Below, in pieces: positions 1 through 61,093 of a stretch of DNA of 61,093 nucleotides. Position 1 is the stretch's first letter. Each line of letters opens with the position of its first letter. This DNA comes from an uncultured Oscillospiraceae bacterium (lineage in GTDB: Bacteria; Bacillota; Clostridia; Oscillospirales; Oscillospiraceae), in the NCBI GenBank assembly GCA_944386885.1, contig CALXCU010000165.1, forward strand, positions 1-61,093, read 5' to 3'. The position numbers were made by a program, and so were the translations under genes. The notes beneath the pieces were generated by a model. That model was not told where the DNA came from and ran no database searches. It saw nothing but the letters and a program-made list of their open reading frames with translations.

Positions 1-33
1 ATTGCCACCCGGCGCAAGTACCGGGGCATGTGA
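1..33 (+). CDS. possible 3' end of a plus-strand gene
   Basis: Frame 1 reads ten codons (ending RRKYRGM) and stops with TGA at 31-33, followed 16 nt later by a strong terminator. This is what the tail of an upstream rightward gene would look like. Too little is present to identify a product, and the reading could be chance. Confidence 0.3.
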   Translation: MATRRKYRGM

Positions 34-48
34 CTCCGGGCAGAAAAA

Positions 49-91
49 CAGGGCGTCCCCGGTTCTCCGGCGAGACGCCCTGCGGTTTTTT
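49..91. terminator. bidirectional intrinsic terminator
   Basis: Arms CAGGGCGTC (49-57) and GACGCCCTG (74-82) pair perfectly. On the plus strand the stem is followed by a T-run at 86-91. On the minus strand it is followed by TTTTT (complement of 44-48). It sits between a putative rightward gene end and the leftward small gene ending at 98, so it probably serves both. Confidence 0.8.
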
Positions 92-97
92 GTCCGG

Positions 98-421
98 CTA
101 GGCTCCTAAAAAGGCCGTTAAAATTCCTGCCGCCGCCGCGACCACCGCTGCCGTGGCGGTCAGGTCCAAAAACAGGACCAGCCGTTCCCCTCTTGCAGGG
201 CGGTTTGAGGCGCGGACCTCCTCCATAGGTCTCTCCCGTTTTTCCCGCCCGGCCAGGCGGCGGCGGTAATCCTGGAGATCCAGCACCTTCCCCTGTTTCC
301 CGGCAGGGGAGCAGGCCGGCATCCGCTCCACAGCACAATTTGCTTCGCCGCTGGCCTGTTCTCTGAGTGCGCCCTCCAACCGGCCCGCGCGGATTTTCAT
401 ATTTACATATCGGGTCTCCAT
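98..421 (-). CDS. small protein with C-terminal membrane anchor, unknown function
   Basis: 107 residues. I start at the ATG at 421 rather than the upstream in-frame ATG at 478 because AAAGGAGAT lies 7 nt before it. The N-terminal 75 residues are basic and hydrophilic. The last ~25 residues form one alanine/valine-rich hydrophobic helix (from LVLFLDL to the end), which suggests a tail-anchored or single-pass protein. It is transcribed away from the jag-yidC operon and separated from jag by 166 bp. No family was recognised. Confidence 0.6.
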   Translation of the reverse strand: METRYVNMKIRAGRLEGALREQASGEANCAVERMPACSPAGKQGKVLDLQDYRRRLAGREKRERPMEEVRASNRPARGERLVLFLDLTATAAVVAAAAGILTAFLGA

Positions 422-587
422 CGGGCGGATCTCCTTTCCTCTGCTCCTTCCATTTGAGGAACTTTTGTTCGATACCAATTATACAACATCTGTTCGCATT
501 TTGCAAGCCCTTTTTCCGCGCAAAGCGACAAAAAGCCGCGGGGGACAAATAGTCCCCCGCGGCTTGGTCTTCTGTGGAAAAGCATCC

Positions 588-1379
588 TCAGCGGTGCTCG
601 CCCCGGCTGTAAGCCACCACCGTGCGGCGATTGGGCTCTGTGCCCACGGAGTAAGTGGTCACATCGGGATAATCCTGAAGCGCAGTATGGATCACATGGC
701 GCTCGTAGGCGTTCATAGGCTCCAGCGTCACATTACGGCGGTATTTGACCACCTTCCCAGCCACCTTGTGGGCCAGGCGCACCAGGGACTCCTCTCGTTT
801 GGCGCGGTAGTGCTCCGCATCCACATGAATCCGCACCCGCTTGGACTGGCCCCGGTTCACCGCGTAGACCGTGAGCTGCTGGATTGCGTCCAGGGTCTCT
901 CCCCGCCGTCCGATGAGGCCGCCCAAGTGCTCACCCACCAGCTCCACCTGGTAATTGCCCCGCTCGTCCAGGGCGATGCGGGGGGTGGCCTGGGCATCCA
1001 TATGCGCTAGAAGGCCGGTGAGGAATTTCTCAATCCGTCCGGCCACCGGGTCATCCGCCAGGGCTGGCGTGGATTCTTCCACTTTTTCCACCGAGTTTTC
1101 CACAGGTCTTTCCGGTTCTGTGGAAAAACAGGCGGCGGCCTGCGTCTCGCTGCCAGCAGACTGGGGTACTGCCGGGGCAGTTGCGGGCTTCTCCGGCTCG
1201 TCGGGCACTTCATAGGTCACCTTAACCTTAGCCGGGGCGCTGCCGATCCCCAAAAAACCCGATTTGGCCCGCTCCAGGATCTCCACCGAGACGTCATCCC
1301 GGTCCAGGCCTAACTTGACCAGCGCGGCCTCAATGGCGGCCTCCTCATTTTTGCCGGTACTTTCGATCCATTTCAGCAT
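588..1379 (-). CDS. jag: KH/R3H RNA-binding protein Jag (KhpB, SpoIIIJ-associated)
   Basis: 263 residues with the three-part Jag layout. A Jag_N domain is at about 1-50 (conserved KSGFLGIGS). An acidic linker of ~60 residues follows. A KH domain comes next (GRRGETLDAIQQL, the GxxG-type RNA-binding loop), then an R3H domain ending in NRRTVVAYSRGE. KhpB-type proteins bind RNA in the cytoplasm and are linked to cell-wall and division control. The gene lies 6 bp after yidC, as in most Firmicutes, with AAGGAGTGATC as its ribosome-binding site. The next gene in many Firmicutes, mnmE, is absent here. Confidence 0.95.
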   Translation of the reverse strand: MLKWIESTGKNEEAAIEAALVKLGLDRDDVSVEILERAKSGFLGIGSAPAKVKVTYEVPDEPEKPATAPAVPQSAGSETQAAACFSTEPERPVENSVEKVEESTPALADDPVAGRIEKFLTGLLAHMDAQATPRIALDERGNYQVELVGEHLGGLIGRRGETLDAIQQLTVYAVNRGQSKRVRIHVDAEHYRAKREESLVRLAHKVAGKVVKYRRNVTLEPMNAYERHVIHTALQDYPDVTTYSVGTEPNRRTVVAYSRGEHR

Positions 1380-1385
1380 GGCTGA

Positions 1386-2831
1386 TCACTCCTTCTCTTC
1401 TGTCTCAGGCGTGGAAGTTTCCACATGCTCCTCTGCGTCTGTGGACGCTTCCGGGGCGGGAACCTGCTCCGCAGGCTGAACCACGGTCTCTTCCGCGGGG
1501 CTCTTGCGTTTACCCTCGGGCGTCACCGCAGCTTCCTCATTCTTTTCCACAGCAGAGCTCTCCTCTGTGGTTTTTTTCTTCCGGCCAAACAGGCCCTTCT
1601 TCTCCGGCTGCTGAGGCTCGGCTTTCTTGGCGTTATCCCAGTCCCGGTCGGGGTCGTGATAGGGGGTGGGGCCGTCGGGGCTGAAGCGGTTGGGGTCATA
1701 GGCCCGGCCCCGGGCATAGGAGCGCATCCCGATCCCGCTGACGGCGATGACGGCGGAGTCGCCCTTGGAATCCTTCTCCATGGCGCTTAATAGCTCCTTT
1801 TTCTTCTTGCCCTTGGCGTTCTTGGCCTCTTCCATGCGCCGGGCCCGCTCTTCCGCGGCCTTGCGTTTGCGCTCTTTCTCCTCTTCCTTCTCCAAACGCT
1901 CCTGCTCCGCCTGCTTAGCGGCGGCCTCTTCATAGTCTTTTTTCAGAAGCTTTCCGCTGATAAACTCAGTGAACATGCTCAGCACGTTCTGGACAATCCA
2001 GTACAAGCACAGGGCCGCAGGCATGGAGAAACCAATCCACAGGGAGATCAGGGGAGAGATGATCATCATGCTCTTCATGCTGGGGTTATTGGCAGCCTGG
2101 GCGCTCTGCTTATTGATGGCGTTGGTTTTCTGGGAAATCAGGCTGAAGAGCACGCTGGACCCTGCGGAGATCACCGGCAGCAGGAACAGGGCAAAGCCGC
2201 CCTCCACCGTCCAGAACTGAAGGTTGGGCACCCGGGAGAGATCAAAAATCCCCAGGAAGTCGAAGTTCAAGGCATAAATATTGGCACCGGCATCCCCGAC
2301 GGCGGCCTGGACCGCGCTCAGGTTTTCCGGTGTAATGAAGGAAGCCAGGTAGAGCTGGTTATAGCCGCTGTCCACAAAGGCGGCGCCCGCCTCCCGGATA
2401 AAGCCGGCGTCATAGGCGGCCTGGCCCCAGTTTACCGCGTCGGCAATGGCCGGGAGCATGTCCCGGCTCACATCCATCAGATAGTAGATCGGCTCCCGGA
2501 TGATGGAGTACAGGGGCATGAGGATCAGCAGGGGAATGAAGGACCACAGGCAGCCGCTCATGGGGTTCACCTTTTCCCGCTCATAGAGCTTTTGAACCTC
2601 CTGGTTATAGCGGTCCCGATCCTTGCCGTACTGCTTTTGCAGCTGCTGCATCCTGCCCGAGAGCAGGTTCATCTGGATCATGCTCCGCTTGCCCTTGAGC
2701 TGGAAGGGAAAGAGGATGGCCTTGACCACCACGGCAAAGAGGATCAACGCCATGCCGTAGCTGCCGGTGAGGGAGTAAAAGACGTTCAAGACCCAGATAA
2801 AGGGGGTGAGTATCAGTTTGTAAAGATCCAT
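1386..2831 (-). CDS. yidC: membrane protein insertase YidC/Oxa1
   Basis: 481 residues. YidC inserts membrane proteins alone or with SecYEG. The conserved core covers about 1-295: an N-terminal membrane helix without a lipoprotein box, a cytoplasmic helical hairpin (KGKRSMIQMN), and later hydrophobic segments such as the one containing NPMSGCLWSFIPLLIL. The remaining ~185 residues form an unusually long, highly charged cytoplasmic tail: first a lysine/glutamate coiled coil, then a low-complexity acidic region. The tail carries a conserved-looking island, GMRSYARGRAYDPNRF. A GGAGG site precedes the ATG. Confidence 0.95.
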   Translation of the reverse strand: MDLYKLILTPFIWVLNVFYSLTGSYGMALILFAVVVKAILFPFQLKGKRSMIQMNLLSGRMQQLQKQYGKDRDRYNQEVQKLYEREKVNPMSGCLWSFIPLLILMPLYSIIREPIYYLMDVSRDMLPAIADAVNWGQAAYDAGFIREAGAAFVDSGYNQLYLASFITPENLSAVQAAVGDAGANIYALNFDFLGIFDLSRVPNLQFWTVEGGFALFLLPVISAGSSVLFSLISQKTNAINKQSAQAANNPSMKSMMIISPLISLWIGFSMPAALCLYWIVQNVLSMFTEFISGKLLKKDYEEAAAKQAEQERLEKEEEKERKRKAAEERARRMEEAKNAKGKKKKELLSAMEKDSKGDSAVIAVSGIGMRSYARGRAYDPNRFSPDGPTPYHDPDRDWDNAKKAEPQQPEKKGLFGRKKKTTEESSAVEKNEEAAVTPEGKRKSPAEETVVQPAEQVPAPEASTDAEEHVETSTPETEEKE

Positions 2832-2873
2832 TTACTTGCCTCCAACGTGTTTTCAGTGGGCTGGGAAACACGG

Positions 2874-3092
2874 TCAGGGCACAGGGTCATATTCAATGCT
2901 TTTCTGGCGGTGAAAGGGATGGCATTTGCTCAGCCGGCGCAGGGCCAGCAGCCCCCCCTTCCACGCGCCGTACTTTTCCACTGCCTCCAGGGCATAGGCC
3001 GAGCAGGTGGGGATAAAGCGGCAGCTGGGGGGAGTCAGAGGAGAAATATACTGCCGGTAAAACCGGATCAAGGCGAGCAGGATACGCTTCAT
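2874..3092 (-). CDS. yidD: membrane protein insertion efficiency factor YidD
   Basis: 72 residues, typical of the family, with the hallmark core [10 protein letters not shown]...[15 protein letters not shown] and the conserved cysteines. YidD is a small amphipathic inner-face protein that assists YidC. Its ATG overlaps the rnpA stop (ATGA at 3089-3092), so the two are probably translationally coupled. yidC follows 42 bp downstream. Confidence 0.95.
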
Positions 3093-3436
3093 GGCCGCTC
3101 CTTTTTCAGAATCCCAAGCCGGTCCAGGGACCGCAGCAGGCTGCGCTCGATCTCCCGGTAGGGGGCAAAGGCCGCCCTCACCCGGGCTACCACCACAATA
3201 TCGTAGCCCAGGGCCAGCATATGCTCATGAATGCGGTAGGCCTCCCGAATACGGCGGCGGACACGGTTGCGCACCACCGCCTTGCCCACTTTGGACCCGA
3301 CTGTCAGGCCCAGGCGGTTCTCCCCGCCCCGGTTCTTCCGGCAGTAAACTGCAAGACAGGGCGAGACCGCCGACTTTCCCTTGGAGTAAAGACGGCGGAA
3401 GACATGATTCTGTTTGATGGAACTCGTATGCTTCAC
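3089..3436 (-). CDS. rnpA: ribonuclease P protein component
   Basis: 115 residues, usual size. Contains the RNase P protein signature around [12 protein letters not shown] (the RNR motif that contacts pre-tRNA and P RNA). It matures tRNA 5' ends with the catalytic RNA, which is not in this window. The start codon is GTG (complement of CAC at 3434-3436), with GGAG about 7 nt upstream. It belongs to the rpmH-rnpA-yidD-yidC-jag unit. Confidence 0.95.
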
Positions 3437-3580
3437 ACCCTCACTCCATTTCTTTCCGCCCGGCCCATTTGGCCAGATGCTTCGCAGGGGCGGTGGGATG
3501 AACTCCCCCGCCCCTTCTTATGACGCTATGCCATTGTCTCCCAGAACGCAGCCCGTTCCAGGGGGCTTGCCCTTCTTCAC

Positions 3581-3715
3581 TTAGTGAGAGAGACGGGCGC
3601 GGCCCTTGGCGCGGCGGCGAGCCAGCACCTTGCGGCCGTTGGCAGTCGCCATACGCTTGCGGAACCCGTGCACTTTGGAGCGCTGGCGCTTCTTGGGCTG
3701 ATAGGTACGAACCAT
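3581..3715 (-). CDS. rpmH: 50S ribosomal protein L34
   Basis: 44 residues, canonical L34 length and composition: [19 protein letters not shown], then an arginine/lysine-rich tail. The start at 3715 is set by AGGAGGTG at 3724-3731 (9 nt away). Longer in-frame readings upstream lack a ribosome-binding site. First gene of the leftward operon, divergent from dnaA. Confidence 0.97.
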
Positions 3716-3832
3716 TTGCGGTACACCTCCTGTCCGTATTCTGGCAGAGTGACCCCTGCCCGCCACAACGGCCGGTCATCCGGCCGCGGTCGTCAAATCC
3801 ACATCACCCGCCCGAGGCATGGTGCATCCTGT

Positions 3833-3862
3833 ATTATAGCCCAAAGAGAAAAGCGCTGTCAA
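3833..3862 (-). promoter_or_regulatory. sigma-A promoter for the rpmH operon
   Basis: On the minus strand: TTGACA (complement of 3857-3862), an 18-nt spacer, and TATAAT (complement of 3833-3838). Both hexamers match consensus exactly. The predicted leader before rpmH is ~110 nt. Confidence 0.85.
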
Positions 3863-3909
3863 CTATATCTTTGTGTTTTTACGGGAAAACATCCTGGTTC
3901 CGCCCCTAT

Positions 3910-3941
3910 TTTTCCACATTCCGTCCCAATCCAGTGGAAAA
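3910..3941. other. upstream DnaA-box pair (oriC left sub-region)
   Basis: TTTTCCACA at 3910-3918 and, inverted, AGTGGAAAA at 3933-3941. These resemble the DnaA-box consensus TTWTNCACA or its complement with one mismatch. They lie between the rpmH and dnaA promoters, where Firmicutes carry the upstream part of a bipartite oriC and where DnaA can repress its own promoter. Only two boxes are clear, so this sub-region is weaker than the downstream one. Confidence 0.5.
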
Positions 3942-4009
3942 CTGCCCATCTGCCTGTCCTAACGCTCCTCTTAACAGGTGCATTCCGCCCGCCGGAGGAC
4001 GAAAATTCG

Positions 4010-4038
4010 TTGCCTCCCGGTGGATTTTTTGATATAAT
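4010..4038 (+). promoter_or_regulatory. sigma-A promoter for dnaA
   Basis: TTGCCT (4010-4015), a 17-nt spacer, and a perfect TATAAT (4033-4038). The transcript would start near 4045, about 60 nt before the dnaA ATG at 4105. This also argues against the longer in-frame start at 4042. Confidence 0.75.
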
Positions 4039-4104
4039 TATATGTCAACATTTATCATGGGGATGGTTTACCCGTTTCCATGTTTCCAAGGGGTGGTATC
4101 ATCT

Positions 4105-5427
4105 ATGAATTCACCAGCCGACATCTGGACCAAAGTACTCTCCCTCATGGAGGCGGATATGACCGCCACCACCATCAACACCTGGTTTGACGACGCCAAA
4201 GCCGTTTCACTGGACGCCAACCGCTTTGTTCTCCACACCCCCTCCAACTTCAAGCGGGACATCATCGTCTCCCGCTATGTCCCCGCCATTCAAAAAGCGC
4301 TCCATGAGCTCTTTTCCGCCGACTTTGAGGTCGTCGTACTGGGGGAGGGGGAGCTGGACTCCTTCTCCACGGTCACACCGGTGGAGGACAGCACCTTCCT
4401 GCCCGGCACCGAGGAGTACACATTCGAGCGCTTTGTAGTGGGTTCCTCCAACAAATTTGCCCATGCCGCCGCCCTTGCCGTGGCCGAAAACCCCGCCCAC
4501 AGCTATAACCCCCTCTTTATCTACGGGGAGTCCGGCCTGGGCAAGACCCACCTGCTCTACGCCATCGCCCACCGCATCCACGCCAACCACCCCGACTACC
4601 GGGTCATCTACCTGAAGGGAGACACCTTCACCAACGAGCTCATCCAGGCCATTCGGGAGGGCCGCAACGAGGAATTTCGGGAAAAATACCGCTCTGCCGA
4701 CGTATTCCTCATGGACGACGTACAGTTCATTGCCGGGCGGGAGTCCACCCAGGAGGAGATGTTCCACACGTTTAATACCCTCTATGAGGCTGGCCGCCAG
4801 ATCGTCTTCACTGCCGACCGCCCCCCGAAAGAGATGCTCCGGCTGGACGACCGGCTACGCACCCGCTTCGAATGGGGCCTGCCAGTCGACATCCAGCCCC
4901 CGGACTACGAGACCCGGGTGGCCATCATCAAAAATAAAGCCATTCGCCGGGGTATGAACCTGCCCGAGCCAGTCCTCCAATACATCGCGGACAATATTAC
5001 CTCCAACGTACGGCAGATTGAAGGGACTGTAAACAAAATCCTCGCCTTTCAGGAGCTGATGGGGGAGAGCGTAGACGTGGACACCGTCATCCGGGCCGTC
5101 CAGGACATGTGCAAAGACAAGGCGGAATTCCTGCCCTCCCCCGATGTCATCATCGAAGAAGTCTGTAAATTCTACAACATCGACAACGACGCCCTCCGGG
5201 GCCAAGGCCGTACCAAGGACACCGCCCTGGCCCGCCAAATCGCCATGTACCAAATCCGCCGGATGACCAACCTCTCGCTCAAAGAAATCGGCAAGGAATT
5301 TGATAACCGGGACCACACCACGGTCATGCACTCCATCGACCGGATCGAAAAACTCAAAAAGACCAACCCCGAAATTTCCGAGATCATCAAAGATATCAAC
5401 GCCAACATCAACGCCCGCTACGACTAA
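4105..5427 (+). CDS. dnaA: chromosomal replication initiator DnaA
   Basis: 440 residues starting at the ATG at 4105 (AAGGGG 11 nt upstream; the reading from 4042 would begin at the transcription start). Domain I covers ~1-80, followed by a short linker. The AAA+ domain has Walker A GESGLGKTH (~141-149) and Walker B VFLMDDVQFI. Domain IV has the DnaA signature helix-turn-helix ending in DHTTVMHSIDRIE, which reads DnaA boxes. It binds and opens oriC. The coding strand is C-rich over G, unlike recF and gyrB downstream. Confidence 0.98.
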   Translation: MNSPADIWTKVLSLMEADMTATTINTWFDDAKAVSLDANRFVLHTPSNFKRDIIVSRYVPAIQKALHELFSADFEVVVLGEGELDSFSTVTPVEDSTFLPGTEEYTFERFVVGSSNKFAHAAALAVAENPAHSYNPLFIYGESGLGKTHLLYAIAHRIHANHPDYRVIYLKGDTFTNELIQAIREGRNEEFREKYRSADVFLMDDVQFIAGRESTQEEMFHTFNTLYEAGRQIVFTADRPPKEMLRLDDRLRTRFEWGLPVDIQPPDYETRVAIIKNKAIRRGMNLPEPVLQYIADNITSNVRQIEGTVNKILAFQELMGESVDVDTVIRAVQDMCKDKAEFLPSPDVIIEEVCKFYNIDNDALRGQGRTKDTALARQIAMYQIRRMTNLSLKEIGKEFDNRDHTTVMHSIDRIEKLKKTNPEISEIIKDINANINARYD

Positions 5428-5738
5428 ATCCTCCACCAAAACCGCCCCCTATGTGGACGCAGGAAAAACCGCGCACGACCACCTTCCACATTTCCACTCA
5501 ATTTTGGGGAAATGTGGAGAAAAGACAGTGGAAATAGTTCCTCTGCCACCCTCTCTGTCAAAGCCCCGTGGAAAAACACGAATTCTGTCCACAATGGGTG
5601 TGGACGCGCAAATCCTAGCGCCGCAACGGCTTTCTTCACTTTTCCACAATTTTTTCCCCTACGACTAATACTACTAAATTTTATCCTCCCCTTTTCTCCC
5701 CATCGGAGGCTGGGAGCACCCAAACGGAGGCCACACAC
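5428..5738 (+). other. replication origin oriC: DnaA-box cluster and DnaA-trio element
   Basis: The dnaA-dnaN gap is full of DnaA-box-like nonamers: CCTTCCACA 5482-5490, ATTTCCACT 5490-5498, TGTGGAGAA 5513-5521, AGTGGAAAT 5528-5536, CGTGGAAAA 5568-5576, CTGTCCACA 5585-5593, TGTGGACGC 5599-5607 and TTTTCCACA 5640-5648. After the last box come a T/C spacer and then CTA-type triplets (CTA CGA CTA ATA CTA CTA, 5659-5676), leading into an AT-rich stretch. Read on the other strand these are the 3'-GAT-5' DnaA-trios described for Bacillus subtilis as the loading site of DnaA on the melted strand. Unwinding is therefore predicted at ~5659-5685. Confidence 0.85.
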
Positions 5739-6851
5739 ATGAAATTCTCCTGCGAAAAAACTCTGTTGCTCAATGCCATCAATACAACCTCCCGCGCCGT
5801 ATCTCCCAAAAGCACAATTCCCGCACTCGAGGGAATCCTGCTGGAAGCCGATACTGAACTGCGCTTAACAGGCTATAATCTTGAAACCGGCATCCGCACA
5901 ACCGTACCGGCCGAAATCAACGCCCCCGGCACCCTGATCCTGGGCGCCCGCCTTTTCGGAGAGATCATCCGCAAACTCCCCGACGATATCGTCATCTTCT
6001 CCGCTGAACACTATATGGTCAACATCAAATGCGGCATGAGCGAATTCAATATCTTGGGCACAGACCCCGAGGAATTCCCCGAGCTGCCCACGGTCGAATA
6101 CCAAAATTCCTTCCAAATTCAGCAGGAACAGCTCAAATCGATGATCTCCCAGACCATTTTCGCCGTCAGCGACAATGAGACCCGCCCGATCCACACCGGC
6201 TCCCTCTTTGAACTGGAAAAAAACCAGCTCACTATGGTAGCGGTAGACGGTTACCGTCTGGCACTCCGTCGGGAGGAGGTGCTGGAAAAAACAGGAGAAG
6301 ATGCATTCTCCTTCGTCGTCCCAGGGGCCGCCCTCAACGAGGTGGAAAAAATCTGCGCCCCCACAGAAGAGCCCGTAACCGTGGCCCAGGGTGCCCGCCA
6401 CATTCAATTTAAAGTTGGAAATACCATCCTGGTCTCCCGGCGTCTGGAAGGAGAATTCCTAGCCTGGCGGCAGGCCATCCCCCGCAATAACTCCATCCAG
6501 ATCCTGGGAGAAACCAGGGCCCTCCTTGCGGCCATCGACCGGGTGTCCCTCATCATCAGCGACAAACTGAAGAGCCCGCTCCGCTGCATTTTTGGCGACC
6601 AAGTTTTAAAAATCAGCACGAAAACCGCCATTGGAGACGCATACGATGAGTGCCCCATCCAGGGCAGCGGAAGTGACCTGGAAATCGGCTTTAACAACCG
6701 CTATCTGATGGACGCCCTGAAGGCGGCCCCGGCGGACAAGGTACGCTTAGAGCTCACCACCAGCGTCTCCCCCTGTGTCATCCTGCCCGCTGAGGGGGAG
6801 GAGAATTTCCTCTATATGGTGCTGCCCGTGCGCCTGAAGGCGGGCGAGTAA
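5739..6851 (+). CDS. dnaN: DNA polymerase III beta subunit (sliding clamp)
   Basis: 370 residues, standard length for the three-fold repeated clamp fold. It begins MKFSCEKTLLLNAINTTSRA and ends YMVLPVRLKAGE, matching the usual MVLPVR C-terminus. The dimeric ring tethers DNA polymerases to the template. AACGGAGG precedes the ATG. It lies directly to the right of the predicted unwinding site. Confidence 0.97.
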   Translation: MKFSCEKTLLLNAINTTSRAVSPKSTIPALEGILLEADTELRLTGYNLETGIRTTVPAEINAPGTLILGARLFGEIIRKLPDDIVIFSAEHYMVNIKCGMSEFNILGTDPEEFPELPTVEYQNSFQIQQEQLKSMISQTIFAVSDNETRPIHTGSLFELEKNQLTMVAVDGYRLALRREEVLEKTGEDAFSFVVPGAALNEVEKICAPTEEPVTVAQGARHIQFKVGNTILVSRRLEGEFLAWRQAIPRNNSIQILGETRALLAAIDRVSLIISDKLKSPLRCIFGDQVLKISTKTAIGDAYDECPIQGSGSDLEIGFNNRYLMDALKAAPADKVRLELTTSVSPCVILPAEGEENFLYMVLPVRLKAGE

Positions 6852-6907
6852 GAACTTGCGGCGCACGGGATTCATCTGCATAGCCGTGCAAGAAAGGGGG
6901 ATCCTTT

Positions 6908-7114
6908 ATGCAGGAAATCCACATAACCACAGAATTTATTAAATTGGAGGCCTTCTTGAAGTTTGCCGGGGCGGTGTCCACCGGCGGCGAGGCCAAGAAC
7001 CGCATCCAGGACGGCCAGGTGAAGGTCAACGGCGAGACGTGCACCATGCGGGGCAAGAAGCTCCGCCCCGGCGACCAGGTAGAGCTGCCCGGCTACGCGC
7101 TGAAAGTGGTATGA
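6908..7114 (+). CDS. yaaA: S4-domain RNA-binding protein YaaA (RlbA-like)
   Basis: 68 residues, essentially one S4 domain: [26 protein letters not shown], then LRPGDQVEL. The dnaN-recF-linked members of this family are small RNA-binding proteins, possibly ribosome-associated. The stop overlaps the recF ATG (7111-7114), giving a coupled pair. AAAGGGGATC provides the ribosome-binding site. Confidence 0.9.
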
Positions 7115-8217
7115 ACGTCCGCACGCTGGAACTAGAGGGATTTCGCAATTACGCCGCCTTTCGGGCGGAGTTCGCCCCGGGGGTCAACCTCATCTACGGC
7201 GAGAACGCCCAGGGGAAGACCAACCTGCTGGAGGCGGTGGAGTATCTCTCCGGGGCCCGAACGCACCGGACCCGGGGAGACCGGGAGCTCATCGGGTTTC
7301 AGTGGGAGGACGCCCGGATCCGGGCGGAACTGGAGAGCCGGGGGCGGGATTTTTTGGTGGAGGCCCAGCTGCTTCGCGGCCGGAGAAGGAGGCTGGCAGC
7401 CAACGGCGTGCGTCTGAAGACGGCGGGGGAGCTCTCCCAGATCCTGCGCACAGTCCTCTTCTGTCCGGAGGACCTGCTCCTCATCCGGGCGGGAAGCGCC
7501 GAGCGCCGCCGTTTTCTGGACGCCTCCCTGTGCCAGCTTCGGCCCAGGTACGCCGCCGCGTTGGCGGAATACCACCGCCTGCTGGAGCATAAGACCCGCA
7601 TCCTGCGGGACTGGGAGGAAAAACCCTCTTTGCTGGATTTGCTGCCCGAGTTCAACGACCGCATGGCCCGGTGCGGTGCGGTACTGATCCATTACCGGGC
7701 GTTCTATATCCAGAACCTGGCCCAGCGGGCGGGGGCCATCCACGCCGAGTTTTCCGGCGGGCGGGAGGAGATGAGCCTGGTCTACCGGACGGTGAGCTCC
7801 ATTGCCGACCCCCTCCGGCCCAGCGCGGAGCTCTATCCTCAGCTTCTGGAGCACCAGGAATCCCACCGCCGGGCGGAACTGGAGAGCCGGCAGTGTCTCT
7901 CAGGACCTCACAAGGATGACCTGGCGGTGGAAATTGACGGGCGCAGCGCCAAACAGTTCGCCTCCCAGGGGCAGACCCGCACGGCGGCCCTCTCCCTGAA
8001 GCTGGCTGAGCGGGAGCTCCACCGGGACGATCTGGGGGAGTGGCCGGTGCTGCTGCTGGACGATGTGCTCTCCGAACTGGACCGGCGGCGCCGGGACTTT
8101 GTTCTGCGGCGCATCGAGGGAGGACAGGTCTTCATTACCTGCTGCGAGGAGGACGGCCTGGAGGGGCTGGGAGAAGGAAAGACCTTCCACATCCGCGCTG
8201 GCACCCTGGCCGAGTAA
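7111..8217 (+). CDS. recF: DNA replication and repair protein RecF
   Basis: 368 residues from the ATG overlapping the yaaA stop. SMC-like ATPase with Walker [10 protein letters not shown] (30-38), ABC-type signature LSGPHKDDL and Walker [13 protein letters not shown]. RecF works with RecO and RecR to load RecA at gaps and stalled forks. Order dnaN-yaaA-recF is as in B. subtilis. From here the plus strand becomes clearly G-rich. Confidence 0.97.
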
Positions 8218-8235
8218 CAGAGGAGACAGACACAT

Positions 8236-8559
8236 ATGGTGATCGCACTTTTCCTGACCCTGCTGCCTCTGCTCTTGGGAGCGGCGGCGGAATATACCGC
8301 CTTCCGCCGGACCATGCGGGAGACGGGACGGCATTGGCGCGCCCTGCGCCTGCTGCGTCTGGCCCCGCCGGTATTGGTGCTTGCCCTGGCCGCCGGTGTG
8401 GCGGCAGGCCGGTGGAGCCTCTGGCAGAACCAGGAGGTCTCCCCTCTGAGCCAGATTTTGTTCCTTCCCGGTGTGCCGGCGCTTTTTGCGCTGGTGGGAA
8501 TGGCGCTGGGCTGGCGGCTGTGGCGGCGGCGCTGGAAGCCCAAAATCATCCGGGAGTAG
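8236..8559 (+). CDS. small hydrophobic membrane protein, unknown function
   Basis: 107 residues with about three membrane segments: residues 1-20, ~43-60 (VLVLALAAGVAAG) and ~75-95 (LFALVGMALGW). A basic tail ends KPKIIRE. It sits 18 bp after recF and 13 bp before remB, so it is probably co-transcribed. No family recognised. Confidence 0.7.
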   Translation: MVIALFLTLLPLLLGAAAEYTAFRRTMRETGRHWRALRLLRLAPPVLVLALAAGVAAGRWSLWQNQEVSPLSQILFLPGVPALFALVGMALGWRLWRRRWKPKIIRE

Positions 8560-8572
8560 GAGGAGAGAAACG

Positions 8573-8833
8573 ATGTACCTGCATTTGGGGCAGTCAGTGG
8601 TGGTCCCCTTTCGGAATGTAATCGGTATTTTTGACCTGGACAACACCACCTCTTCCCACCGCACGCGGGCATTTCTGGCCCGGGCCGAGCGGGAGGGGGA
8701 ACTGGTGGACGTGTCCATGGATGTGCCCAAATCCTTTGTCCTGTGCCAGTCGGAACTGGGGACAATGGTCTATCTTTCCCAGCTCTCCCCGGCCACCCTG
8801 CTGCGCCGGGCGGAAAACAACCAATTTGAATGA
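8573..8833 (+). CDS. remB: extracellular matrix regulator RemB/YaaB (DUF370)
   Basis: 86 residues. The start ATG at 8573 follows GGAGGAGAG; the longer in-frame reading from 8471 overlaps the previous gene and is rejected. MYLHLGQSVVVPFRNVIGIF matches the RemA/RemB family, whose RemA member is a DNA-binding biofilm regulator. Position between recF and gyrB matches B. subtilis yaaB. What RemB itself does is not settled. Confidence 0.88.
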   Translation: MYLHLGQSVVVPFRNVIGIFDLDNTTSSHRTRAFLARAEREGELVDVSMDVPKSFVLCQSELGTMVYLSQLSPATLLRRAENNQFE

Positions 8834-8853
8834 ATTTTTAAGGAGGCCGCATA

Positions 8854-9246
8854 ATGGAATCGACTACCCTTTGGAAGGACCGCAAGCGCTATTTCGGCCT
8901 GCCCCTGTCCTTTACCCGTTACCGCCTGACGGACGACCGGGTCTTTTGCGAAAAGGGATTTCTCAACCTGCACAGTGAGGAGGTGCTCCTCTACCGCGTG
9001 CGGGATCTGGAGCTGAGCCTGTCCCTGGGGCAGCGGATCTTTGGCGTGGGGACGGTGCGGGTCCACTCGTCGGACAAGACCGCCCCGGATCTGGAACTGC
9101 GCAACATCAAGCGCCCCCGTGAGGTCAAGGAGCTCCTCTTCCGGGAGGTGGAGCAGGCCAAGGACCGCCGGCGCATGCGCACCATGGAGATGGTGGGCGC
9201 CCAGGCGGAGAGCGGAGATGACCTGGAGGACGAGCTCCAGGACTGA
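8854..9246 (+). CDS. bacterial PH-domain protein (YdbS/YdbT-like fold)
   Basis: 130 residues. The pattern FTRYRLTDDRVFCEKGFLN, then EEVLLYRVRDLELS and IFGVGTVRVHSSD, is typical of bacterial PH (bPH2) domains. Unusually it has no membrane segment, and its C-terminus is a charged helix. It sits 20 bp after remB and before gyrB. Function unknown. Confidence 0.75.
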   Translation: MESTTLWKDRKRYFGLPLSFTRYRLTDDRVFCEKGFLNLHSEEVLLYRVRDLELSLSLGQRIFGVGTVRVHSSDKTAPDLELRNIKRPREVKELLFREVEQAKDRRRMRTMEMVGAQAESGDDLEDELQD

Positions 9247-9307
9247 GGCTGGAATCCCGGCAAAAGGGAATTTTTGAGCAAAAAATGGGGAGAATAGTGG
9301 GAGCTGA

Positions 9308-11389
<2,082 letters not shown>

Positions 11390-11402
11390 GGAGGGAATGG
11401 AA

Positions 11403-13943
11403 ATGGCAAAGAATGAGAAGGAGATCCAGGACATTTCCTTTCCCGATCAGAAGATCGTGGAGATTAACCTGGAGCACGAGATGCAGACGGCCTACATTGA
11501 GTATGCCATGAGCGTCATTGTGGGCCGCGCCCTGCCCGACGTACGGGACGGACTGAAGCCGGTCCACCGGCGCATTCTCTACTCCATGTATGAGAGCGGC
11601 CTGACCAGCGACAAGCCTTTTAAGAAGTCGGCTACCTGTGTGGGCGACGTGCTGGGCAAATACCACCCCCATGGCGACCAGAGCGTCTATGACGCCCTGG
11701 TCCGCCTGGCTCAGGACTTCTCTATGCGCTATCCCCTGGTGGACGGCCACGGAAACTTTGGCTCGGTGGACGGGGATCCCCCGGCCGCCTACCGCTACAC
11801 TGAGGCCCGCATGTCCAGGATGGCCAACGAGATGCTCCGGGATATTGAGAAGGACACAGTGGACTGGGACCCCAACTTCGACGAATCCCTGAAGGAACCC
11901 CGGGTGCTCCCCAGCCGCTTCCCCAATCTGTTGGTCAACGGCTCCTCCGGCATCGCTGTGGGTATGACCACCAACATTCCGCCCCATAACCTGCGGGAGG
12001 TCATCGACGCGGCGATCTGTGTGCTGGATAACCCAGAGGCCACCCTGGACGACCTGATGGAGCACATCAAGGGCCCCGATTTTCCGACCCGGGGGATCAT
12101 CATGGGCCGCAGCGGCATTCGGGCGGCCTATGCCACCGGCAAGGGGCATATCCGGGTTCGCGCCCGCACGGAGATGGAGGAGTTTGGCAACAACCGCACC
12201 CGCATTATAGTCACGGAGCTGCCCTATCAGGTCAACAAATCCCGTCTGGTGGAGAACATTGCCGAGCAGGTCCACGACAAGCGGCTGGAGGGCATCTCCG
12301 GCCTGCGGGATGAGTCCGACGGCAAGAAGGGCATGCGCATCGTCATTGAGCTTAAGAAGGACGCCAACCCCCAGGTGGTCCTCAACCGGCTCTTTGCCCA
12401 GACCCAGATGCAGACCACCTTTGGCATTATTATGCTGGCCCTGGTCAATAATCAGAAGCAGCCCAAGGTCCTCACCCTGCGCCAGATTCTGGACGAGTAT
12501 ATCACCTTCCAGGAGGAAGTACTGACCCGGCGCACCCGCTACGATCTGAAGAAGGCTCAGGAGCGGGCCCATATTTTGCAGGGCCTGCTCATCGCCCAGG
12601 ACAACATTGACGAGGTGGTGCGCATCATCCGCACCAGCTATGACAATGCCCAGGAGCGGCTCATGGAGCGCTTTGACCTGGATGAGATCCAGGCCAAGGC
12701 CATCTGCGACATGCGCCTGATCGCCCTGCAGGGCCTCAACCGGGAGAAGCTGGAGGCCGAGTACCAGGATCTCATGGAGAAGGTGGCCTACTATGAGCGC
12801 CTGCTCTCCGACGGGGCCATGCTCCGGGGCGTCCTGAAGGAGGAGCTCACCGAGATCCGGGACAAGTACGGCGACGAGCGCAAGACCGAGATCGGCTTTG
12901 TAGAGGACGACCTGGACATCGAGGACTTGATCGAGGAGGAGGAGTGTGTCTTTACCCTCACTGCTGCGGGCTATATCAAGCGCCTGCCCGCCTCTACCTA
13001 CCGGGCCCAGCGCCGGGGCGGCAAGGGCATCTCTGCTCAGAGCCTGAAGGAAGAGGACTATGTGGAGACCGTCTTTACCGCCTCTACCCACGACTATATC
13101 CTCTTCTTTACCAATAAGGGCCGGGTCCACCGAAAGAAGGGCTATCAGATCCCCGAAGCCGGACGGGCCGCAAAGGGTACGAATATTGTCAACGTCCTGC
13201 CGGTGGAGCCGGGAGAGAAGGTCACCGCCATGATCCATCTGCGGGAGTTCCCTGAGGACCGCTATCTGGTCATGGTCACCCGCAACGGCACGGTCAAGCG
13301 CATCCAGCTCTCCTCCATCAATACCGCCCGGAAGGCGGGTATCCGCTGCATTACCCTGGAGGAGGGGGATGAGCTCATCGCCGTGCGGGAGACGGACGGA
13401 AAACAGGCCATCTTGATTGTAACCCGCCAGGGTATGTCCATCAGCTTCCTGGAGACAGACGTGCGGTGCATGGGCCGGGACGCCTACGGCGTGCGGGGCA
13501 TCCGGCTGCGGGAGGGCGACTATGTAGTGGGCGCCGCCCGGGCCAAATACGACCATCAGGTTTTGATGATTACCGAAAACGGCTACGGCAAGCGCACCCC
13601 CATGGATGAGTACTTCCGCGCCGACGGCCCCCAGAACCGGGGCGGCTATGGCCTGAAGGGCTATCAGGTCACCGAAAAGACCGGAGCTGTGGCCGGCGTG
13701 AAGGTGGTCAGTGAGGAGGACGACATCCTAATCATTTCGGACGACGGCACCATCATCCGAACGCACGCCGCGGGGATCAACGTGTATTCCCGCACGGCCC
13801 AGGGCGTAAAGGTCATGAACCTGAGCGAGGGCGTGAAGGTCATCTCCATCGCCCGCACTGAACGGGAGGATGAGGAGACGGACGGGGCGGAGGAGAGCGC
13901 CCAGGAGGACGTCTCCCAGGCAGACGAGGGGCCCCAGGCATAA
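11403..13943 (+). CDS. gyrA: DNA gyrase subunit A
   Basis: 846 residues from the ATG at 11403, which has AAGGAGGG at 11388-11395 at good spacing; the in-frame ATG at 11397 is almost on top of that site. The N-terminal winged-helix domain has the catalytic tyrosine in [10 protein letters not shown]. The C-terminal beta-pinwheel carries the GyrA box QRRGGKGI. The quinolone-determining region reads [20 protein letters not shown]: the residue equivalent to E. coli Ser83 is Gln93. The acidic C-terminal tail is ~30 residues. Confidence 0.98.
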
Positions 13944-13967
13944 AGCAGCCGTCGGAAAGGGAGGAGC

Positions 13968-14405
13968 ATGAAGACCGTTACCATCTATACGGACGGGGCC
14001 TGCTCAGGCAACCCGGGCCCGGGCGGGTGGGGGGCCATTTTGATGTATGGCCCTCATCGGAAGGAGCTCTCTGGGGGCGAAGGGCACACGACCAACAACC
14101 GCATGGAGCTCACCGGGGTCATAACTGCCCTGGAGGCCCTGAAGGAGCCCTGCCAAGTGGAGCTCTACTCCGACTCCAAGTATGTCATCGACGCCCTCCA
14201 GAAGGGGTGGGCCAAGAGCTGGCGCGCCCGGGGCTGGATTAAGGCTGATAAAAAGCCCGCCCTTAATCCCGATTTGTGGGAGCGGCTGCTGGAGCTGTGC
14301 GAGTATCACACGGTGAACCTCCACTGGGTCAAGGGTCATGCAGAAAACCCCTATAACAACCGCTGCGATGAGTTGGCGGTGGCAGAGAGCAGGAAGTACA
14401 AATAG
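13968..14405 (+). CDS. rnhA: ribonuclease HI
   Basis: 145 residues, standard type 1 RNase H. Catalytic residues are visible: D9 in [15 protein letters not shown]47 in [10 protein letters not shown]69 in [11 protein letters not shown] and D134 in NNRCDELA. The basic handle segment [12 protein letters not shown] is present. It removes RNA from RNA-DNA hybrids. The gene follows gyrA by 24 bp with its own GGGAGGAG site and ends at a strong terminator, closing this transcription unit. Confidence 0.96.
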
Positions 14406-14411
14406 AACGTA

Positions 14412-14447
14412 AGCGCCGGAAGACGAGACCGTTTTCCGGCGCTTTTT
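14412..14447 (+). terminator. intrinsic terminator after rnhA
   Basis: Ten-bp stem AGCGCCGGAA (14412-14421) with TTCCGGCGCT (14434-14443), followed by TTTTTA. It ends the gyrB-gyrA-rnhA unit. Confidence 0.9.
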
Positions 14448-14449
14448 AT

Positions 14450-15323
14450 CCAGGATCCAAGGCCAATCGGGAGTCTGAGACTTTTATAAAAGATATTTAA
14501 GCGCAAAGATTCAAGCCATGAATCAATTCGGCGCGGAATTTACCATTTACCATCTGCAGTAGCCGCCTATTTACACGACCTTATGATACCGCCTCTCTAT
14601 TTTCATCGAGCGTATATTTTGGGACATTTGAATGTCAGTATTACCTATATTATTCCAAAAAGGGCGGACAAATTTACCATAGAAAAATGGAATAAAAAGT
14701 AAATCATAGCATAATAACCATAAAACAATCTATTTTCGCGATAAAATTATTTCTGTTTTACATTTATTAAGGAATTAGTTGCTTTTAATTCAATTTTTTA
14801 GAAAAAATAGGTGGGATAATTGGGCATAATGCTGATTATTACACAGCAATGAAGTAAATTTCTGAACCTTTCGAAAAACTGTATGATTTATTTCAGATTT
14901 ATAAAAGGAAAACTGAAATAATAAAGGTTATATTCGCACTGTATATACAAATTGTGGCGAGGCTAGACCTTTTGCCCGAAAAGTGCTATTATATACAAAC
15001 AGAAGATATAACATAGTTTCTATTATGTAGTTATCAACAAAAATAGCTGAAAGGGGATTATTGTCAAAATTCGTTTTGTTCCAAAGAGCGATGCAGGATG
15101 AATGAATGGGGTCTTAACAGAATAGACTTTTCTGAATGGATCGAACTGCGGAACTACGAAAAAAATTGCAAATCTTGCTGAGCCGCAGATACAAAAGGGG
15201 GCTGAAGGCCAAGAAATTTTCAGAAGCTTACTCTGTCGGTTTCAGCGGGGCGAGAAAGGAGTGAGAAAGGGAAGTCCATTGTAGAAAGCGTTTTAACAAA
15301 TTGAAACGATCGAGGAGGAGACT
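14450..15323. other. AT-rich intergenic region without genes (874 bp)
   Basis: No open reading frame of note on either strand. Base composition is strikingly AT-rich against a GC-rich surrounding. Two inverted repeats stand out: GACATT-TG-AATGTC at 14633-14646, and TTATTTCAG (14888-14896) with CTGAAATAA (14913-14921) around a 16-nt loop. CTGCGG and CCGCAG arms near 15146-15188 could form a hairpin in the leader of the next gene. It probably holds the promoter and regulatory sites for the surface-polymer locus. A decayed insertion remains possible. Confidence 0.6.
14964..14992 (+). promoter_or_regulatory. candidate sigma-A promoter for the C69/cap-like locus
   Basis: TAGACC (14964-14969), a 17-nt spacer, and TATTAT (14987-14992). 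Transcription from here would give a ~320-nt leader before the gene at 15324. The -35 matches 4 of 6 positions, so this is only a candidate. Confidence 0.35.
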
Positions 15324-17171
15324 ATGAGAACTGTCTTGAAAAGAGCTGCGAGTCTGGCGGTTGCCGGCGTTATGCTGGGGACCAGCACTATCAGCGCCAG
15401 CGCTTGTACGGTCCTGGCTGTCGGTAAAGATGCCTCTGATACCGGTTCGGTGTTGGTATCTCATACCTGCGACGGTTGGTATGATCACCGCATTCAGATT
15501 GTAGAGGGCGGTACCCATGCTGCTGGGGAAATGGTGGATATTTACCGGGACCCCTGTACGGCAACCAAGAGTGAGGTGACTCTGGTCGGACAGATCCCTC
15601 AGGCGGAGGAGACCTATACTTATTTTAATATCGGCTATCCCTTTATGAATGAAAAGGGCGTCGTGATGAGCGAGTTCACTTGGAGCGGCCGCAGTGAAAT
15701 CAGTAGCCCCGAGGGCCTGTTTGTCATTGCCAACCTGGAGATGCTGGGCCTGCAGCGTGCCGACACCGCTCGTGAGGCTGTTGAGATCATGGGTGCGCTG
15801 GCTGAGGAGTACGGCTATGCCGACGGCGGCGAGTGCCTGCTGGTGGCTGACCAGAATGAAGTGTGGATCTTTGAGATCTGCGGCGGTGGTCCCCTGTGGA
15901 CCAGCGGGAGCGAAGCCCCCGGCGCTCACTGGGCGGCCCGGCGCGTGCCCGACGACCAGGTGTACACCGGTGCCAACCGCTCCCGCCTGGGCGTGATTGA
16001 CTTTAACGATACGGAAAATTATATGTGGTCCACTGACATTACCGCCCTGCCCGAGCAGATGGGTTGGTGGAGTGAAGGCGAGGACTTCAACTATACTCAG
16101 ATCTTTAACCCCCAGCCCTACGGCTATGAGTTCTATGCCAGCCGCCGCGAGTGGCGGGTGTTCAGCCTGCTGGCTCCCTCTCAGGAGTTCCCGGTGCTGG
16201 ACCGGCAGAGCCACTATGACTTTACCATCGTCCCTGACGAGCTGGTCTCCGTCCAGGACATCATGGACATTTACAGCGACCACCTGGAGGGCACCGAGTA
16301 TGACATGACCGAGGGTCTGGCCGCCGGCCCCTTCGGCAATCCCCACCGCTGGCAGGTCACCGGCGACCAGAAGCCGGAGAACGCCGCCGATGAGGATTGG
16401 GAGCGCGAGATCGCCCAGTTCCGCTGCACCTACAGCTTCGTGGCGGAGCTCCGTCCTGATATGCCCGGCGAGATCGGCAGCGTGCTGTGGTTTGGCGAGG
16501 ATTGCCCCGATACCACCGTCTATACCCCCATTTATGCCGGTACTACCGCGGTTCCTGAGGAGTGGTCCGGCGGTGACCGGAAGTCCTTCGATCAGAACTG
16601 CGCCTGGTGGGCCTTTAACTTCATCGGCAACTATGCTCAGCTGAACTGGGACGCCATGTACCCTGTCATCCGGGAGAAGAAGGCGGAGATCGAGGGCGAG
16701 TATTTTGCCGAGCAGGCCGATGTGGATGCCCAGGCTCTGGAGCTCTACAACACCTCCGGTGTGGACGCCGCGAAGGAATACCTGACCGACTATGTGTATA
16801 CCAACCTGGAAGAGCTCAACGACGAGTGGTGGGCATTTGCCTGGCAGCTGGTAGGCACTTACTATGACGGTATGCGCATCGAGGAGGATGGCTCCTCCAC
16901 CACCCTGGGATACCCCACCGAGTGGCTGGAAGAGGTCGGCTTCGGGGCCACCAGCTTGGCCGACAAGGGCGTGAGCGTGGAAACTGAGGAGCCCGAGGCT
17001 ACTGATGCTCCTGAGACTGAGCCGACCCAGGCTCCTGCAGATACCACTCCTTCTGAGCCTGATGTCAACACCACCACCAGCAATTCCACTGCCCTCGTGA
17101 TCGGCTCGGTCTGCGTGATTATTGTAGCCATCGCTGCAATCATTATCCTGCAGAAGAAAAAGAAGAGCTAA
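15324..17171 (+). CDS. C69-family dipeptidase, exported and membrane-anchored
   Basis: 615 residues. A signal peptide (1-27) ends ISASA and is followed by Cys28-Thr-Val-Leu. In C69/PepD-type Ntn hydrolases the cysteine exposed by processing is the nucleophile, so signal cleavage would create the active site. The C69 core runs to ~500 (GGECLLVADQNEVWIFE, HWAARRVPD). A Thr/Pro/Glu-rich stalk follows, then a C-terminal membrane helix (~590-610) with a KKKKS stop-transfer. It would act outside the cell on dipeptides. AGGAGGAG precedes the ATG. First gene of the surface-polymer locus. Confidence 0.88.
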   Translation: MRTVLKRAASLAVAGVMLGTSTISASACTVLAVGKDASDTGSVLVSHTCDGWYDHRIQIVEGGTHAAGEMVDIYRDPCTATKSEVTLVGQIPQAEETYTYFNIGYPFMNEKGVVMSEFTWSGRSEISSPEGLFVIANLEMLGLQRADTAREAVEIMGALAEEYGYADGGECLLVADQNEVWIFEICGGGPLWTSGSEAPGAHWAARRVPDDQVYTGANRSRLGVIDFNDTENYMWSTDITALPEQMGWWSEGEDFNYTQIFNPQPYGYEFYASRREWRVFSLLAPSQEFPVLDRQSHYDFTIVPDELVSVQDIMDIYSDHLEGTEYDMTEGLAAGPFGNPHRWQVTGDQKPENAADEDWEREIAQFRCTYSFVAELRPDMPGEIGSVLWFGEDCPDTTVYTPIYAGTTAVPEEWSGGDRKSFDQNCAWWAFNFIGNYAQLNWDAMYPVIREKKAEIEGEYFAEQADVDAQALELYNTSGVDAAKEYLTDYVYTNLEELNDEWWAFAWQLVGTYYDGMRIEEDGSSTTLGYPTEWLEEVGFGATSLADKGVSVETEEPEATDAPETEPTQAPADTTPSEPDVNTTTSNSTALVIGSVCVIIVAIAAIIILQKKKKS

Positions 17172-17198
17172 TCAGCTAATCCAGAGGTTAATTCAAAA

Positions 17199-17243
17199 TT
17201 GGGGTACGGCCTCTTTACTGTCCCGAGACGGCAAAGAGGTCCC
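17199..17243 (+). other. intercistronic hairpin between dipeptidase and lipoprotein genes
   Basis: CCTCTTTACTGTC (17208-17220) pairs with GACGGCAAAGAGG (17225-17237) apart from one A/C position and one G-U, and GGGG (17199-17202) can extend it with CCCC (17239-17242). Only CCCTTTC follows, so it is a weak terminator or a processing/stability element. Confidence 0.5.
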
Positions 17244-17265
17244 CCTTTCGTGAGGAGATTTTAAC

Positions 17266-17967
17266 ATGAAAAACCAGAAGAAATTAATTGCCTCCCTTCT
17301 CGCCCTGGCGATGATGCTGGGCCTGGCCGCCTGTAGCGGCGGTTCCACCGATGGTAGTACCACTCCTTCTACCGCTCCTTCCACGGAGAGTACTGCTCCT
17401 GCTGATGACGGCGCCGACGAGAGCACTGCTCCCGCTGACGACGACAGCACAGGCGGCAGCACCGCCGCTACCCCCGCTGAGTTTGACGGTAAGGTCCACG
17501 GGCCCTTTATCATGACTACCTGCGGTCAGTCCACCGGCTCGGTCATGCTGCACATGGTGGCCGGCCAGATTGGCGCCACCTCCACCGACGATCACGAGTT
17601 GTCTGCGGATACCTTTGATCCCGGCGATGCCAAGACCCTGATCGTCACTACCGGAACTTCCGGCAAGGGCATGGGCGCCGCGGGCACCGATGTGGACGAC
17701 GAGATCGCCCGCTGCACCGCCGTTATTGAGGCCGCCCGTGAGGCTGGCCTGACCATCGTCTGTGCCCATGTGGAGGGCATGTCCCGCCGTACCGATGCCA
17801 ACGACCAGGCCTCCATTGATGCCATTCTGCCTCTGGCCGACGTAATCATGGTGGTTGAGGAGAGCGACAGCGACGGCCTGTTCTCCGATTATGCCGCTGA
17901 GAATGATATTCCCATCATTATTGCGAAGGATGCCCTCGGCATGAGCGAGTACATGGCCGCGGAATAA
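17266..17967 (+). CDS. DUF6305-like surface lipoprotein
   Basis: 233 residues. A type II signal peptide with lipobox LAAC places the lipidated cysteine at position 23. A low-complexity Thr/Ser/Ala/Asp linker (~24-70) leads to a compact alpha/beta domain: FIMTTCGQSTGSVM, LIVTTGTSGKGMGAAGTDVD, VEGMSRRTDANDQASID and VVEESDSDGLFSDYAAEND. I recognise this as the DUF6305 pattern from memory. The domain resembles a nucleotide-free Rossmann-like binding fold, but no ligand is known. Its conserved Thr-Thr-Cys and Gly-Thr-Ser-Gly-Lys-Gly loops may bind the substrate of the neighbouring permease. AGGAG precedes the ATG. Confidence 0.75.
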   Translation: MKNQKKLIASLLALAMMLGLAACSGGSTDGSTTPSTAPSTESTAPADDGADESTAPADDDSTGGSTAATPAEFDGKVHGPFIMTTCGQSTGSVMLHMVAGQIGATSTDDHELSADTFDPGDAKTLIVTTGTSGKGMGAAGTDVDDEIARCTAVIEAAREAGLTIVCAHVEGMSRRTDANDQASIDAILPLADVIMVVEESDSDGLFSDYAAENDIPIIIAKDALGMSEYMAAE

Positions 17968-17988
17968 TGATCCTGTGAGTTTTGAACA

Positions 17989-18020
17989 GGGCCGCGGGCG
18001 TGCATACCACCCCGCGGCCC
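17989..18020 (+). other. intercistronic GC-rich hairpin
   Basis: GGGCCGCGGG (17989-17998) and CCCGCGGCCC (18011-18020) form a perfect 10-bp stem with a 12-nt loop. No T-run follows; the next bases lead straight to the ribosome-binding site of the permease gene. This fits an mRNA stability or segmental-expression element better than a terminator. Confidence 0.6.
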
Positions 18021-18039
18021 GGTCTGAGGAGGTAATCTT

Positions 18040-19377
18040 GTGACTATGTTTCAGCACTCCTTGGCAGTGATCATCGTCGCCATCCTCTGTTTTGCCTTGG
18101 CGAAGAAGCTGAAAGCCTGTACGGAAATTGCACTGTTGACGACGGCTATCGGCGCACTGCTGACGCATCTGATTCTCCCAATGGGAGTAGACCCGCGTTC
18201 TCCCCTGCCCTTTACGGAGATCATCCGGCATCTGGTTGAGGGTACCTTCAACTACTTTGATGTATGCATGACCTTCCTGACCGCTACGTTCTTCATGACT
18301 CTGTATAAAGAGGCTGGAGGCATCAGCTATCTGGTCCGGCAGATCGTGGGCCGCTTCTATAAGAAGCGTGTGCTCTGCCTGCTGCTCCTGTTGGTGGTGA
18401 TGATGGTCCCCGGCGCCGTCACCGGCTCTGGCGCCACTACGGTGCTGACCGTGGGCGGCCTGGTGGGTGCGGTACTGGCCACTATGGGTGTTAAGGAAGA
18501 CCGCCGTGTAGCGCTGGTATTTATGTTGGCCGCCATGAGCGCTGCCTGCCCGCCCATCAATCTGTGGACTATGATGGCCGCCGCCGGCGCCAATATGCCC
18601 TATGTAGGCTTTACCGCGCCTCTGGCCATTTTGTCCATTGGCGGCGCCCTGTTTGCAACCTTCTATCTGACCCGGGGTACCAAGAGCGATTCTGAGGTCA
18701 GCGAGGTGCTCGCTACCCTGCCCGAAGTTCCCAAGGGCTGGAACGCACTGCGCGCTTTTGTCCCCTTTGTGGTGATGCTGGTGCTCATTCTGGGCGCCCG
18801 CGTGATTCCCGCCTACTGGCCTGTCATCGGCCTGCCCATGATTTTTATGCTCAGCGGCGCCGCGGTGCTGATTTGCAGCCCCAAGAAGGTCAATGTGCTG
18901 GAAGTGGCCGTCACCACCGTGAAAAACCTGAAGGAACTGGTGGGCATTATGGTCGTAGTCGGCATTTTGAACCAGATCCTGACCCTGACCGGTGCCCGCG
19001 GCCTCATCTCTCTGGGTGTGGTCGTTCTGCCGATTTGGCTGCTCTTCGCCGCGCTGTGGATTATCCTCCCCGTATCCGAGGGTGTGCTACAGTACGCCGT
19101 GGCTCCTCTGCTGGGTGTGCCGCTGATCATGCTCTTCAACATGAAGGGTTTCAACGCCATCATCGCGCTCTCCGCCTGGTCGGTAATGTGGCCTGTGGGC
19201 GACTGCCTGCCTCCCACCGCTGTGGTGGGCCGTGCCGCTACCATGCAGCTGGACTACAAGGGCAACTATTATAAGGGTTTTGTGAAGGAAGCTCTGGTGC
19301 CCATGCTGTTTGTTCTGGCGCTTTGTACGCTGGCCATGATTTTCAACAACCAAGTGGGCGATCTGCTGGGGGTGTAA
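18040..19377 (+). CDS. ion-transporter superfamily permease (DctM/TRAP-large-like)
   Basis: 445 residues, start GTG at 18040 with GAGGAGGT 6 nt upstream (an ATG at 18046 is the alternative). About 11-12 membrane helices. Two similar hairpin motifs are expected in this superfamily: GAVTGSGATTVLTVGGLVGA in the first half and the PVSEGVLQYAVAPLLGVP region in the second. No periplasmic TRAP binding protein or small TRAP subunit is adjacent, so it may be a sodium- or proton-coupled carboxylate carrier. Genomic context suggests an acidic substrate such as glutamate or a glutamyl peptide (inference). Confidence 0.75.
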   Translation: MTMFQHSLAVIIVAILCFALAKKLKACTEIALLTTAIGALLTHLILPMGVDPRSPLPFTEIIRHLVEGTFNYFDVCMTFLTATFFMTLYKEAGGISYLVRQIVGRFYKKRVLCLLLLLVVMMVPGAVTGSGATTVLTVGGLVGAVLATMGVKEDRRVALVFMLAAMSAACPPINLWTMMAAAGANMPYVGFTAPLAILSIGGALFATFYLTRGTKSDSEVSEVLATLPEVPKGWNALRAFVPFVVMLVLILGARVIPAYWPVIGLPMIFMLSGAAVLICSPKKVNVLEVAVTTVKNLKELVGIMVVVGILNQILTLTGARGLISLGVVVLPIWLLFAALWIILPVSEGVLQYAVAPLLGVPLIMLFNMKGFNAIIALSAWSVMWPVGDCLPPTAVVGRAATMQLDYKGNYYKGFVKEALVPMLFVLALCTLAMIFNNQVGDLLGV

Positions 19378-19380
19378 AGT

Positions 19381-19554
19381 ATGGATATTTTGGTTATAAT
19401 TAACGCCCTTTTTACAATCCTTACCTACGCCACCGCGCTTTTCTTCCTGATTGCGATTATCCGTGCATTTGCCAGGACGAAAAACCGACAGGAAGCGCTG
19501 GTGTACTGTGTTATCATGATCCCTTTCATTCTACGTCTGCTTCGCTTGAAATAA
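19381..19554 (+). CDS. 57-residue membrane protein between permease and M14 gene
   Basis: The ATG at 19381 lies 3 nt after the permease stop, with a GGGGGTG site inside the permease 3' end. It runs 57 codons to TAA at 19552-19554, 15 nt before the M14 start. One strongly hydrophobic N-terminal helix (MDILVIINALFTIL onward) is followed by a basic stretch ARTKNRQ and a second hydrophobic segment, ending LRLLRLK. Tight spacing on both sides argues that it is translated. It could be an accessory subunit of the permease. No family recognised. Confidence 0.7.
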   Translation: MDILVIINALFTILTYATALFFLIAIIRAFARTKNRQEALVYCVIMIPFILRLLRLK

Positions 19555-19569
19555 GGGGGAGGGATTGCG

Positions 19570-20748
19570 TTGAATAAGCTCAAGCTGAACGTTGATACCG
19601 TAAAAGCGATTGGAATCATCATTATCACGTTTTGTATGGCGGTGGCTGGCTACCTGTTCTGGGAACACCGCAATTACAAGGAGCCCGTGGTGGTGAGCGA
19701 ATACATTACTGAAGTCAAAAAACTCAGCGACTACAGCGATGTGGTCAAAGGCACGGTCAACGACTGCAACGTCTATATTTTTGATAGCGGCGTGGAAGGC
19801 GGCTGCTACCTGATTTGGGGCAGCACCCATCCGGAAGAGCCTGCCGGCGTCATGGCGGCCGAGCTGATGGTGGAAAACCTAAAGGTTACCCAGGGCAAGG
19901 TCATCATTATTGACCGTGAGAACAACAGCGCCTCTACCAACAGCCGTGTGGGCGAGGCCTATCCCCGTTTCTTCACCTATCAGACCGATTGGGGCACCAA
20001 GGTCTGGCGGTTTGGAGACCGTCATGCCAATCAGCTGGACTCCTGGCCTGACCCGGAGGTCTATATCCACTATCCCAGTGGACAGACCCTGGCCAACGTG
20101 GACATCCGCAATACCAACCGGAACTGGCCCGGCAAGGCCAACGGCCTGCTGACCGAGCGCACCAACTACGCCGTCATGCAGCTTATCGAGCAGGAGGGCG
20201 TGGACATGACCCTGGACCTGCACGAGGCGGAGCTGGAGTACACCGTGGAGAACACCATCGTGGTCCATGAGAAAGGCCAGTCGGTGGCCGCCATGGTCTC
20301 CATGATGCTGACTTCTGAGACTTTTGACGTGCCCGTCGGCATGGAGTTTTCGCCCACTGCCCTCCACGGCCTGAGCCACCGGGAGGTGGGTGACCACTCC
20401 GACGCGGCCTCCTATCTGGTGGAAGTGGCCGAGCCCATGTTGGACCGCATCCGCGGCATCACCGATGAGCAGCTGCTCATGAGCGGTAAGGACCGCTTTG
20501 TCATGATGGCCGGCGAGCGCGGCCTGCTCTATGCCCCCATCGACGAGAATGGCTGGCCCATCGAGAAGCGCGTGGCCCGTCACATCGCCGTGGCCACGAA
20601 GATTATTGAGGTCAACAATACGGTCAATCCGGACCAGACCATCACCATCGAGGGCATCCCCACCTACGAAGAGATGATGGAAAACGGCCTGGGCAGCTAC
20701 TACCACAACCCTGAGACCGCCCCTGCGGACCGGGTGTACTACGACTAA
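19570..20748 (+). CDS. M14-type metallohydrolase, succinylglutamate desuccinylase/aspartoacylase-like
   Basis: 392 residues, TTG start at 19570 with GGGGGAGGG 6 nt upstream. One N-terminal membrane helix (~12-28) anchors an outward domain. Zinc-site motifs fit the AstE/ASPA branch of M14: GSTHPEEPAG (H87, E90), DIRNTNRNWPG (~178-188, the Asn-Arg substrate-binding motif) and TLDLHEAE (H218). Such enzymes cleave N-acyl amino acids or a C-terminal residue. Placed upstream of CapB/CapC, it may trim glutamyl chains or release their ends (inference). Confidence 0.82.
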   Translation: MNKLKLNVDTVKAIGIIIITFCMAVAGYLFWEHRNYKEPVVVSEYITEVKKLSDYSDVVKGTVNDCNVYIFDSGVEGGCYLIWGSTHPEEPAGVMAAELMVENLKVTQGKVIIIDRENNSASTNSRVGEAYPRFFTYQTDWGTKVWRFGDRHANQLDSWPDPEVYIHYPSGQTLANVDIRNTNRNWPGKANGLLTERTNYAVMQLIEQEGVDMTLDLHEAELEYTVENTIVVHEKGQSVAAMVSMMLTSETFDVPVGMEFSPTALHGLSHREVGDHSDAASYLVEVAEPMLDRIRGITDEQLLMSGKDRFVMMAGERGLLYAPIDENGWPIEKRVARHIAVATKIIEVNNTVNPDQTITIEGIPTYEEMMENGLGSYYHNPETAPADRVYYD

Positions 20749-20777
20749 TACGGAAACAGGCCCATCCAGAGACATGC

Positions 20778-20811
20778 GGAAAGCCCTTCGTCTTATGGCG
20801 AAGGGCTTTCC
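20778..20811 (+). other. intercistronic hairpin upstream of capB
   Basis: A perfect 13-bp stem: GGAAAGCCCTTCG (20778-20790) with CGAAGGGCTTTCC (20799-20811), loop of 8 nt. No T-run follows; the next bases are the capB ribosome-binding region. It lies inside a longer in-frame reading of capB, a reason to prefer the downstream start. Confidence 0.65.
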
Positions 20812-20836
20812 GAGGGATGGGGGCATGGAGGGCGGT

Positions 20837-21925
20837 ATGCTTGTTTTTTCCCTTTTGCTGACGGCGGGATACCTGGTTTGGCTGTTTTATGAGGGCTATG
20901 CGGCCCGGCGGGCCCGGCGCTCTTTCCGGCATGTGATCCATGTCAACGGTATCCGCGGGAAGACCGCTACCTGCCGCCTGCTGGACGCACATCTGCGCCG
21001 GGGTGGTTACAAGGTCTTTACCAAGACCACCGGGACTGCCCCAGCGTATATTGACACTGCCGGGGTGGAGCATCCCATCCGGCGGCGCGGGGCGGCCAAT
21101 ATTATGGAGCAGTGGCATGTCCTCCAAAAGGCTTACCGGGAGGGAACTGAGATCCTGATTGTGGAGTGCATGGCCGTCTCGCCCGTCCTCCAGAAAGTCT
21201 CCCAGGAGAAGCTGGTGCAAGGGGACTGGAATGTCATTACCAACGTGCGCTATGACCACATCTTTGAGATGGGGGAGTCCCTGGACGAGATTGCAGAGAG
21301 CCTGAGCAGTACCATTCCGCAGGGCGGAGTCCTGTTTACAGGAGATCCGGACTTTTTTCCTTTTTTTGAGGGGAAATGCACAGCCCTGGGGACTGAGGCA
21401 ATTCTCTGCCCGCCGGAGGGCGGGGCGGGGAGCGAAAACCAAGCCATCGCCTGGGCCATTGGCGCGCGGCTGGGGATTTCGCCGGGGCCTCTCCCGGGGG
21501 AGGCGGAAGGCTACCGCAGGGACTTTGGCGCATGCAAATGCTATGATCTGCCGGGGAAGAAGTTCCTAAACCTCTTTTCCGCCAATGATCCCGAGTCCTC
21601 TCAGATGCTTCTGCGGGAGAATCTGCCCGGGGAGGAGGAGCTGACGCTGATTTACAACCACCGTGTAGACCGGCTGGACCGGCTGCTGTTGTTCCTGCGC
21701 TACTTCTTTCCGCAGGTCCCCTACCGGAAGCTGATCCTCATCGGGGAGGGGCGGCGCCTGGCGCTGCTGCGGCTCCGGCGGGCGGGATTGACCCATGTGG
21801 AGACGGCGGCAGGCTGGCAGGAGGCCCTGGCCCGCGCGGACACACCGGCGGTAGTCGGCCTGGGCAACATCAAGGGAGAGGCGTACGAGATGATTACAGC
21901 TCTGGAAAGCGGGGTAAGCGCATGA
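20837..21925 (+). CDS. capB: poly-gamma-glutamate synthase subunit CapB/PgsB-like amide ligase
   Basis: 362 residues from the ATG at 20837 (GGAGG close upstream; in-frame ATGs at 20825 and 20774 lie before it, the latter inside the hairpin region). An N-terminal membrane helix (1-19) is followed by a Mur-ligase-like ATP-binding domain: VIHVNGIRGKTATCRLLDAH, the GKT P-loop typical of CapB. Then come VFTKTTGT, ILIVECMAVSP and WNVITNVRYDH, all classic PgsB/CapB signatures. It would ligate glutamate (or a related residue) through the gamma-carboxyl group at the inner face of the membrane, with CapC. Its stop overlaps the capC start. Confidence 0.93.
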   Translation: MLVFSLLLTAGYLVWLFYEGYAARRARRSFRHVIHVNGIRGKTATCRLLDAHLRRGGYKVFTKTTGTAPAYIDTAGVEHPIRRRGAANIMEQWHVLQKAYREGTEILIVECMAVSPVLQKVSQEKLVQGDWNVITNVRYDHIFEMGESLDEIAESLSSTIPQGGVLFTGDPDFFPFFEGKCTALGTEAILCPPEGGAGSENQAIAWAIGARLGISPGPLPGEAEGYRRDFGACKCYDLPGKKFLNLFSANDPESSQMLLRENLPGEEELTLIYNHRVDRLDRLLLFLRYFFPQVPYRKLILIGEGRRLALLRLRRAGLTHVETAAGWQEALARADTPAVVGLGNIKGEAYEMITALESGVSA

Positions 21926-22350
21926 ACGAACTGGCCCTGCTTTCCTTGGTCATTACCCTGATCTTTACCGAAGTGACCCAGCTGGTGCCCGGCGGGATTG
22001 TGGTTCCCTTTTACTTCGCATTATACCTGGAGGAACCGGTAAAGGTCCTGGCCACTCTGATTTCGGCCCTGGTGGCCGTGGGAGTGGTCAAGCTGATCGG
22101 CGGCGTCACCATCTTATATGGGCGGCGGAAGTTCGCCTTATATATTATCATTGGCCTATTAGAAAAGGCCCTGTTCACCTATTTTTACTTTGGTGATTCT
22201 TACATGTTCTACAATCTGTCCATGACCATCGGCTATCTGGTCCCGGGAATTTTGGGCGGGCAGATCGAAAAACAAGGGTGCGGGAAGACGCTGTGCGCAC
22301 TGGCTGTGGTGGTGCTGCTGATCAAGACTGTGCAGCTGATATTGACATGA
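21922..22350 (+). CDS. capC: poly-gamma-glutamate biosynthesis membrane protein CapC/PgsC
   Basis: 142 residues with about four membrane helices. EVTQLVPGGIVVPFYFALYL is the conserved CapC/PgsC segment. CapC is the integral membrane partner of CapB and part of the polymerising/export unit. It overlaps capB by 4 nt (ATGA) and the next gene by 4 nt, so the three are tightly coupled. Confidence 0.93.
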   Translation: MNELALLSLVITLIFTEVTQLVPGGIVVPFYFALYLEEPVKVLATLISALVAVGVVKLIGGVTILYGRRKFALYIIIGLLEKALFTYFYFGDSYMFYNLSMTIGYLVPGILGGQIEKQGCGKTLCALAVVVLLIKTVQLILT

Positions 22351-23471
22351 AAAGACAACCAATCAAAAAGACACAGATGATGGTACTGGCTTTGGTCCTG
22401 GCGGTGCTTCTCCTGGGGTGGGGACTGCTGGGCGCGACAAAGAGTACGGTCCCGGCGGCGGATTACGGTCAAAAGCTGCGCGCCGCAGAGATGACCCAGG
22501 CTTGCTTAGAGGAGATCCGGCAGCTGAAAGAGGAGAGGGGCGTTCCCATCAGCAGTGTCAATGATATCAATGACACCGGCGTGGTGGGGCAGGACTACTC
22601 CTTTATTACCACCACCCTGGGCAATTTGGAGGCCAAGCGCACCTCCACCAATCCCAATATGGCGGCCATGGTGGTGGATATGTTCCATGAGCTGGGACTC
22701 CAACCCGGGGACAAGGTGGCGGTCAATTGCTCGGGCTCCTTTCCAGCGCTGAACATTGCGGTCATGTGCGCCGTGGAGGTGATGGAGCTGGAGCCCATGC
22801 TGATGACCTCCTTCGGCTCCTCCACCCACGGGGCCAACGATCCAGAGCTGACTTACTTGGATATGGAGTACGATCTGCTCCAGAAGGGGCTGTTGAAGCA
22901 TAAAAGCGACTATTTCTCCATCGGCGGGCGGGAAGATGTGGGCGCCGAGATGCCGGAAGCAGTGGTAAACGAGATCGTGGACCGGCTGACCGGTTACGGC
23001 TACACATTCTTCTATCATGACGGCCTGTTGGACAATATCCGGGAGCGCTATGAGATGTACCGTGCATTTGGAGACGTCAAATGCTTCATTAACGTGGGCG
23101 GAAATGACGTCTCCTTTGGAAACAGCAAGGTGATTGTCTACAGCGACGGGGGCATTCTGTCCCATCTGCCGGAGAATGACCACTCCACCGGCCTGGTCCA
23201 GCTCTTCCTGGCCGAGGGGACCCCGGTGATCCATTTGCTCAACATCAAGAGCCTGGCTACGGCCTATGGCCTGCCAATTGACCCCGTCCCGCTGCCCGAG
23301 CCGGGCGAGGGAGGTGTCTATTATACCGATACCTACCGAAAGGAGTTGGCTTGGGGCACCTTGGCTGCCGCAGCGGTTGTATTCTATCTGGGCCGCGGAG
23401 CCTTTTTCCCCCAAAGACTGCCTGAGACTGTCCGCCGCGCAGGAGCGCGGCATGACCACAAGGAGCTATGA
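22347..23471 (+). CDS. PgsW-type 'poly-gamma-glutamate system protein'
   Basis: 374 residues from the ATG overlapping the capC stop. An N-terminal membrane helix (~11-27) is followed by a ~300-residue extracytoplasmic domain (SSVNDINDTGVVGQDYSF, KVAVNCSGSFPALNIAVM, INVGGNDVSFGNSK). A second membrane helix lies near the C-terminus (GTLAAAAVVFYLG). I recognise the domain order as the family annotated poly-gamma-glutamate system protein, found in cap operons that lack capA. Its biochemical role is not known. The loops are Ser/Gly/Asn-rich and no catalytic triad was obvious. Confidence 0.8.
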   Translation: MKRQPIKKTQMMVLALVLAVLLLGWGLLGATKSTVPAADYGQKLRAAEMTQACLEEIRQLKEERGVPISSVNDINDTGVVGQDYSFITTTLGNLEAKRTSTNPNMAAMVVDMFHELGLQPGDKVAVNCSGSFPALNIAVMCAVEVMELEPMLMTSFGSSTHGANDPELTYLDMEYDLLQKGLLKHKSDYFSIGGREDVGAEMPEAVVNEIVDRLTGYGYTFFYHDGLLDNIRERYEMYRAFGDVKCFINVGGNDVSFGNSKVIVYSDGGILSHLPENDHSTGLVQLFLAEGTPVIHLLNIKSLATAYGLPIDPVPLPEPGEGGVYYTDTYRKELAWGTLAAAAVVFYLGRGAFFPQRLPETVRRAGARHDHKEL

Positions 23472-23472
23472 A

Positions 23473-24651
23473 ATGAAACGAACGACGATTGCACTGACGA
23501 TGATGCTTGCCCTACTGCTCACAGCCTGCGGCGGCGAGCCCGATACCAGGAATGACGCTGCGGCGGTGGACAATGTATACTATGAAATTACCGGCGTGGA
23601 CCCGGAGGAGACGGTACTGGTGCTGGACGGAAACGAAATTCCCGCCCAGCTCTACTGCTATTGGACGGCCTTCAATTGCAGCGCGTTGGAGTACCAGGTC
23701 AACCTCTACCACGATTACTACGGCATGTATGAGGAGCTCTTTTCCGAGGACGGCGTATTGGACTGGAACGCCCAGTTCCCCGATTCCGAGCTGACCCTGT
23801 CCCAGTATGCCAAGGATATGACGGAGGACACGATCTTTTTCTACGCCGCCATTGAGAATTTGGCCGGGCAGTACGGCGTGGAGCTGAGTGAGGAGGACCA
23901 GGCGGCCATTGAGGCCGACCGCCTGGAGATGGTGGACTCTCTGGGCGGGGAGGAGGCATTCCAGGACTACCTCTATGAGACCGGCTTGAGCGAGGACAAC
24001 TTGAAGCGGGTCATGTCTACCTCCAGCCTGCTGGATGGGTTGATCCGGCTGGCCGGAGAAGCGGGGAGTGAGCTCTATCTCCCGGAGGAAAACTATTCCC
24101 AGTATTTACGGTATACGGATTTCATCCTGATCCCCAAGGACGCGGACGGAAGTGAAGAGGAGCTCCAAGCCGGGCGGCAGGCCGCCCAGGAGCTGCTGGA
24201 GCAGCTCAGCCAGGCGGAGGACAAGGGGGCTTTCTTGGACCAACTGGCCCAGGCCGGGGATGCGGAGAGCGAAGCGAGCACCGGGAATCAGGTCTATAGC
24301 GACTATTTCTATACGCCGGGGACCATGCCGGACGCTTTTGAGGAGGCGGCCGCCGCCCTGGAGCCGGGAGAACTGAGCGGGGTGGTAGAGGCGGACGACG
24401 GCTTCTATCTCATTCTGGGGCGGTCTCTGGAGGAGGGCCTAGAGGAGTATCCCGAGCAGAAGGACCAGCTCTTGCAGGCATATGTGGTCGCGCAGGCAGA
24501 GGATTACCAGAGCAGCATGGAAGTAGAACGCCGGGGGACTCTCTCGGAGCTGGATGCGGGGACGTTCTATCAGGATTACCTGGACAAAATGGCGGAGCGG
24601 GATGTAGAAGCGGCCACCGATATCCTCACAGAGGAGAGCGCCGCGCCTTAA
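23473..24651 (+). CDS. PrsA/parvulin-like foldase lipoprotein
   Basis: 392 residues. Lipobox LLTAC puts the lipid on Cys19. The start at 23473 has AAGGAG 7 nt upstream and lies 1 nt after the preceding stop. The architecture resembles PrsA/SurA: an N-terminal helical chaperone region, then a parvulin-like stretch at ~215-320 (YTDFILIPKD, FLDQLAQAGD, ALEPGELSGVVEADDGFYLI), and a C-terminal helical part. It probably folds or stabilises exported proteins of this locus. The parvulin domain is divergent, so isomerase activity is uncertain. Last gene before a strong terminator. Confidence 0.8.
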   Translation: MKRTTIALTMMLALLLTACGGEPDTRNDAAAVDNVYYEITGVDPEETVLVLDGNEIPAQLYCYWTAFNCSALEYQVNLYHDYYGMYEELFSEDGVLDWNAQFPDSELTLSQYAKDMTEDTIFFYAAIENLAGQYGVELSEEDQAAIEADRLEMVDSLGGEEAFQDYLYETGLSEDNLKRVMSTSSLLDGLIRLAGEAGSELYLPEENYSQYLRYTDFILIPKDADGSEEELQAGRQAAQELLEQLSQAEDKGAFLDQLAQAGDAESEASTGNQVYSDYFYTPGTMPDAFEEAAAALEPGELSGVVEADDGFYLILGRSLEEGLEEYPEQKDQLLQAYVVAQAEDYQSSMEVERRGTLSELDAGTFYQDYLDKMAERDVEAATDILTEESAAP

Positions 24652-24689
24652 AAATAAAGCCCTCTGTGTTGCTGATACGCCTATCTATG

Positions 24690-24723
24690 GAGGAGCGGGC
24701 GCCCTATGGGGCGCCCGCTCCTC
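24690..24723 (+). terminator. strong terminator closing the cap-like locus
   Basis: GAGGAGCGGGCGCCC (24690-24704) and GGGCGCCCGCTCCTC (24709-24723) give a perfect 15-bp stem with a 4-nt loop, followed by TTCTCTTC and, further on, a run of eight T. It separates the surface locus from the ECF sigma gene. Confidence 0.85.
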
Positions 24724-24751
24724 TTCTCTTCATTCTTTTTTTTCAGCTAGG

Positions 24752-24780
24752 TGAAAGATTTTGCCCATGCCAGTCGTATC
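24752..24780 (+). promoter_or_regulatory. ECF-type promoter of the sigma factor gene
   Basis: TGAAAG (24752-24757), a 17-nt spacer, CGTATC (24775-24780). This resembles the -35 TGAAAC and -10 CGT(A/C) of extracytoplasmic-function sigma factors rather than sigma-A, and suggests autoregulation of the downstream sigma/DUF4179 pair (inference). Confidence 0.6.
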
Positions 24781-24816
24781 TAAGATGAAAGCGCTTTTCA
24801 ATCCCGAGAAAAGGAT

Positions 24817-25314
24817 GTGGTTTGTACGGAAGGGACGTTGGACCGGGCCGAGGCGGTGCGGTTGGTGGAGACCTATTCTGACCTGATTCTGCGCCTGAGT
24901 TACTCCTATTTAAAGAGTACGGAGGACGCCAAGGATATCTGCCAGACGGTCTTTTTAAAGCTGCTGGAAAAGCCGCGGACCTTTGACTCCCCGGAGCACG
25001 AGCGGGCCTGGATCATCCGTGCGGCGGCCAATGCCTGCAAGGACGTGCTCAAGAGCCACTGGCGCAGGACCACTGTGGAGATGGATGCGGCCGGGCAGGT
25101 GCCCGCGCCGGAGCCGGAGGAGGGGAGCCTCCTTGCGGCGGTGGGGCTGCTGCCCCCCAAATACCGGGCGGTGATCTACCTCTACTATTATGAGGGCTAT
25201 ACCGCCAAGGAGATCGCCCATATGCTGGGGGAGAACCCGGCCACCGTGGCGACCCGGCTGAGCCGGGGAAGGGCCAGACTGAAGACCATGCTGGAAAGCG
25301 AGGGAATGGCATGA
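24817..25314 (+). CDS. ECF (sigma-70 family) RNA polymerase sigma factor
   Basis: 165 residues. Sigma region 2 (YSDLILRLSYSYLKSTEDAK, DICQTVFLKLLEK) and region 4 (GLLPPKYRAVIYLYYYEGYT, AKEIAHMLGENPATVATRLS) are clear. It directs RNA polymerase to stress-type promoters. The GTG at 24817 is almost on top of its AAAAGGA; the in-frame TTG at 24838 with GGAAGGG upstream is a credible alternative and would remove 7 residues. It overlaps the DUF4179 gene by 4 nt. Confidence 0.9.
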   Translation: MVCTEGTLDRAEAVRLVETYSDLILRLSYSYLKSTEDAKDICQTVFLKLLEKPRTFDSPEHERAWIIRAAANACKDVLKSHWRRTTVEMDAAGQVPAPEPEEGSLLAAVGLLPPKYRAVIYLYYYEGYTAKEIAHMLGENPATVATRLSRGRARLKTMLESEGMA

Positions 25315-26378
25315 ACGACTATCAAAAGAGTATGTATGCGCTCCGCTTTACACCGGAGCAGAAGGAAAAGATGGTAGAGGACCTGATGGCCACCGGAACA
25401 ACCCGCCGGCGGAGAACGATTCCTCTGCGCAGGATCGTATCTGTGGCCGCGGCCGCGGCGTTGGTGCTGGCCCTGGGGGCGGGGGCTGGAGCCTCCGGGG
25501 TACTCCAGAGCGCGGGGGATGTCTTTGCCAGCGTGTTCGGCGGGGAGCCCGCTCAGACGGAGATCATCAATCAAATCGGCTACCCCATTGGGGCCAGCGC
25601 CAGCGCCGATGGCATCACCATCACTGCCGACGCCATTGTGGGAGACACCTACAGCTATGCCATTGTCTATACCATAGCGCGGGATGACGGGGAACCCTTG
25701 GCGGAGCATTTGGAGCCCAACGAAAACGGCCTGCTGCCCCTGAGCTTCAGCCAAGGAGGCGCCAGCATCTGGCACCTGGGCGGGATGCACGGCGGGACAT
25801 ACTTCTTTGACGCCGACCCCAGCGACAACGCGGTGCAGTATGTGGAGCAGATGAGCGCCGACTCCCCCCTGAGGCCGGGCACCGCCCGGGCGACCTTCCG
25901 GGAGCTGAACATGTGGACAGGGGACGGCATGGCACAAAAGACCACCCTTGCGGAGGGACCTTGGCGGCTGAAGTTCGACTTTGCCTTTGAGGACGCCGCG
26001 GTGAGCCTGCCTGCCGGGCAGACCTTCACCCTCAACGGCATGGAGGCCACGGTGGACGCGGTCTTGCTCTCCCCGCTCTCCTTCCAGGTGACCTACACCG
26101 TGCAGGATGAGCTGGAGTGGAGTGCCACCCATGACGAGAACGGACAGATGAATGCCCACGACAAGGAGCAGATTCGGCGCTATTTTGAATCTCTGCCCCT
26201 GTCCCTTCAGATGAAGGACGGAAGCACCTTGGATCTGAGCAGCGCGGGCGGCAGCATGGATCCCCAGAAGGGCAAGACGGTCTGTCAGAAGAGCAATGTG
26301 TTCTCCTCTATCTTGGATTTGGGCCAGGTGGAGAGCCTCACGGTGGGCGGCGTGGTCATCCCCGTAGATGTGGAATAA
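25311..26378 (+). CDS. DUF4179 membrane protein, probable anti-sigma factor
   Basis: 355 residues. A cytoplasmic N-terminal segment (~1-40: FTPEQKEKMVEDLMATG, then a run of arginines) is followed by one membrane helix (~43-65, AAAAALVLALGAGAG) and a large outside beta-rich domain. This is the layout of DUF4179 proteins encoded beside ECF sigma factors. Its start overlaps the sigma stop, so coupled synthesis as a regulator pair is likely. The signal it senses is unknown. Confidence 0.8.
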   Translation: MNDYQKSMYALRFTPEQKEKMVEDLMATGTTRRRRTIPLRRIVSVAAAAALVLALGAGAGASGVLQSAGDVFASVFGGEPAQTEIINQIGYPIGASASADGITITADAIVGDTYSYAIVYTIARDDGEPLAEHLEPNENGLLPLSFSQGGASIWHLGGMHGGTYFFDADPSDNAVQYVEQMSADSPLRPGTARATFRELNMWTGDGMAQKTTLAEGPWRLKFDFAFEDAAVSLPAGQTFTLNGMEATVDAVLLSPLSFQVTYTVQDELEWSATHDENGQMNAHDKEQIRRYFESLPLSLQMKDGSTLDLSSAGGSMDPQKGKTVCQKSNVFSSILDLGQVESLTVGGVVIPVDVE

Positions 26379-26391
26379 GGGTGAAAAATAT

Positions 26392-26423
26392 CCCGGACGG
26401 GCCCTTTACAGGGCCCGCCCGGG
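26392..26423. terminator. bidirectional terminator between convergent genes
   Basis: Arms at 26392-26405 and 26410-26423. One position is an A/C mismatch in plus-strand RNA but a G-U pair in minus-strand RNA. T-runs exist on both sides (GTTTT rightward, ATTTTTC leftward). It ends the sigma/DUF4179 unit and the leftward pentapeptide-repeat unit. Confidence 0.75.
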
Positions 26424-26431
26424 GTTTTGCG

Positions 26432-27091
26432 CTAATCTCGGACGATAAGGCCCAGCCGCTTGGCCAGCTCGGAGGCCTGCCAGCGGTCCACAATGGCTCC
26501 CCGGAGCTCGTCCCCTTCCTGGGAGAGCACCAGGCCGTCCAGGCGGCAGGTGGTCAGATCGACCCCGGCCAGCGGGGTCTGAAAGAGCCGGGCTCCGGTC
26601 AGGTCACAGCCCTCCAAGGTCACGCGCCGCCAACGGGAGGAAGAAAAGTCGGCCCGGCTCAGGGCACAGTCTTTCCAGCGGGCGTACTGAATCCGCTGGC
26701 CCGCGCAGTTGGCGTCCGAGAGCTTGCAATTGAAGAACTGGACGTGCTGGAGGCCGCACTGGCTCAGCCCGGCCCCCAGGGCCCGGCAGTCCAGACAGAG
26801 CACCCGGCTCCAGATCCCGTCGAAGAAGCGGCTCCCAGACAGGTCGCAGTCCTGAAAGACCACGTCGGTGAGCTCCCAGCGGGAACAGTCGCACTCCAGC
26901 AGGCGGCAGCTCCGGAAGTGTACTTCCTCCAGGACCAGCCCGGATAGATCCGCCCCGGTGAGGACCACATGCTCGATCAGGGCGTCGGAGAGAGGGAGCT
27001 CCTGCTGAAGGAGGGCGGCGGCCCGGTTGGGAAAATCCAGGACCGGCTCCAGAGATGGTGGGAGCTTTGGAGAGAGCAGTTTTACCGCCAT
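26432..27091 (-). CDS. pentapeptide-repeat protein
   Basis: 219 residues. From ~44 to ~190 the sequence follows the A(D/N)LXX pattern: GADLSGLVLEEVHF, DCDLSGSRFFDGI, GLQHVQFFNCKLSDAN, ALSRADFSSSRWRR, GCDLTGARLF. Such proteins form a right-handed quadrilateral beta-helix; some mimic DNA and protect gyrase, most are unassigned. No signal peptide, so it is probably cytoplasmic. It starts 2 nt after the stop of the membrane protein gene upstream, so the two are co-transcribed. Confidence 0.85.
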   Translation of the reverse strand: MAVKLLSPKLPPSLEPVLDFPNRAAALLQQELPLSDALIEHVVLTGADLSGLVLEEVHFRSCRLLECDCSRWELTDVVFQDCDLSGSRFFDGIWSRVLCLDCRALGAGLSQCGLQHVQFFNCKLSDANCAGQRIQYARWKDCALSRADFSSSRWRRVTLEGCDLTGARLFQTPLAGVDLTTCRLDGLVLSQEGDELRGAIVDRWQASELAKRLGLIVRD

Positions 27092-27093
27092 GT

Positions 27094-28371
27094 TCAGCGT
27101 CCTTTCTTCTGCCTCCGCCGCCGGAGGAAAAATACGGCGAGGAGGGCCAACAGAATGCCGACGGGCACGGCCAGCAGGCGAAGGAAAGCCAGGGTATAGG
27201 TGGTGATGCCCAGGGCGGCAGTCACCCGGTCGGAGAGGGAGAGCTCCGGCGCGTCATAGAGCGTGAAGAACAAGTCCTCCTCCGGCAGACTCTCGCTGTG
27301 GGCGGCGTAGGTGCCGTCTGCCTGCCGCTCCAGGGGGAGGGAAGAGGCGATCACATAGGGATAGCCGCTCTCGCCGGCATCCACATGGATATCCAGCGTC
27401 CCAAAGGAGGCCCAGTGCCGGGCGGGCGAGAGGAGGTATTCAAAGGTGTGCTGCCATCCGGCGGTGCCCTCTCGCAGGCCGTCGCTCTCGGTCTGATAGG
27501 AGACTGCCACCTCCACGGCGCTCTCCGGGGGGAAATCTACGGTATAGACCAGCTGGAGAGGGATGCGGCTGTAGTCGTTGGCCTCCACCCACTCGGCGAT
27601 GGCCACGGGAGAATTTTGCCACGCCTGCTCCAGCTGCTGGTACTTCAGGGCGGTAAGAGAGGCGTCACACCAGCCGTAGCAGTCCTCTAAGTAGCCTTGA
27701 AAGTACTGGGAAAAGGGAGTTTCAGATGTTAAAAGACCGTAATCTCCGCTTACCGTATAATTGAGATCACCTTCCAGGGCGTAGAGGCGCACATGGGCGG
27801 CGCTGCGGCGGGCGGAGAGGGTAATGGTGCCGTCCTCCCCGCCGCTGTAGGAGTTGATGCCGTCATAGTCCAGCCAGGCCAACCCCTCCGGGACGGAGAG
27901 GGTAAGGGTATTCTCACTGTCCTCCGGTGGGGCAGCGAGTGTAAAGGAATAAAGCTTGCCAATTCGATTTGGGTCGAAACGGGTGGGCTGGTGCTCCGGA
28001 GCAACCCCGTCCCAGACGAGGGAGAAGGGCAGGACCTCTCCGCCGGCAGTGACCGTCACCGTGTTGAGGTCGAAGTCCCGCACCGCCTCCTCCAGGGAGA
28101 AGGCCATCTGGACGCTCTGGGCCTCCGGGGTGGGGTTTTCCATCTGATAGACGGCCTCCACCCGGGCGGCCAGGGAATAGGAGGAGGGACCTATAACCTG
28201 GAAGGATAGGTCCTCGTGGGCAACGGCGATGGGGCAGTCCTCTTCCACTGCCAGCACTTCGGAGCCGGGAGAACCCTCCCAGTGGGTGGGGGCGGAGTTG
28301 GCGCTGGCCGGCGTGAGCAGGGCCGGCAGCAGAGCCGTGAGAGCCAGGATGCAAGAGTTGTTTCGTTTCAT
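27094..28371 (-). CDS. exported single-pass surface protein, unknown function
   Basis: 425 residues from the ATG at 28371 (AAAGGAGG 5 nt upstream; the longer reading from 28440 lacks a site). Signal peptide 1-24, a ~360-residue extracellular region of beta-type character (AARVEAVYQMENPTPEAQSV, VAVSYQTESDG), and a C-terminal membrane helix LLAVPVGILLALLAVFFL with an arginine-rich cytoplasmic end. It shares a transcript with the pentapeptide-repeat gene. No family recognised. Confidence 0.72.
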   Translation of the reverse strand: MKRNNSCILALTALLPALLTPASANSAPTHWEGSPGSEVLAVEEDCPIAVAHEDLSFQVIGPSSYSLAARVEAVYQMENPTPEAQSVQMAFSLEEAVRDFDLNTVTVTAGGEVLPFSLVWDGVAPEHQPTRFDPNRIGKLYSFTLAAPPEDSENTLTLSVPEGLAWLDYDGINSYSGGEDGTITLSARRSAAHVRLYALEGDLNYTVSGDYGLLTSETPFSQYFQGYLEDCYGWCDASLTALKYQQLEQAWQNSPVAIAEWVEANDYSRIPLQLVYTVDFPPESAVEVAVSYQTESDGLREGTAGWQHTFEYLLSPARHWASFGTLDIHVDAGESGYPYVIASSLPLERQADGTYAAHSESLPEEDLFFTLYDAPELSLSDRVTAALGITTYTLAFLRLLAVPVGILLALLAVFFLRRRRQKKGR

Positions 28372-28458
28372 GGAAGCCTCCTTTCCAAGTGCCTCTGGTT
28401 CTATCTCTAGCATACCAGAAAACAACCGGCCAGTCCCCACAAAAGGGTGACAAATGAA

Positions 28459-28488
28459 AGCCCGGGCGGCCGTCTGGCCGCCCGGGCT
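28459..28488 (-). terminator. terminator downstream of glyS
   Basis: AGCCCGGGCGGCC (28459-28471) and GGCCGCCCGGGCT (28476-28488) form a 13-bp perfect stem with a 4-nt loop. On the minus strand it is followed by TTTCATTTG, a modest T-rich tract. It lies 117 nt beyond the glyS stop. Confidence 0.65.
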
Positions 28489-28604
28489 GGAGCGCGGGGA
28501 GAAGGGTCATCTGCCCATATGGGCGCGAGTGGGACTGTCCAGCCCCTGCCGGAGCTGCTTCATTTTTAGGGAGGACTCGTCGCCCCGCGGGGCGAGAAGA
28601 GGGC

Positions 28605-30035
28605 TCAGAACGCCACGCGCCGGGCGATATAATCCCGGACTTGGTCCATGGGGATGCGGACCTGTTCCATGGTGTCGCGGTCGCGGATGGTGACGCAGCC
28701 GTCGGCCTCTTCCGTGTCGCTGCCCACGGTCTGGAAGTCCAAAGTGATGCAGTAGGGCGTGCCGATCTCGTCCTGGCGGCGGTAGCGCTTGCCGATGGAG
28801 CCGGCCTCGTCATAATCCACCATAAAGTCCTTGGAGAGCTCCTCTACCAGCTTCTGGGCGGGCTCGGCCAGCTTCTTGGAGAGGGGGAGCACAGCGCACT
28901 TAAAGGGGGCCAGAGCGGGGTGGAGGCGCAGCACGGTGCGCACGTCATCCTTGCCGTTTTTATCCTGGCCCACCACCTCCTGGTCATAGGCGTCCACCAG
29001 GAAGGCCAGAGTCACCCGGTCCGCGCCCAGGGAGGGCTCGATCACATAGGGAATATAGTGCTCGTTCTTCTCCTGATCGAAATAGGTCATGTCCTTGCCG
29101 GAGGTGTTCTGGTGCTGGGTGAGGTCGAAGTTGGTGCGGCTGGCCACACCCCACAGCTCACCCCAGCCGAAGGGGAAGACGAACTCGAAGTCGGTGGTGG
29201 CGTTGGAGTAGTGGCTGAGCTCCTCCGGGTCGTGGTCCCGCAGGCGCAGGTTCTCCTCCTTCATGCCCAGGGAGAGGAGCCACTGTTTGCAGAAATCCTT
29301 CCAGTAGGCGAACCACTCCAGCTCGGTGCCCGGCTGGCAGAAGAACTCCAGCTCCATCTGCTCGAACTCCCGGGTGCGGAAGGTAAAGTTGCCCGGGGTG
29401 ATCTCGTTGCGGAAGCTCTTGCCGATCTGGCACACGCCGAAGGGCAGCTTCCGGCGGGTGGTGCGCTGGACGTTCTGGAAGTTGACGAAAATGCCCTGGG
29501 CGGTCTCGGGGCGGAGATATACGGTGTTCTTGGCGTCCTCGGTGACCCCCTGGAAGGTCTTGAACATCAGGTTAAACTGCCGGATGTCGGTCCAGTTGTG
29601 CTTGCCGCAGGTGGGGCAGGGGCGGGCGTGCTCGTCAATGAAAGCCTTCATCTCTGCCTGGCTCATGGCGTCCACGCTGTGGCCCAGGTCAAAGTGGTTC
29701 TCCTGGCACCAATCCTCAATGACCTTATCGGCGCGGAAACGCTCCTTGCACTCCTTGCAGTCCATCAGCGGATCGGAAAAGCCGCCCACATGGCCGGAGG
29801 CCACCCACACCTGGGGATTCATGAGGATGGCCGCATCCAGGCCCACGTTGTAGGGGTTCTCCTGGACGAACTTCTTCCACCAGGCCTTCTTTACGTTGTT
29901 CTTCAGCTCCACGCCCAGAGGGCCGTAATCCCAGGTGTTGGCCAGGCCGCCGTAGATCTCACTGCCGGCGAAAATAAAGCCCCGGCCCTTGCACAGGGTG
30001 ACAATCTGGTCCATGGTCTTTTCGGTGTTCTTCAT
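28605..30035 (-). CDS. glyS: glycyl-tRNA synthetase (class II, single-chain type)
   Basis: 476 residues from the ATG at 30035, which has a GGAG upstream; the reading extended to 30107 runs into the T-box terminator and is not used. This is the homodimeric archaeal/eukaryal-like form, not the alpha2beta2 type: [20 protein letters not shown], motif 2 with [20 protein letters not shown], motif 3 near [14 protein letters not shown], and a C-terminal anticodon-binding domain. A zinc site is suggested by CKEC and CPTCGKHNW. It charges tRNA-Gly and is controlled by the T-box leader upstream. Confidence 0.96.
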
Positions 30036-30084
30036 AAAAATCGACTCCAATCTGCCGCAGGGCGGCGTGTGATAGAGGCCCGGA

Positions 30085-30375
30085 GGCAAAAAATCGCCCC
30101 GAGCCACATCTGGCTCAGGGCGAACAAATTGTCCGTGGTACCACCTGAATTCGGAGCGGGAAGCTCCGCACTCGGCCCGGCGTACGAGATACGCCGGCTG
30201 TCCCGGTAACGGGGGACGGGCGGCGGCGCCTACTGGGGGAAAGTCCCCGTTGGGGCCGCGGCTCCCGGGCGCCCTTCCGCACAGCTCCTCGGGGACCTTT
30301 CACCCAAACGGCCCCTCTCTGCATCCGCAGCCCTGCGTACTCCTCCCGGTCATTGCCTGGGTATTGACTTGTGAA
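30085..30375 (-). ncRNA. T-box leader (glycine) upstream of glyS
   Basis: On the minus strand the ~290-nt leader carries the T-box antiterminator core GGTGGTACCACGG (complement of 30133-30145). The terminator follows: GC-rich arms at 30095-30122 and a T-run (complement of 30088-30093). The 5' part (near 30350) begins AATGACCGGGAGGAGTACGC, as expected of stem I. Uncharged tRNA-Gly would stabilise the antiterminator and raise glyS expression. The specifier codon was not assigned with certainty. Confidence 0.88.
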
Positions 30376-30377
30376 GT

Positions 30378-30406
30378 ATTTTAACACCTTTTTTTCGGTT
30401 CGTCAA
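30378..30406 (-). promoter_or_regulatory. sigma-A promoter of the glyS T-box transcript
   Basis: Minus strand: TTGACG (complement of 30401-30406), a 17-nt spacer, TAAAAT (complement of 30378-30383). It places the transcript start at the expected 5' end of the T-box. Confidence 0.8.
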
Positions 30407-30420
30407 GGCGAAAACAGGCG

Positions 30421-30696
30421 TTACAGGTCCTTGGCCTTCATTTTGTCCAGATCAGCCTTGGCCTTTGCCCGGGCCCGGGTGCGCCCAATCAGATAGGCCA
30501 CCGCCAGCCCAAACACGCACATGAGCCCCGAGAGCAGAAAGCCCAGATTCATGGCGATGTAGGACAGGACCAAAAAGAGCAATAGGAATATGATGGGCAG
30601 GATGACGGCCCAGCGGGCCTTTTTCCGCAGCCCGCACTGGTACTGGAAGGCGATGACCGCCACGGTCACCACCAGGGAGATGAGATCAACGAACAT
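30421..30696 (-). CDS. small membrane protein paired with the DUF2089 regulator
   Basis: 91 residues with three hydrophobic stretches: 1-19, ~30-48 (ILPIIFLLLFLVLSYIA) and ~50-70. The C-terminus is Lys/Ala-rich and cytoplasmic (RTRARAKAKADLDKMKAKDL). AGGAGG precedes the ATG. It starts 18 bp after the DUF2089 gene and likely shares its promoter. Unknown function. Confidence 0.72.
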   Translation of the reverse strand: MFVDLISLVVTVAVIAFQYQCGLRKKARWAVILPIIFLLLFLVLSYIAMNLGFLLSGLMCVFGLAVAYLIGRTRARAKAKADLDKMKAKDL

Positions 30697-30714
30697 AATT
30701 TGATTCCTCCTGTG

Positions 30715-31023
30715 TTAATGTGACGGCGTGGGCGTTCCCTCCCGCCGGTAGCGGTCCAGAATGTCCTTGGCGGTCTCTAAGTCCAGGCGTCCGTCGACCG
30801 CCAGGCTCTTGATGTAGGCTGCAAAGGGCTCCTCCTCCCGGCGGTCGTTGACCTGAATTTTTTGGATCAGGCGATCCAGGCGCAGGCGCACGGTGGGGTA
30901 GGAGACTTCGTACTGCCGGGCGATCTCCTTCAAAGAGCCGGAACAGAGCGCGAAGTTTTTTAAAAAGGAGGCCTCTTCCGGCTCAAGGGCCAGAAACCAC
31001 TGGGGAATTTGATCGAACTCCAA
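30715..31023 (-). CDS. DUF2089-type helix-turn-helix regulator
   Basis: 102 residues, TTG start at 31023 with GAGGTGATTG 7 nt upstream. The core FLKNFALCSGSLKEIARQYE, VSYPTVRLRLDRLI is the DUF2089 helix-turn-helix. DUF2089 proteins commonly precede a small membrane protein, as here, and probably control it. The usual N-terminal zinc-ribbon of longer members is absent. Confidence 0.8.
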   Translation of the reverse strand: MEFDQIPQWFLALEPEEASFLKNFALCSGSLKEIARQYEVSYPTVRLRLDRLIQKIQVNDRREEEPFAAYIKSLAVDGRLDLETAKDILDRYRREGTPTPSH

Positions 31024-31052
31024 ACAATCACCTCACAGCTTTTTATAAATTA

Positions 31053-31080
31053 AATATAACATAAATAAAATGAAAGTCAA
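31053..31080 (-). promoter_or_regulatory. sigma-A promoter for the DUF2089/membrane protein pair
   Basis: Minus strand: TTGACT (complement of 31075-31080), 16-nt spacer, TATATT (complement of 31053-31058), in a very AT-rich patch ~30 bp before the TTG start. Confidence 0.7.
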
Positions 31081-31108
31081 GATAGAAGTTTTGTTTATTT
31101 TTAAAAAA

Positions 31109-31140
31109 CGCCCCGCCGCTCCACAATGGCCGGCGGGGCG
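31109..31140 (-). terminator. terminator after gpr
   Basis: CGCCCCGCCG (31109-31118) and CGGCGGGGCG (31131-31140) pair perfectly. On the minus strand the stem is followed by TTTTTT. It ends the gpr transcript just before the DUF2089 promoter. Confidence 0.88.
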
Positions 31141-31147
31141 CAGAAAT

Positions 31148-32056
31148 TCAACTGAGCAGCACCTCCAGGTCCTCCAGCGAGAGCTGAGGATGGAGGGCCA
31201 GGTTGATGCCGAAGGCCACCGCCTTTGATAGATCTTCTACGTCCTGATCGATCTCCCGCGGGGTGACGATGACCGGCCGCCCGGCGTCTGGGAGGGCCTG
31301 GGGGGAGAGGGCGGCCTGGCCGGCCTCCTCCAGCACGTCGGCGCAGAGGGTAGCCGCGTCCACTACGGTGGGCACGCCCACAGCCACCACCGGTACGCCC
31401 AGAGTCTCCTGGTTTAGGGCTTTCCGGTGATTGCCCACGCCGGAGCCGGGCACGATGCCCGTGTCCGAGAGCTGCACAGTCCGGCATACCCGGCGCAGGG
31501 AGCGGGCGGCCAGGGCGTCCACAGCGATGACGCAGGCTGGCCGCACCGCCCCGGAGAGGGCGGAGAGCAGCTCGGCGCTCTCGATGCCGGTGGAGCCCAG
31601 CACCCCTGGGGCCAGGGAGGATACCGGACGGTAGGCGGCAAAGTGTTCCGGCGCGCTGTGGATCAGGTGCCGGGTGGCCAGGGTCAGTCCGGCCACCTTG
31701 GGCCCCACCGCGTCGGGGGTGATGGAGCGGTTGCCCAGCCCCGCCACCAGCACCGGCGCCAGGGGTGGGAGGGAGGCGAGCAGTCCGCTCAGCTCTCCGG
31801 CCAGGGCCCTGACTGCCCGGGGAAAGGCGCCGTCCTCCCGCTCCATGAGCCCCTCCAGGCCCAGGGTGATATAGTGCCCCTCCGGCTTGCCCAGCGCCTC
31901 GGCCCCCCGCTGATCCAGAATGTCCACCCGGGTCACCGGGAAGCCCTCGCGCCGCCCCTCCCGGGCCCGTACCCCAGAGAGGGCGCTCGTCTCTCCGGCG
32001 GATTCTTTCCAGAGCGCATGGGCCTCGTCGGCCAGGTCGGTCCTGCGTACAAGCAT
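31148..32056 (-). CDS. gpr: spore germination protease GPR
   Basis: 302 residues from the ATG at 32056 (AAAGGAGGAAA upstream; the 32200 reading is not used). GPR degrades small acid-soluble spore proteins at germination. Family landmarks: VTRVDILDQRGAEALGKPEG near the propeptide cleavage region, VAGLGNRSITPDAVGPKVA, the VLGSTGIESAELL loop, and IAVDALAARSLRRVCRTVQL followed by SDTGIVPGSGVGNHRKALN. Autoprocessing activates the zymogen. Its presence implies a sporulation-capable lineage. It is divergent from rpsT, as in many Firmicutes. Confidence 0.95.
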   Translation of the reverse strand: MLVRRTDLADEAHALWKESAGETSALSGVRAREGRREGFPVTRVDILDQRGAEALGKPEGHYITLGLEGLMEREDGAFPRAVRALAGELSGLLASLPPLAPVLVAGLGNRSITPDAVGPKVAGLTLATRHLIHSAPEHFAAYRPVSSLAPGVLGSTGIESAELLSALSGAVRPACVIAVDALAARSLRRVCRTVQLSDTGIVPGSGVGNHRKALNQETLGVPVVAVGVPTVVDAATLCADVLEEAGQAALSPQALPDAGRPVIVTPREIDQDVEDLSKAVAFGINLALHPQLSLEDLEVLLS

Positions 32057-32137
32057 GACATTTCCTCCTTTTTGCACAAATCCGCGCCGGCAGGTTCCCC
32101 GGCACAGAAAAAAATCCGTAAAAATTGAAAATAACAG

Positions 32138-32166
32138 TTGCATTTTTCCCGCTTGACTGCTAAAAT
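32138..32166 (+). promoter_or_regulatory. sigma-A promoter for rpsT
   Basis: TTGCAT (32138-32143), 17-nt spacer, TAAAAT (32161-32166), ~50 bp before the rpsT start. Confidence 0.7.
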
Positions 32167-32217
32167 ATAAAAATGCATGGGCGACTATGCAAATCGTCAT
32201 CGGAGGAGGTGTTTGGT

Positions 32218-32481
32218 TTGCCGAATATCAAGTCTGCCAAGAAGCGTGTCCTGGTCAACCAGACCAAGGCCATGCAGAATAAGGCCGCCAGATCCGCGCT
32301 CAAGACCGAGATCAAAAAGTTCGAAGCCGCGGTGGCGGAAGGCAACCGCAGCGAGGCCGATAGCGCTTACAAGGTGGCTGTCAAGGCCGTCGATAAGGCT
32401 GTGGGCCATGGTCTGCTGCACCGGAACAACGCCGCGCACAAGAAGAGCGCCATGACCATCAAGCTCAACAAGCTGGCCTAA
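32218..32481 (+). CDS. rpsT: 30S ribosomal protein S20
   Basis: 87 residues, TTG start at 32218 with GGAGGAGGT 7 nt upstream. Rare start codons are a known feature of rpsT in several bacteria and can support autoregulation. Sequence begins PNIKSAKKRVLVNQTKAMQN and is helical and basic as expected. It binds 16S rRNA in the 30S body. Monocistronic between a promoter and a terminator. Confidence 0.96.
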   Translation: MPNIKSAKKRVLVNQTKAMQNKAARSALKTEIKKFEAAVAEGNRSEADSAYKVAVKAVDKAVGHGLLHRNNAAHKKSAMTIKLNKLA

Positions 32482-32504
32482 TTTGAGATAGACATGGTCG
32501 AAAG

Positions 32505-32531
32505 AACCGCCTGCCTGGCAGGCGGTTTTTT
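32505..32531 (+). terminator. terminator after rpsT
   Basis: AACCGCCTGCC / GGCAGGCGGTT hairpin with a very short loop, running directly into TTTTTT (32526-32531). Confidence 0.9.
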
Positions 32532-32623
32532 GCATTCTTGTGGGATGTGCAGAGGGAAGACGCGCTTTTTTGATTGCCTTTTTGCCTGGAGAAGGGGATA
32601 ATAGGGCAGAGAGGGGGGTGGAT

Positions 32624-33499
32624 ATGGAGAAGATCCTCAAATGGCCGCCGGCGCGCTTTCTGGCGGAGCTTGTGGAGCTCTACTTCCGCAAGCGGGTCTC
32701 CCGGGCGGCGGCAGAACTGGCCTATTTCCTGATTCTGAGTTTTTTCCCCGCCCTCATCTGTATCAACTCATTTGTCGGCCGGCTGGAGCTGGACTCGGGG
32801 GCCCTGCTGGAGGCCCTCTCTCCGGTGATCCCCCGGGACAGCCTGGGGGTGCTGGCCGAGTATCTGGGCTATATTACCCGGAACCAGTCCGACACCATGC
32901 TTTTAGGCGGAGTGGTGATGCTGCTCTTTTCCGCCTCGGCGGCCTTCCGGGCCCTGATGAATGTCATGGATGACATCTACGACCGGCAGGGGGAGGGCGG
33001 CCTGCGGCGCATTGCCGCCAGCGTGGTGTGCTCCGTCCTGCTGCTGGCGACCATTTACCTGTCCATCCTGGTGGTCCTCACCGGGGAGTGGCTGCTGGAG
33101 TTGGCCGCCCGGTTTTTACAATTTGATGCTCTGCTGCTGCTTTGGAACTGGCAGTGGGTGCGTTTCCTGATGCTCTTCGGGCTGGTGCTCTTCTTCATTC
33201 TGCTGGTCTACCGCATGGCCGCCCCCCGGGGGAAGCCGAGACCTCCCATCCTGACGGGGGCCTTTCTGGCCGCCGGCGCTCTGGTGGGCTCCTCCATGCT
33301 CTTCTCCTGGTTTATCGGCATGTCCTCGCGCTATGCCCTGGTCTATGGCTCTCTGGCCTCGGTCATCATTCTGCTTGTGTGGCTCTACCTATGCGGAAAC
33401 ATCATCATTTTGGGCAATGTGTTTAACTGCGTCTGGTATACCCATAAGAAAAGGCGCTACCTCCAGCGGATAAAGCGGGAGGAGCGCCGGGACGGCTAG
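32624..33499 (+). CDS. YihY/BrkB-family inner membrane protein
   Basis: 291 residues from the ATG at 32624 (an AGGGGGG stretch lies upstream; a GTG at 32618 is possible). Six membrane helices. The YihY pattern is clear: RAAAELAYFLILSFFPALIC near the N-terminus, LFSASAAFRALMNVMDDIYD in the middle, and YGSLASVIILLVWLYLCGNI at the last helix. Once called RNase BN, this family is now treated as membrane proteins of unknown transport-like function. It stands alone. Confidence 0.88.
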   Translation: MEKILKWPPARFLAELVELYFRKRVSRAAAELAYFLILSFFPALICINSFVGRLELDSGALLEALSPVIPRDSLGVLAEYLGYITRNQSDTMLLGGVVMLLFSASAAFRALMNVMDDIYDRQGEGGLRRIAASVVCSVLLLATIYLSILVVLTGEWLLELAARFLQFDALLLLWNWQWVRFLMLFGLVLFFILLVYRMAAPRGKPRPPILTGAFLAAGALVGSSMLFSWFIGMSSRYALVYGSLASVIILLVWLYLCGNIIILGNVFNCVWYTHKKRRYLQRIKREERRDG

Positions 33500-33525
33500 G
33501 GGGAGGAACAGAAGGAGAAACTACC

Positions 33526-34095
33526 TCAGGGCGTCTCCCTGGGGGGAAGGTCCTTCACCGGGTGGCAGGGGTTGCCCACCGCCACTACGTTGTCGGGAAT
33601 GTCGCGGGTGACTACGCTGCCTGCGCCGATGACCACATTGCTGCCGATGGTGACGCCGGGCAGAACGGTGACGTTTCCGCCGATCCAAACGTCGCTGCCC
33701 ACCGTAATGGGGCGCGCATACTCCAGCCCGGAATTTCTGGTCTTGGAATCCAGAGGGTGTCCGGCAGTGTAAAAGCCGCAGTTGGGAGCGACAAACACGT
33801 GATCGCCAAAAACCACCGGCGCACAGTCCAGAATGACGCAGCCGTGGTTGGCATAAAAATGCTCGCCCAGGGTGATATTTTTTCCATAGTCACACCAGAA
33901 GGCGGGCTCAATGTGGAACTGCTCCCCAGTGCGGCCCAGAATCTGCCGCAGAAGGGCAGTGCGCTGTTCCGTCTGGACAGGAGAGAGCTGATTACAGGCG
34001 TGGCAGAGCTCCTTGCACCGGCGGCGCAGAGCGGCCAGAGCGGGGTCCTCGGCATTGTAGAGCTCGCCGGCGAGCATTTTTTCCTCTTCCGTCAT
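33526..34095 (-). CDS. sugar O-acetyltransferase (maltose/galactoside type)
   Basis: 189 residues. N-terminal Mac domain (MTEEEKMLAGELYNAEDPAL) followed by left-handed beta-helix hexapeptide repeats: ITLGEHFYANHGCVILDCAP, then VWIGGNVTVLPGVTIGSNVV, then IGAGSVVTRDIP. Catalytic His is in FYTAGHPLD. It uses acetyl-CoA to acetylate a sugar hydroxyl in the cytoplasm. Monocistronic. The precise sugar cannot be told from sequence. Confidence 0.9.
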   Translation of the reverse strand: MTEEEKMLAGELYNAEDPALAALRRRCKELCHACNQLSPVQTEQRTALLRQILGRTGEQFHIEPAFWCDYGKNITLGEHFYANHGCVILDCAPVVFGDHVFVAPNCGFYTAGHPLDSKTRNSGLEYARPITVGSDVWIGGNVTVLPGVTIGSNVVIGAGSVVTRDIPDNVVAVGNPCHPVKDLPPRETP

Positions 34096-34214
34096 GTGGA
34101 TTCCTCCTCAAAGATAAATAGGGACTCGATGGGGCCTGAACCGCCCGAGAAAGGCAGGGGCTCAATTCAGATGTGCGTGACAAATATATTGCGGCGCATT
34201 GCGCTTGTCAAGAG

Positions 34215-34250
34215 AAAAAACGGGTCCCCGCCGGAGTTTATCCGGCGGGG
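34215..34250 (-). terminator. terminator downstream of ricT
   Basis: CCCCGCCGGA (34226-34235) pairs with TCCGGCGGGG (34241-34250). On the minus strand the stem is followed within a few bases by TTTTTT (complement of 34215-34220). GCCTTTTTG on the plus side makes it bidirectional. Confidence 0.85.
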
Positions 34251-34262
34251 GCCTTTTTGTAG

Positions 34263-35534
34263 TCACGGCTCGGGCTTGGGGGGCGCACTGCCCTCTCCCT
34301 TGGGTTTATTGCCCCGATAGCGGCGGTGGGGACGGCGGCGGCGTTTCTCGCCGCCCTCTTCCCCGGCGGGCGCGCCCTCTTTCGGGGCGGGGGTGGGCTG
34401 GAAGGAGCGCTCAGGTTTGGGCTTGTTGGCTGCCGGACGGGGGCCTTTCTGTCCCTCGCCGCCCTTATTGCGGGGAGGCCGGGATTCCCGCTGCTGGGAC
34501 CCCTCCCCGGCAACGGAGTGGCTTTGTCCCTCCTGGGGGCGCTTGCCCCGGGAACGGCGGCGGCGGGAGCGGCTGTGTTCTCCCTCTTCCTCAGAGCCGT
34601 ACTCCAGGCTGGCCAGGGCCGCCGCGAGGCGGTCCTCCTCGCTCTCCGGGGGCGGGGTGACTTTGCGCAGCTTGGCCAGCTCCTCTGGCGGCGGGGGCAC
34701 ATAGCCCTCGGGCCGCTTGCCCTTGCCGTTGCGCACCACGCAGACCTCACAGTTGTGGTAACAGCGGGGGGTATCCGGTTGATCGTCCAGACGGACGGTG
34801 ACCGTCTCCCGCAGCAGGTCCACATGGGAGATATTGCCCACTCCGTCCGGAGTTTCCACAAAGGATTCATTCTTAGGCATGCGCTTGACCGCGTCCTCAT
34901 AGGCCTCCTGCTCGTACTTGAGGCAGCACATGAGGCGGCCGCAGGTGCCGGAGATCTTGGTGGGGTTGAGGGAGAGGTTCTGGGTCTTGGCCATCTTAAT
35001 GGATACGGGCTGGAAGTCATCCATGAAGCGGGCGCAGCAGAAGGGCATCCCGCAGATGCCCAGCCCGCCCAGCATTTTGGCCTCGTCCCGGACGCCAATC
35101 TGCCGCAATTCAATGCGGGTGTGGAATATGCCGGCCAGATCCTTCACCAGGGCGCGGAAGTCCACCCGGCCGTCGGCGGTGAAGAAAAAGAGGATCTTGT
35201 TGCCGTCGAAGTTGTACTCCACCTCTACCAGCTTCATCTCCAGACCGTGCTCCTGAATCTTCTCCTGACAGATGCGGAAGGCCCGCTCCTCCTTCTCCCG
35301 GTTGCGGCGGACGGTCTCCAGGTCCTTCTCATTGGCAATGCGGATGAGGGGGCGCAGAGGCTGCACCACCGCGTCGTCCTCCACCATGGTGTTGCCCTGG
35401 ACACACTCACCGTACTCTAAGCCACGGGAGGTCTCAATGATGACCCCCTGTCCGGCCGCGACCTGGACGCCCTGGGGGTCGAAATAGTACTGTTTGCCTC
35501 CGCTCTTAAAGCGGACGGCGATAATCTCGGTCAT
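34263..35534 (-). CDS. ricT: PSP1-domain protein RicT (YaaT)
   Basis: 423 residues. The PSP1 core (~1-275) includes the conserved cysteines GLGICGMPFCCARFMDDF and GTCGRLMCCLKYEQEAYED, which in B. subtilis help the Ric complex hold iron-sulfur clusters and steer RNase Y. RicT is therefore linked to mRNA processing and, through it, to development. The last ~130 residues are a disordered, Arg/Lys/Pro/Gly-rich extension (SRSRRRRSRGKRP) longer than in B. subtilis (~275 residues), possibly an RNA-binding tail. It follows holB by 19 bp. Confidence 0.93.
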   Translation of the reverse strand: MTEIIAVRFKSGGKQYYFDPQGVQVAAGQGVIIETSRGLEYGECVQGNTMVEDDAVVQPLRPLIRIANEKDLETVRRNREKEERAFRICQEKIQEHGLEMKLVEVEYNFDGNKILFFFTADGRVDFRALVKDLAGIFHTRIELRQIGVRDEAKMLGGLGICGMPFCCARFMDDFQPVSIKMAKTQNLSLNPTKISGTCGRLMCCLKYEQEAYEDAVKRMPKNESFVETPDGVGNISHVDLLRETVTVRLDDQPDTPRCYHNCEVCVVRNGKGKRPEGYVPPPPEELAKLRKVTPPPESEEDRLAAALASLEYGSEEEGEHSRSRRRRSRGKRPQEGQSHSVAGEGSQQRESRPPRNKGGEGQKGPRPAANKPKPERSFQPTPAPKEGAPAGEEGGEKRRRRPHRRYRGNKPKGEGSAPPKPEP

Positions 35535-35553
35535 AGGGGTACCTCATTTTTTG

Positions 35554-36564
35554 TCATTTCCCGCGCAGGGAAGCCAACCCCGCGCAAAGCCACCCGGCCA
35601 GATGCCCGCCGCCGACATAGAAGCCGCAGGCGGTGCGCAAATGCTCAAATAGGGCGATGGCCTCCATCAAGGCCAGGGGAGAGAGGGACTGGGCCAGGCG
35701 GACGGCTTCCGCCCGGCGCTGGGGGTCGGCTTCACATTCTGCCCCGACTCCCGCTACCAGGGCGTCCCGGCACAGGAGGATACACTCCTCCACCAGCGCG
35801 GAAAGCCGCTCCCGGTCCCAGGTCTTTTTGTCGCTTTCCAGGGCGATGCACCCCTGAGCCAAAGAGAGCTCGTCCCCCCTGGCCAGGGCGTCCATGAGAG
35901 TTAAGGCGGTGCGCCGCTCCAGTTCCTCGCTGGAGCCGGGCTGCTCCAGTTCGGCCACCGCCCGGCCCAGCAGACCCTCGCACCGGCGGGCAGCCTCCAG
36001 CACCTGCCGACGGTCTTGAGCGGGATAGCGGGAGAGCAGATAGGCCTGCGCCTCCTCCAGCGTCACAGGAGAGAGGGAGAGCGTCTCACACCGGGAGCGC
36101 ACCGTGGGCAGCAGGGCGGCGGCGTTGTCGGTGAGAAAGAGGAAGGCGGCGTAGGCCGGGCCCTCCTCCAGGAGTTTTAAGAGCGCGTTCTGGGCGCTGG
36201 CGTTCATGTCCTGGGCCTGCTCCAGCAGGTAGACCTTCCGTGCGGCTTCGTTGGGGCGGATATAGGCGTCGGCGCGCAGGGCGCGCACCTGGGAGACATT
36301 GATGTCCCGCTCTCCGTCCCACACCCGGACAATGTCGGGATGGATGCCCCCAAAGGCCTTCTTACATCCGGAACAGTGGCCGCAGGGAGCCAGTTCCGCC
36401 CTGGCGGAGCAGACCAGAGCGGCGGAGAGAAGTCCAGCCAGGACGTGCTTACCCGAGCCGGGGGGGCCGGAGAGAATGTACGCATGGGCCAGTCCCCGCT
36501 GGGCAGTCTGCTGGTCCAGCTGCCGTTTGAGGGGGGCATTGCCCGCCAAGGCGCTCAGATTCAC
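35554..36564 (-). CDS. holB: DNA polymerase III delta' subunit
   Basis: 336 residues. AAA+ clamp-loader fold: P-loop LSGPPGSGKHVLAG, a zinc knuckle CGHCSGCKKAF, and the sensor region NALLKLLEEGPAYAAFLFLT with the arginine finger TVRSRCETL. Delta' is the fixed wrench of the clamp loader. It starts 6 bp after darA, keeping the darA-holB-ricT order of Bacillus. yaaR, found between darA and holB in Bacillus, is missing. Confidence 0.93.
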   Translation of the reverse strand: MNLSALAGNAPLKRQLDQQTAQRGLAHAYILSGPPGSGKHVLAGLLSAALVCSARAELAPCGHCSGCKKAFGGIHPDIVRVWDGERDINVSQVRALRADAYIRPNEAARKVYLLEQAQDMNASAQNALLKLLEEGPAYAAFLFLTDNAAALLPTVRSRCETLSLSPVTLEEAQAYLLSRYPAQDRRQVLEAARRCEGLLGRAVAELEQPGSSEELERRTALTLMDALARGDELSLAQGCIALESDKKTWDRERLSALVEECILLCRDALVAGVGAECEADPQRRAEAVRLAQSLSPLALMEAIALFEHLRTACGFYVGGGHLAGWLCAGLASLRGK

Positions 36565-36570
36565 GGCCTG

Positions 36571-36894
36571 TTACACCCGCTCAAAGCGCTCGATATCCAC
36601 CACAAAGATGGTGGCGCCTCCCACCACGACCTCTACAGGCATGCTGGGGTAGTAGCCGTAGCTCATCTCGCTGGTTGTGGGGATCATCTGCTTGCGGCTG
36701 TGGGACTGTTCCTTAATGATGTCAATGACGGCCTGGACCTTCTCCTCGTCCACACCCACCAGGATGGTCACGTTGCCCGCGCGCAGGAAACCGCCGGTGG
36801 TGGCCAGCTTGGTGGAGGAGAAGCCGTTTTTGGTGAGGGCCTGGGTCACCGCATTGGCGTCGTCATGGTTGATGATTGCAAGGATCAGTTTCAT
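36571..36894 (-). CDS. darA: cyclic-di-AMP receptor DarA (PstA, YaaQ)
   Basis: 107 residues from the ATG at 36894, with GAGGAGGGA inside the yaaO 3' end. PII-like fold: MKLILAIINHDDANAVTQAL, TKLATTGGFLRAGNVTILVG, EVVVGGATIFVVDIERFERV. DarA trimers bind cyclic-di-AMP through the large loops; the downstream output is unknown. The length is close to B. subtilis DarA. Its start overlaps yaaO by 32 nt in another frame. Confidence 0.93.
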   Translation of the reverse strand: MKLILAIINHDDANAVTQALTKNGFSSTKLATTGGFLRAGNVTILVGVDEEKVQAVIDIIKEQSHSRKQMIPTTSEMSYGYYPSMPVEVVVGGATIFVVDIERFERV

Positions 36895-38266
36895 AAGGGA
36901 ATCCCTCCTCAGAGTCCAGACCATGTGTGCGCACACCACACACAAGCGAAAGGCAGGCCACTTCCATGCCTTTCTCCATATTATAACCTATTTGGTTCAA
37001 ATATGCGATAGTTTTTTTTGTGACCCGCTCACCGGGAGCGAGGACAGGCACGCCGGGGGGATAGGGGGCTACCTGGCAGGCGGATACCCGGCCCAGGGCA
37101 GCGCGGACGGGGAGAACTTCGCAGGGGGCAAAGCGGGCTGCCCGGGGAGAACAAACCTGCTCCGGATCCGGAGGAGGGGGAAGATACAGCCCGCCCGCGG
37201 GAGCGGCCGGGAGCAGGCGGGAGAGGGCCTGCTCCAGGCGGCAAAAGTGCCCGGGAGTGTCACTGGCAGTGCAGATGCACACGACATGCCGCGCGTCGGC
37301 CATTTCCGGATAGATACCGGCTGCCTCCAGGGCTTCTTTCAGAGCAAATCCGTCGGCGCAGGAGAGGACCAGCCGGGTGGGGTCCAGCGGAAGCCGTTCC
37401 GGCCGCAGAGCGGGGAAACGTGCGCGCAGGGCGGCCACTGCATCCACTGTGCGCGCCAGAGCGGATTTGCCATCCTCCTCCATCCAGGCCCGGGCGGCGT
37501 CCAGTGCGGCCATCATGGGGTAGGAGGGAGAAGAGCTGCCGTAGAGAGAGGCGGCCCTGCACAGCTCCTCCAGAGGGAGGGAGGAAAAAAGCAGGGCGCT
37601 CTGCCCCGGAGCGGGAAGGGTTTTATGGGCGGAGACCACCGCGATGTCGGCCGCCGAGAGGGAGCGGTCCCCTAAAAAGGGAAGGTGGGCTCCGTGGGCG
37701 GCGTCCACAACCAGACGGGCCCCATGTGCATGAACGACGGAGGAAATGGCGGGGAGATCCGACAATATGCCGTAATATGTAGGGGAAGTAATACAGACCG
37801 TTTTAATTTCGGGGTGTTCCGACAGGGACTTATCCACATCCTGTGGGGAAATTGGTCCGGCCACCGCTTCTTCCGGCAGCCAGGGGCGGGAGAGGTAGAC
37901 AGGCTCCAGATTCAGCAGGGCCAAGGCATTATAGGCTGAGCGGTGGCTCCCGCGGTCCAGGAGCACGGTGTCGCCAGGATGGCAGGAGAGCGTCAGGGCG
38001 GCAAGCACGCCCTGGGTAGAGCCCCCGGTGAGGAAGAGGCAACTGCCCATCCCAAAGGCGCGCGCCCAGAGGTCTTCGGCGGCACGGATGGGGCCGTCGG
38101 CCTCAAAGAGATTTCCGGTAGGGGGGAGCTCGGTAAAGTCCAGGGCGGCGGCGGCGGAGAGCTCAGGCAGGGGAAGGCCCACTCCCTTGTGTCCGGGCAT
38201 GTGCATGCGCAGTGGGTTGGTGGCCGCAAAGGCGCGCAGGGCGTCGCAGAGGGGGGTCTGAGTCAT
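36863..38266 (-). CDS. Orn/Lys/Arg decarboxylase-family PLP enzyme (YaaO-like)
   Basis: 467 residues. Fold-type I enzyme with PLP lysine in VVSAHKTLPAPGQSALLF and the family motifs LRMHMPGHKG, NLFEADGPIRAAEDLWARAF and LLDRGSHRSAYNAL. This short form (no N-terminal wing domain) is the YaaO/SpeA-like type; substrate is probably arginine, lysine or ornithine, not resolvable here. The C-terminal ~40 residues beyond IAYLNQIGYNMEKG look non-conserved and cross an AT-rich, promoter-like stretch into darA. tmk, normally between yaaO and darA, is absent. Confidence 0.88.
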   Translation of the reverse strand: MTQTPLCDALRAFAATNPLRMHMPGHKGVGLPLPELSAAAALDFTELPPTGNLFEADGPIRAAEDLWARAFGMGSCLFLTGGSTQGVLAALTLSCHPGDTVLLDRGSHRSAYNALALLNLEPVYLSRPWLPEEAVAGPISPQDVDKSLSEHPEIKTVCITSPTYYGILSDLPAISSVVHAHGARLVVDAAHGAHLPFLGDRSLSAADIAVVSAHKTLPAPGQSALLFSSLPLEELCRAASLYGSSSPSYPMMAALDAARAWMEEDGKSALARTVDAVAALRARFPALRPERLPLDPTRLVLSCADGFALKEALEAAGIYPEMADARHVVCICTASDTPGHFCRLEQALSRLLPAAPAGGLYLPPPPDPEQVCSPRAARFAPCEVLPVRAALGRVSACQVAPYPPGVPVLAPGERVTKKTIAYLNQIGYNMEKGMEVACLSLVCGVRTHGLDSEEGFPYETDPCNHQP

Positions 38267-38289
38267 ATAAAAAACCTCCGGAAGGAAAA

Positions 38290-38316
38290 GCGCCCCGCGG
38301 CAGAGCCGCAGGGCGC
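38290..38316 (-). terminator. terminator after the M23 hydrolase gene
   Basis: GCGCCCCGCGGC (38290-38301) and GCCGCAGGGCGC (38305-38316), with a 3-nt loop and one mismatched position that becomes G-U in minus-strand RNA. On the minus strand TTTTCCTTCC follows. It lies between yaaO and the M23 gene. Confidence 0.8.
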
Positions 38317-38335
38317 CTGGATGGGTGAAACGAAA

Positions 38336-39841
38336 TCAGGGCAGATAGCTCAGGGGATTGACCAAGCTGCCGTTGAGGTGGACCTCAAAGTGGCAGTGGG
38401 TACCCGTGGAGCGACCGGTGGAACCTGCCCGGGCGATGGTCTGCCCCTTGTAGACCTTGTCCCCGGCGGAGACCAGCAGACTGGAATTGTGGGCGTAGTA
38501 GGTCACAAAGCCGTTGCCGTGGTCAATGGTCACCAGATAGCCATAGGTGCCGTTCCAGCCGGCAAAGGTGACGGTGCCGCCGTCGGCGGCCGAGATGCCG
38601 GTGCCGTAGGAGCAGGCGATGTCCAAGCCGCGGTGGAGGCTGTAGGAACCAAAGATGGAGCGGTAGCCGTAATAGGAGGTGATGTTGCCGTACACGGGCC
38701 ACTGGAAAGAGCCGGTAGCGATCCAGGAGGGCTTCTCCTTGGTGCCCACGGCAATGACCCGCTCGGTGGGCTGGGTGAGGACAGTGGTCTCCACCACCTC
38801 CCGGCCGGTCTCATGGCCGTTGAGATAGGTCACGTCCGCGGTGACCTGCTGGGTGCCTGCGGCGCCTTCACTGACGACCCGGGTATCCCCCTCATACATA
38901 GAGCTGTCCTCCACCTCACGCACAGGGGCGGAAATAGGCTCAGTATAGGTCACATGATCCACAGTCTCCACCGACAGGAAGGGGATCTCCTCTTTGATAT
39001 TGAGGACCTGGCCGATCATGAGCTTGTTGATATCAATGCCGGGGTTGAGCGCCTCCAGCTCAGACATGGTCATGTCATTTTCAAAAGCCAGGGCCATAAA
39101 GGTGTCGCCGGCCTGGACCTCATATGTAGTCTCTCCGTTGGTGTTGGAGGTGAGGGTAGACTCAATGGCGGAGAGGTCCTGCTCCACATCGGAGGAGATG
39201 TACTCCCGCACGATAGACACATTGTCGGTAAAGCGGGCGGAAGTGGTGTTCTCCGTGGTGTAAGAGGCCTCGATGCTGTCCAGAATGGCAGTCAAATCGC
39301 TCCGCTCGGTGGCGGCGCCCACCACCTCGCCGTTGACCAGGAGCACATAGCTCTTCATGACATCACCGATGCGGTCAAAGAGAGCGGGCTCCAGCGTCGT
39401 GGCGGAGGGGATGCTTCCCCGCTCGGTGAGAGCCAGCTCATAGGTGACCTCTCCCTCCAGGGTATAGTCATAACCCAAAATCTCAGTGGCCCGGGCCTCC
39501 ACCCGGTCCACGGCGGATTCAAATGCCTCGGGCGAGGCCACCACGCCAATGGGCTGTCCGTCAATGGATACCCGGTAGCTGGGAACATATACATTGCTCA
39601 CCACGGCGGTGACGCCGGCAATGGTGGCGATGGCCAGAAACAGGGCCGGATTGAAGGAGCGGAACGCGCCGCCAATGGCGCCCACCCGGCGCACGAGCGG
39701 AATATGGTCCTGGAGGAACCGCTCAGCCTGGTTCAGCACAGACTCCCGCATCCGGCCGGGGAGGGCGAGCGCCTGGGCTGCAGCACCGGCAAAGGGGGAG
39801 CGCCGGCCTTCGCCGTGGGGCTGATGCAAGATTTCATCCAT
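38336..39841 (-). CDS. M23 peptidoglycan endopeptidase with LysM and G5 domains
   Basis: 501 residues. A cytoplasmic N-terminus (~1-65) is followed by a membrane helix (~66-83), a helical region, LysM (~239-283, TTYEVQAGDTFMALAFEND), G5 (~293-367) and peptidase M23 (~400-497). Zinc ligands are visible: H403 and D407 in HRGLD, and H484 in THCHFEVHLNG, with H482 the other catalytic His. It should cut peptidoglycan cross-bridges outside the cell while tethered to the membrane. A WalR-like box lies upstream. Confidence 0.94.
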   Translation of the reverse strand: MDEILHQPHGEGRRSPFAGAAAQALALPGRMRESVLNQAERFLQDHIPLVRRVGAIGGAFRSFNPALFLAIATIAGVTAVVSNVYVPSYRVSIDGQPIGVVASPEAFESAVDRVEARATEILGYDYTLEGEVTYELALTERGSIPSATTLEPALFDRIGDVMKSYVLLVNGEVVGAATERSDLTAILDSIEASYTTENTTSARFTDNVSIVREYISSDVEQDLSAIESTLTSNTNGETTYEVQAGDTFMALAFENDMTMSELEALNPGIDINKLMIGQVLNIKEEIPFLSVETVDHVTYTEPISAPVREVEDSSMYEGDTRVVSEGAAGTQQVTADVTYLNGHETGREVVETTVLTQPTERVIAVGTKEKPSWIATGSFQWPVYGNITSYYGYRSIFGSYSLHRGLDIACSYGTGISAADGGTVTFAGWNGTYGYLVTIDHGNGFVTYYAHNSSLLVSAGDKVYKGQTIARAGSTGRSTGTHCHFEVHLNGSLVNPLSYLP

Positions 39842-39917
39842 GGGAAAAGCCTCCCTTAGTCATCGTTTCCCGGCGGCCAGAAACAGCCGAAGGAAAAATG
39901 ACAGAAACGTCATAAAG

Positions 39918-39934
39918 ATTACAAAATGGTTACA
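39918..39934 (-). promoter_or_regulatory. WalR-like binding box upstream of the M23 gene
   Basis: Minus strand reads TGTAAC-CATTT-TGTAAT, an exact fit to the published WalR consensus TGTWAH-N5-TGTWAH. It ends 77 nt before the M23 gene start. WalRK controls cell-wall hydrolases in low-GC Firmicutes; use of the same box in this lineage is an inference. Confidence 0.6.
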
Positions 39935-40051
39935 AGCGTTATCTTACACTCCAAAGCGGAAGAAGTCAAGCCCTATCTCCAAATTTTCAGACGATTTTTC
40001 CACGAAACCTCAAATATTTTCTTGAGAAATCCACGAGATGGCTCCATTGGC

Positions 40052-40087
40052 CCCGTCCTTTACAAGGGACGGGAGGGGGATTATAAT
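40052..40087 (+). promoter_or_regulatory. promoter with overlapping dyad, upstream of the DUF3841 pair
   Basis: TTTACA (40059-40064), 17-nt spacer, perfect TATAAT (40082-40087). Arms CCCGTCC (40052-40058) and GGACGGG (40067-40073) flank the -35 hexamer exactly, so the dyad is a likely repressor operator. Confidence 0.7.
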
Positions 40088-40134
40088 GGGAAAAAAGAAA
40101 CGGCCCAGGCGGGTGTGAAAGGGAGGCTGCAAAC

Positions 40135-40692
40135 ATGGAAACGATCCACGTGTGGACCAAGCAGCACGAAACGGTTCTCAAAGAGTTGGAGCAGACGGGA
40201 CGCTATACCGCCAAGAAGCGGTATGTACAGCTGGAGAATGAGGACTGCTCTTCCATTGTTCTGGAGGCCTACGACTGGTTGGTGGCTCACACCCCCAACC
40301 GGACGCTGCGCCCGGCGGATGCGGAATATCCGGTCTGGGTGTCCTTGGCGCAGGAGACCACCATGCTCCCGGAGGCGGGCCGGGTCATTCTGGAGCTGGA
40401 GATCGACCGGGCCATCCTGGCCCCCATCCATGTGCGGAAATGGAGCATGATCCTCAATTACAGCTATATCCCCAGCTCACCGGAGGACCGGGAGCGGCAT
40501 CTGAAGCTGCTCAGCGACTACCGTACCAACGACGCCACGGCCTATATGAGCCAGTTTTATCCGGCGATCAAGCGGGAGATCGTCTCCAGCTGGGAGCGGC
40601 TCTTTGACCCGGCGGTGGAGGCGGAGTGCCAATATGAGTACGGAATTATTTGGGAGTTGAAGCGGGAATGGATTGTCAACGTGACACGGTGA
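40135..40692 (+). CDS. DUF3841 protein, first of a tandem pair
   Basis: 185 residues. METIHVWTKQHETVLKELEQ, followed by AYDWLVAHTPNRTLRPADAEYPVWVSLAQ, matches DUF3841 as I know it. Acidic/aromatic and soluble, with no signal peptide. Ends WELKREWIVNVTR. It overlaps the second copy by 25 nt. Function unknown; cytoplasmic. AGGGAGG lies before the ATG. Confidence 0.8.
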   Translation: METIHVWTKQHETVLKELEQTGRYTAKKRYVQLENEDCSSIVLEAYDWLVAHTPNRTLRPADAEYPVWVSLAQETTMLPEAGRVILELEIDRAILAPIHVRKWSMILNYSYIPSSPEDRERHLKLLSDYRTNDATAYMSQFYPAIKREIVSSWERLFDPAVEAECQYEYGIIWELKREWIVNVTR

Positions 40693-41249
40693 CCCTCTAT
40701 GCGGCCCAGAGCACGCCGGTGCTCCAGGCCATTGCCCGGGACGGGGTTTGCTATTCCCGGGCGGAATATGTCCGCCGGAAGTACGGCGAGAGCGCGCCTT
40801 TGTTCCTGACGGTCTACGGCTGGTTTGTGGAGCGGGCCAGGGCGTATGTCCCCCGGCCGCCGGAGGCTGAATTTCCCTATTGGGCCTTCGCCGAGAAGAG
40901 CAGCATCGACCTCTCCAGCGCCGAGCACATCCTCACCCTGGAAGTCCCCAGAGACCAGGCGGTCTTTTTCGACGTATTCGACTGGAACCGTCTCCTCCAG
41001 CTGCGCTACCTGGGCGAGACGCCGGAGGAGGAGCGGGCCTTTCGCCGGGAGCTGGAGCTGCGGGGCCTGGACAATCAGAAGGTCATGCTCTCCAGCTTCT
41101 ACCCCGAGTGGAAGGAGCGCATCCAGAAGAGCTGGGACCGGCTCTTCCGCTGGCACGCGCGCATCCGGGCGGGGGACGCCTCCTGCGTGGGCAGCGTGCA
41201 GGCGGGACTGTGGTGCATCCGCAAGGAGTGGATCACGGCGGAACTATAA
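40668..41249 (+). CDS. DUF3841 protein, second of a tandem pair
   Basis: 193 residues from the ATG at 40668 inside the end of the first copy (the 40650 ATG is an alternative). It shares the layout of its neighbour: an N-terminal LYAAQSTPVLQAIARDG, the YGWFVERARAYVPRPPEAEF block in place of AYDWL, the FDVFDWNRLLQLRYL block and an SFYPEWKERIQKSWDRLF block, ending CIRKEWITAEL. The two look like diverged duplicates. Confidence 0.75.
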   Translation: MDCQRDTVTLYAAQSTPVLQAIARDGVCYSRAEYVRRKYGESAPLFLTVYGWFVERARAYVPRPPEAEFPYWAFAEKSSIDLSSAEHILTLEVPRDQAVFFDVFDWNRLLQLRYLGETPEEERAFRRELELRGLDNQKVMLSSFYPEWKERIQKSWDRLFRWHARIRAGDASCVGSVQAGLWCIRKEWITAEL

Positions 41250-41277
41250 AATTTGCCGCTCTGGCAAGGAAATGGCA

Positions 41278-41315
41278 AAGCCGCCCGCGGAGTCGATTCC
41301 GTGGGCGGCTTTTTT
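41278..41315. terminator. bidirectional terminator between DUF3841 pair and aspS
   Basis: AAGCCGCCCGCGGA (41278-41291) pairs with TCCGTGGGCGGCTT (41298-41311), followed by a T-run on the plus strand. The minus side has only TTTGCC. It separates convergent units. Confidence 0.82.
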
Positions 41316-41329
41316 AAGCAGAGAGGGGA

Positions 41330-43129
41330 TTACTCCGCGCTCTCCTCCTCTTTCTTGGTGCAGATGATGTTCAGCTCCTCCAGCTGCTTGGGGTCCACAA
41401 AGCTGGGGGCGCCCATCATCAGGTCCTGGGCATTTTTGTTCATGGGGAAGGGGATGACCTCCCGGATGGAATCCTCCCCCGAGAGAAGCATGACCATCCG
41501 GTCTACGCCAGGGGCGATGCCCGCGTGGGGGGGCGCGCCGTAGGTAAAGGCGTTGTACATGGCGGGGAACTTGGCCTTTACATCTTCCTCCCCCAGACGG
41601 ACCAACTGGAAGGCCTCAATCATGATCTCCGGGTCGTGGTTCCGCACGGCGCCGGAGGAGAGCTCCACGCCGTTGCAAACCAGATCGTACTGGTAGGCGG
41701 TGATGCTCAGGGGGTCCACCTCGCCGGCGGCGGCCTGCTTCAGAATCTCAAGCCCGCCGTTGGGCATGGAGAAGGGGTTATGGCAGAACTCCAGCTCACC
41801 GGACTCCTCGCCGATCTCATACATGGGGAAATCCACGATCCAGCAGAACTCGTAGCGCGCCTGGTCAAAGTGCTGGGGAGCCAGGGCGGCGGCCTGCTTG
41901 AGGAGGACGCCGGCGGTCTTTTGGGCGGCGCCCTTCTTGCCGGCGGTGAGGCCCACAAAGGTGTTGGGCTCCAGGCCCAGGGCGGCGACGACGGCATCCT
42001 TGCGCTCCTGGAGGAATTTGGAGATGCCGCCCACCAGCTCGCCTTTCTCGTCCAGGCGGAACCAGTAGGCCTTATTGCCTGTCTGGACCTCCACATCGGC
42101 GCAGAGCTTGTCGATCTGTTTGCGGGTGGCGGTGAAGCCGCTGACCGGAACGGCCTTGACGGTGCTGCCTTCAAAGGGCCCGAAGCCGCAGTCCGCCAGA
42201 AGGGCGGTGGCGTCCTTCACCGTCAGGTCGATGCGCAGGTCGGGTTTGTCGGTGCCGTAGGTCTCCATGGCCTCCTCAAAGCCAATGCGCTTAAAGGGGG
42301 CGGCAGAAGCGGTATCATACTTGCCGTACTTGGCAAAGATGGGGGGGAGGACTTCTTCCAGAACAGCGAACACGTCATCCTGGCTGGCAAAGGCCATCTC
42401 CATATCCAGTTGGTAGAACTCGCCCGGGGAGCGGTCGCCCCGGGCATCCTCATCCCGGAAACAGGGGGCGATCTGAAAATACTTGTCGAAGCCGGAGGCC
42501 ATCAACAGCTGCTTGAACTGCTGGGGAGCCTGGGGCAGGGCGTAGAACTTTCCGGGGTGCTTCCGGCTGGGCACCAGGTAGTCCCGGGCGCCCTCGGGGG
42601 AGGAGGCGGTGAGGATGGGGGTGGTGATCTCCAGGAAGCCCTGCTCCGTCATGGCCGCACGCAGGGCGGCAACCACCTGGGAGCGGAGAATAATGTTTTC
42701 CTTTACCGCGGGGTTGCGCAGGTCCAGGTAGCGGTACTTTAGGCGGGCGGACTCGTCGGCCTCCCGGCTGCGGTTGATGGGGAAGGGCAGCTCATTATGG
42801 CGGCAGCGGCCCAGCACGGTGATGGCGGTGGGCACCACCTCGATGTCGCCGGTGGGCAGCTTGGGATTCTTGCTGTCCCGCTCCCGGACCAGGCCGGTAA
42901 CCTGGATCGCCGACTCCTTGTTAAGGGGCTTGACCTGGCGCATCATGTCCTCGGTCTCAATAACCACCTGGGTGGTGCCGTAAAAGTCCCGGAGGACCAC
43001 AAAGGCAAAGTTCTGGCCCACCTCACGGATATTTTCTAGGAATCCGGCCAGGGTGACTGTCTGTCCCACATGCTCCAGGCGGAGCTCTCCGCAGGTGTGG
43101 GTGCGGTAAGCAGTGCGTACATGATCCAT
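41330..43129 (-). CDS. aspS: aspartyl-tRNA synthetase (bacterial type)
   Basis: 599 residues with the bacterial layout: N-terminal OB-fold anticodon domain (1-~105), class II core, GAD insertion (~290-420) and C-terminal core. Motif 2 reads IAPCFRDEDARGDRSPGEFY and motif 3 includes GIAPGVDRMVMLLSGEDSIR. The anticodon loop region reads GFLENIREVGQNFAFVVLRD, unlike the usual WVxRRRDxG, so discrimination between tRNA-Asp and tRNA-Asn may differ. It follows hisS by 75 bp and probably shares its T-box transcript. Confidence 0.95.
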   Translation of the reverse strand: MDHVRTAYRTHTCGELRLEHVGQTVTLAGFLENIREVGQNFAFVVLRDFYGTTQVVIETEDMMRQVKPLNKESAIQVTGLVRERDSKNPKLPTGDIEVVPTAITVLGRCRHNELPFPINRSREADESARLKYRYLDLRNPAVKENIILRSQVVAALRAAMTEQGFLEITTPILTASSPEGARDYLVPSRKHPGKFYALPQAPQQFKQLLMASGFDKYFQIAPCFRDEDARGDRSPGEFYQLDMEMAFASQDDVFAVLEEVLPPIFAKYGKYDTASAAPFKRIGFEEAMETYGTDKPDLRIDLTVKDATALLADCGFGPFEGSTVKAVPVSGFTATRKQIDKLCADVEVQTGNKAYWFRLDEKGELVGGISKFLQERKDAVVAALGLEPNTFVGLTAGKKGAAQKTAGVLLKQAAALAPQHFDQARYEFCWIVDFPMYEIGEESGELEFCHNPFSMPNGGLEILKQAAAGEVDPLSITAYQYDLVCNGVELSSGAVRNHDPEIMIEAFQLVRLGEEDVKAKFPAMYNAFTYGAPPHAGIAPGVDRMVMLLSGEDSIREVIPFPMNKNAQDLMMGAPSFVDPKQLEELNIICTKKEEESAE

Positions 43130-43204
43130 CTAAATTCAACTCCAATTTGTAATATATTAATTAAAATAGACGAAAAGTTTTGAATTATGCGTTCCAAAAG
43201 GGGC

Positions 43205-44554
43205 TCATTGCCGGTCTTGGATGGGGGCTCCGGCATTGCGTTGGGCCAAGCCGGCGCGGATGCGGGCAATGGCCTCCTCCGCGCTCTGGGTGAGCTGCTC
43301 ACCGGTAGCCATGTCTTTCACGGCGGCTTGACCGGACTGGATCTCGTCCTCTCCCAGGAAAACTACATAGGGGATGCCTAGCTTGTCGGCATAGCCGATC
43401 TTTTGCTTAAACTTCTTGTGCTCGGTATAGAGCTGGGTGCGGATGCCCGCGGCACGGAGCCGGGTGGCCAGGGAGATGGCGGGGGAGAGGTCCTCTGTCA
43501 TGGGCAGCACCAGCACGTCCGCCGGGGCGGTGAGCAGGTCTTCGTTGAGATACTTTTGGTCCTCGAGCACAAAGAAGAGCCGGGTCAGGCCAATGGAAAT
43601 GCCCACGCCGGGGAGCTGCTTGCTGGTGTAGTACTCGGCCAGGTTGTCGTACCGGCCGCCGGAGCAGATGGAGCCGATCTCCGGATGGTCCAGCATGGCG
43701 GTCTCGTAGACGGTGCCGGTGTAGTAGTCCAGGCCCCGGGCGATGGTCAGATCCACTTTGTAGTGGTCCTGGGGCACGCCAAAGGCGGAGAGGTACTGGA
43801 CCACGGTGGAGAGCTCTTCCACGCCCTGATCCAGAAGTGCATTCCTGCCCCGGTATCCGGCCAGGGCGGCCATGGGCTCGGCGGTGGAGAGAAGGGTGAG
43901 CAGCTCTTCCGCCGTGGCAGCGGGTACGCCGAAATCCTCCCCCAGAGCGGCCTTGACCTTCTCAGGGCCGATCTTCTCCAGTTTGTCGATGGTCCGCATC
44001 ACGTCCCCAGCGTGCTCCTTCAGGCCCAGAAGCGCAAAGAGACCATTTAAAATCTTACGGTTGTTGAGCCGGATCTGAAAGCGCTTCAGGCCTAGGGCGG
44101 TAAAGGTCTGGTAGATGATGGAGGGGATCTCCGCCTCGTTGACAATGTCCAGGTTGCCGTCGCCGATGACGTCGATGTCAGCCTGATAAAACTCCCGAAA
44201 GCGGCCCCGCTGGGCCCGCTCGCCCCGGTAGACCTTGCCGATTTGGAAGCGGCGGAAGGGGAAGGTGAGCTCTCCGCTGTGGAGGGCCACATATTTGGCC
44301 AGAGGAACGGTCAGGTCAAAGCGCAGGGGCAGGTCGGGACCCCCCTTGGTGAAGCGGTAGATCTGCTTCTCGGTTTCGCCGCCCCCCTTGGCCAAAAGGA
44401 CCTCGCTGGCTTCAATGGCTGGGGTGTCCAGCGGGGTAAAGCCGTAGAGGGCATAGGTCTTGCGGAGGATCTCCACCATCCGGTCAAACTGGACCTGCCG
44501 CCGGGGCAGCAGCTCCATAAAACCGGACAGAGTGCGGGGTTTGATACGGTCCAT
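43205..44554 (-). CDS. hisS: histidyl-tRNA synthetase
   Basis: 449 residues from the ATG at 44554 (AAAGGAGCG upstream; the in-frame extension to 44824 passes through the T-box and is not used). Class II enzyme: KPRTLSGFMELLPRRQVQFD, motif 2 QIGKVYRGERAQRGRFREFY, the HisA box GLDYYTGTVYE and motif 3 GVGISIGLTRLFFVLED, then a C-terminal anticodon domain. It charges tRNA-His. First gene of a hisS-aspS unit with a T-box leader. Confidence 0.96.
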   Translation of the reverse strand: MDRIKPRTLSGFMELLPRRQVQFDRMVEILRKTYALYGFTPLDTPAIEASEVLLAKGGGETEKQIYRFTKGGPDLPLRFDLTVPLAKYVALHSGELTFPFRRFQIGKVYRGERAQRGRFREFYQADIDVIGDGNLDIVNEAEIPSIIYQTFTALGLKRFQIRLNNRKILNGLFALLGLKEHAGDVMRTIDKLEKIGPEKVKAALGEDFGVPAATAEELLTLLSTAEPMAALAGYRGRNALLDQGVEELSTVVQYLSAFGVPQDHYKVDLTIARGLDYYTGTVYETAMLDHPEIGSICSGGRYDNLAEYYTSKQLPGVGISIGLTRLFFVLEDQKYLNEDLLTAPADVLVLPMTEDLSPAISLATRLRAAGIRTQLYTEHKKFKQKIGYADKLGIPYVVFLGEDEIQSGQAAVKDMATGEQLTQSAEEAIARIRAGLAQRNAGAPIQDRQ

Positions 44555-44575
44555 AGTGACGCTCCTTTGCTTCGG

Positions 44576-44835
44576 AATTGGCGGAGGAAAGCAAAAAGCG
44601 CTTTCATCCCATCTATATGGGACGAAAGCGCCTGCTTCCGTGGTGCCACCCATGTTCGGCGGAGGGTGACTCCGCCCTTTCTGCCCCTCTGGTGCGGGAG
44701 GGGGACCGCGCCCGTCTCCGGGCCCGCTGGTGGAGCCGTCTCCCGTCCTCCTTGCCGCAGGCGCTTCCAGCCAATGGCGCCCCTCTCTGTCCAGCGGTGT
44801 GGGCGGTACTTGCTCCGTCATCACGGTTTCAGCCT
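44576..44835 (-). ncRNA. T-box leader upstream of hisS-aspS
   Basis: Minus strand carries the T-box core GGGTGGCACCACGG (complement of 44638-44651). The terminator follows: arms at 44598-44610 and 44619-44631 with one position G-U only in minus-strand RNA, and a TTTTT tract (complement of 44593-44597). It would respond to uncharged tRNA, histidine by position, possibly aspartate too. The specifier loop was not resolved by eye. Confidence 0.88.
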
Positions 44836-44839
44836 ATAA

Positions 44840-44868
44840 AGCTTATCCCAAACGGACGAAAAAGTCAA
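44840..44868 (-). promoter_or_regulatory. candidate promoter of the hisS T-box transcript
   Basis: Minus strand: TTGACT (complement of 44863-44868), 17-nt spacer, TAAGCT (complement of 44840-44845). The -10 is weak, but the position fits the T-box 5' end. Confidence 0.5.
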
Positions 44869-44895
44869 CTCATCTCGGAAAAAAACCCGGTACGC

Positions 44896-45312
44896 TTACG
44901 CGGTAAAGGGCTTGGTCTTGGGGTTAATAATATCGCGCCAATCCAAGTCGCCCCGCTCCAGGCCGTGGATGAGCATCTCGGCGGTAGCCACGTTGGTGGC
45001 GAAGGGGATGTTGTACGTGTCACAAAGGCGGGTGATGTACCGCAGGTCTTTGTCCATGTCCTCCGACTGGGGGTCCGTGAAAAAGAGAACCATGTCAATC
45101 TCATTGTAGGCAATGCGGGCGCCGATTTGCTGAATGCCGCCGTGCTCATGGGACAGGAAGAGGTGGACGGGCAGGCCGGTGGCCTCCGACACACCCTTGC
45201 CTGTGGTGTTGGTGGCGCAGAGGGTGTGCTTGGATAGGATGCCGCAGTAGGCAATGCAGAATTGGATCATGAGCTCTTTCTTCCGGTCGTGGCTCATTAA
45301 GGCGATATTCAT
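44896..45312 (-). CDS. mgsA: methylglyoxal synthase
   Basis: 138 residues from the ATG at 45312 (GAGGAG upstream; the 45366 reading is not used). NIALMSHDRKKELMIQFCIA, ATNTTGKGVSEATGLPVHLF, LSHEHGGIQQIGARI and VLFFTDPQSEDMDKDLRYIT give the full MgsA fold with the phosphate-binding loop and the Asp of DPQ. It turns dihydroxyacetone phosphate into methylglyoxal, a bypass of lower glycolysis under phosphate limitation. Downstream of minD by 50 bp, an association seen in many Clostridia. Confidence 0.95.
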   Translation of the reverse strand: MNIALMSHDRKKELMIQFCIAYCGILSKHTLCATNTTGKGVSEATGLPVHLFLSHEHGGIQQIGARIAYNEIDMVLFFTDPQSEDMDKDLRYITRLCDTYNIPFATNVATAEMLIHGLERGDLDWRDIINPKTKPFTA

Positions 45313-45362
45313 GGAAAAAACTCCTCTCTCATCAGAGATCGCCGTAGGGGTAGAAGAAATCT

Positions 45363-46103
45363 TCAATGCAGGCGCATTAGGGGGACGCGTTCTCCCTCCA
45401 ACCGGCGGGCGATGTTCAAATAGGCCCGGGCTGCGCCCCAGCGGGCCATCAGGATCAGGGGCTCTCCCCGGTTGGCGGCCAGCATGACCTGGGGGTCTTC
45501 CGGCACGATGCCCAGCAGGGGCAGCCCGGCGGTGTCCATGGCGTCATCAATGGTGGTGTGCAGCTGCCGCAGCAGTTTAGGCTGGATGCGGTTGACCACC
45601 AGATGAATATGCCGCATGGTGCGGGTGAGCTCCCCCACGGTGCGCTGGGCATCCCGCAGGGCGGAGGCGTCGGTGGTGGAGACCACAATGGCCCGATCCG
45701 CGCCGCAGACCGACATGCGGAACCCGCCGCCCAGGCCGGCGGGAGAGTCCATCAGGACATAATCATAGGATTCTTTGGCTTGGAGGAGAAACGCACGCAG
45801 AGCCTCTTCGGTAATGGTGTCACGGGGCACCGTGAGGGGCGCCGTGAGGAGGGAGAGCCCGTGGATCACCGGGTGGGGCGTTGCCGCCTTTTTCAAGGTC
45901 GTACGCCCAGAGAGGACATCGGTAAAGTCCATCAGGGCCCGGTCGCTCATACCCAAGGTCAGGTCCAGATTGCGCAGCCCGATGTCCATGTCTACGCACA
46001 GGACTTGCCGCCCCAGGGCGGCCAGGCAGGAGGCCACCCCGCCTGTCAGCGAGGTCTTGCCGGTGCCCCCCTTGCCGGAGGTGATGACAATTGCAGTCGA
46101 CAT
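45363..46103 (-). CDS. minD: MinD-family division-site ATPase, without MinC or MinE nearby
   Basis: 246 residues. Deviant Walker A KGGTGKTSLTGG (11-22), switch I DMDIGLRNLDLTLG typical of MinD, and YVLMDSPAGLGGGF as the Walker B/switch II region. The C-terminus (LNIARRLEGERVPLMRLH) only faintly resembles the amphipathic membrane-targeting helix of MinD. GGGAGG precedes the ATG. No minC or minE flanks it, so it may be an orphan MinD or a related ParA/MinD-type ATPase with another partner. Confidence 0.8.
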   Translation of the reverse strand: MSTAIVITSGKGGTGKTSLTGGVASCLAALGRQVLCVDMDIGLRNLDLTLGMSDRALMDFTDVLSGRTTLKKAATPHPVIHGLSLLTAPLTVPRDTITEEALRAFLLQAKESYDYVLMDSPAGLGGGFRMSVCGADRAIVVSTTDASALRDAQRTVGELTRTMRHIHLVVNRIQPKLLRQLHTTIDDAMDTAGLPLLGIVPEDPQVMLAANRGEPLILMARWGAARAYLNIARRLEGERVPLMRLH

Positions 46104-46229
46104 AGCGGCCTCCCTACTGCTGCCAAATTACTTTATCATGAAATTGAAAAAAATACAATGGTCTCATCGCCTTTTTTTGTGCAAAGTAGAAGTATTTTTG
46201 AGAGCAAATATTCTAAGGTGCAAAATATA

Positions 46230-46946
46230 TTACACAAGAGGGGATTTTTGTATTTTTGCCCATCTTCTGGGATAGCCTTTTGGAGTGGGGGAGACCTTCT
46301 CGACCCGGAGCACCCGATGGGTGACCTGGGTGCCCGGGATGGCGTAGTCCAGAGAAGGACGGAGCACGCCGCCCAGGCGGCGCAGGCCGCCGGCGGCCCG
46401 GGAGAGCTCCTCCTCGCAGTCCACTGATTTCATGGCCAGAAAGGAACCTCCCACCTTGACATAGGGAAGGCATAGCTCGCCCAGCAGTTCCAAAGAGGCC
46501 ACTGCCCGTGCGGTGGCAAAGTCAAAGCTGTCCCGCCAACCCGGCTGGAGCGACTGTTCTTCCGCCCGGGCATGGAGAGTCTCTACCCCGGATAAGCCCA
46601 GCTGGCCAGCCACCTGGGCGAGCCAGTCCAAGCGCTTGTTCAGGCTGTCCAGCAGGACGACCTGAGCCGATGGGACCAGGATCTTCAGCACCAGGCCGGG
46701 AAAACCCGCCCCGGTGCCCACGTCAATGACCCGCTTGTCCCGAAAATCGGCGCATGTCAAAAGGGCGGCGCAGTCCAGCATGTGGAGTTTGGCCACTTGA
46801 TCTGGATCGGTAATCGCGGTCAGGTTCATAACCTGGTTTTTCTCTAAGAGCAGCCGGCCGTACTCAGCCAGCTGCGCCGGGGCTTCCGGCGGGACCTGCT
46901 CCAACAGGCCCAGCGCCGCCAGGCCGCCGCGAATGGCTTTTTCCAT
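46230..46946 (-). CDS. rsmG: 16S rRNA (guanine-N7)-methyltransferase RsmG
   Basis: 238 residues. SAM-binding motif RVIDVGTGAGFPGLVLKIL, then VVLLDSLNKRLDWL and the FDFATARAVASLELLGEL block typical of GidB/RsmG. It methylates G527 of 16S rRNA (E. coli numbering); its loss gives low-level streptomycin resistance in other bacteria. The usual neighbours mnmG and mnmE are absent, and the gene sits behind a small membrane protein and mscL instead. GGGAGG precedes the ATG. Confidence 0.95.
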   Translation of the reverse strand: MEKAIRGGLAALGLLEQVPPEAPAQLAEYGRLLLEKNQVMNLTAITDPDQVAKLHMLDCAALLTCADFRDKRVIDVGTGAGFPGLVLKILVPSAQVVLLDSLNKRLDWLAQVAGQLGLSGVETLHARAEEQSLQPGWRDSFDFATARAVASLELLGELCLPYVKVGGSFLAMKSVDCEEELSRAAGGLRRLGGVLRPSLDYAIPGTQVTHRVLRVEKVSPTPKGYPRRWAKIQKSPLV

Positions 46947-46951
46947 GTGTG

Positions 46952-47281
46952 TTAACCTCCCAGTGCGGCGGCCACAGCCAACAGGCCGGTAATCAGACTG
47001 ACGGCGCAGGCCAGGGCGGCCAGGATGCCCAGCACCAGCATGGGAGCGCGCCGCAGTTCCCGCCAGCGGAGGAAAGCGACTGCCGACAGCCCCCCGCAGG
47101 CGGGGAAGAGGAGCACGCCGGGGATGCCGTGGAGAGGCTCCCCAGTGGCCATATTATAGGTGGTGAGGAGGACTAGGATGACCATGTAGACGACGCCCAT
47201 CCAGGCCAGCGCCCGCTTTACGGGAGAGGCGGGGGTATAGGAGCCGGGCTCCTTGGGGTCCTTATCAGGGAATTGCGTCAT
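46952..47281 (-). CDS. small membrane protein, unknown function
   Basis: 109 residues. A hydrophilic N-terminus (~1-22) precedes three membrane segments: ~27-43 (MGVVYMVILVLL), ~52-68 and ~78-105. It starts inside the mscL 3' end (17-nt overlap) and ends 5 nt before rsmG, so it is part of the same unit. No family recognised. Confidence 0.72.
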   Translation of the reverse strand: MTQFPDKDPKEPGSYTPASPVKRALAWMGVVYMVILVLLTTYNMATGEPLHGIPGVLLFPACGGLSAVAFLRWRELRRAPMLVLGILAALACAVSLITGLLAVAAALGG

Positions 47282-47693
47282 GGGATTCTCGCTCCTTCAG
47301 CAAGTCTCGGATTTCGGTCAGGAGGGCCTCCTCTGCCGAAGGGGCAGGTGGGGCGGCAGGGGCCTCCTCCTGTTTTTTGTAGAGGCGGTTAAAGCCCTTT
47401 ACAATGCAGAACACCACGAAGGCCATAATAAAAAAGTTGAGGACGGCGTTAATAAAATTGCCCACCATCAGGTCCCCGCCCCCGGGCAGGTGAATGGATA
47501 GGGCAGCCAGGGCCTCGTTCCCCCCGGCAAAGATGCCCAGGATGGGATTGAAGATGTCGTTCACCAGGGAGTCGGTGATGGCCTTAAATGCGCCGCCGAT
47601 AATGACGCCCACCGCCAGGTCCATCACATTGCCCCGGGCGATGAACTTGCGGAACTCGGCAAAAAAGCCGGAAGTTTTCTCTTTTGCAGACAT
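47265..47693 (-). CDS. mscL: large-conductance mechanosensitive channel MscL
   Basis: 142 residues. EFRKFIARGNVMDLAVGVII, then GGAFKAITDSLVNDIFNPIL is the hallmark first helix with the pore constriction. A second helix is FIMAFVVFCIVKG, and the C-terminal bundle is EEALLTEIRDLLKER. A pentameric safety valve under hypo-osmotic shock. First gene of mscL - membrane protein - rsmG. Confidence 0.95.
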   Translation of the reverse strand: MSAKEKTSGFFAEFRKFIARGNVMDLAVGVIIGGAFKAITDSLVNDIFNPILGIFAGGNEALAALSIHLPGGGDLMVGNFINAVLNFFIMAFVVFCIVKGFNRLYKKQEEAPAAPPAPSAEEALLTEIRDLLKERESHDAIP

Positions 47694-47746
47694 AGAATCT
47701 CCTTATTCAGTGGAGCGGCTGGCAGGAAATGCTTCATCCTGCGAAA

Positions 47747-47770
47747 GGGGCGGCGGAAAGCCGCCGCCCC
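47747..47770 (-). terminator. terminator after serS
   Basis: GGGGCGGCGG (47747-47756) and CCGCCGCCCC (47761-47770), 4-nt loop. On the minus strand it is followed by TTTCGC only, so termination may need the strength of the stem. Confidence 0.55.
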
Positions 47771-47798
47771 AGAGGATGGTTGCTGTGCCGGGGAGCTT

Positions 47799-49106
47799 TT
47801 ACTTCTTGGTGGGGACCAGGAGCTCCTTACCGCCCATGTAGGGCTGGAGGACCTTGGGGATCTTCACGGTGCCGTCGGCCTGGAGATTGTTCTCCAGCAG
47901 GGCGATGAGCATCCGCGGGGGCGCCACGCAGGTATTGTTCAGGGTGTGGGCCAGGTAGGTCTTGCCATCCTCACCGCGGTAGCGGATCTTCAGACGGCGG
48001 GCCTGAGCGTCGCCCAGGTTGGAGCAGGAGCAGACCTCAAAATACTTCTGCTGCCGGGGGGACCAGGCCTCGATATCGCAGGACTTGACCTTCAGGTCGG
48101 CCAGGTCGCCGGAGCAGCACTCCAGCTGCCGCACGGGGATATCAAAGTTGCGGAAGAGCTCCACCGAGTAGCGCCAGAGCTTCTCATACCAGGCCATGGA
48201 GTCCTCGGGCTTGCAGACCACGATCATCTCCTGCTTCTCGAATTGGTGGATGCGGTAGACGCCCCGCTCCTCAATACCGTGGGAACCCTTCTCTTTGCGG
48301 AAGCAGGGGGAGTAAGAGGTGAGGGTCTGGGGCAGCTTCTCGGCGGAAATGATCTGGTCAATGAAGCGGCCGATCATGGAGTGCTCGCTGGTGCCGATGA
48401 GATAGAGGTCCTCACCCTCAATCTTGTACATCATGCCGTCCATATCGGTCTGGCTCATGACGCCTTCCACTACGTTGCCGTGGATCATGAAGGGGGGGAT
48501 GCAGTAAGTGAAGCCCTTATCAATCATGAAATCCCGGCCATAGGCCAGCACCGCCTCGTGGAGCCGGGCGATGTCCCCCAGCAGGTAATAGAAACCGGAG
48601 CCGGACACCCGACCGGCGGCGTCCAGGTCAATGCCATCAAAGGACTCCATAATATCCACATGGTAGGGGACGGGGAACTCGGGCACCAGGGGTTCCCCAA
48701 AGCGCTGCACCTCCACGTTGGCGGAGTCGTCGGGTCCGATGGGCACCGAGGGGTCAATGATCTGCGGGATGACCAGCATGATCTTGTGGATCTCTTTGGC
48801 AAGCTCATCCTCCCGCTGCTCCAGATAGGCCAGGCGGTCGGCGTCGGCCTTGACCTCAGCCTTCAGGGCCTCGGCCTCGGCCAGCTTGGAGGGATCCTTC
48901 TTGGACTGGCCCATAAGGACACCGACTTGTTTGCTCTTGGTGTTGCGGGCAGTGCGCAGGTCCTGGGCCTCCTGTATGGTCTTGCGGTTTTCGGCGTCCA
49001 GCTCCAACACGCGGTCCACCAGGGGGAGCTTCTCGTCCTGGAATTTCTTCTTAATGTTCTCCTTTACAGCTTCGGGGTTCTCGCGAATAAAGCGGATATC
49101 CAACAT
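47799..49106 (-). CDS. serS: seryl-tRNA synthetase
   Basis: 435 residues from the ATG at 49106 (GAGGTGC upstream; a longer reading to 49121 is not favoured). N-terminal coiled-coil arm (~1-110) that holds the tRNA-Ser long variable arm, then a class II core with motif 2 SPCFRKEKGSHGIEERGVYR and motif 3 HTLNNTCVAPPRMLIALLEN. It also charges tRNA-Sec where selenocysteine is used, relevant to the selenium-linked genes at the right end. Confidence 0.96.
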   Translation of the reverse strand: MLDIRFIRENPEAVKENIKKKFQDEKLPLVDRVLELDAENRKTIQEAQDLRTARNTKSKQVGVLMGQSKKDPSKLAEAEALKAEVKADADRLAYLEQREDELAKEIHKIMLVIPQIIDPSVPIGPDDSANVEVQRFGEPLVPEFPVPYHVDIMESFDGIDLDAAGRVSGSGFYYLLGDIARLHEAVLAYGRDFMIDKGFTYCIPPFMIHGNVVEGVMSQTDMDGMMYKIEGEDLYLIGTSEHSMIGRFIDQIISAEKLPQTLTSYSPCFRKEKGSHGIEERGVYRIHQFEKQEMIVVCKPEDSMAWYEKLWRYSVELFRNFDIPVRQLECCSGDLADLKVKSCDIEAWSPRQQKYFEVCSCSNLGDAQARRLKIRYRGEDGKTYLAHTLNNTCVAPPRMLIALLENNLQADGTVKIPKVLQPYMGGKELLVPTKK

Positions 49107-49144
49107 GGTGTTGCACCTCAAATCTCAAATTTTATAAGTCTGGA

Positions 49145-49160
49145 TGTTTCACGTGAAACG
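49145..49160. promoter_or_regulatory. parS centromere site
   Basis: TGTTTCACGTGAAACG, one base from the perfect parS palindrome TGTTTCACGTGAAACA. It lies just after the coiled-coil membrane gene downstream of parB. Confidence 0.9.
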
Positions 49161-49165
49161 AGCGT

Positions 49166-49738
49166 TTAAAGCAGCCACTCCAACAGCGTCTGCCAAGCGG
49201 ACTGAGGGTCATAGACCGCCTTTTCCTCATCCGTAAGAGTGGCGGTGATCTCTCCCAAGATGCGGGAGGTCTCGCCGGAGTCCGGTTCGCCCCAGCTGGC
49301 CAGAAGCTCCCGCGCTTGCCGATACTGCCCGCCGTTATAGAGGGCGCGGATCTGGTTGAGCCGCCCCAGGGCATCCAGCTGCTCTTGGGTAGCCTCCAGG
49401 GCATCCTGGGTCTCTTGCTGCTCCGATTGGGCTGTGCTGGCTTCCTCCTGGAGAGATTGAATCTGGCTTTCCAGCTCCGTCACCTGCGCCTTTAGATCTT
49501 CGTTCTCCTGGAGCATATTGTCCAAACTCTGAACCGCTGAGTTGGAGGACTGCTGAAGGTCGTTGTAGGCATCCCGGTTTGCCCGCTGCTGCATAAAATA
49601 GGAGAGCAGCAGCAACAGGAAGGCGGCGGCAAAGAGGATGACCAGGTAGATCAGGACAGAATTCTTTTTCCCGGGGCTGGCGTGCTCTGCCTCGTGCTGG
49701 AGTGCGCCCCGCTGTTCAGATTCAGTTTCGTGGCTCAC
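49166..49738 (-). CDS. membrane protein with periplasm-facing coiled coil, in the par operon
   Basis: 190 residues. Hydrophilic N-terminus, one membrane helix (~27-46, SVLIYLVILFAAAFLLLLLS), a coiled coil (~60-125, LKAQVTELESQIQSLQEEAS) and a C-terminal helical domain (LNQIRALYNGGQYRQARELL). Its ATG overlaps the parB stop (ATGA), so it is translationally coupled to parB. It may connect segregation to the envelope (inference). No family recognised. Confidence 0.75.
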   Translation of the reverse strand: MSHETESEQRGALQHEAEHASPGKKNSVLIYLVILFAAAFLLLLLSYFMQQRANRDAYNDLQQSSNSAVQSLDNMLQENEDLKAQVTELESQIQSLQEEASTAQSEQQETQDALEATQEQLDALGRLNQIRALYNGGQYRQARELLASWGEPDSGETSRILGEITATLTDEEKAVYDPQSAWQTLLEWLL

Positions 49739-50637
49739 GGTGTGGCTCCCTTCTCACCGGAGGGCAGGTGCTCCAGCGTCTCCAGCAGGAGATTCAAATC
49801 CTCCGTATTGTAGTATTCCAGTTCAATTTTACCCTTTTTCTTACCGTTTACAATGGTGACCTTCCGGCCGAAGCGGTGGGAGAGCTCCTGCTCCGCCGAG
49901 CGCAGGTAGATGGAATAGTCGGGGGCGGCCCCAGGCCGGAGCTCCTCTGCGGCATGGTCCTGCTGGGCGGTCAGCCGCTTGGCCAGAGCCTCGGTCTGCC
50001 GGACTGAGAGACCGTCGTGAACCACCTTTTGGGCCAGCTTCTTTTGCAGCTCCCCGGCGGGGGCGGCCAGGATAGCCCGGGCATGTCCGGCGGAGAGCTT
50101 GCCCTCTTCCAGCAACTGCCGCACCGCATCGGGCAGGGCCAAAAGGCGCAGGGCGTTGGCCACCGCCGGGCGGGACTTGCCCACCCGTTGGGAGACCTCC
50201 TCCTGGGTGAGGCTGTACTCTCCGATGAGCGTTTGGTAACCGGCGGCCTCTTCGATGGGATTTAAGTCCTCCCGCTGGAGATTTTCAATAAGGCCCAGCT
50301 CCATAACCGTGCGGTCGTCGGCCTCGATGATGACAGCTGGTACTTCCCGGAGGCCGGCCATTTTGGCGGCCCTCCAGCGGCGCTCCCCGGCGATGATTTG
50401 GTAGTAGCCGGAGGACAGCCGCCGCACAGTCAAGGGCTGAATAATGCCGTGGGTACGGATTGAGTCGGCCAGATCGGCCAGACTTTCCTCGTCAAAGCGC
50501 TTGCGGGGCTGCTTGAGACCGGGCTGCACCTCGGAGATGGGGAGAGAGAGGGAGCCGCCCTCCTGGGCCTGGAGGGCGTCATCTCCCAGCAGGGCGCTGA
50601 GACCGCGGCCCAGGCCCCGGTCCTTGTTGGATGCCAT
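49735..50637 (-). CDS. parB: chromosome partitioning protein ParB (Spo0J)
   Basis: 300 residues from the ATG at 50637. N-terminal RGLGRGLSALLGD tail, which in related proteins stimulates ParA/Soj. CTP-binding motifs: LKQPRKRFDEESL, and GERRWRAAKMAGL for the phosphate-binding loop. Helix-turn-helix: LTQEEVSQRVGKSRPAVANA. C-terminal dimerisation region. It loads at parS and slides as a CTP-dependent clamp. Sits 4 bp after parA. Confidence 0.95.
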   Translation of the reverse strand: MASNKDRGLGRGLSALLGDDALQAQEGGSLSLPISEVQPGLKQPRKRFDEESLADLADSIRTHGIIQPLTVRRLSSGYYQIIAGERRWRAAKMAGLREVPAVIIEADDRTVMELGLIENLQREDLNPIEEAAGYQTLIGEYSLTQEEVSQRVGKSRPAVANALRLLALPDAVRQLLEEGKLSAGHARAILAAPAGELQKKLAQKVVHDGLSVRQTEALAKRLTAQQDHAAEELRPGAAPDYSIYLRSAEQELSHRFGRKVTIVNGKKKGKIELEYYNTEDLNLLLETLEHLPSGEKGATP

Positions 50638-50641
50638 AGAC

Positions 50642-51418
50642 TCAGTCCTTTCTGATGGGCGCGCCGTTCTGCTCCAGGACCTCCCGGGCCAGGGCTTCAT
50701 AGGCTTCGGCCCCGCGGGAGAGACTGTCGTAGGCCATCACGGGCTTTCCGTGGCTGGGCGCCTCGGAGAGACGCACGTTGCGGGGAATGACGGTGGCATA
50801 GACTTGGCCGGGAAAGTGGCGCTTGACCTCCTCGGCTACCTGGAGGGAGAGGTTGGTCCGCCCGTCGTACATGGTCAGGACCACTCCTTCCATGGAAATG
50901 CGGGGGTTTAGGGAGCGCTTGACGATGCGCACCGTGGAGAGCAGGTCGGACAGCCCCTCCAGCGCATAATATTCGCACTGGACAGGGACCAAAATGGTGT
51001 CTGCCGCGCACAGGGCGTTGAGGGTGAGCAGCTCCAGAGAGGGGGGACAGTCAATGAAAATAAAATCATATTGGTCCGAGATCTGATCCAAAGCATCCCG
51101 CAGGCGGTACTCCCGGTGGTCCAGGCCAATCATCTCGATGGTGGCGCCGGCCAGGGCCTTGTTGGAGGGGACCACATCACCGTAGGGGGTGTTGCACACG
51201 GCCTTGGCCAGGTCTGCACTGTTAATAAGCACATCGTAGATATTGGGGGAAGAGGAGACCTTGTCCACGCCAAAACCGGAGGTGGTATTGGCCTGAGGGT
51301 CAAAGTCACAGACCAGGACCCGCTGGCCCAGGGCGTGAAGGGCAGCCGCCAGGTTTACACAGGTGGTAGTCTTGCCCACACCGCCCTTTTGATTGACAAT
51401 TGCGATGGTTTTTGCCAT
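50642..51418 (-). CDS. parA: chromosome partitioning ATPase ParA (Soj)
   Basis: 258 residues from the ATG at 51418 (the longer in-frame reading from 51553 lies across the promoter and a parS-like site and is rejected). Deviant Walker A QKGGVGKTTTCVNLA, switch I CDFDPQANTTSGFG, Walker B FIFIDCPPSLELLTLNALCA. Short Soj-type ParA without an N-terminal DNA-binding domain. It interacts with ParB and, through dimerisation, with DnaA in related Firmicutes. Confidence 0.96.
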   Translation of the reverse strand: MAKTIAIVNQKGGVGKTTTCVNLAAALHALGQRVLVCDFDPQANTTSGFGVDKVSSSPNIYDVLINSADLAKAVCNTPYGDVVPSNKALAGATIEMIGLDHREYRLRDALDQISDQYDFIFIDCPPSLELLTLNALCAADTILVPVQCEYYALEGLSDLLSTVRIVKRSLNPRISMEGVVLTMYDGRTNLSLQVAEEVKRHFPGQVYATVIPRNVRLSEAPSHGKPVMAYDSLSRGAEAYEALAREVLEQNGAPIRKD

Positions 51419-51455
51419 GAGGACCCCTGCCTTTGCGATGGATTCAACAGACAAT

Positions 51456-51484
51456 ATTATAATGCGGCAGAGGGCGTAATTCAA
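51456..51484 (-). promoter_or_regulatory. sigma-A promoter for parA-parB
   Basis: Minus strand: TTGAAT (complement of 51479-51484), 17-nt spacer, perfect TATAAT (complement of 51456-51461), ~30 nt before the parA start. This confirms the 51418 start. Confidence 0.8.
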
Positions 51485-51536
51485 CTCTATTTCGAAAATC
51501 TTCCGAAGGACGGGGGCAAAACACAAAAAATCCGGG

Positions 51537-51552
51537 TGTTTCACATGAAACA
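51537..51552. promoter_or_regulatory. parS-like site (one central change)
   Basis: TGTTTCACATGAAACA differs from the perfect parS at one central base (A in place of G). It lies 53 bp upstream of the parA promoter and 55 bp from the perfect site. Confidence 0.7.
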
Positions 51553-51591
51553 CCCGGGGAAGGGAGAGCGGCCAAACAGCAAAATAAGTGT

Positions 51592-51607
51592 TGTTTCACG
51601 TGAAACA
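51592..51607. promoter_or_regulatory. perfect parS site
   Basis: TGTTTCACGTGAAACA, identical to the consensus parS. It abuts the stop codon of noc (51608-51610). Confidence 0.95.
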
Positions 51608-52420
51608 TCACTCCCGACTCTGCTTTGGGATGCGGATGGTCAGCAGGATGGAGTCGTCGGTGTCCTGCCGGTCACAGGCAGCGTCTACCCCGGCGCTCTT
51701 CATCATGGACAGGCCCCTAGTCACGGAGTTCAAAAAGAGGCGCACATCCTTCAGAATAAAAGAGGGCTTTTTATGGCTCTTGGGCGCCGGGGGATGGAGC
51801 AGCTGCTCTACATATTCCTCGGTGCGGGAGACCGTCAGGCTTTGGTCCACCACGGCTTGGGCGGCCTGCCGCTGCTGCTCTGGGTCGGAAAGACGAAGCA
51901 GAGCCCGGGCGTGGCGCTCGGTGCAGTGGTTGTCCCGCAGGAGAGCCAGGACATCCGGCGGCAGGCGCAAAAGACGCAGTTTGTTGGCCACTGCCGACTG
52001 AGACTTGCCAATGCGTTTGGCGGCCTCCTCTTGGGAGAGGTGGAACGTGTGGATGAGCCGGGCCAGGGCGGAGGCCTCCTCCACAAAGTCCAGGTCCCGC
52101 CGCTGGAGATTCTCAATGAGCGCCAGCAGGGAGGAGGACTGGTCATCGGCCTGGACCAGGATGCAGGGCACCTCCGTGAGCCCGGCCAGCTTCGCCGCCC
52201 GCAGGCGGCGCTCTCCGGAGATGAGCTCATATCCGCCGGCGGTTTTCCGCACCGAAAGGGGCTGCAAAACGCCGTACAGCCGCAGGCTGGCGGCCAGCTC
52301 CTCCAGTCCGTCCTGGGAAAAGGTCTGGCGGGGCTGGTTGGGGTTGGGTGTAATGGAATCGACGGGGAGAAAAAGAACCCGGGTGCTCTCAAAGAGCCCT
52401 TTCCTGCGCTGGAGTACCAT
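51608..52420 (-). CDS. noc: Noc-type ParB paralogue (nucleoid occlusion protein)
   Basis: 270 residues. CTPase clamp fold: NPNQPRQTFSQDGLEELAAS, GERRLRAAKLAGLTEVP, ENLQRRDLDFVEEASALARL, then helix-turn-helix LSQEEAAKRIGKSQSAVANK. The N-terminus (MVLQRRKGLFESTRVLF) is short and amphipathic, as in Noc, which uses this segment to touch the membrane; the ParB-type RGLGRGL tail is absent. Noc keeps the division septum off the nucleoid. I did not find its binding sequence ATTTCCCGGGAAAT in the window. Immediately upstream of parA, as in Bacillus. Confidence 0.9.
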   Translation of the reverse strand: MVLQRRKGLFESTRVLFLPVDSITPNPNQPRQTFSQDGLEELAASLRLYGVLQPLSVRKTAGGYELISGERRLRAAKLAGLTEVPCILVQADDQSSSLLALIENLQRRDLDFVEEASALARLIHTFHLSQEEAAKRIGKSQSAVANKLRLLRLPPDVLALLRDNHCTERHARALLRLSDPEQQRQAAQAVVDQSLTVSRTEEYVEQLLHPPAPKSHKKPSFILKDVRLFLNSVTRGLSMMKSAGVDAACDRQDTDDSILLTIRIPKQSRE

Positions 52421-52482
52421 GGGCGGAGCCTCCTGTCTTTGGAATAATCACAACCATATTTTACCACAAATAGGGGCAAAGG

Positions 52483-52533
52483 GAGGGGAACCCGGTCGAC
52501 TGGGAAATACTTCCGCTCGACAGGGCTCCCCTC
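52483..52533 (-). terminator. terminator of the ABC exporter operon
   Basis: Arms 52483-52499 and 52517-52533. In minus-strand RNA all 17 positions pair, two as G-U; in plus-strand RNA these would be mismatches. The orientation is therefore set by the wobble pairs. The following T tract is weak (CCCTTTG). Confidence 0.65.
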
Positions 52534-52564
52534 TGTTCGAAATCAGACTGTAAAGGAAAATTAC

Positions 52565-55500
52565 TTACTCAACTGCCTTCAGGGATTCCACCATATCAAT
52601 CCGCTTTAGGCTGCGCCGGGCGGCCAGGTTGCTCAGCAAAGAGAACACTGCCGTCAGTGCCGCAGCATATCCGTAGGAGGTTGGGTGGAGGGTGCGGCCG
52701 AACATGAGCATGTCGATCTCCACCGTCAGGATGAGCCACTGATGGAGGAACCGGCCCAGAACCAGCCCCAGCAGGATGCCGAAGAGGGTGAGAAATACAT
52801 TTTCCCGATAGACATAGGCCGAGAGCTCCCGGTCGTAAAAGCCCAGCACTTTCAGGGTGGCCAGCTCCCGCAGGCGCTCGGTGATGTTGATGTTGGTCAG
52901 GTTGTAGAGTACCACAAAGGCGAGTGCGGCGGCGCAGACCAAGATCAAAATAACCGCGTAGTCTACGCTCTCCATACTCTGGGTGAACGTGTTCCGGGTC
53001 TCCTGAATGCGGGTGGCCGCCGTCACCCCGGAGAGGGGAATAAGGGCGGAGGAGAGGGCTTCCTCGGCCGCCTGGCCTCCGGTACAGCGCACCAAGATGG
53101 TGTTTTGAACGGGCGCCTCTCCAAAGAGCGCTTCATAGGTATCGGCAGAGAGATAGATGTAGTGGAGTATGTAGTTCTCCACCGTGTCCAGCACGGGGAC
53201 CTCTATCCGGCTCTCCCCGTCTAACACCATGGTGTCTCCGGGCTCGACGCCCAGCAGGGAGGCCAGCTTTTCGGTCAATACCACGCCTCCCGCACCGGGG
53301 ACCACCGGATCCCCGGTATGCCGGTCTTGGAGATGGATGAAATGGGAAAACGTCTCCCAGTCGGACACCGCAAAAAGGGTGGCATCTACACTCTGCACCG
53401 CGCTCTCGGCGGTGAGGGAGGTCTGATGGACGCCCATCCACTCCTCCGCCGTGTCCGAGCCGGTAAGCTCCCGGGTCAGTTCGCTCCACTCGTCCTCCGT
53501 CACGTCGTCGGCCAGGGTGACTTCCAGGCTGTAGGTAAAAAGTGCGTCATACTGCCGGTCTAATACGTCGTAGATGGATCCCCGCAGGCCAAAGGCCGCG
53601 ATGATGAGGGCGGTGCATCCGCCAATACCCGCTACCGTCATCCAGAACCGGCGCTGGTAGCGAAAGAGGTTGCGGATGGTGACCTTATAAGTGAAGGAGA
53701 GCCGCCGCCACAGGGGGCCGATATGCTCCAGAAGCACCCGTTTCCCGGCGGGCGGGGCCTTTGGGCGCATGAGGGAGGCCGGGGAGGCCGCCAGCGTGGA
53801 GGCCACCGCCCCTGCTGCCGCGCCGGTGACGCAGCCAACTGCCGCCCCCACCGCAAGCAGATAGATTCCCGGGTCGGGGACCAGAATGAGCTCTCCCACG
53901 GTGTAGAGGATCTTCCAGGCATTGAAGATGATCCAGGGGATCAGGGTGCACCCCAGGGCCAGGCCCAGCACGCCGCCGGTGAGAGAGGCGGCCAGGCCGT
54001 AGCCCACATATTTCAGGGCAATGGCCCCCGTGCCGTAGCCCAGGGCCTTTTTTCCGCCGATCTCCACCCGCTGCTCTTCCACCATACGGGTCATGGTGGT
54101 CAGGCACACCAGGGCGGCCACCAGGAAGAAAATAATGGGGAACACCGAGGCCAGGTTGCCCATGCGCTGGGCGTCCTGCTGGAAGGAGACATAGCCCAGG
54201 TTGGTGTTCCGGCCCAGGAGGTACCACTCGCAGCTCTCGATCTCGCTGAGCTCCCGCCGGGCGTCGTTGAGCTCCCGCCGGGCGTCCGAGAGCGCTTCCT
54301 CCGCCTCCGCTTTGCCGTCCTCGTACGCCCGGAGACCGTCGGCGTACTCCGTTTCCCCGTCCTGGAGCTCCACAAGGGCGTCGGCCAGCTCGGCCTCCCC
54401 ATCGGCCAGTTCTTGCTCCGCCTCTGAGAGCTCCTGCTCGGCATCGGCAATCTGTCCGGGCAGATCGGCCTTAGCCTGCTCCAGCTCCGCCTTTCCATCC
54501 TCATATTCGCTCCAGCCGTCGTCCAAGTCAGAGCGGCCCTGGAGCCAGCCGGCCTCGCCATTCTCCAGCTCGGCCTTGCCGTCCAAGAGCTCCTGCCGGA
54601 CATCGGAGAGCTCATCCCGGCCATTCTCCAATTCCGGCAGCCCCTCGGAGAGGGCGCGCCAGCCCTCATCCAACTCGGAGCGGCCCTGGGCCAGCTCTGC
54701 CCAGCCCTGATCCAGCTCCTCTCTGGCCGCGGCCAGGTCCTGCCCGCCCTGGATGGCCTCTTCCATGCCGGCCTCATACTCCGCCTTGGCCTCTAAATAC
54801 TGAGCCCGGCCGTCCTGGTACTCCATCTCGCCCCAGGCGAGCTGAGAGGCGGCTCTGTCCAGGGCTGCCTGACCCTGGGCCAGGGCATCGGCGGTGGTCT
54901 GAAGGGCGGCTGCGGCGGCGTAGTAGGCGGTGGTGAGGTTCTGGGCCTGCCCGGTGATGGCTTCCGCCCCGGTGAGGGAGGCGAGTAGGGACATGCCATC
55001 CCCGGGCAAAGCGGCCTGGATCTCTTCCAGGGCGCCGGCGTCTTCTCCGGCGGCCTGAGCAGCCTGACTCAGGGCGGAGAGGAGGGAGGCCAGGGGGGCA
55101 ATATGACCGGTATAAAAGGCCTCGGCCTCTTCCAGGGCGCCGGCCGGGTCCAGGGCGGCCTGGAGGGCCAGCGCTCCCAGAGCGGTCCCCACCGCTGTGC
55201 CGGTGTCGGTGGGGGTCTCGCCCAACAGCCCGGCGGCGGCCCAGTCCCCGGTCACCCCCTGAAAGAGGGCGTCAAGGGCATCATAGGACCCCTGCTGCGC
55301 CGCCAGCTCCTCTTCTCCGGCGGAGAGGGCCTGCCGCCCTGCGAAGAGCTGCTCCAGGGCGTCGTCCAGCTCCTCCTTGGCGTCCATGAGCTGCTGACCG
55401 CCGTCGGCCAGCTCCTGGAGACCCTGGCGGTACTCGGCCATACCCTGGTCATACTCCGCCTGGGCATCTTCCAGGGTCTCTACGCTCTGCGCGTAGGTCT

Positions 55501-56704
55501 CCTCTCCCTCCAGCAGCTCCTGATAGCCGTCTTCGTACTGTCCCACGCCGTCCTGGTAGTCCCGCAGGCCGTCCAGATACTGCTCCACACCATCCTGGTA
55601 TCCGGCCCAGCCGTCATCCAACTCGGTCCGGCCGTCAGCGAGCTCCGCCTCGCCGTCCTCCAGTTCCCGGAGGGCATCGGCCAGGTCGGCCTCTCCCTGG
55701 GCAATCTCGTCCAGGGCGTCGGCGTGCTCCCGCTCCAGGGTCTCCCGGCCCTCGGCCAGGTCGGCCCGGCCCTGTTCCAACTCCGCCAGGCCGTCATAGT
55801 AGTCGGCCCAGCCGTCGTCCAGCTCCGCCCGGGCGTCGCTGAGCTCTGCCCAGCCGTCTGAGAGCTCTTGATCCGCCTCGGCCTGGGCGTCCGAGAGCTC
55901 CTGCTCGGCCTCGGCCAGCTGCGCCTGGGCCTCGCCAATGACCGCATCGTAGCGCAGGCCGGCCCGCTCCTCGCCCAAAGGCTCCAGGGCGTCGGTAAGG
56001 GCGTCGATCTGGTCCTGATAGGCATCCTCATAGCAGAGCAGCTCCCCGGCGTTCTCTGCCAGAAGGTAGGCGTCCGTGTAAGTATCCAGGGCAAAGGCCC
56101 CCTCGGGCAGGAGTACAAAGGCCGAAGCGGTACCCGAACCCAGGGTGGAGCTCCCCCGCTGGACCGAGACGTAGAGCGGGGAGTCGGCGGTGCCCACAAT
56201 GGTAAAGGTCTTCCGGGTGAGGGCGTCGGCGTAGTCCCCATCCCCGGTGTCAAAGGTAATGGAATCCCCCACGCTCAGCCCGGTGAGCTCTAACAGGTCC
56301 GGCTCCACCAGGCATTCCCCGTCCTGCTCGGGCAGGCGGCCCTCCCGCAGGACAGGAAGGTTGATGCCCGTCTCCGAGAGGGAGAGGAGCTTGACCGCCA
56401 GACTGCTGTCCGAATCGGCCACCAGGGCGTCTATGGTGTAAGCCCCCTCGGCGGCGGCCACCCCGGGCTCTGCCGCCAGGACGTCCACATCCGCCTGGGT
56501 AAGGCCCAGGGTGGACACCACCCGCAGGTCCATCAGACGCTGGGCGTCATAATAAGCGTCGGCGGTGAATTCCATATCGGGGGCGGTGGTGCGCAGCCCC
56601 GCCAAAAAGGCCACCGCCAGAGCTGAGAGCACCAGCAGGGAGACAAAACGGCTCTTTGTGTGGGCGATCTCCCGTACCATATCGGTAATGAGCCGGTTTT
56701 TCAT
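52565..56704 (-). CDS. giant FtsX-like ABC permease with long extracellular coiled coil
   Basis: 1379 residues. One N-terminal membrane helix (~20-40) is followed by an extracellular MacB-type region (~45-250). A ~570-residue coiled coil follows (~260-830) built from repeated ELxDGxxEL / LAEGRxxL units (DGWAELSDARAELDDGWADY, ELLDGKAELENGEAGWLQGR). Then come one FtsX block (~850-990), a second extracellular domain and the C-terminal FtsX block (~1240-1379, SLLSNLAARRSLKRIDMVES). MacB-type pumps transmit ATP hydrolysis across the membrane rather than moving substrate through it. The substrate is unknown. AAGGGGGTGG precedes the ATG. Confidence 0.88.
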   Translation of the reverse strand: MKNRLITDMVREIAHTKSRFVSLLVLSALAVAFLAGLRTTAPDMEFTADAYYDAQRLMDLRVVSTLGLTQADVDVLAAEPGVAAAEGAYTIDALVADSDSSLAVKLLSLSETGINLPVLREGRLPEQDGECLVEPDLLELTGLSVGDSITFDTGDGDYADALTRKTFTIVGTADSPLYVSVQRGSSTLGSGTASAFVLLPEGAFALDTYTDAYLLAENAGELLCYEDAYQDQIDALTDALEPLGEERAGLRYDAVIGEAQAQLAEAEQELSDAQAEADQELSDGWAELSDARAELDDGWADYYDGLAELEQGRADLAEGRETLEREHADALDEIAQGEADLADALRELEDGEAELADGRTELDDGWAGYQDGVEQYLDGLRDYQDGVGQYEDGYQELLEGEETYAQSVETLEDAQAEYDQGMAEYRQGLQELADGGQQLMDAKEELDDALEQLFAGRQALSAGEEELAAQQGSYDALDALFQGVTGDWAAAGLLGETPTDTGTAVGTALGALALQAALDPAGALEEAEAFYTGHIAPLASLLSALSQAAQAAGEDAGALEEIQAALPGDGMSLLASLTGAEAITGQAQNLTTAYYAAAAALQTTADALAQGQAALDRAASQLAWGEMEYQDGRAQYLEAKAEYEAGMEEAIQGGQDLAAAREELDQGWAELAQGRSELDEGWRALSEGLPELENGRDELSDVRQELLDGKAELENGEAGWLQGRSDLDDGWSEYEDGKAELEQAKADLPGQIADAEQELSEAEQELADGEAELADALVELQDGETEYADGLRAYEDGKAEAEEALSDARRELNDARRELSEIESCEWYLLGRNTNLGYVSFQQDAQRMGNLASVFPIIFFLVAALVCLTTMTRMVEEQRVEIGGKKALGYGTGAIALKYVGYGLAASLTGGVLGLALGCTLIPWIIFNAWKILYTVGELILVPDPGIYLLAVGAAVGCVTGAAAGAVASTLAASPASLMRPKAPPAGKRVLLEHIGPLWRRLSFTYKVTIRNLFRYQRRFWMTVAGIGGCTALIIAAFGLRGSIYDVLDRQYDALFTYSLEVTLADDVTEDEWSELTRELTGSDTAEEWMGVHQTSLTAESAVQSVDATLFAVSDWETFSHFIHLQDRHTGDPVVPGAGGVVLTEKLASLLGVEPGDTMVLDGESRIEVPVLDTVENYILHYIYLSADTYEALFGEAPVQNTILVRCTGGQAAEEALSSALIPLSGVTAATRIQETRNTFTQSMESVDYAVILILVCAAALAFVVLYNLTNINITERLRELATLKVLGFYDRELSAYVYRENVFLTLFGILLGLVLGRFLHQWLILTVEIDMLMFGRTLHPTSYGYAAALTAVFSLLSNLAARRSLKRIDMVESLKAVE

Positions 56705-56719
56705 ACCGTTCCCACCCCC

Positions 56720-57421
56720 TTACCACTCGATGGTCTCCACCGGCCGGGGTTCCGGGTTGCGCTCCAAGGCGTCCACCCGGCCGTTCTTGATGTGGATGAC
56801 CCGGTCGGCCATGGGAGTGATGGCGGTGTTGTGGGTGATGACGACCACCGTCATGCCCTGCTCCCGGCAGGTATCCTGGAGGAGCTTCAGGATGGACTTG
56901 CCCGTCACATAGTCCAGCGCGCCGGTGGGTTCGTCGCAGAGAAGGAGACGGGGATTTTTGGCCAGAGCCCGGGCAATGGCCACCCGCTGCTGCTCGCCGC
57001 CGGAGAGCTGGGCGGGGAAATTGTTCAGCCGCTCCCCCAGGCCCACATGGCACAGGACCTCCCGGGGATTCAGGGGGTGCTTGCAGATCTGAGCGGCCAG
57101 TTCCACATTCTCCAGGGCGGTCAGATTCTGGACCAGATTATAAAACTGAAAGACAAAGCCGATGTCGTACCGGCGGTAGGTGGTCAGCTGCTTGGAAGTA
57201 TAGGCGCTGATCTCCCGGCCATCCACCAGGATGGATCCCCCATTGCACTGATCCATGCCGCCCAGGATATTGAGAACCGTAGTCTTGCCCGCCCCGGAGG
57301 GCCCTACGATGACGGCAAATTCGCCCTTTTCAATGTCAAAGCTGATGTCGTCCACCGCAGTGATGACCACCTCGCCCATCTGATAGCGCTTGACCACATG
57401 CTGAAGTGAGATGTATGCCAT
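56720..57421 (-). CDS. ABC transporter ATP-binding protein (MacB/LolD type)
   Basis: 233 residues. Walker [21 protein letters not shown]-loop [19 protein letters not shown], signature [20 protein letters not shown], Walker [14 protein letters not shown]-loop ITHNTAI. It lies 15 bp before the permease gene, so it is its energising partner. The gene is divergent from a TetR regulator. Confidence 0.94.
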
Positions 57422-57456
57422 GACAACTCCCCTCTGTGTCCGATAAGAAACAGGTG

Positions 57457-57507
57457 TTGAAAAAGATCTCCAACTTTATTATAGTAGGAGATGGGAGCCG
57501 GTTTCAA
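57457..57507. promoter_or_regulatory. overlapping divergent promoters of tetR-type and ABC genes
   Basis: Rightward: TTGAAA (57457-57462), 17 nt, TATAGT (57480-57485). Leftward: TTGAAA (complement of 57502-57507), 18 nt, TATAAT (complement of 57478-57483). The -10 hexamers overlap, so polymerase can serve only one side at a time. A dyad AACAG-CT-CTGTT at 57514-57525 is a candidate operator. Confidence 0.7.
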
Positions 57508-57565
57508 TGGGCAAACAGCTCTGTTGCCGTTGGAAAACATACATTTTAAAAGGAAGTGTTGAAAA

Positions 57566-58141
57566 ATGGATACTGGGAGAGCGGCCGGCGACCGCCGGGT
57601 GCGCCGCACCAAGGCCCGGCTGCGGGAGGCGTTCACCGCTCTGCTGGGGGAGAAGCCCTTGGAGGAAATCACCGTGCGGGAGCTGGCCGACCGGGCCGAC
57701 GTAAACCGGGGGACGTTTTATGCCCACTACCGGGACATCTATGATATGCTGGAGCAGGTGGAGCAGGAGCTGCTGGACGAGTTTGCCGCTGTGGTGGACC
57801 GCTACCCGGCGCAAGAGCTGAAAAAAGGCATCCGCCCCGTGCTGGAGGAGGTTTTTGCCTTAATCCCCAAAAACGCCGGATTATGTGCCGCCCTGCTGGA
57901 GAGCCGGAATGAGTGGCGGCTCTTCCAGCGCCTGAGCGACCTGCTCTGGGAGCGGTGCCTGGGGGTGTGGAAGGGACTCTACCCCATCATGGGAGAGGCG
58001 CCGGAGGGGCGCTACCGTATGGAGTTCCTGGTGGCGGGGACGGTGGGCCTCCTGCGGGGATGGATGGCCCGGGGCTTTGCCGAGGACGCGGGGACTCTGG
58101 CCGCGCTGGCTGAGCGGCTTATCCTCTCCGGCATCCGGTAA
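57566..58141 (+). CDS. TetR/AcrR-family regulator
   Basis: 191 residues. N-terminal helix-turn-helix at ~14-58: ARLREAFTALLGEKPLEEIT, then VRELADRADVNRGTFYAHYR. The C-terminal ligand domain is helical and resembles the TetR_C_7 type. Divergent from the ABC exporter genes with overlapping promoters, so it probably represses that exporter and itself until an effector binds. AAAAGGAAG precedes the ATG. Confidence 0.93.
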   Translation: MDTGRAAGDRRVRRTKARLREAFTALLGEKPLEEITVRELADRADVNRGTFYAHYRDIYDMLEQVEQELLDEFAAVVDRYPAQELKKGIRPVLEEVFALIPKNAGLCAALLESRNEWRLFQRLSDLLWERCLGVWKGLYPIMGEAPEGRYRMEFLVAGTVGLLRGWMARGFAEDAGTLAALAERLILSGIR

Positions 58142-58157
58142 AAACGTAAAAAAGAAA

Positions 58158-58198
58158 AGCACAGAGCGGACGCCTGCTCCTGACGTCCGCTCTGTGCT
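58158..58198 (-). terminator. terminator downstream of tadA
   Basis: Perfect 15-bp stem from AGCACAGAGCGGACG (58158-58172) and CGTCCGCTCTGTGCT (58184-58198). The minus strand then has TTTCTTTTTTAC. It lies 138 nt after the tadA stop, and its stem can also end the rightward TetR transcript. Confidence 0.8.
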
Positions 58199-58335
58199 AG
58201 GAAAGAGGATACAATGAAATGAAAAGAAACTGTCTCTTGCAAGTGATATAATACCCGAGAGTTGTTACAAAACAAGTCCAAAGCTGTTACAAGAGTTTTA
58301 AATCTTCCCCAAGATGTGAATAATTTGTGAACAAA

Positions 58336-58800
58336 TCAGCCGTTTCGCCGTTTCTCCCGCAGCAGGCGGAAAAAATCCTGGAGCAGGGCGGCGCACTGCT
58401 CTTCCAGCAGGCCGCCGTGGGCTTGTGGATGATGGTTGAAGGGCTGAGCAAAGAGATCCAGCACCGAGCCGCAGCAGCCGGCCTTTGGATCGGCGGCGCC
58501 GTACCAGACCTGTGGAATGCGGGCGTTGATAATCGCCCCGGCACACATAGGGCAGGGCTCCAGGGTGACATAGAGGGCGGCTTTATGGAGCCGCCAGCCG
58601 CCCAGCACGGCGTTGGCCGCCTCAATTGCCTCCAGTTCCGCGTGGGCCAGTGCCCGGCGGCCCTTCTCCCGGCGGTTGCGTCCCCGGCCCACCACCCGGC
58701 CATCCTCCCAGACGATGATGCAGCCAACCGGCACCTCGCCCTCGGCCAGGGCCTCCCGGGCCAGGTCCAGCGCCTGGCGCATATAGTCCTCATGAGTCAT
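58336..58800 (-). CDS. tadA: tRNA-specific adenosine deaminase TadA
   Basis: 154 residues from the ATG at 58800 (AGAAGGGAG upstream); a much longer open frame continues upstream but overlaps yqeC and its promoter and is not used. Zinc/catalytic motifs: HAELEAIEAAN (H53, E55) and LEPCPMCAGAI (C83, C86). N-terminus MTHEDYMRQALDLAREAL. It makes inosine at the wobble base of tRNA-Arg(ACG). In Bacillus, tadA precedes the SRP RNA and dnaX; neither is seen here. Confidence 0.95.
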   Translation of the reverse strand: MTHEDYMRQALDLAREALAEGEVPVGCIIVWEDGRVVGRGRNRREKGRRALAHAELEAIEAANAVLGGWRLHKAALYVTLEPCPMCAGAIINARIPQVWYGAADPKAGCCGSVLDLFAQPFNHHPQAHGGLLEEQCAALLQDFFRLLREKRRNG

Positions 58801-58881
58801 GATCTGCGCTCCCTTCTGAAAGACGCTACCAGCATACCCGATTCCTGCCCGCAGCGCAAGGGAGTTTTGAAGAAAAGGGGG

Positions 58882-58910
58882 TTGGCCTTTGGGGTGGCGC
58901 GTGGTATAAT
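58882..58910 (+). promoter_or_regulatory. sigma-A promoter for the yqeC-yqeB-xdhC unit
   Basis: TTGGCC (58882-58887), 17-nt spacer, perfect TATAAT (58905-58910), ~65 nt before the yqeC ATG. Confidence 0.75.
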
Positions 58911-58974
58911 AAAAAAAGAGGATAGCTGACAAAAAGTTAGGGACTCCCGGACCGGGACAGAAAGGGGGAGGCAA

Positions 58975-59697
58975 ATGGGGCTCTGGGACAAGCTGCATCT
59001 GGATATGGATCGGGACCGGGTGGTGACTTTGACCGGGGGAGGCGGAAAGACCACCACCATGTATGCCATGGCCCGGGAGGCCGTGGACAGGGGCCGGACT
59101 GTGATCGTCACCACCACAACCCACATCATGCCCCATCCGGGAATCTGCTTGACCGGAGATGGGCGGGAGGAGGCTCTGCGGGCCGCCCTGGCCGCCCATG
59201 GGATCGTGACTCTGGGAGTGATGGACCGGAGCGACAAGATGAGCGGAACGGGGAGCATCGCAGTATGCGCATCGGCGGCGGATGTGGTCCTCGTCGAGGG
59301 GGACGGGGCCCGCATCAAGCCCCTGAAGGTCCCGGCGGACCACGAGCCGGTCATTCCGCGGGAGAGCCGCGCGGTCGTGGCGGTGGCGGGGCTGGACGCC
59401 CTGGACAAGCCCATCCGGGCGACCTGCCACCGGCCCGAGCGGGTGGCCGTTTTCTTAAAAAAAGGATTGGACGAGCCCGTCACTGAGGCGGATATGGCGG
59501 CCATCCTCTCCAGCCCCGCCGGGGGGCGGAAGGATGTGGAGCCGTACATGAGCTTCCGGTGTCTCCTCAACAAGGCGGATACGCCCCGGCTGCAAGAGCG
59601 GGGGGAGCGCATTGCCGGAGAGCTCATTGAAAAGGGGATCCCAACCTGGGTGGGGCATTACAGCGAGAAGGAGCGGGGCGGGCGATGCTGGTTTTGA
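58975..59697 (+). CDS. yqeC: YqeC-type selenium-dependent hydroxylase accessory protein
   Basis: 240 residues. P-loop near the N-terminus (VVTLTGGGGKTTTMYAMARE), then TVIVTTTTHIM and VVLVEGDGARIKPLKVPADH, FLKKGLDEPVTEADMAAIL. This is the pattern of the YqeC family, which marks selenium-dependent molybdenum hydroxylase loci. Its exact reaction is not known; the P-loop suggests nucleotide use. It overlaps yqeB by 13 nt. AGGGGGAGG precedes the ATG. Confidence 0.88.
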   Translation: MGLWDKLHLDMDRDRVVTLTGGGGKTTTMYAMAREAVDRGRTVIVTTTTHIMPHPGICLTGDGREEALRAALAAHGIVTLGVMDRSDKMSGTGSIAVCASAADVVLVEGDGARIKPLKVPADHEPVIPRESRAVVAVAGLDALDKPIRATCHRPERVAVFLKKGLDEPVTEADMAAILSSPAGGRKDVEPYMSFRCLLNKADTPRLQERGERIAGELIEKGIPTWVGHYSEKERGGRCWF

Positions 59698-60509
59698 TCA
59701 AAGGAGCTGGAGACCTGGCTACCGGCGTGGCCCTGCGGCTGTACCGGGCGGGGATGGACGTGGTGATGACGGAGATTGCCCAGCCCACTGCCGTGCGCCG
59801 GACGGTGGCCTTCTGCCAGTGCATTTATGATGGAACGGCCCGGGTGGAGGGGGTCGCTGCCCGCCGGGTGAACACCCGAACAGAGATCTGTACCTGCCTG
59901 GAGCGGGGAGAGGTCCCCGTGCGGGTGGACCCGAAGGCTCAGGTGAGGACCTGGTTCCCCTTTGATGGGGAGGTGGACGCCGTCCTGGCCAAGCGCAACC
60001 TGGGCACCCGGATGGATGACGCGCCGGTGGTCGTGGCGCTGGGACCCGGCTTTACCGCCGGGATAGACTGCCACGCTGTGATTGAGACGAAGCGGGGCCA
60101 CTACCTGGGCCGGGTCATCACCCGGGGAAGCGCCATCCCAAACACCGGAGTGCCCGGGGATGTGGGGGGCTACACCAGCGAACGCCTCATCCGTGCCTGC
60201 CGGGATGGTGTCTTTGAGCCGGTGGCCAGCATCGGAGACACCGTAGCCCAAGGCGACGTAGTGGCCCGGGTGGACGGGGAGCCAGTCTATGCCCAAATGT
60301 CCGGCATGGTGCGGGGAATGCTCCCCGGCGGCCTGCGGGTGCGGGCGGGGATGAAGGCGGGAGACATCGACCCCCGGTGTTCCTACGGCCACTGCTTTAC
60401 CGTATCGGACAAGGCGCGGGCGGTGGGCGGCGGCGTACTGGAGGCCTTGCTGGCCTTCCAGCCCGGAGCGCGCGGGAAACGAGAGGGGGAAAGGTCATGG
60501 AACGGCTGA
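59685..60509 (+). CDS. yqeB: YqeB/EF2563-type selenium-dependent molybdenum hydroxylase system protein
   Basis: 274 residues. MLVLIKGAGDLATGVALRLY is a Rossmann-type nucleotide-binding start; the family core continues with VVMTEIAQPTAVRRTVAFCQ, VDAVLAKRNLGTRMDDAPVV, VVALGPGFTAGIDCHAVIET and RGHYLGRVITRGSAIPNTGV. Members occur only with the selenium-dependent molybdenum hydroxylases and are thought to help mature the labile selenium cofactor. It overlaps yqeC and, by 13 nt, the xdhC gene. Confidence 0.9.
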   Translation: MLVLIKGAGDLATGVALRLYRAGMDVVMTEIAQPTAVRRTVAFCQCIYDGTARVEGVAARRVNTRTEICTCLERGEVPVRVDPKAQVRTWFPFDGEVDAVLAKRNLGTRMDDAPVVVALGPGFTAGIDCHAVIETKRGHYLGRVITRGSAIPNTGVPGDVGGYTSERLIRACRDGVFEPVASIGDTVAQGDVVARVDGEPVYAQMSGMVRGMLPGGLRVRAGMKAGDIDPRCSYGHCFTVSDKARAVGGGVLEALLAFQPGARGKREGERSWNG

Positions 60510-61093
60510 TCTTATGCGGCGGGGGGCATGTGTCCCTGGAGGTGGCCTATATGGCCGCCCGGCTGGACTTTTCCATTGTGGTGATCGACGACCGCCCGGA
60601 GTTTGCCAATCAGGACCGCTTTCCCATGGCAGGCCAAGTGCTGTGCAGGCCGTTTTTGGAGGCCCTGGAGACCCTGGGCAGCCGCAGCGATGACTTCTAC
60701 GTGATTCTCACCCGGGGGCACGCCTATGACGGGGCCTGCCTGGATCAGATCCTCCGGGGGGATTACGCTTATGTGGGAATGATTGGAAGCCGCATCAAGG
60801 TGGCCGCCGTCATGGCCCGTATGCGGGAGCTGGGCCACCCGGCCAATGTGCTGGCGGGGGTTCATTCGCCGGTGGGGCTCCAGATCGGGGCCCAGACCCC
60901 GGCGGAGATCGCCGTGTCGATTCTGGGGGGGCGCATCCGGGAGCGGGCCCGGAAGGGTCCGGGGGTGCCGCCGCCGCCGGCGGAGCGGGGCGTGCTGTGC
61001 ACCATTGTGAAGAAGAGCGGCTCGGCTCCCCGGGGCGTGGGGACCTGGATGCTGGTTCACCCCGATGGCTCCTGCCTGGGCACCGTGGGGGGC
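60497..61093 (+). CDS. XdhC-family protein with reversed domain order, cut by window end
   Basis: 199 codons visible, no stop before the edge. AAAGG precedes the ATG at 60497. An NAD-binding-like XdhC_C domain comes first (MERLILCGGGHVSLEVAYMA, VVIDDRPEFANQDRFP, VGMIGSRIKVAAVM, then GLQIGAQTPAEIAVSILGG). The CoxI/XdhC N-terminal domain starts after it (VLCTIVKKSGSAPRGVGTWM). In classical XdhC the order is the opposite. XdhC proteins insert the sulfurated (here perhaps selenated) molybdenum cofactor into hydroxylases. Part of the yqeC-yqeB set. Confidence 0.88.
   Translation, partial: MERLILCGGGHVSLEVAYMAARLDFSIVVIDDRPEFANQDRFPMAGQVLCRPFLEALETLGSRSDDFYVILTRGHAYDGACLDQILRGDYAYVGMIGSRIKVAAVMARMRELGHPANVLAGVHSPVGLQIGAQTPAEIAVSILGGRIRERARKGPGVPPPPAERGVLCTIVKKSGSAPRGVGTWMLVHPDGSCLGTVGG

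Follow-up and report, generated by a model that had tools for sequence, protein, structure and literature searches.

A predicted gamma-glutamyl reclaim module adjoins a CapA-less polyglutamate synthase unit in a conserved Bacillota locus

The window analyzed here, a 61,093-nucleotide stretch of DNA from a Flavonifractor-group bacterium, contains a locus of nine plus-strand genes in which genes predicted to serve polyglutamate synthesis are paired with those for two hydrolases predicted to act at the cell surface, one lipoprotein, and one transporter; this pairing recurs in other Bacillota. On balance, we favor a two-module locus. In one module, CapB, CapC, and PgsW would build and export a gamma-linked glutamate chain; in the other, a C69 peptidase, an M14-clan hydrolase, a DUF6305 lipoprotein, and a permease would likely cleave this chain outside the cell and reclaim it. 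The polymer product, the specificity of the C69 peptidase, and the direction of transport are each predictions. The features of the locus are as follows:

14964–14992, plus strand: weak promoter-like site upstream of C69 (9/12 consensus matches, which does not exceed chance level)
15324–17171, plus strand: C69 (Cys-Ntn) peptidase (PF03577)
17266–17967, plus strand: DUF6305 lipoprotein (PF19823)
18040–19377, plus strand: DctM-like permease (PF06808 or PF03606 on relatives)
19381–19554, plus strand: 57-amino-acid membrane protein (alignment of 15 relatives)
19570–20748, plus strand: M14-clan AstE/AspA-like hydrolase (family-profile matches, motifs)
20837–21925, plus strand: CapB/PgsB gamma-glutamyl ligase (TIGR04012; start from alignment with relatives)
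21922–22350, plus strand: CapC/PgsC membrane subunit (TIGR04011)
22347–23471, plus strand: PgsW, third gene of the synthase unit (TIGR04332)
23473–24651, plus strand: PrsA-like PPIC foldase (PF00639)
24689–24724, plus strand: strong terminator-like hairpin 3' of the ninth gene (16 pairs, 13 of them G-C, T-rich tail)

All nine genes lie where a sequence-only reading of this DNA had placed them, between 15324 and 24651 on the plus strand. Gaps between them are at most 94 bp, and 4-bp overlaps join CapB to CapC and CapC to PgsW; the start codons of CapB (20837), PgsW (22347), and PrsA (23473) were refined. The hairpin is a pattern match, and 8.8 such sites of any strength are expected in the stretch.

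CapB and CapC score above the equivalog cut-offs for polyglutamate synthase (236.7 bits against 222.7 and 104.7 bits against 96.45, respectively), and PgsW reaches 351 bits against a cut-off of 100. The structure model of PgsW (pLDDT 91.9) contains an N-terminal helix at residues 8–30 and a C-terminal helix at residues 332–348. This protein could be assigned to no fold, a point against the favored reading. PgsW had been taken for an extra partner; it is instead the third gene of a CapB-CapC-PgsW polyglutamate-synthase unit and occupies the position of CapA. This three-gene unit resembles, by description rather than by sequence, Francisella capBCA and the CapB-CapC-CapA (PgsF) unit of Cloacimonadota. 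In the available part of one report, Francisella CapA bears the TIGR04332 product name (PMC5362203); PgsW thus shares its product name with the third gene of a locus for which the accessible portion of a review calls the function of that gene open. The excerpts available for the two operons mention no hydrolase-permease module (PMC4688374, PMC13082233), and a search of an open literature library found neither DUF6305 nor TIGR04332 in any paper.

One finding from Francisella counts against the favored reading: the available text of one study reports that capB and capC are not needed for the LVS capsule (PMC4688374). A capBCA locus that carries the PgsW-type product name and reportedly does not make this capsule (excerpts of PMC5362203 and PMC4688374), along with the absence of a classical CapA, would suit a short product: CapBC-PgsW would decorate a lipid, peptide, or wall unit with a short gamma-glutamyl tag instead of making a long polymer, and the hydrolases would recycle that tag. 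We regard such a product as very improbable, given that CapB and CapC exceed the polyglutamate synthase cut-offs and that the flanks of 19 loci contain no recurrent acceptor-making gene.

The absence of CapA and CapD, claimed earlier for the locus, extends to the draft genome of the window, which is 97.5% complete. A Pfam scan of the nine proteins found no CapA (PF09587). The single PF09587 match in the draft genome is borderline (26.6 bits, or 28.4 with its neighbors, against a cut-off of 27); this protein carries Metallophos and 5_nucleotid_C domains and scored 25.2 bits on a second scan. We therefore rejected it as a hidden CapA and consider it a 5'-nucleotidase-type protein. No match to GGT/CapD (PF01019) was found in the draft genome by a search that was positive in 8 of 14 control genomes. 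Among 29 genomes that encode PgsW, 18 contain a PF09587 protein scoring above 100 bits and 11 contain none above 37 bits; none of the 29 has a CapA on the PgsW contig at a distance of 10 kb or less. CapA was accordingly rejected as a co-varying partner: PgsW genomes can do without it, although many encode one at another site. Two observations had been named beforehand as counting against the sequence-only reading, a co-varying capA or capD and a loss of linkage, and neither was made in the window's genome. The locus provides a possible build for polyglutamate loci that lack CapA.

The genes had been expected to stay linked in relatives, and they do so across the phylum. The same eight genes (C69, DUF6305, permease, 57-amino-acid protein, M14, CapB, CapC, and PgsW) occur in 15 of 17 PgsW loci from species genomes, in three arrangements of two blocks, and constitute a conserved eight-gene cassette. 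The ninth gene does not belong to this set as had been proposed. Although the PrsA-like protein matches Rotamase (PF00639; 39.6 bits against 21.7), it is linked in just 9 of the 17 loci, on either strand, and was rejected as a member of the system in favor of a local addition. In a survey of 398 genomes of the phylum, DUF6305 was present in 23 of 25 PgsW genomes (Fisher p 1.7e-22, not corrected for relatedness); among CapC genomes without PgsW, it was present in 1 of 10, on a separate contig. The count of PgsW places within 10 kb (18/26) leaves out G266, G241, and G428. Four of the 25 PgsW genomes have no module adjoining the synthase, which counts against the favored reading.

The C69 peptidase scores 202 bits against a PF03577 cut-off of 23. 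It does not reach the NCBI equivalog of the C69 family dipeptidase (NF033678; 176.5 bits against 250), which also counts against the favored reading. Its signal sequence extends to Cys28 (first base 15405), and a membrane segment lies near its C-terminus at residues 591–609. Such a segment is present in 18 of 40 full-length C69 proteins, so this mode of surface anchoring is not general, another point against the favored reading. In other lineages, GGT, a member of the CapD family, occupies the slot of C69, mostly directly upstream of DUF6305; six GGT genes in this slot score 471–594 bits. Across 39 PgsW loci, which include near relatives that are not independent, C69 was found in 25, GGT in 8, both in none, and neither in 6 (L002–L018, L021, L022, and L025–L044; L093–L096 were left out, and the repeat rows L019, L020, L023, and L024 were dropped). 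GGT also lies within 5 kb of 27 of 65 DUF6305 places, where approximately 1.1 would be expected. This exchange suggests gamma-glutamyl substrates and fits extracellular cleavage of gamma-glutamyl bonds. Indeed, available portions of two papers describe GGT-family enzymes that break down gamma-PGA and can free glutamate for use (PMC6506827, PMC4928254); in Bacillus subtilis, Ggt frees glutamate from gamma-PGA as a source of carbon and nitrogen (PMC4928254, same portion). The predicted substrates of this clade's C69 enzymes are gamma-glutamyl compounds. Our literature search, which covered sources in part, returned no report of a C69 enzyme acting on gamma-glutamyl bonds, and this counts against the favored reading.

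In outline, the locus is like pgsBCA(E) together with pgdS and ggt of Bacillus subtilis, a synthase with outside hydrolases. It differs in that PgsW stands for CapA/PgsA, C69 for ggt, and an AstE/AspA-type M14 enzyme for PgdS; permease, DUF6305, and the 57-amino-acid protein are added, and everything lies in one locus. CapB, CapC, and a linked Ntn hydrolase are also common to capBCADE of the Bacillus anthracis type, and the GGT-type relatives share the CapD family. In contrast to capBCADE, the window's draft genome has a permease module and no detected CapA or GGT/CapD, and anchoring is described for capBCADE. According to the available parts of PMC6506827 and PMC4928254, the capsule of Bacillus anthracis is both anchored and shortened by CapD, which is a GGT, and GGT adjoins classical CapBC loci as well (L083, L085, L088, and L089). 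The C69 and M14 enzymes might similarly shorten the chain or attach it to the envelope, with permease and DUF6305 serving only to balance glutamate or dicarboxylate. We judge this role in surface attachment or remodeling to be improbable: satellite loci without any synthase pair the same hydrolase set with the permease, which indicates that these hydrolases are not tied to polymer attachment.

The remaining components can be placed in the favored two-module reading as follows. DUF6305 (143 bits with PF19823) has a lipobox Cys at 17332, and its structure model predicts a single alpha/beta domain with pLDDT >90 over most of residues 71–233. It is fused to an AstE/AspA domain in three loci (L025, L026, and L027). 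The permease of the window has 12 hydrophobic segments by a simple hydropathy count, as the claim of a 12-helix protein required, and matched no Pfam model at 0.1. It was not matched by DctM (PF06808), whereas four of eight linked relatives score above the cut-off, and some of its closest relatives carry DctM or DcuC (PF03606); by sequence relationship, it is probably of the DctM/DcuC type. DUF6305 lies within 4 kb of 56 of 60 permease places, and M14 lies within 4 kb of all 56 permeases in fetched loci. The 57-amino-acid protein, which has two hydrophobic segments and also adjoins the permease in three satellites without CapB, is likely a partner of the permease. This set recalls the TRAP transporters (DctPQM), in which a small membrane protein and an external lipoprotein accompany a DctM-like permease. 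Unlike in those systems, the Pfam scan found no DctP-type binding protein among the nine proteins of the window; DUF6305 is present instead, with no DctP-family match and one modeled domain, the small protein has two hydrophobic segments, and hydrolases belong to the set. The locus L062 contains a DUF6305 that scores under its threshold.

The M14 protein of the window falls below the Pfam cut-off (PF24827; 16.9 bits against 25). Its family profile matches the AstE/AspA-type structures 2qj8, 3cdx, and 6twm (2.4e-14), and the zinc ligands (H-x-x-E and D-x-H-E) and an Asn-Arg motif are invariant in the family alignment. Large M14 relatives retain D-x-H-E in 38 of 38 cases, Asn-Arg in 37 of 38, and the G-x-x-H-x-x-E pattern in 36 of 38. 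An N-terminal membrane anchor spans residues 13–31.

These features suggest a cycle. CapB and CapC, by family membership, would link glutamate through gamma-amide bonds, and PgsW, predicted to be membrane-anchored and outward-facing, may assume the role of CapA in release or export, as its position implies. The substrate of AstE is succinyl-glutamate, and gamma-Glu-Glu contains the same kind of N-acyl-glutamate bond; on these chemical grounds, the anchored M14 enzyme may take off terminal glutamate. C69, which stands in the slot of other lineages' GGT, would finish the gamma-glutamyl pieces. Linkage suggests that DUF6305 captures the product and passes it to the permease, which would import glutamate or gamma-glutamyl pieces if it works in the direction of its family. 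In other lineages, DUF6305 may report the product to a histidine kinase. Of 20 fetched loci, all from genomes without PgsW, 19 have DUF6305 next to genes for a histidine kinase and a response regulator, which makes sensing a likely second role; the profiles for GGT, histidine kinase, response regulator, and small M14 came from the surveyed loci themselves, and the two-component profiles still matched in 11 of 12 non-seed DUF6305 loci. If the cycle is real, some anaerobes keep a rechargeable outside store of glutamate rather than a one-way capsule, and DUF6305, an uncharacterized family, gains a testable place in gamma-glutamyl metabolism.

The sequence-only reading had envisaged a self-contained cycle of making, trimming, and re-import. 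Its outline is upheld by linkage, the exchange with GGT, and the DctM/DcuC-type permease. Strict self-containment is not, since the DUF6305-permease-M14-C69/GGT module is found without CapBC. The C69-DUF6305-permease-M14 module changes side, flips strand, duplicates, and occurs many times over in places that lack CapBC; 18 such satellite stretches were fetched, and G544 has nine permease places. These modules leave room for scavenging as the primary role: the module would feed on gamma-glutamyl or N-acylated glutamate compounds of others, and CapBC-PgsW would adjoin it through shared glutamate dependence and control. Glutathione-type peptides and foreign polyglutamate are named as substrates in this alternative. 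Several modules are frequently present per genome, and in genomes without PgsW, DUF6305 lies beside two-component genes and near peptide-transporter-like genes. We nevertheless consider scavenging first to be unlikely. The window's genome has a single permease of this family and a single DUF6305, both beside CapBC, and the permease tree shows at least seven switches in linkage to CapBC, spread over both the GGT and the C69 clade, which is more than shared control needs. This tree is a quick build that warns of long branches; the one-change count excluded two permeases that have GGT as well as C69 close by and three that have no such neighbor.

A broader extension of the favored reading can be offered tentatively. 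Bacillota may have an undescribed class of gamma-glutamyl salvage systems, comprising a DUF6305 lipoprotein, a DctM-like permease, M14, and an exchangeable Ntn hydrolase (GGT or C69), and several lineages may each have tied one to a CapA-less synthase, thereby banking glutamate outside the cell as polymer and withdrawing it when needed. The module is described in none of the titles and abstract openings returned by our literature search. Recurrent extra neighbors in 19 loci comprise three sets in Anaerotruncus-type loci, which correspond to GGT and two-component genes; one further ORF family recurs in three of the 19 loci.

The window, contig C165, comes from a draft genome that spans 2.38 Mb and is 97.5% complete. 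Nine genes run in one direction from 15324 to 24651 of the window with short intergenic gaps and overlapping synthase genes, and a terminator-like hairpin of 16 pairs lies 3' of the ninth. The Cys-Ntn peptidase C69, DUF6305, the M14-type enzyme, CapB, CapC, PgsW (TIGR04332), and the PPIC-type foldase PrsA were placed by Pfam, NCBIfam, or family profile. The permease gave no direct Pfam match; PF06808 (DctM) or PF03606 (DcuC) is present on some of the best 120 of its 1099 relatives, and among 8 linked relatives a scan put 4 over the PF06808 cut-off. Beyond the hairpin (24817–26378) lie Pfam-assigned genes for a sigma-70 family (ECF-like) factor and a DUF4179 protein, a possible regulator pair.

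A single search of species genomes by PgsW alignment yielded 17 loci, and the window proteins were then used as queries. The first eight genes (C69, DUF6305, permease, 57-amino-acid protein, M14, CapB, CapC, and PgsW) occur together in 15 of these loci; in L008, the contig stops within C69. The sequence-only reading proposed a linked nine-gene neighbourhood, which stands for these eight but not for PrsA, linked in just 9 of the 17. Gene order is that of the window in 13 of the 15 loci with all eight genes. The CapB-CapC-PgsW block is placed first in Sedimentibacter L016, and the synthase and module (C69 or gamma-glutamyltransferase, DUF6305, permease, M14) blocks are divergent in L015. Anaerotruncus L017 and L018 are without C69 and the 57-amino-acid protein and contain a second, small M14. 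Genome G266, a single contig, carries two tandem copies of the five-gene run from C69 to M14 beside one CapB-CapC-PgsW (L022:2605-16742), with identical permeases; these genes therefore move as a unit. The genome search showed one TAA in the matched frame at each DUF6305 place of L022, yet a separate listing found open frames there.

Carriage of the cassette is patchy. Of 250 family genomes, 4 exceeded the DUF6305 cut-off; of 197 order genomes, 2 did so for DUF6305 and 2 for PgsW. CapB-CapC-PgsW shares a stretch with DUF6305 in three other family genomes and in order genome G168. Among 398 phylum genomes, DUF6305 and PgsW tend to occur together: 46 genomes score over the DUF6305 cut-off, 25 over that of PgsW, and 23 over both (Fisher p 1.7e-22, for related genomes that are not independent). 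Module genes adjoin the synthase in 19 of the 25 PgsW genomes (in G631 and G648, only as far as the contig reaches). Four (G508, G645, G679, and G707) show none beside it, the G508 contig ending immediately upstream of capB, and the contigs of G697 and G702 are too short to judge. CapC was found in 34 phylum genomes (30 over the cut-off); 10 have CapC without PgsW, one of which contains DUF6305 on a separate contig.

In comparing these loci, we noticed that eight PgsW loci without C69 contain a gamma-glutamyltransferase (GGT; PF01019, the CapD family), positioned as follows.

GGT position in fetched PgsW loci without C69
Directly upstream of DUF6305: L017, L018, L021, L035, L038, L039, L040
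Downstream of M14: L029

Six of these genes score 471–594 bits against PF01019 and the L040 gene scores 585 in the genome search; the L018 call rests on a profile built in this analysis. Both genes scanned against the NCBIfam GGT equivalog passed. Across 39 PgsW loci, C69 occurs in 25, GGT in 8, both in none, and neither in 6, in four of which DUF6305 falls outside the contig view. The genome search found no GGT in the window genome, G428, G241, or G657. GGT is present at least once in 25 of 29 PgsW genomes, so many C69-type carriers have one elsewhere in the genome. In a quick tree built from 57 permeases, 52 rows carry a GGT or C69 partner label and this label switches a single time, so the Ntn hydrolase follows the permease clade; CapBC linkage changes at least 7 times, so permeases of both clades have joined or left CapBC repeatedly. 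GGTs degrade gamma-PGA starting at the amino terminus and can free glutamate for use (PMC6506827, PMC4928254). No other evidence points more strongly than this GGT exchange to gamma-glutamyl bonds as the target of the module, and hence probably of C69.

The most probable reading of these observations is a cycle in which polymer would be made, trimmed outside the cell, and reimported as glutamate. By family membership, CapB-CapC would form gamma-linked glutamate, and PgsW, judged also by position, would mediate release or export. The anchored M14 enzyme, whose zinc-site motifs are conserved, would by its chemistry remove terminal glutamate, and C69 would finish gamma-glutamyl pieces, as the GGT exchange suggests. 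Linkage and transporter family suggest that DUF6305 binds and the permease imports the products.

The main rival is that the module scavenges gamma-glutamyl compounds from outside, because it exists in many copies without CapBC. Eighteen such satellite stretches contain no CapB, CapC, or PgsW, and most have DUF6305, permease, and M14 with GGT or C69 (L080 is without permease; L082, at a contig end, has just GGT and DUF6305). The permease search of the 29 PgsW genomes found 60 places in 27 genomes, 56 of them within 4 kb of DUF6305; conversely, 59 of the 65 places with DUF6305 have a permease at most 4 kb away, and 27 have a GGT at most 5 kb away, where a crude estimate predicts about 1.1. M14 lies within 4 kb of all 56 permeases in the fetched loci, GGT or C69 of 53, and DUF6305 of 55, the last figure being biased because loci were picked by DUF6305 or PgsW. 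DUF6305 and an AstE/AspA domain form a single protein in L025, L026, and L027, confirmed in all three. Against scavenging, the window genome has a single DUF6305 and a single permease of this family, both adjoining CapBC. Genome G544 (L030, L065-L068, L081) contains nine DUF6305 and nine permease places, an expansion resembling transporter families tuned to many substrates.

The locus would work like B. subtilis pgsBCA, pgdS, and ggt, but its functions are brought into one locus and its parts are largely unrelated. We did not assign it to capBCADE or pgsBCAE operons because CapA and CapD were both sought and were absent from the locus, as originally noted; the one borderline CapA-family match in the window genome belongs to a 5'-nucleotidase-type protein. 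Among 5.39 million open-access papers, none mentions DUF6305, PF19823, or TIGR04332; the TIGR04332 product name occurs in one, and other words starting with PgsW come from unrelated fields. We rate the locus as a variant of polyglutamate loci not described before, and the salvage module may itself be an undescribed system.

Of the 10 CapC loci that lack PgsW, 8 were scanned for neighbours; CapA (PF09587, 85–264 bits) adjoins CapBC in 6. In the 29 PgsW genomes, no contig has a PF09587 match less than 10 kb from PgsW; thus, PgsW fills the place of CapA. The high-confidence PgsW model (pLDDT 91.9) is an alpha/beta domain with a flanking helix at each terminus, and structure comparison gave no clear match. 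One paper lists Francisella CapA under the product name that NCBI gives TIGR04332, a likeness by name (PMC5362203). A review describes capB and capC as dispensable for the LVS capsule (PMC4688374), by analogy a warning against assuming a capsule as product. A CapB-CapC-CapA (PgsF) operon is described for Cloacimonadota in a further paper (PMC13082233). In L084 (7362-8207) and L092 (7302-8261), a PF05908 poly-gamma-glutamate hydrolase directly follows CapB-CapC, with neither CapA nor PgsW among the genes listed; by gene content, this arrangement appears to be a third type of CapBC locus. In L089 (4190-6784, minus strand), an 864-residue open frame directly after CapC has a GGT domain at residues 371–854 and no Pfam family at 0.001 in its N-terminal half.

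DUF6305 is also linked to two-component genes. A kinase/regulator pair follows PgsW in L017, L018, L021, L038-L041, L043, and L044; in L025-L027, the pair separates PgsW from the module. Of 23 sampled genomes with DUF6305 and without PgsW, 20 were fetched; histidine kinase and response regulator genes occur on the DUF6305 stretch in 19 of the 20 loci, the kinase within 31 bases after DUF6305 in 17. Linkage to both permease and histidine kinase suggests that DUF6305 is a ligand binder common to transporter and kinase. In these loci (L045-L064), the DUF6305 lipoprotein gene comes first, then kinase and regulator, often near peptide ABC-transporter-like genes, and the set is possibly a new kind of sensing unit.
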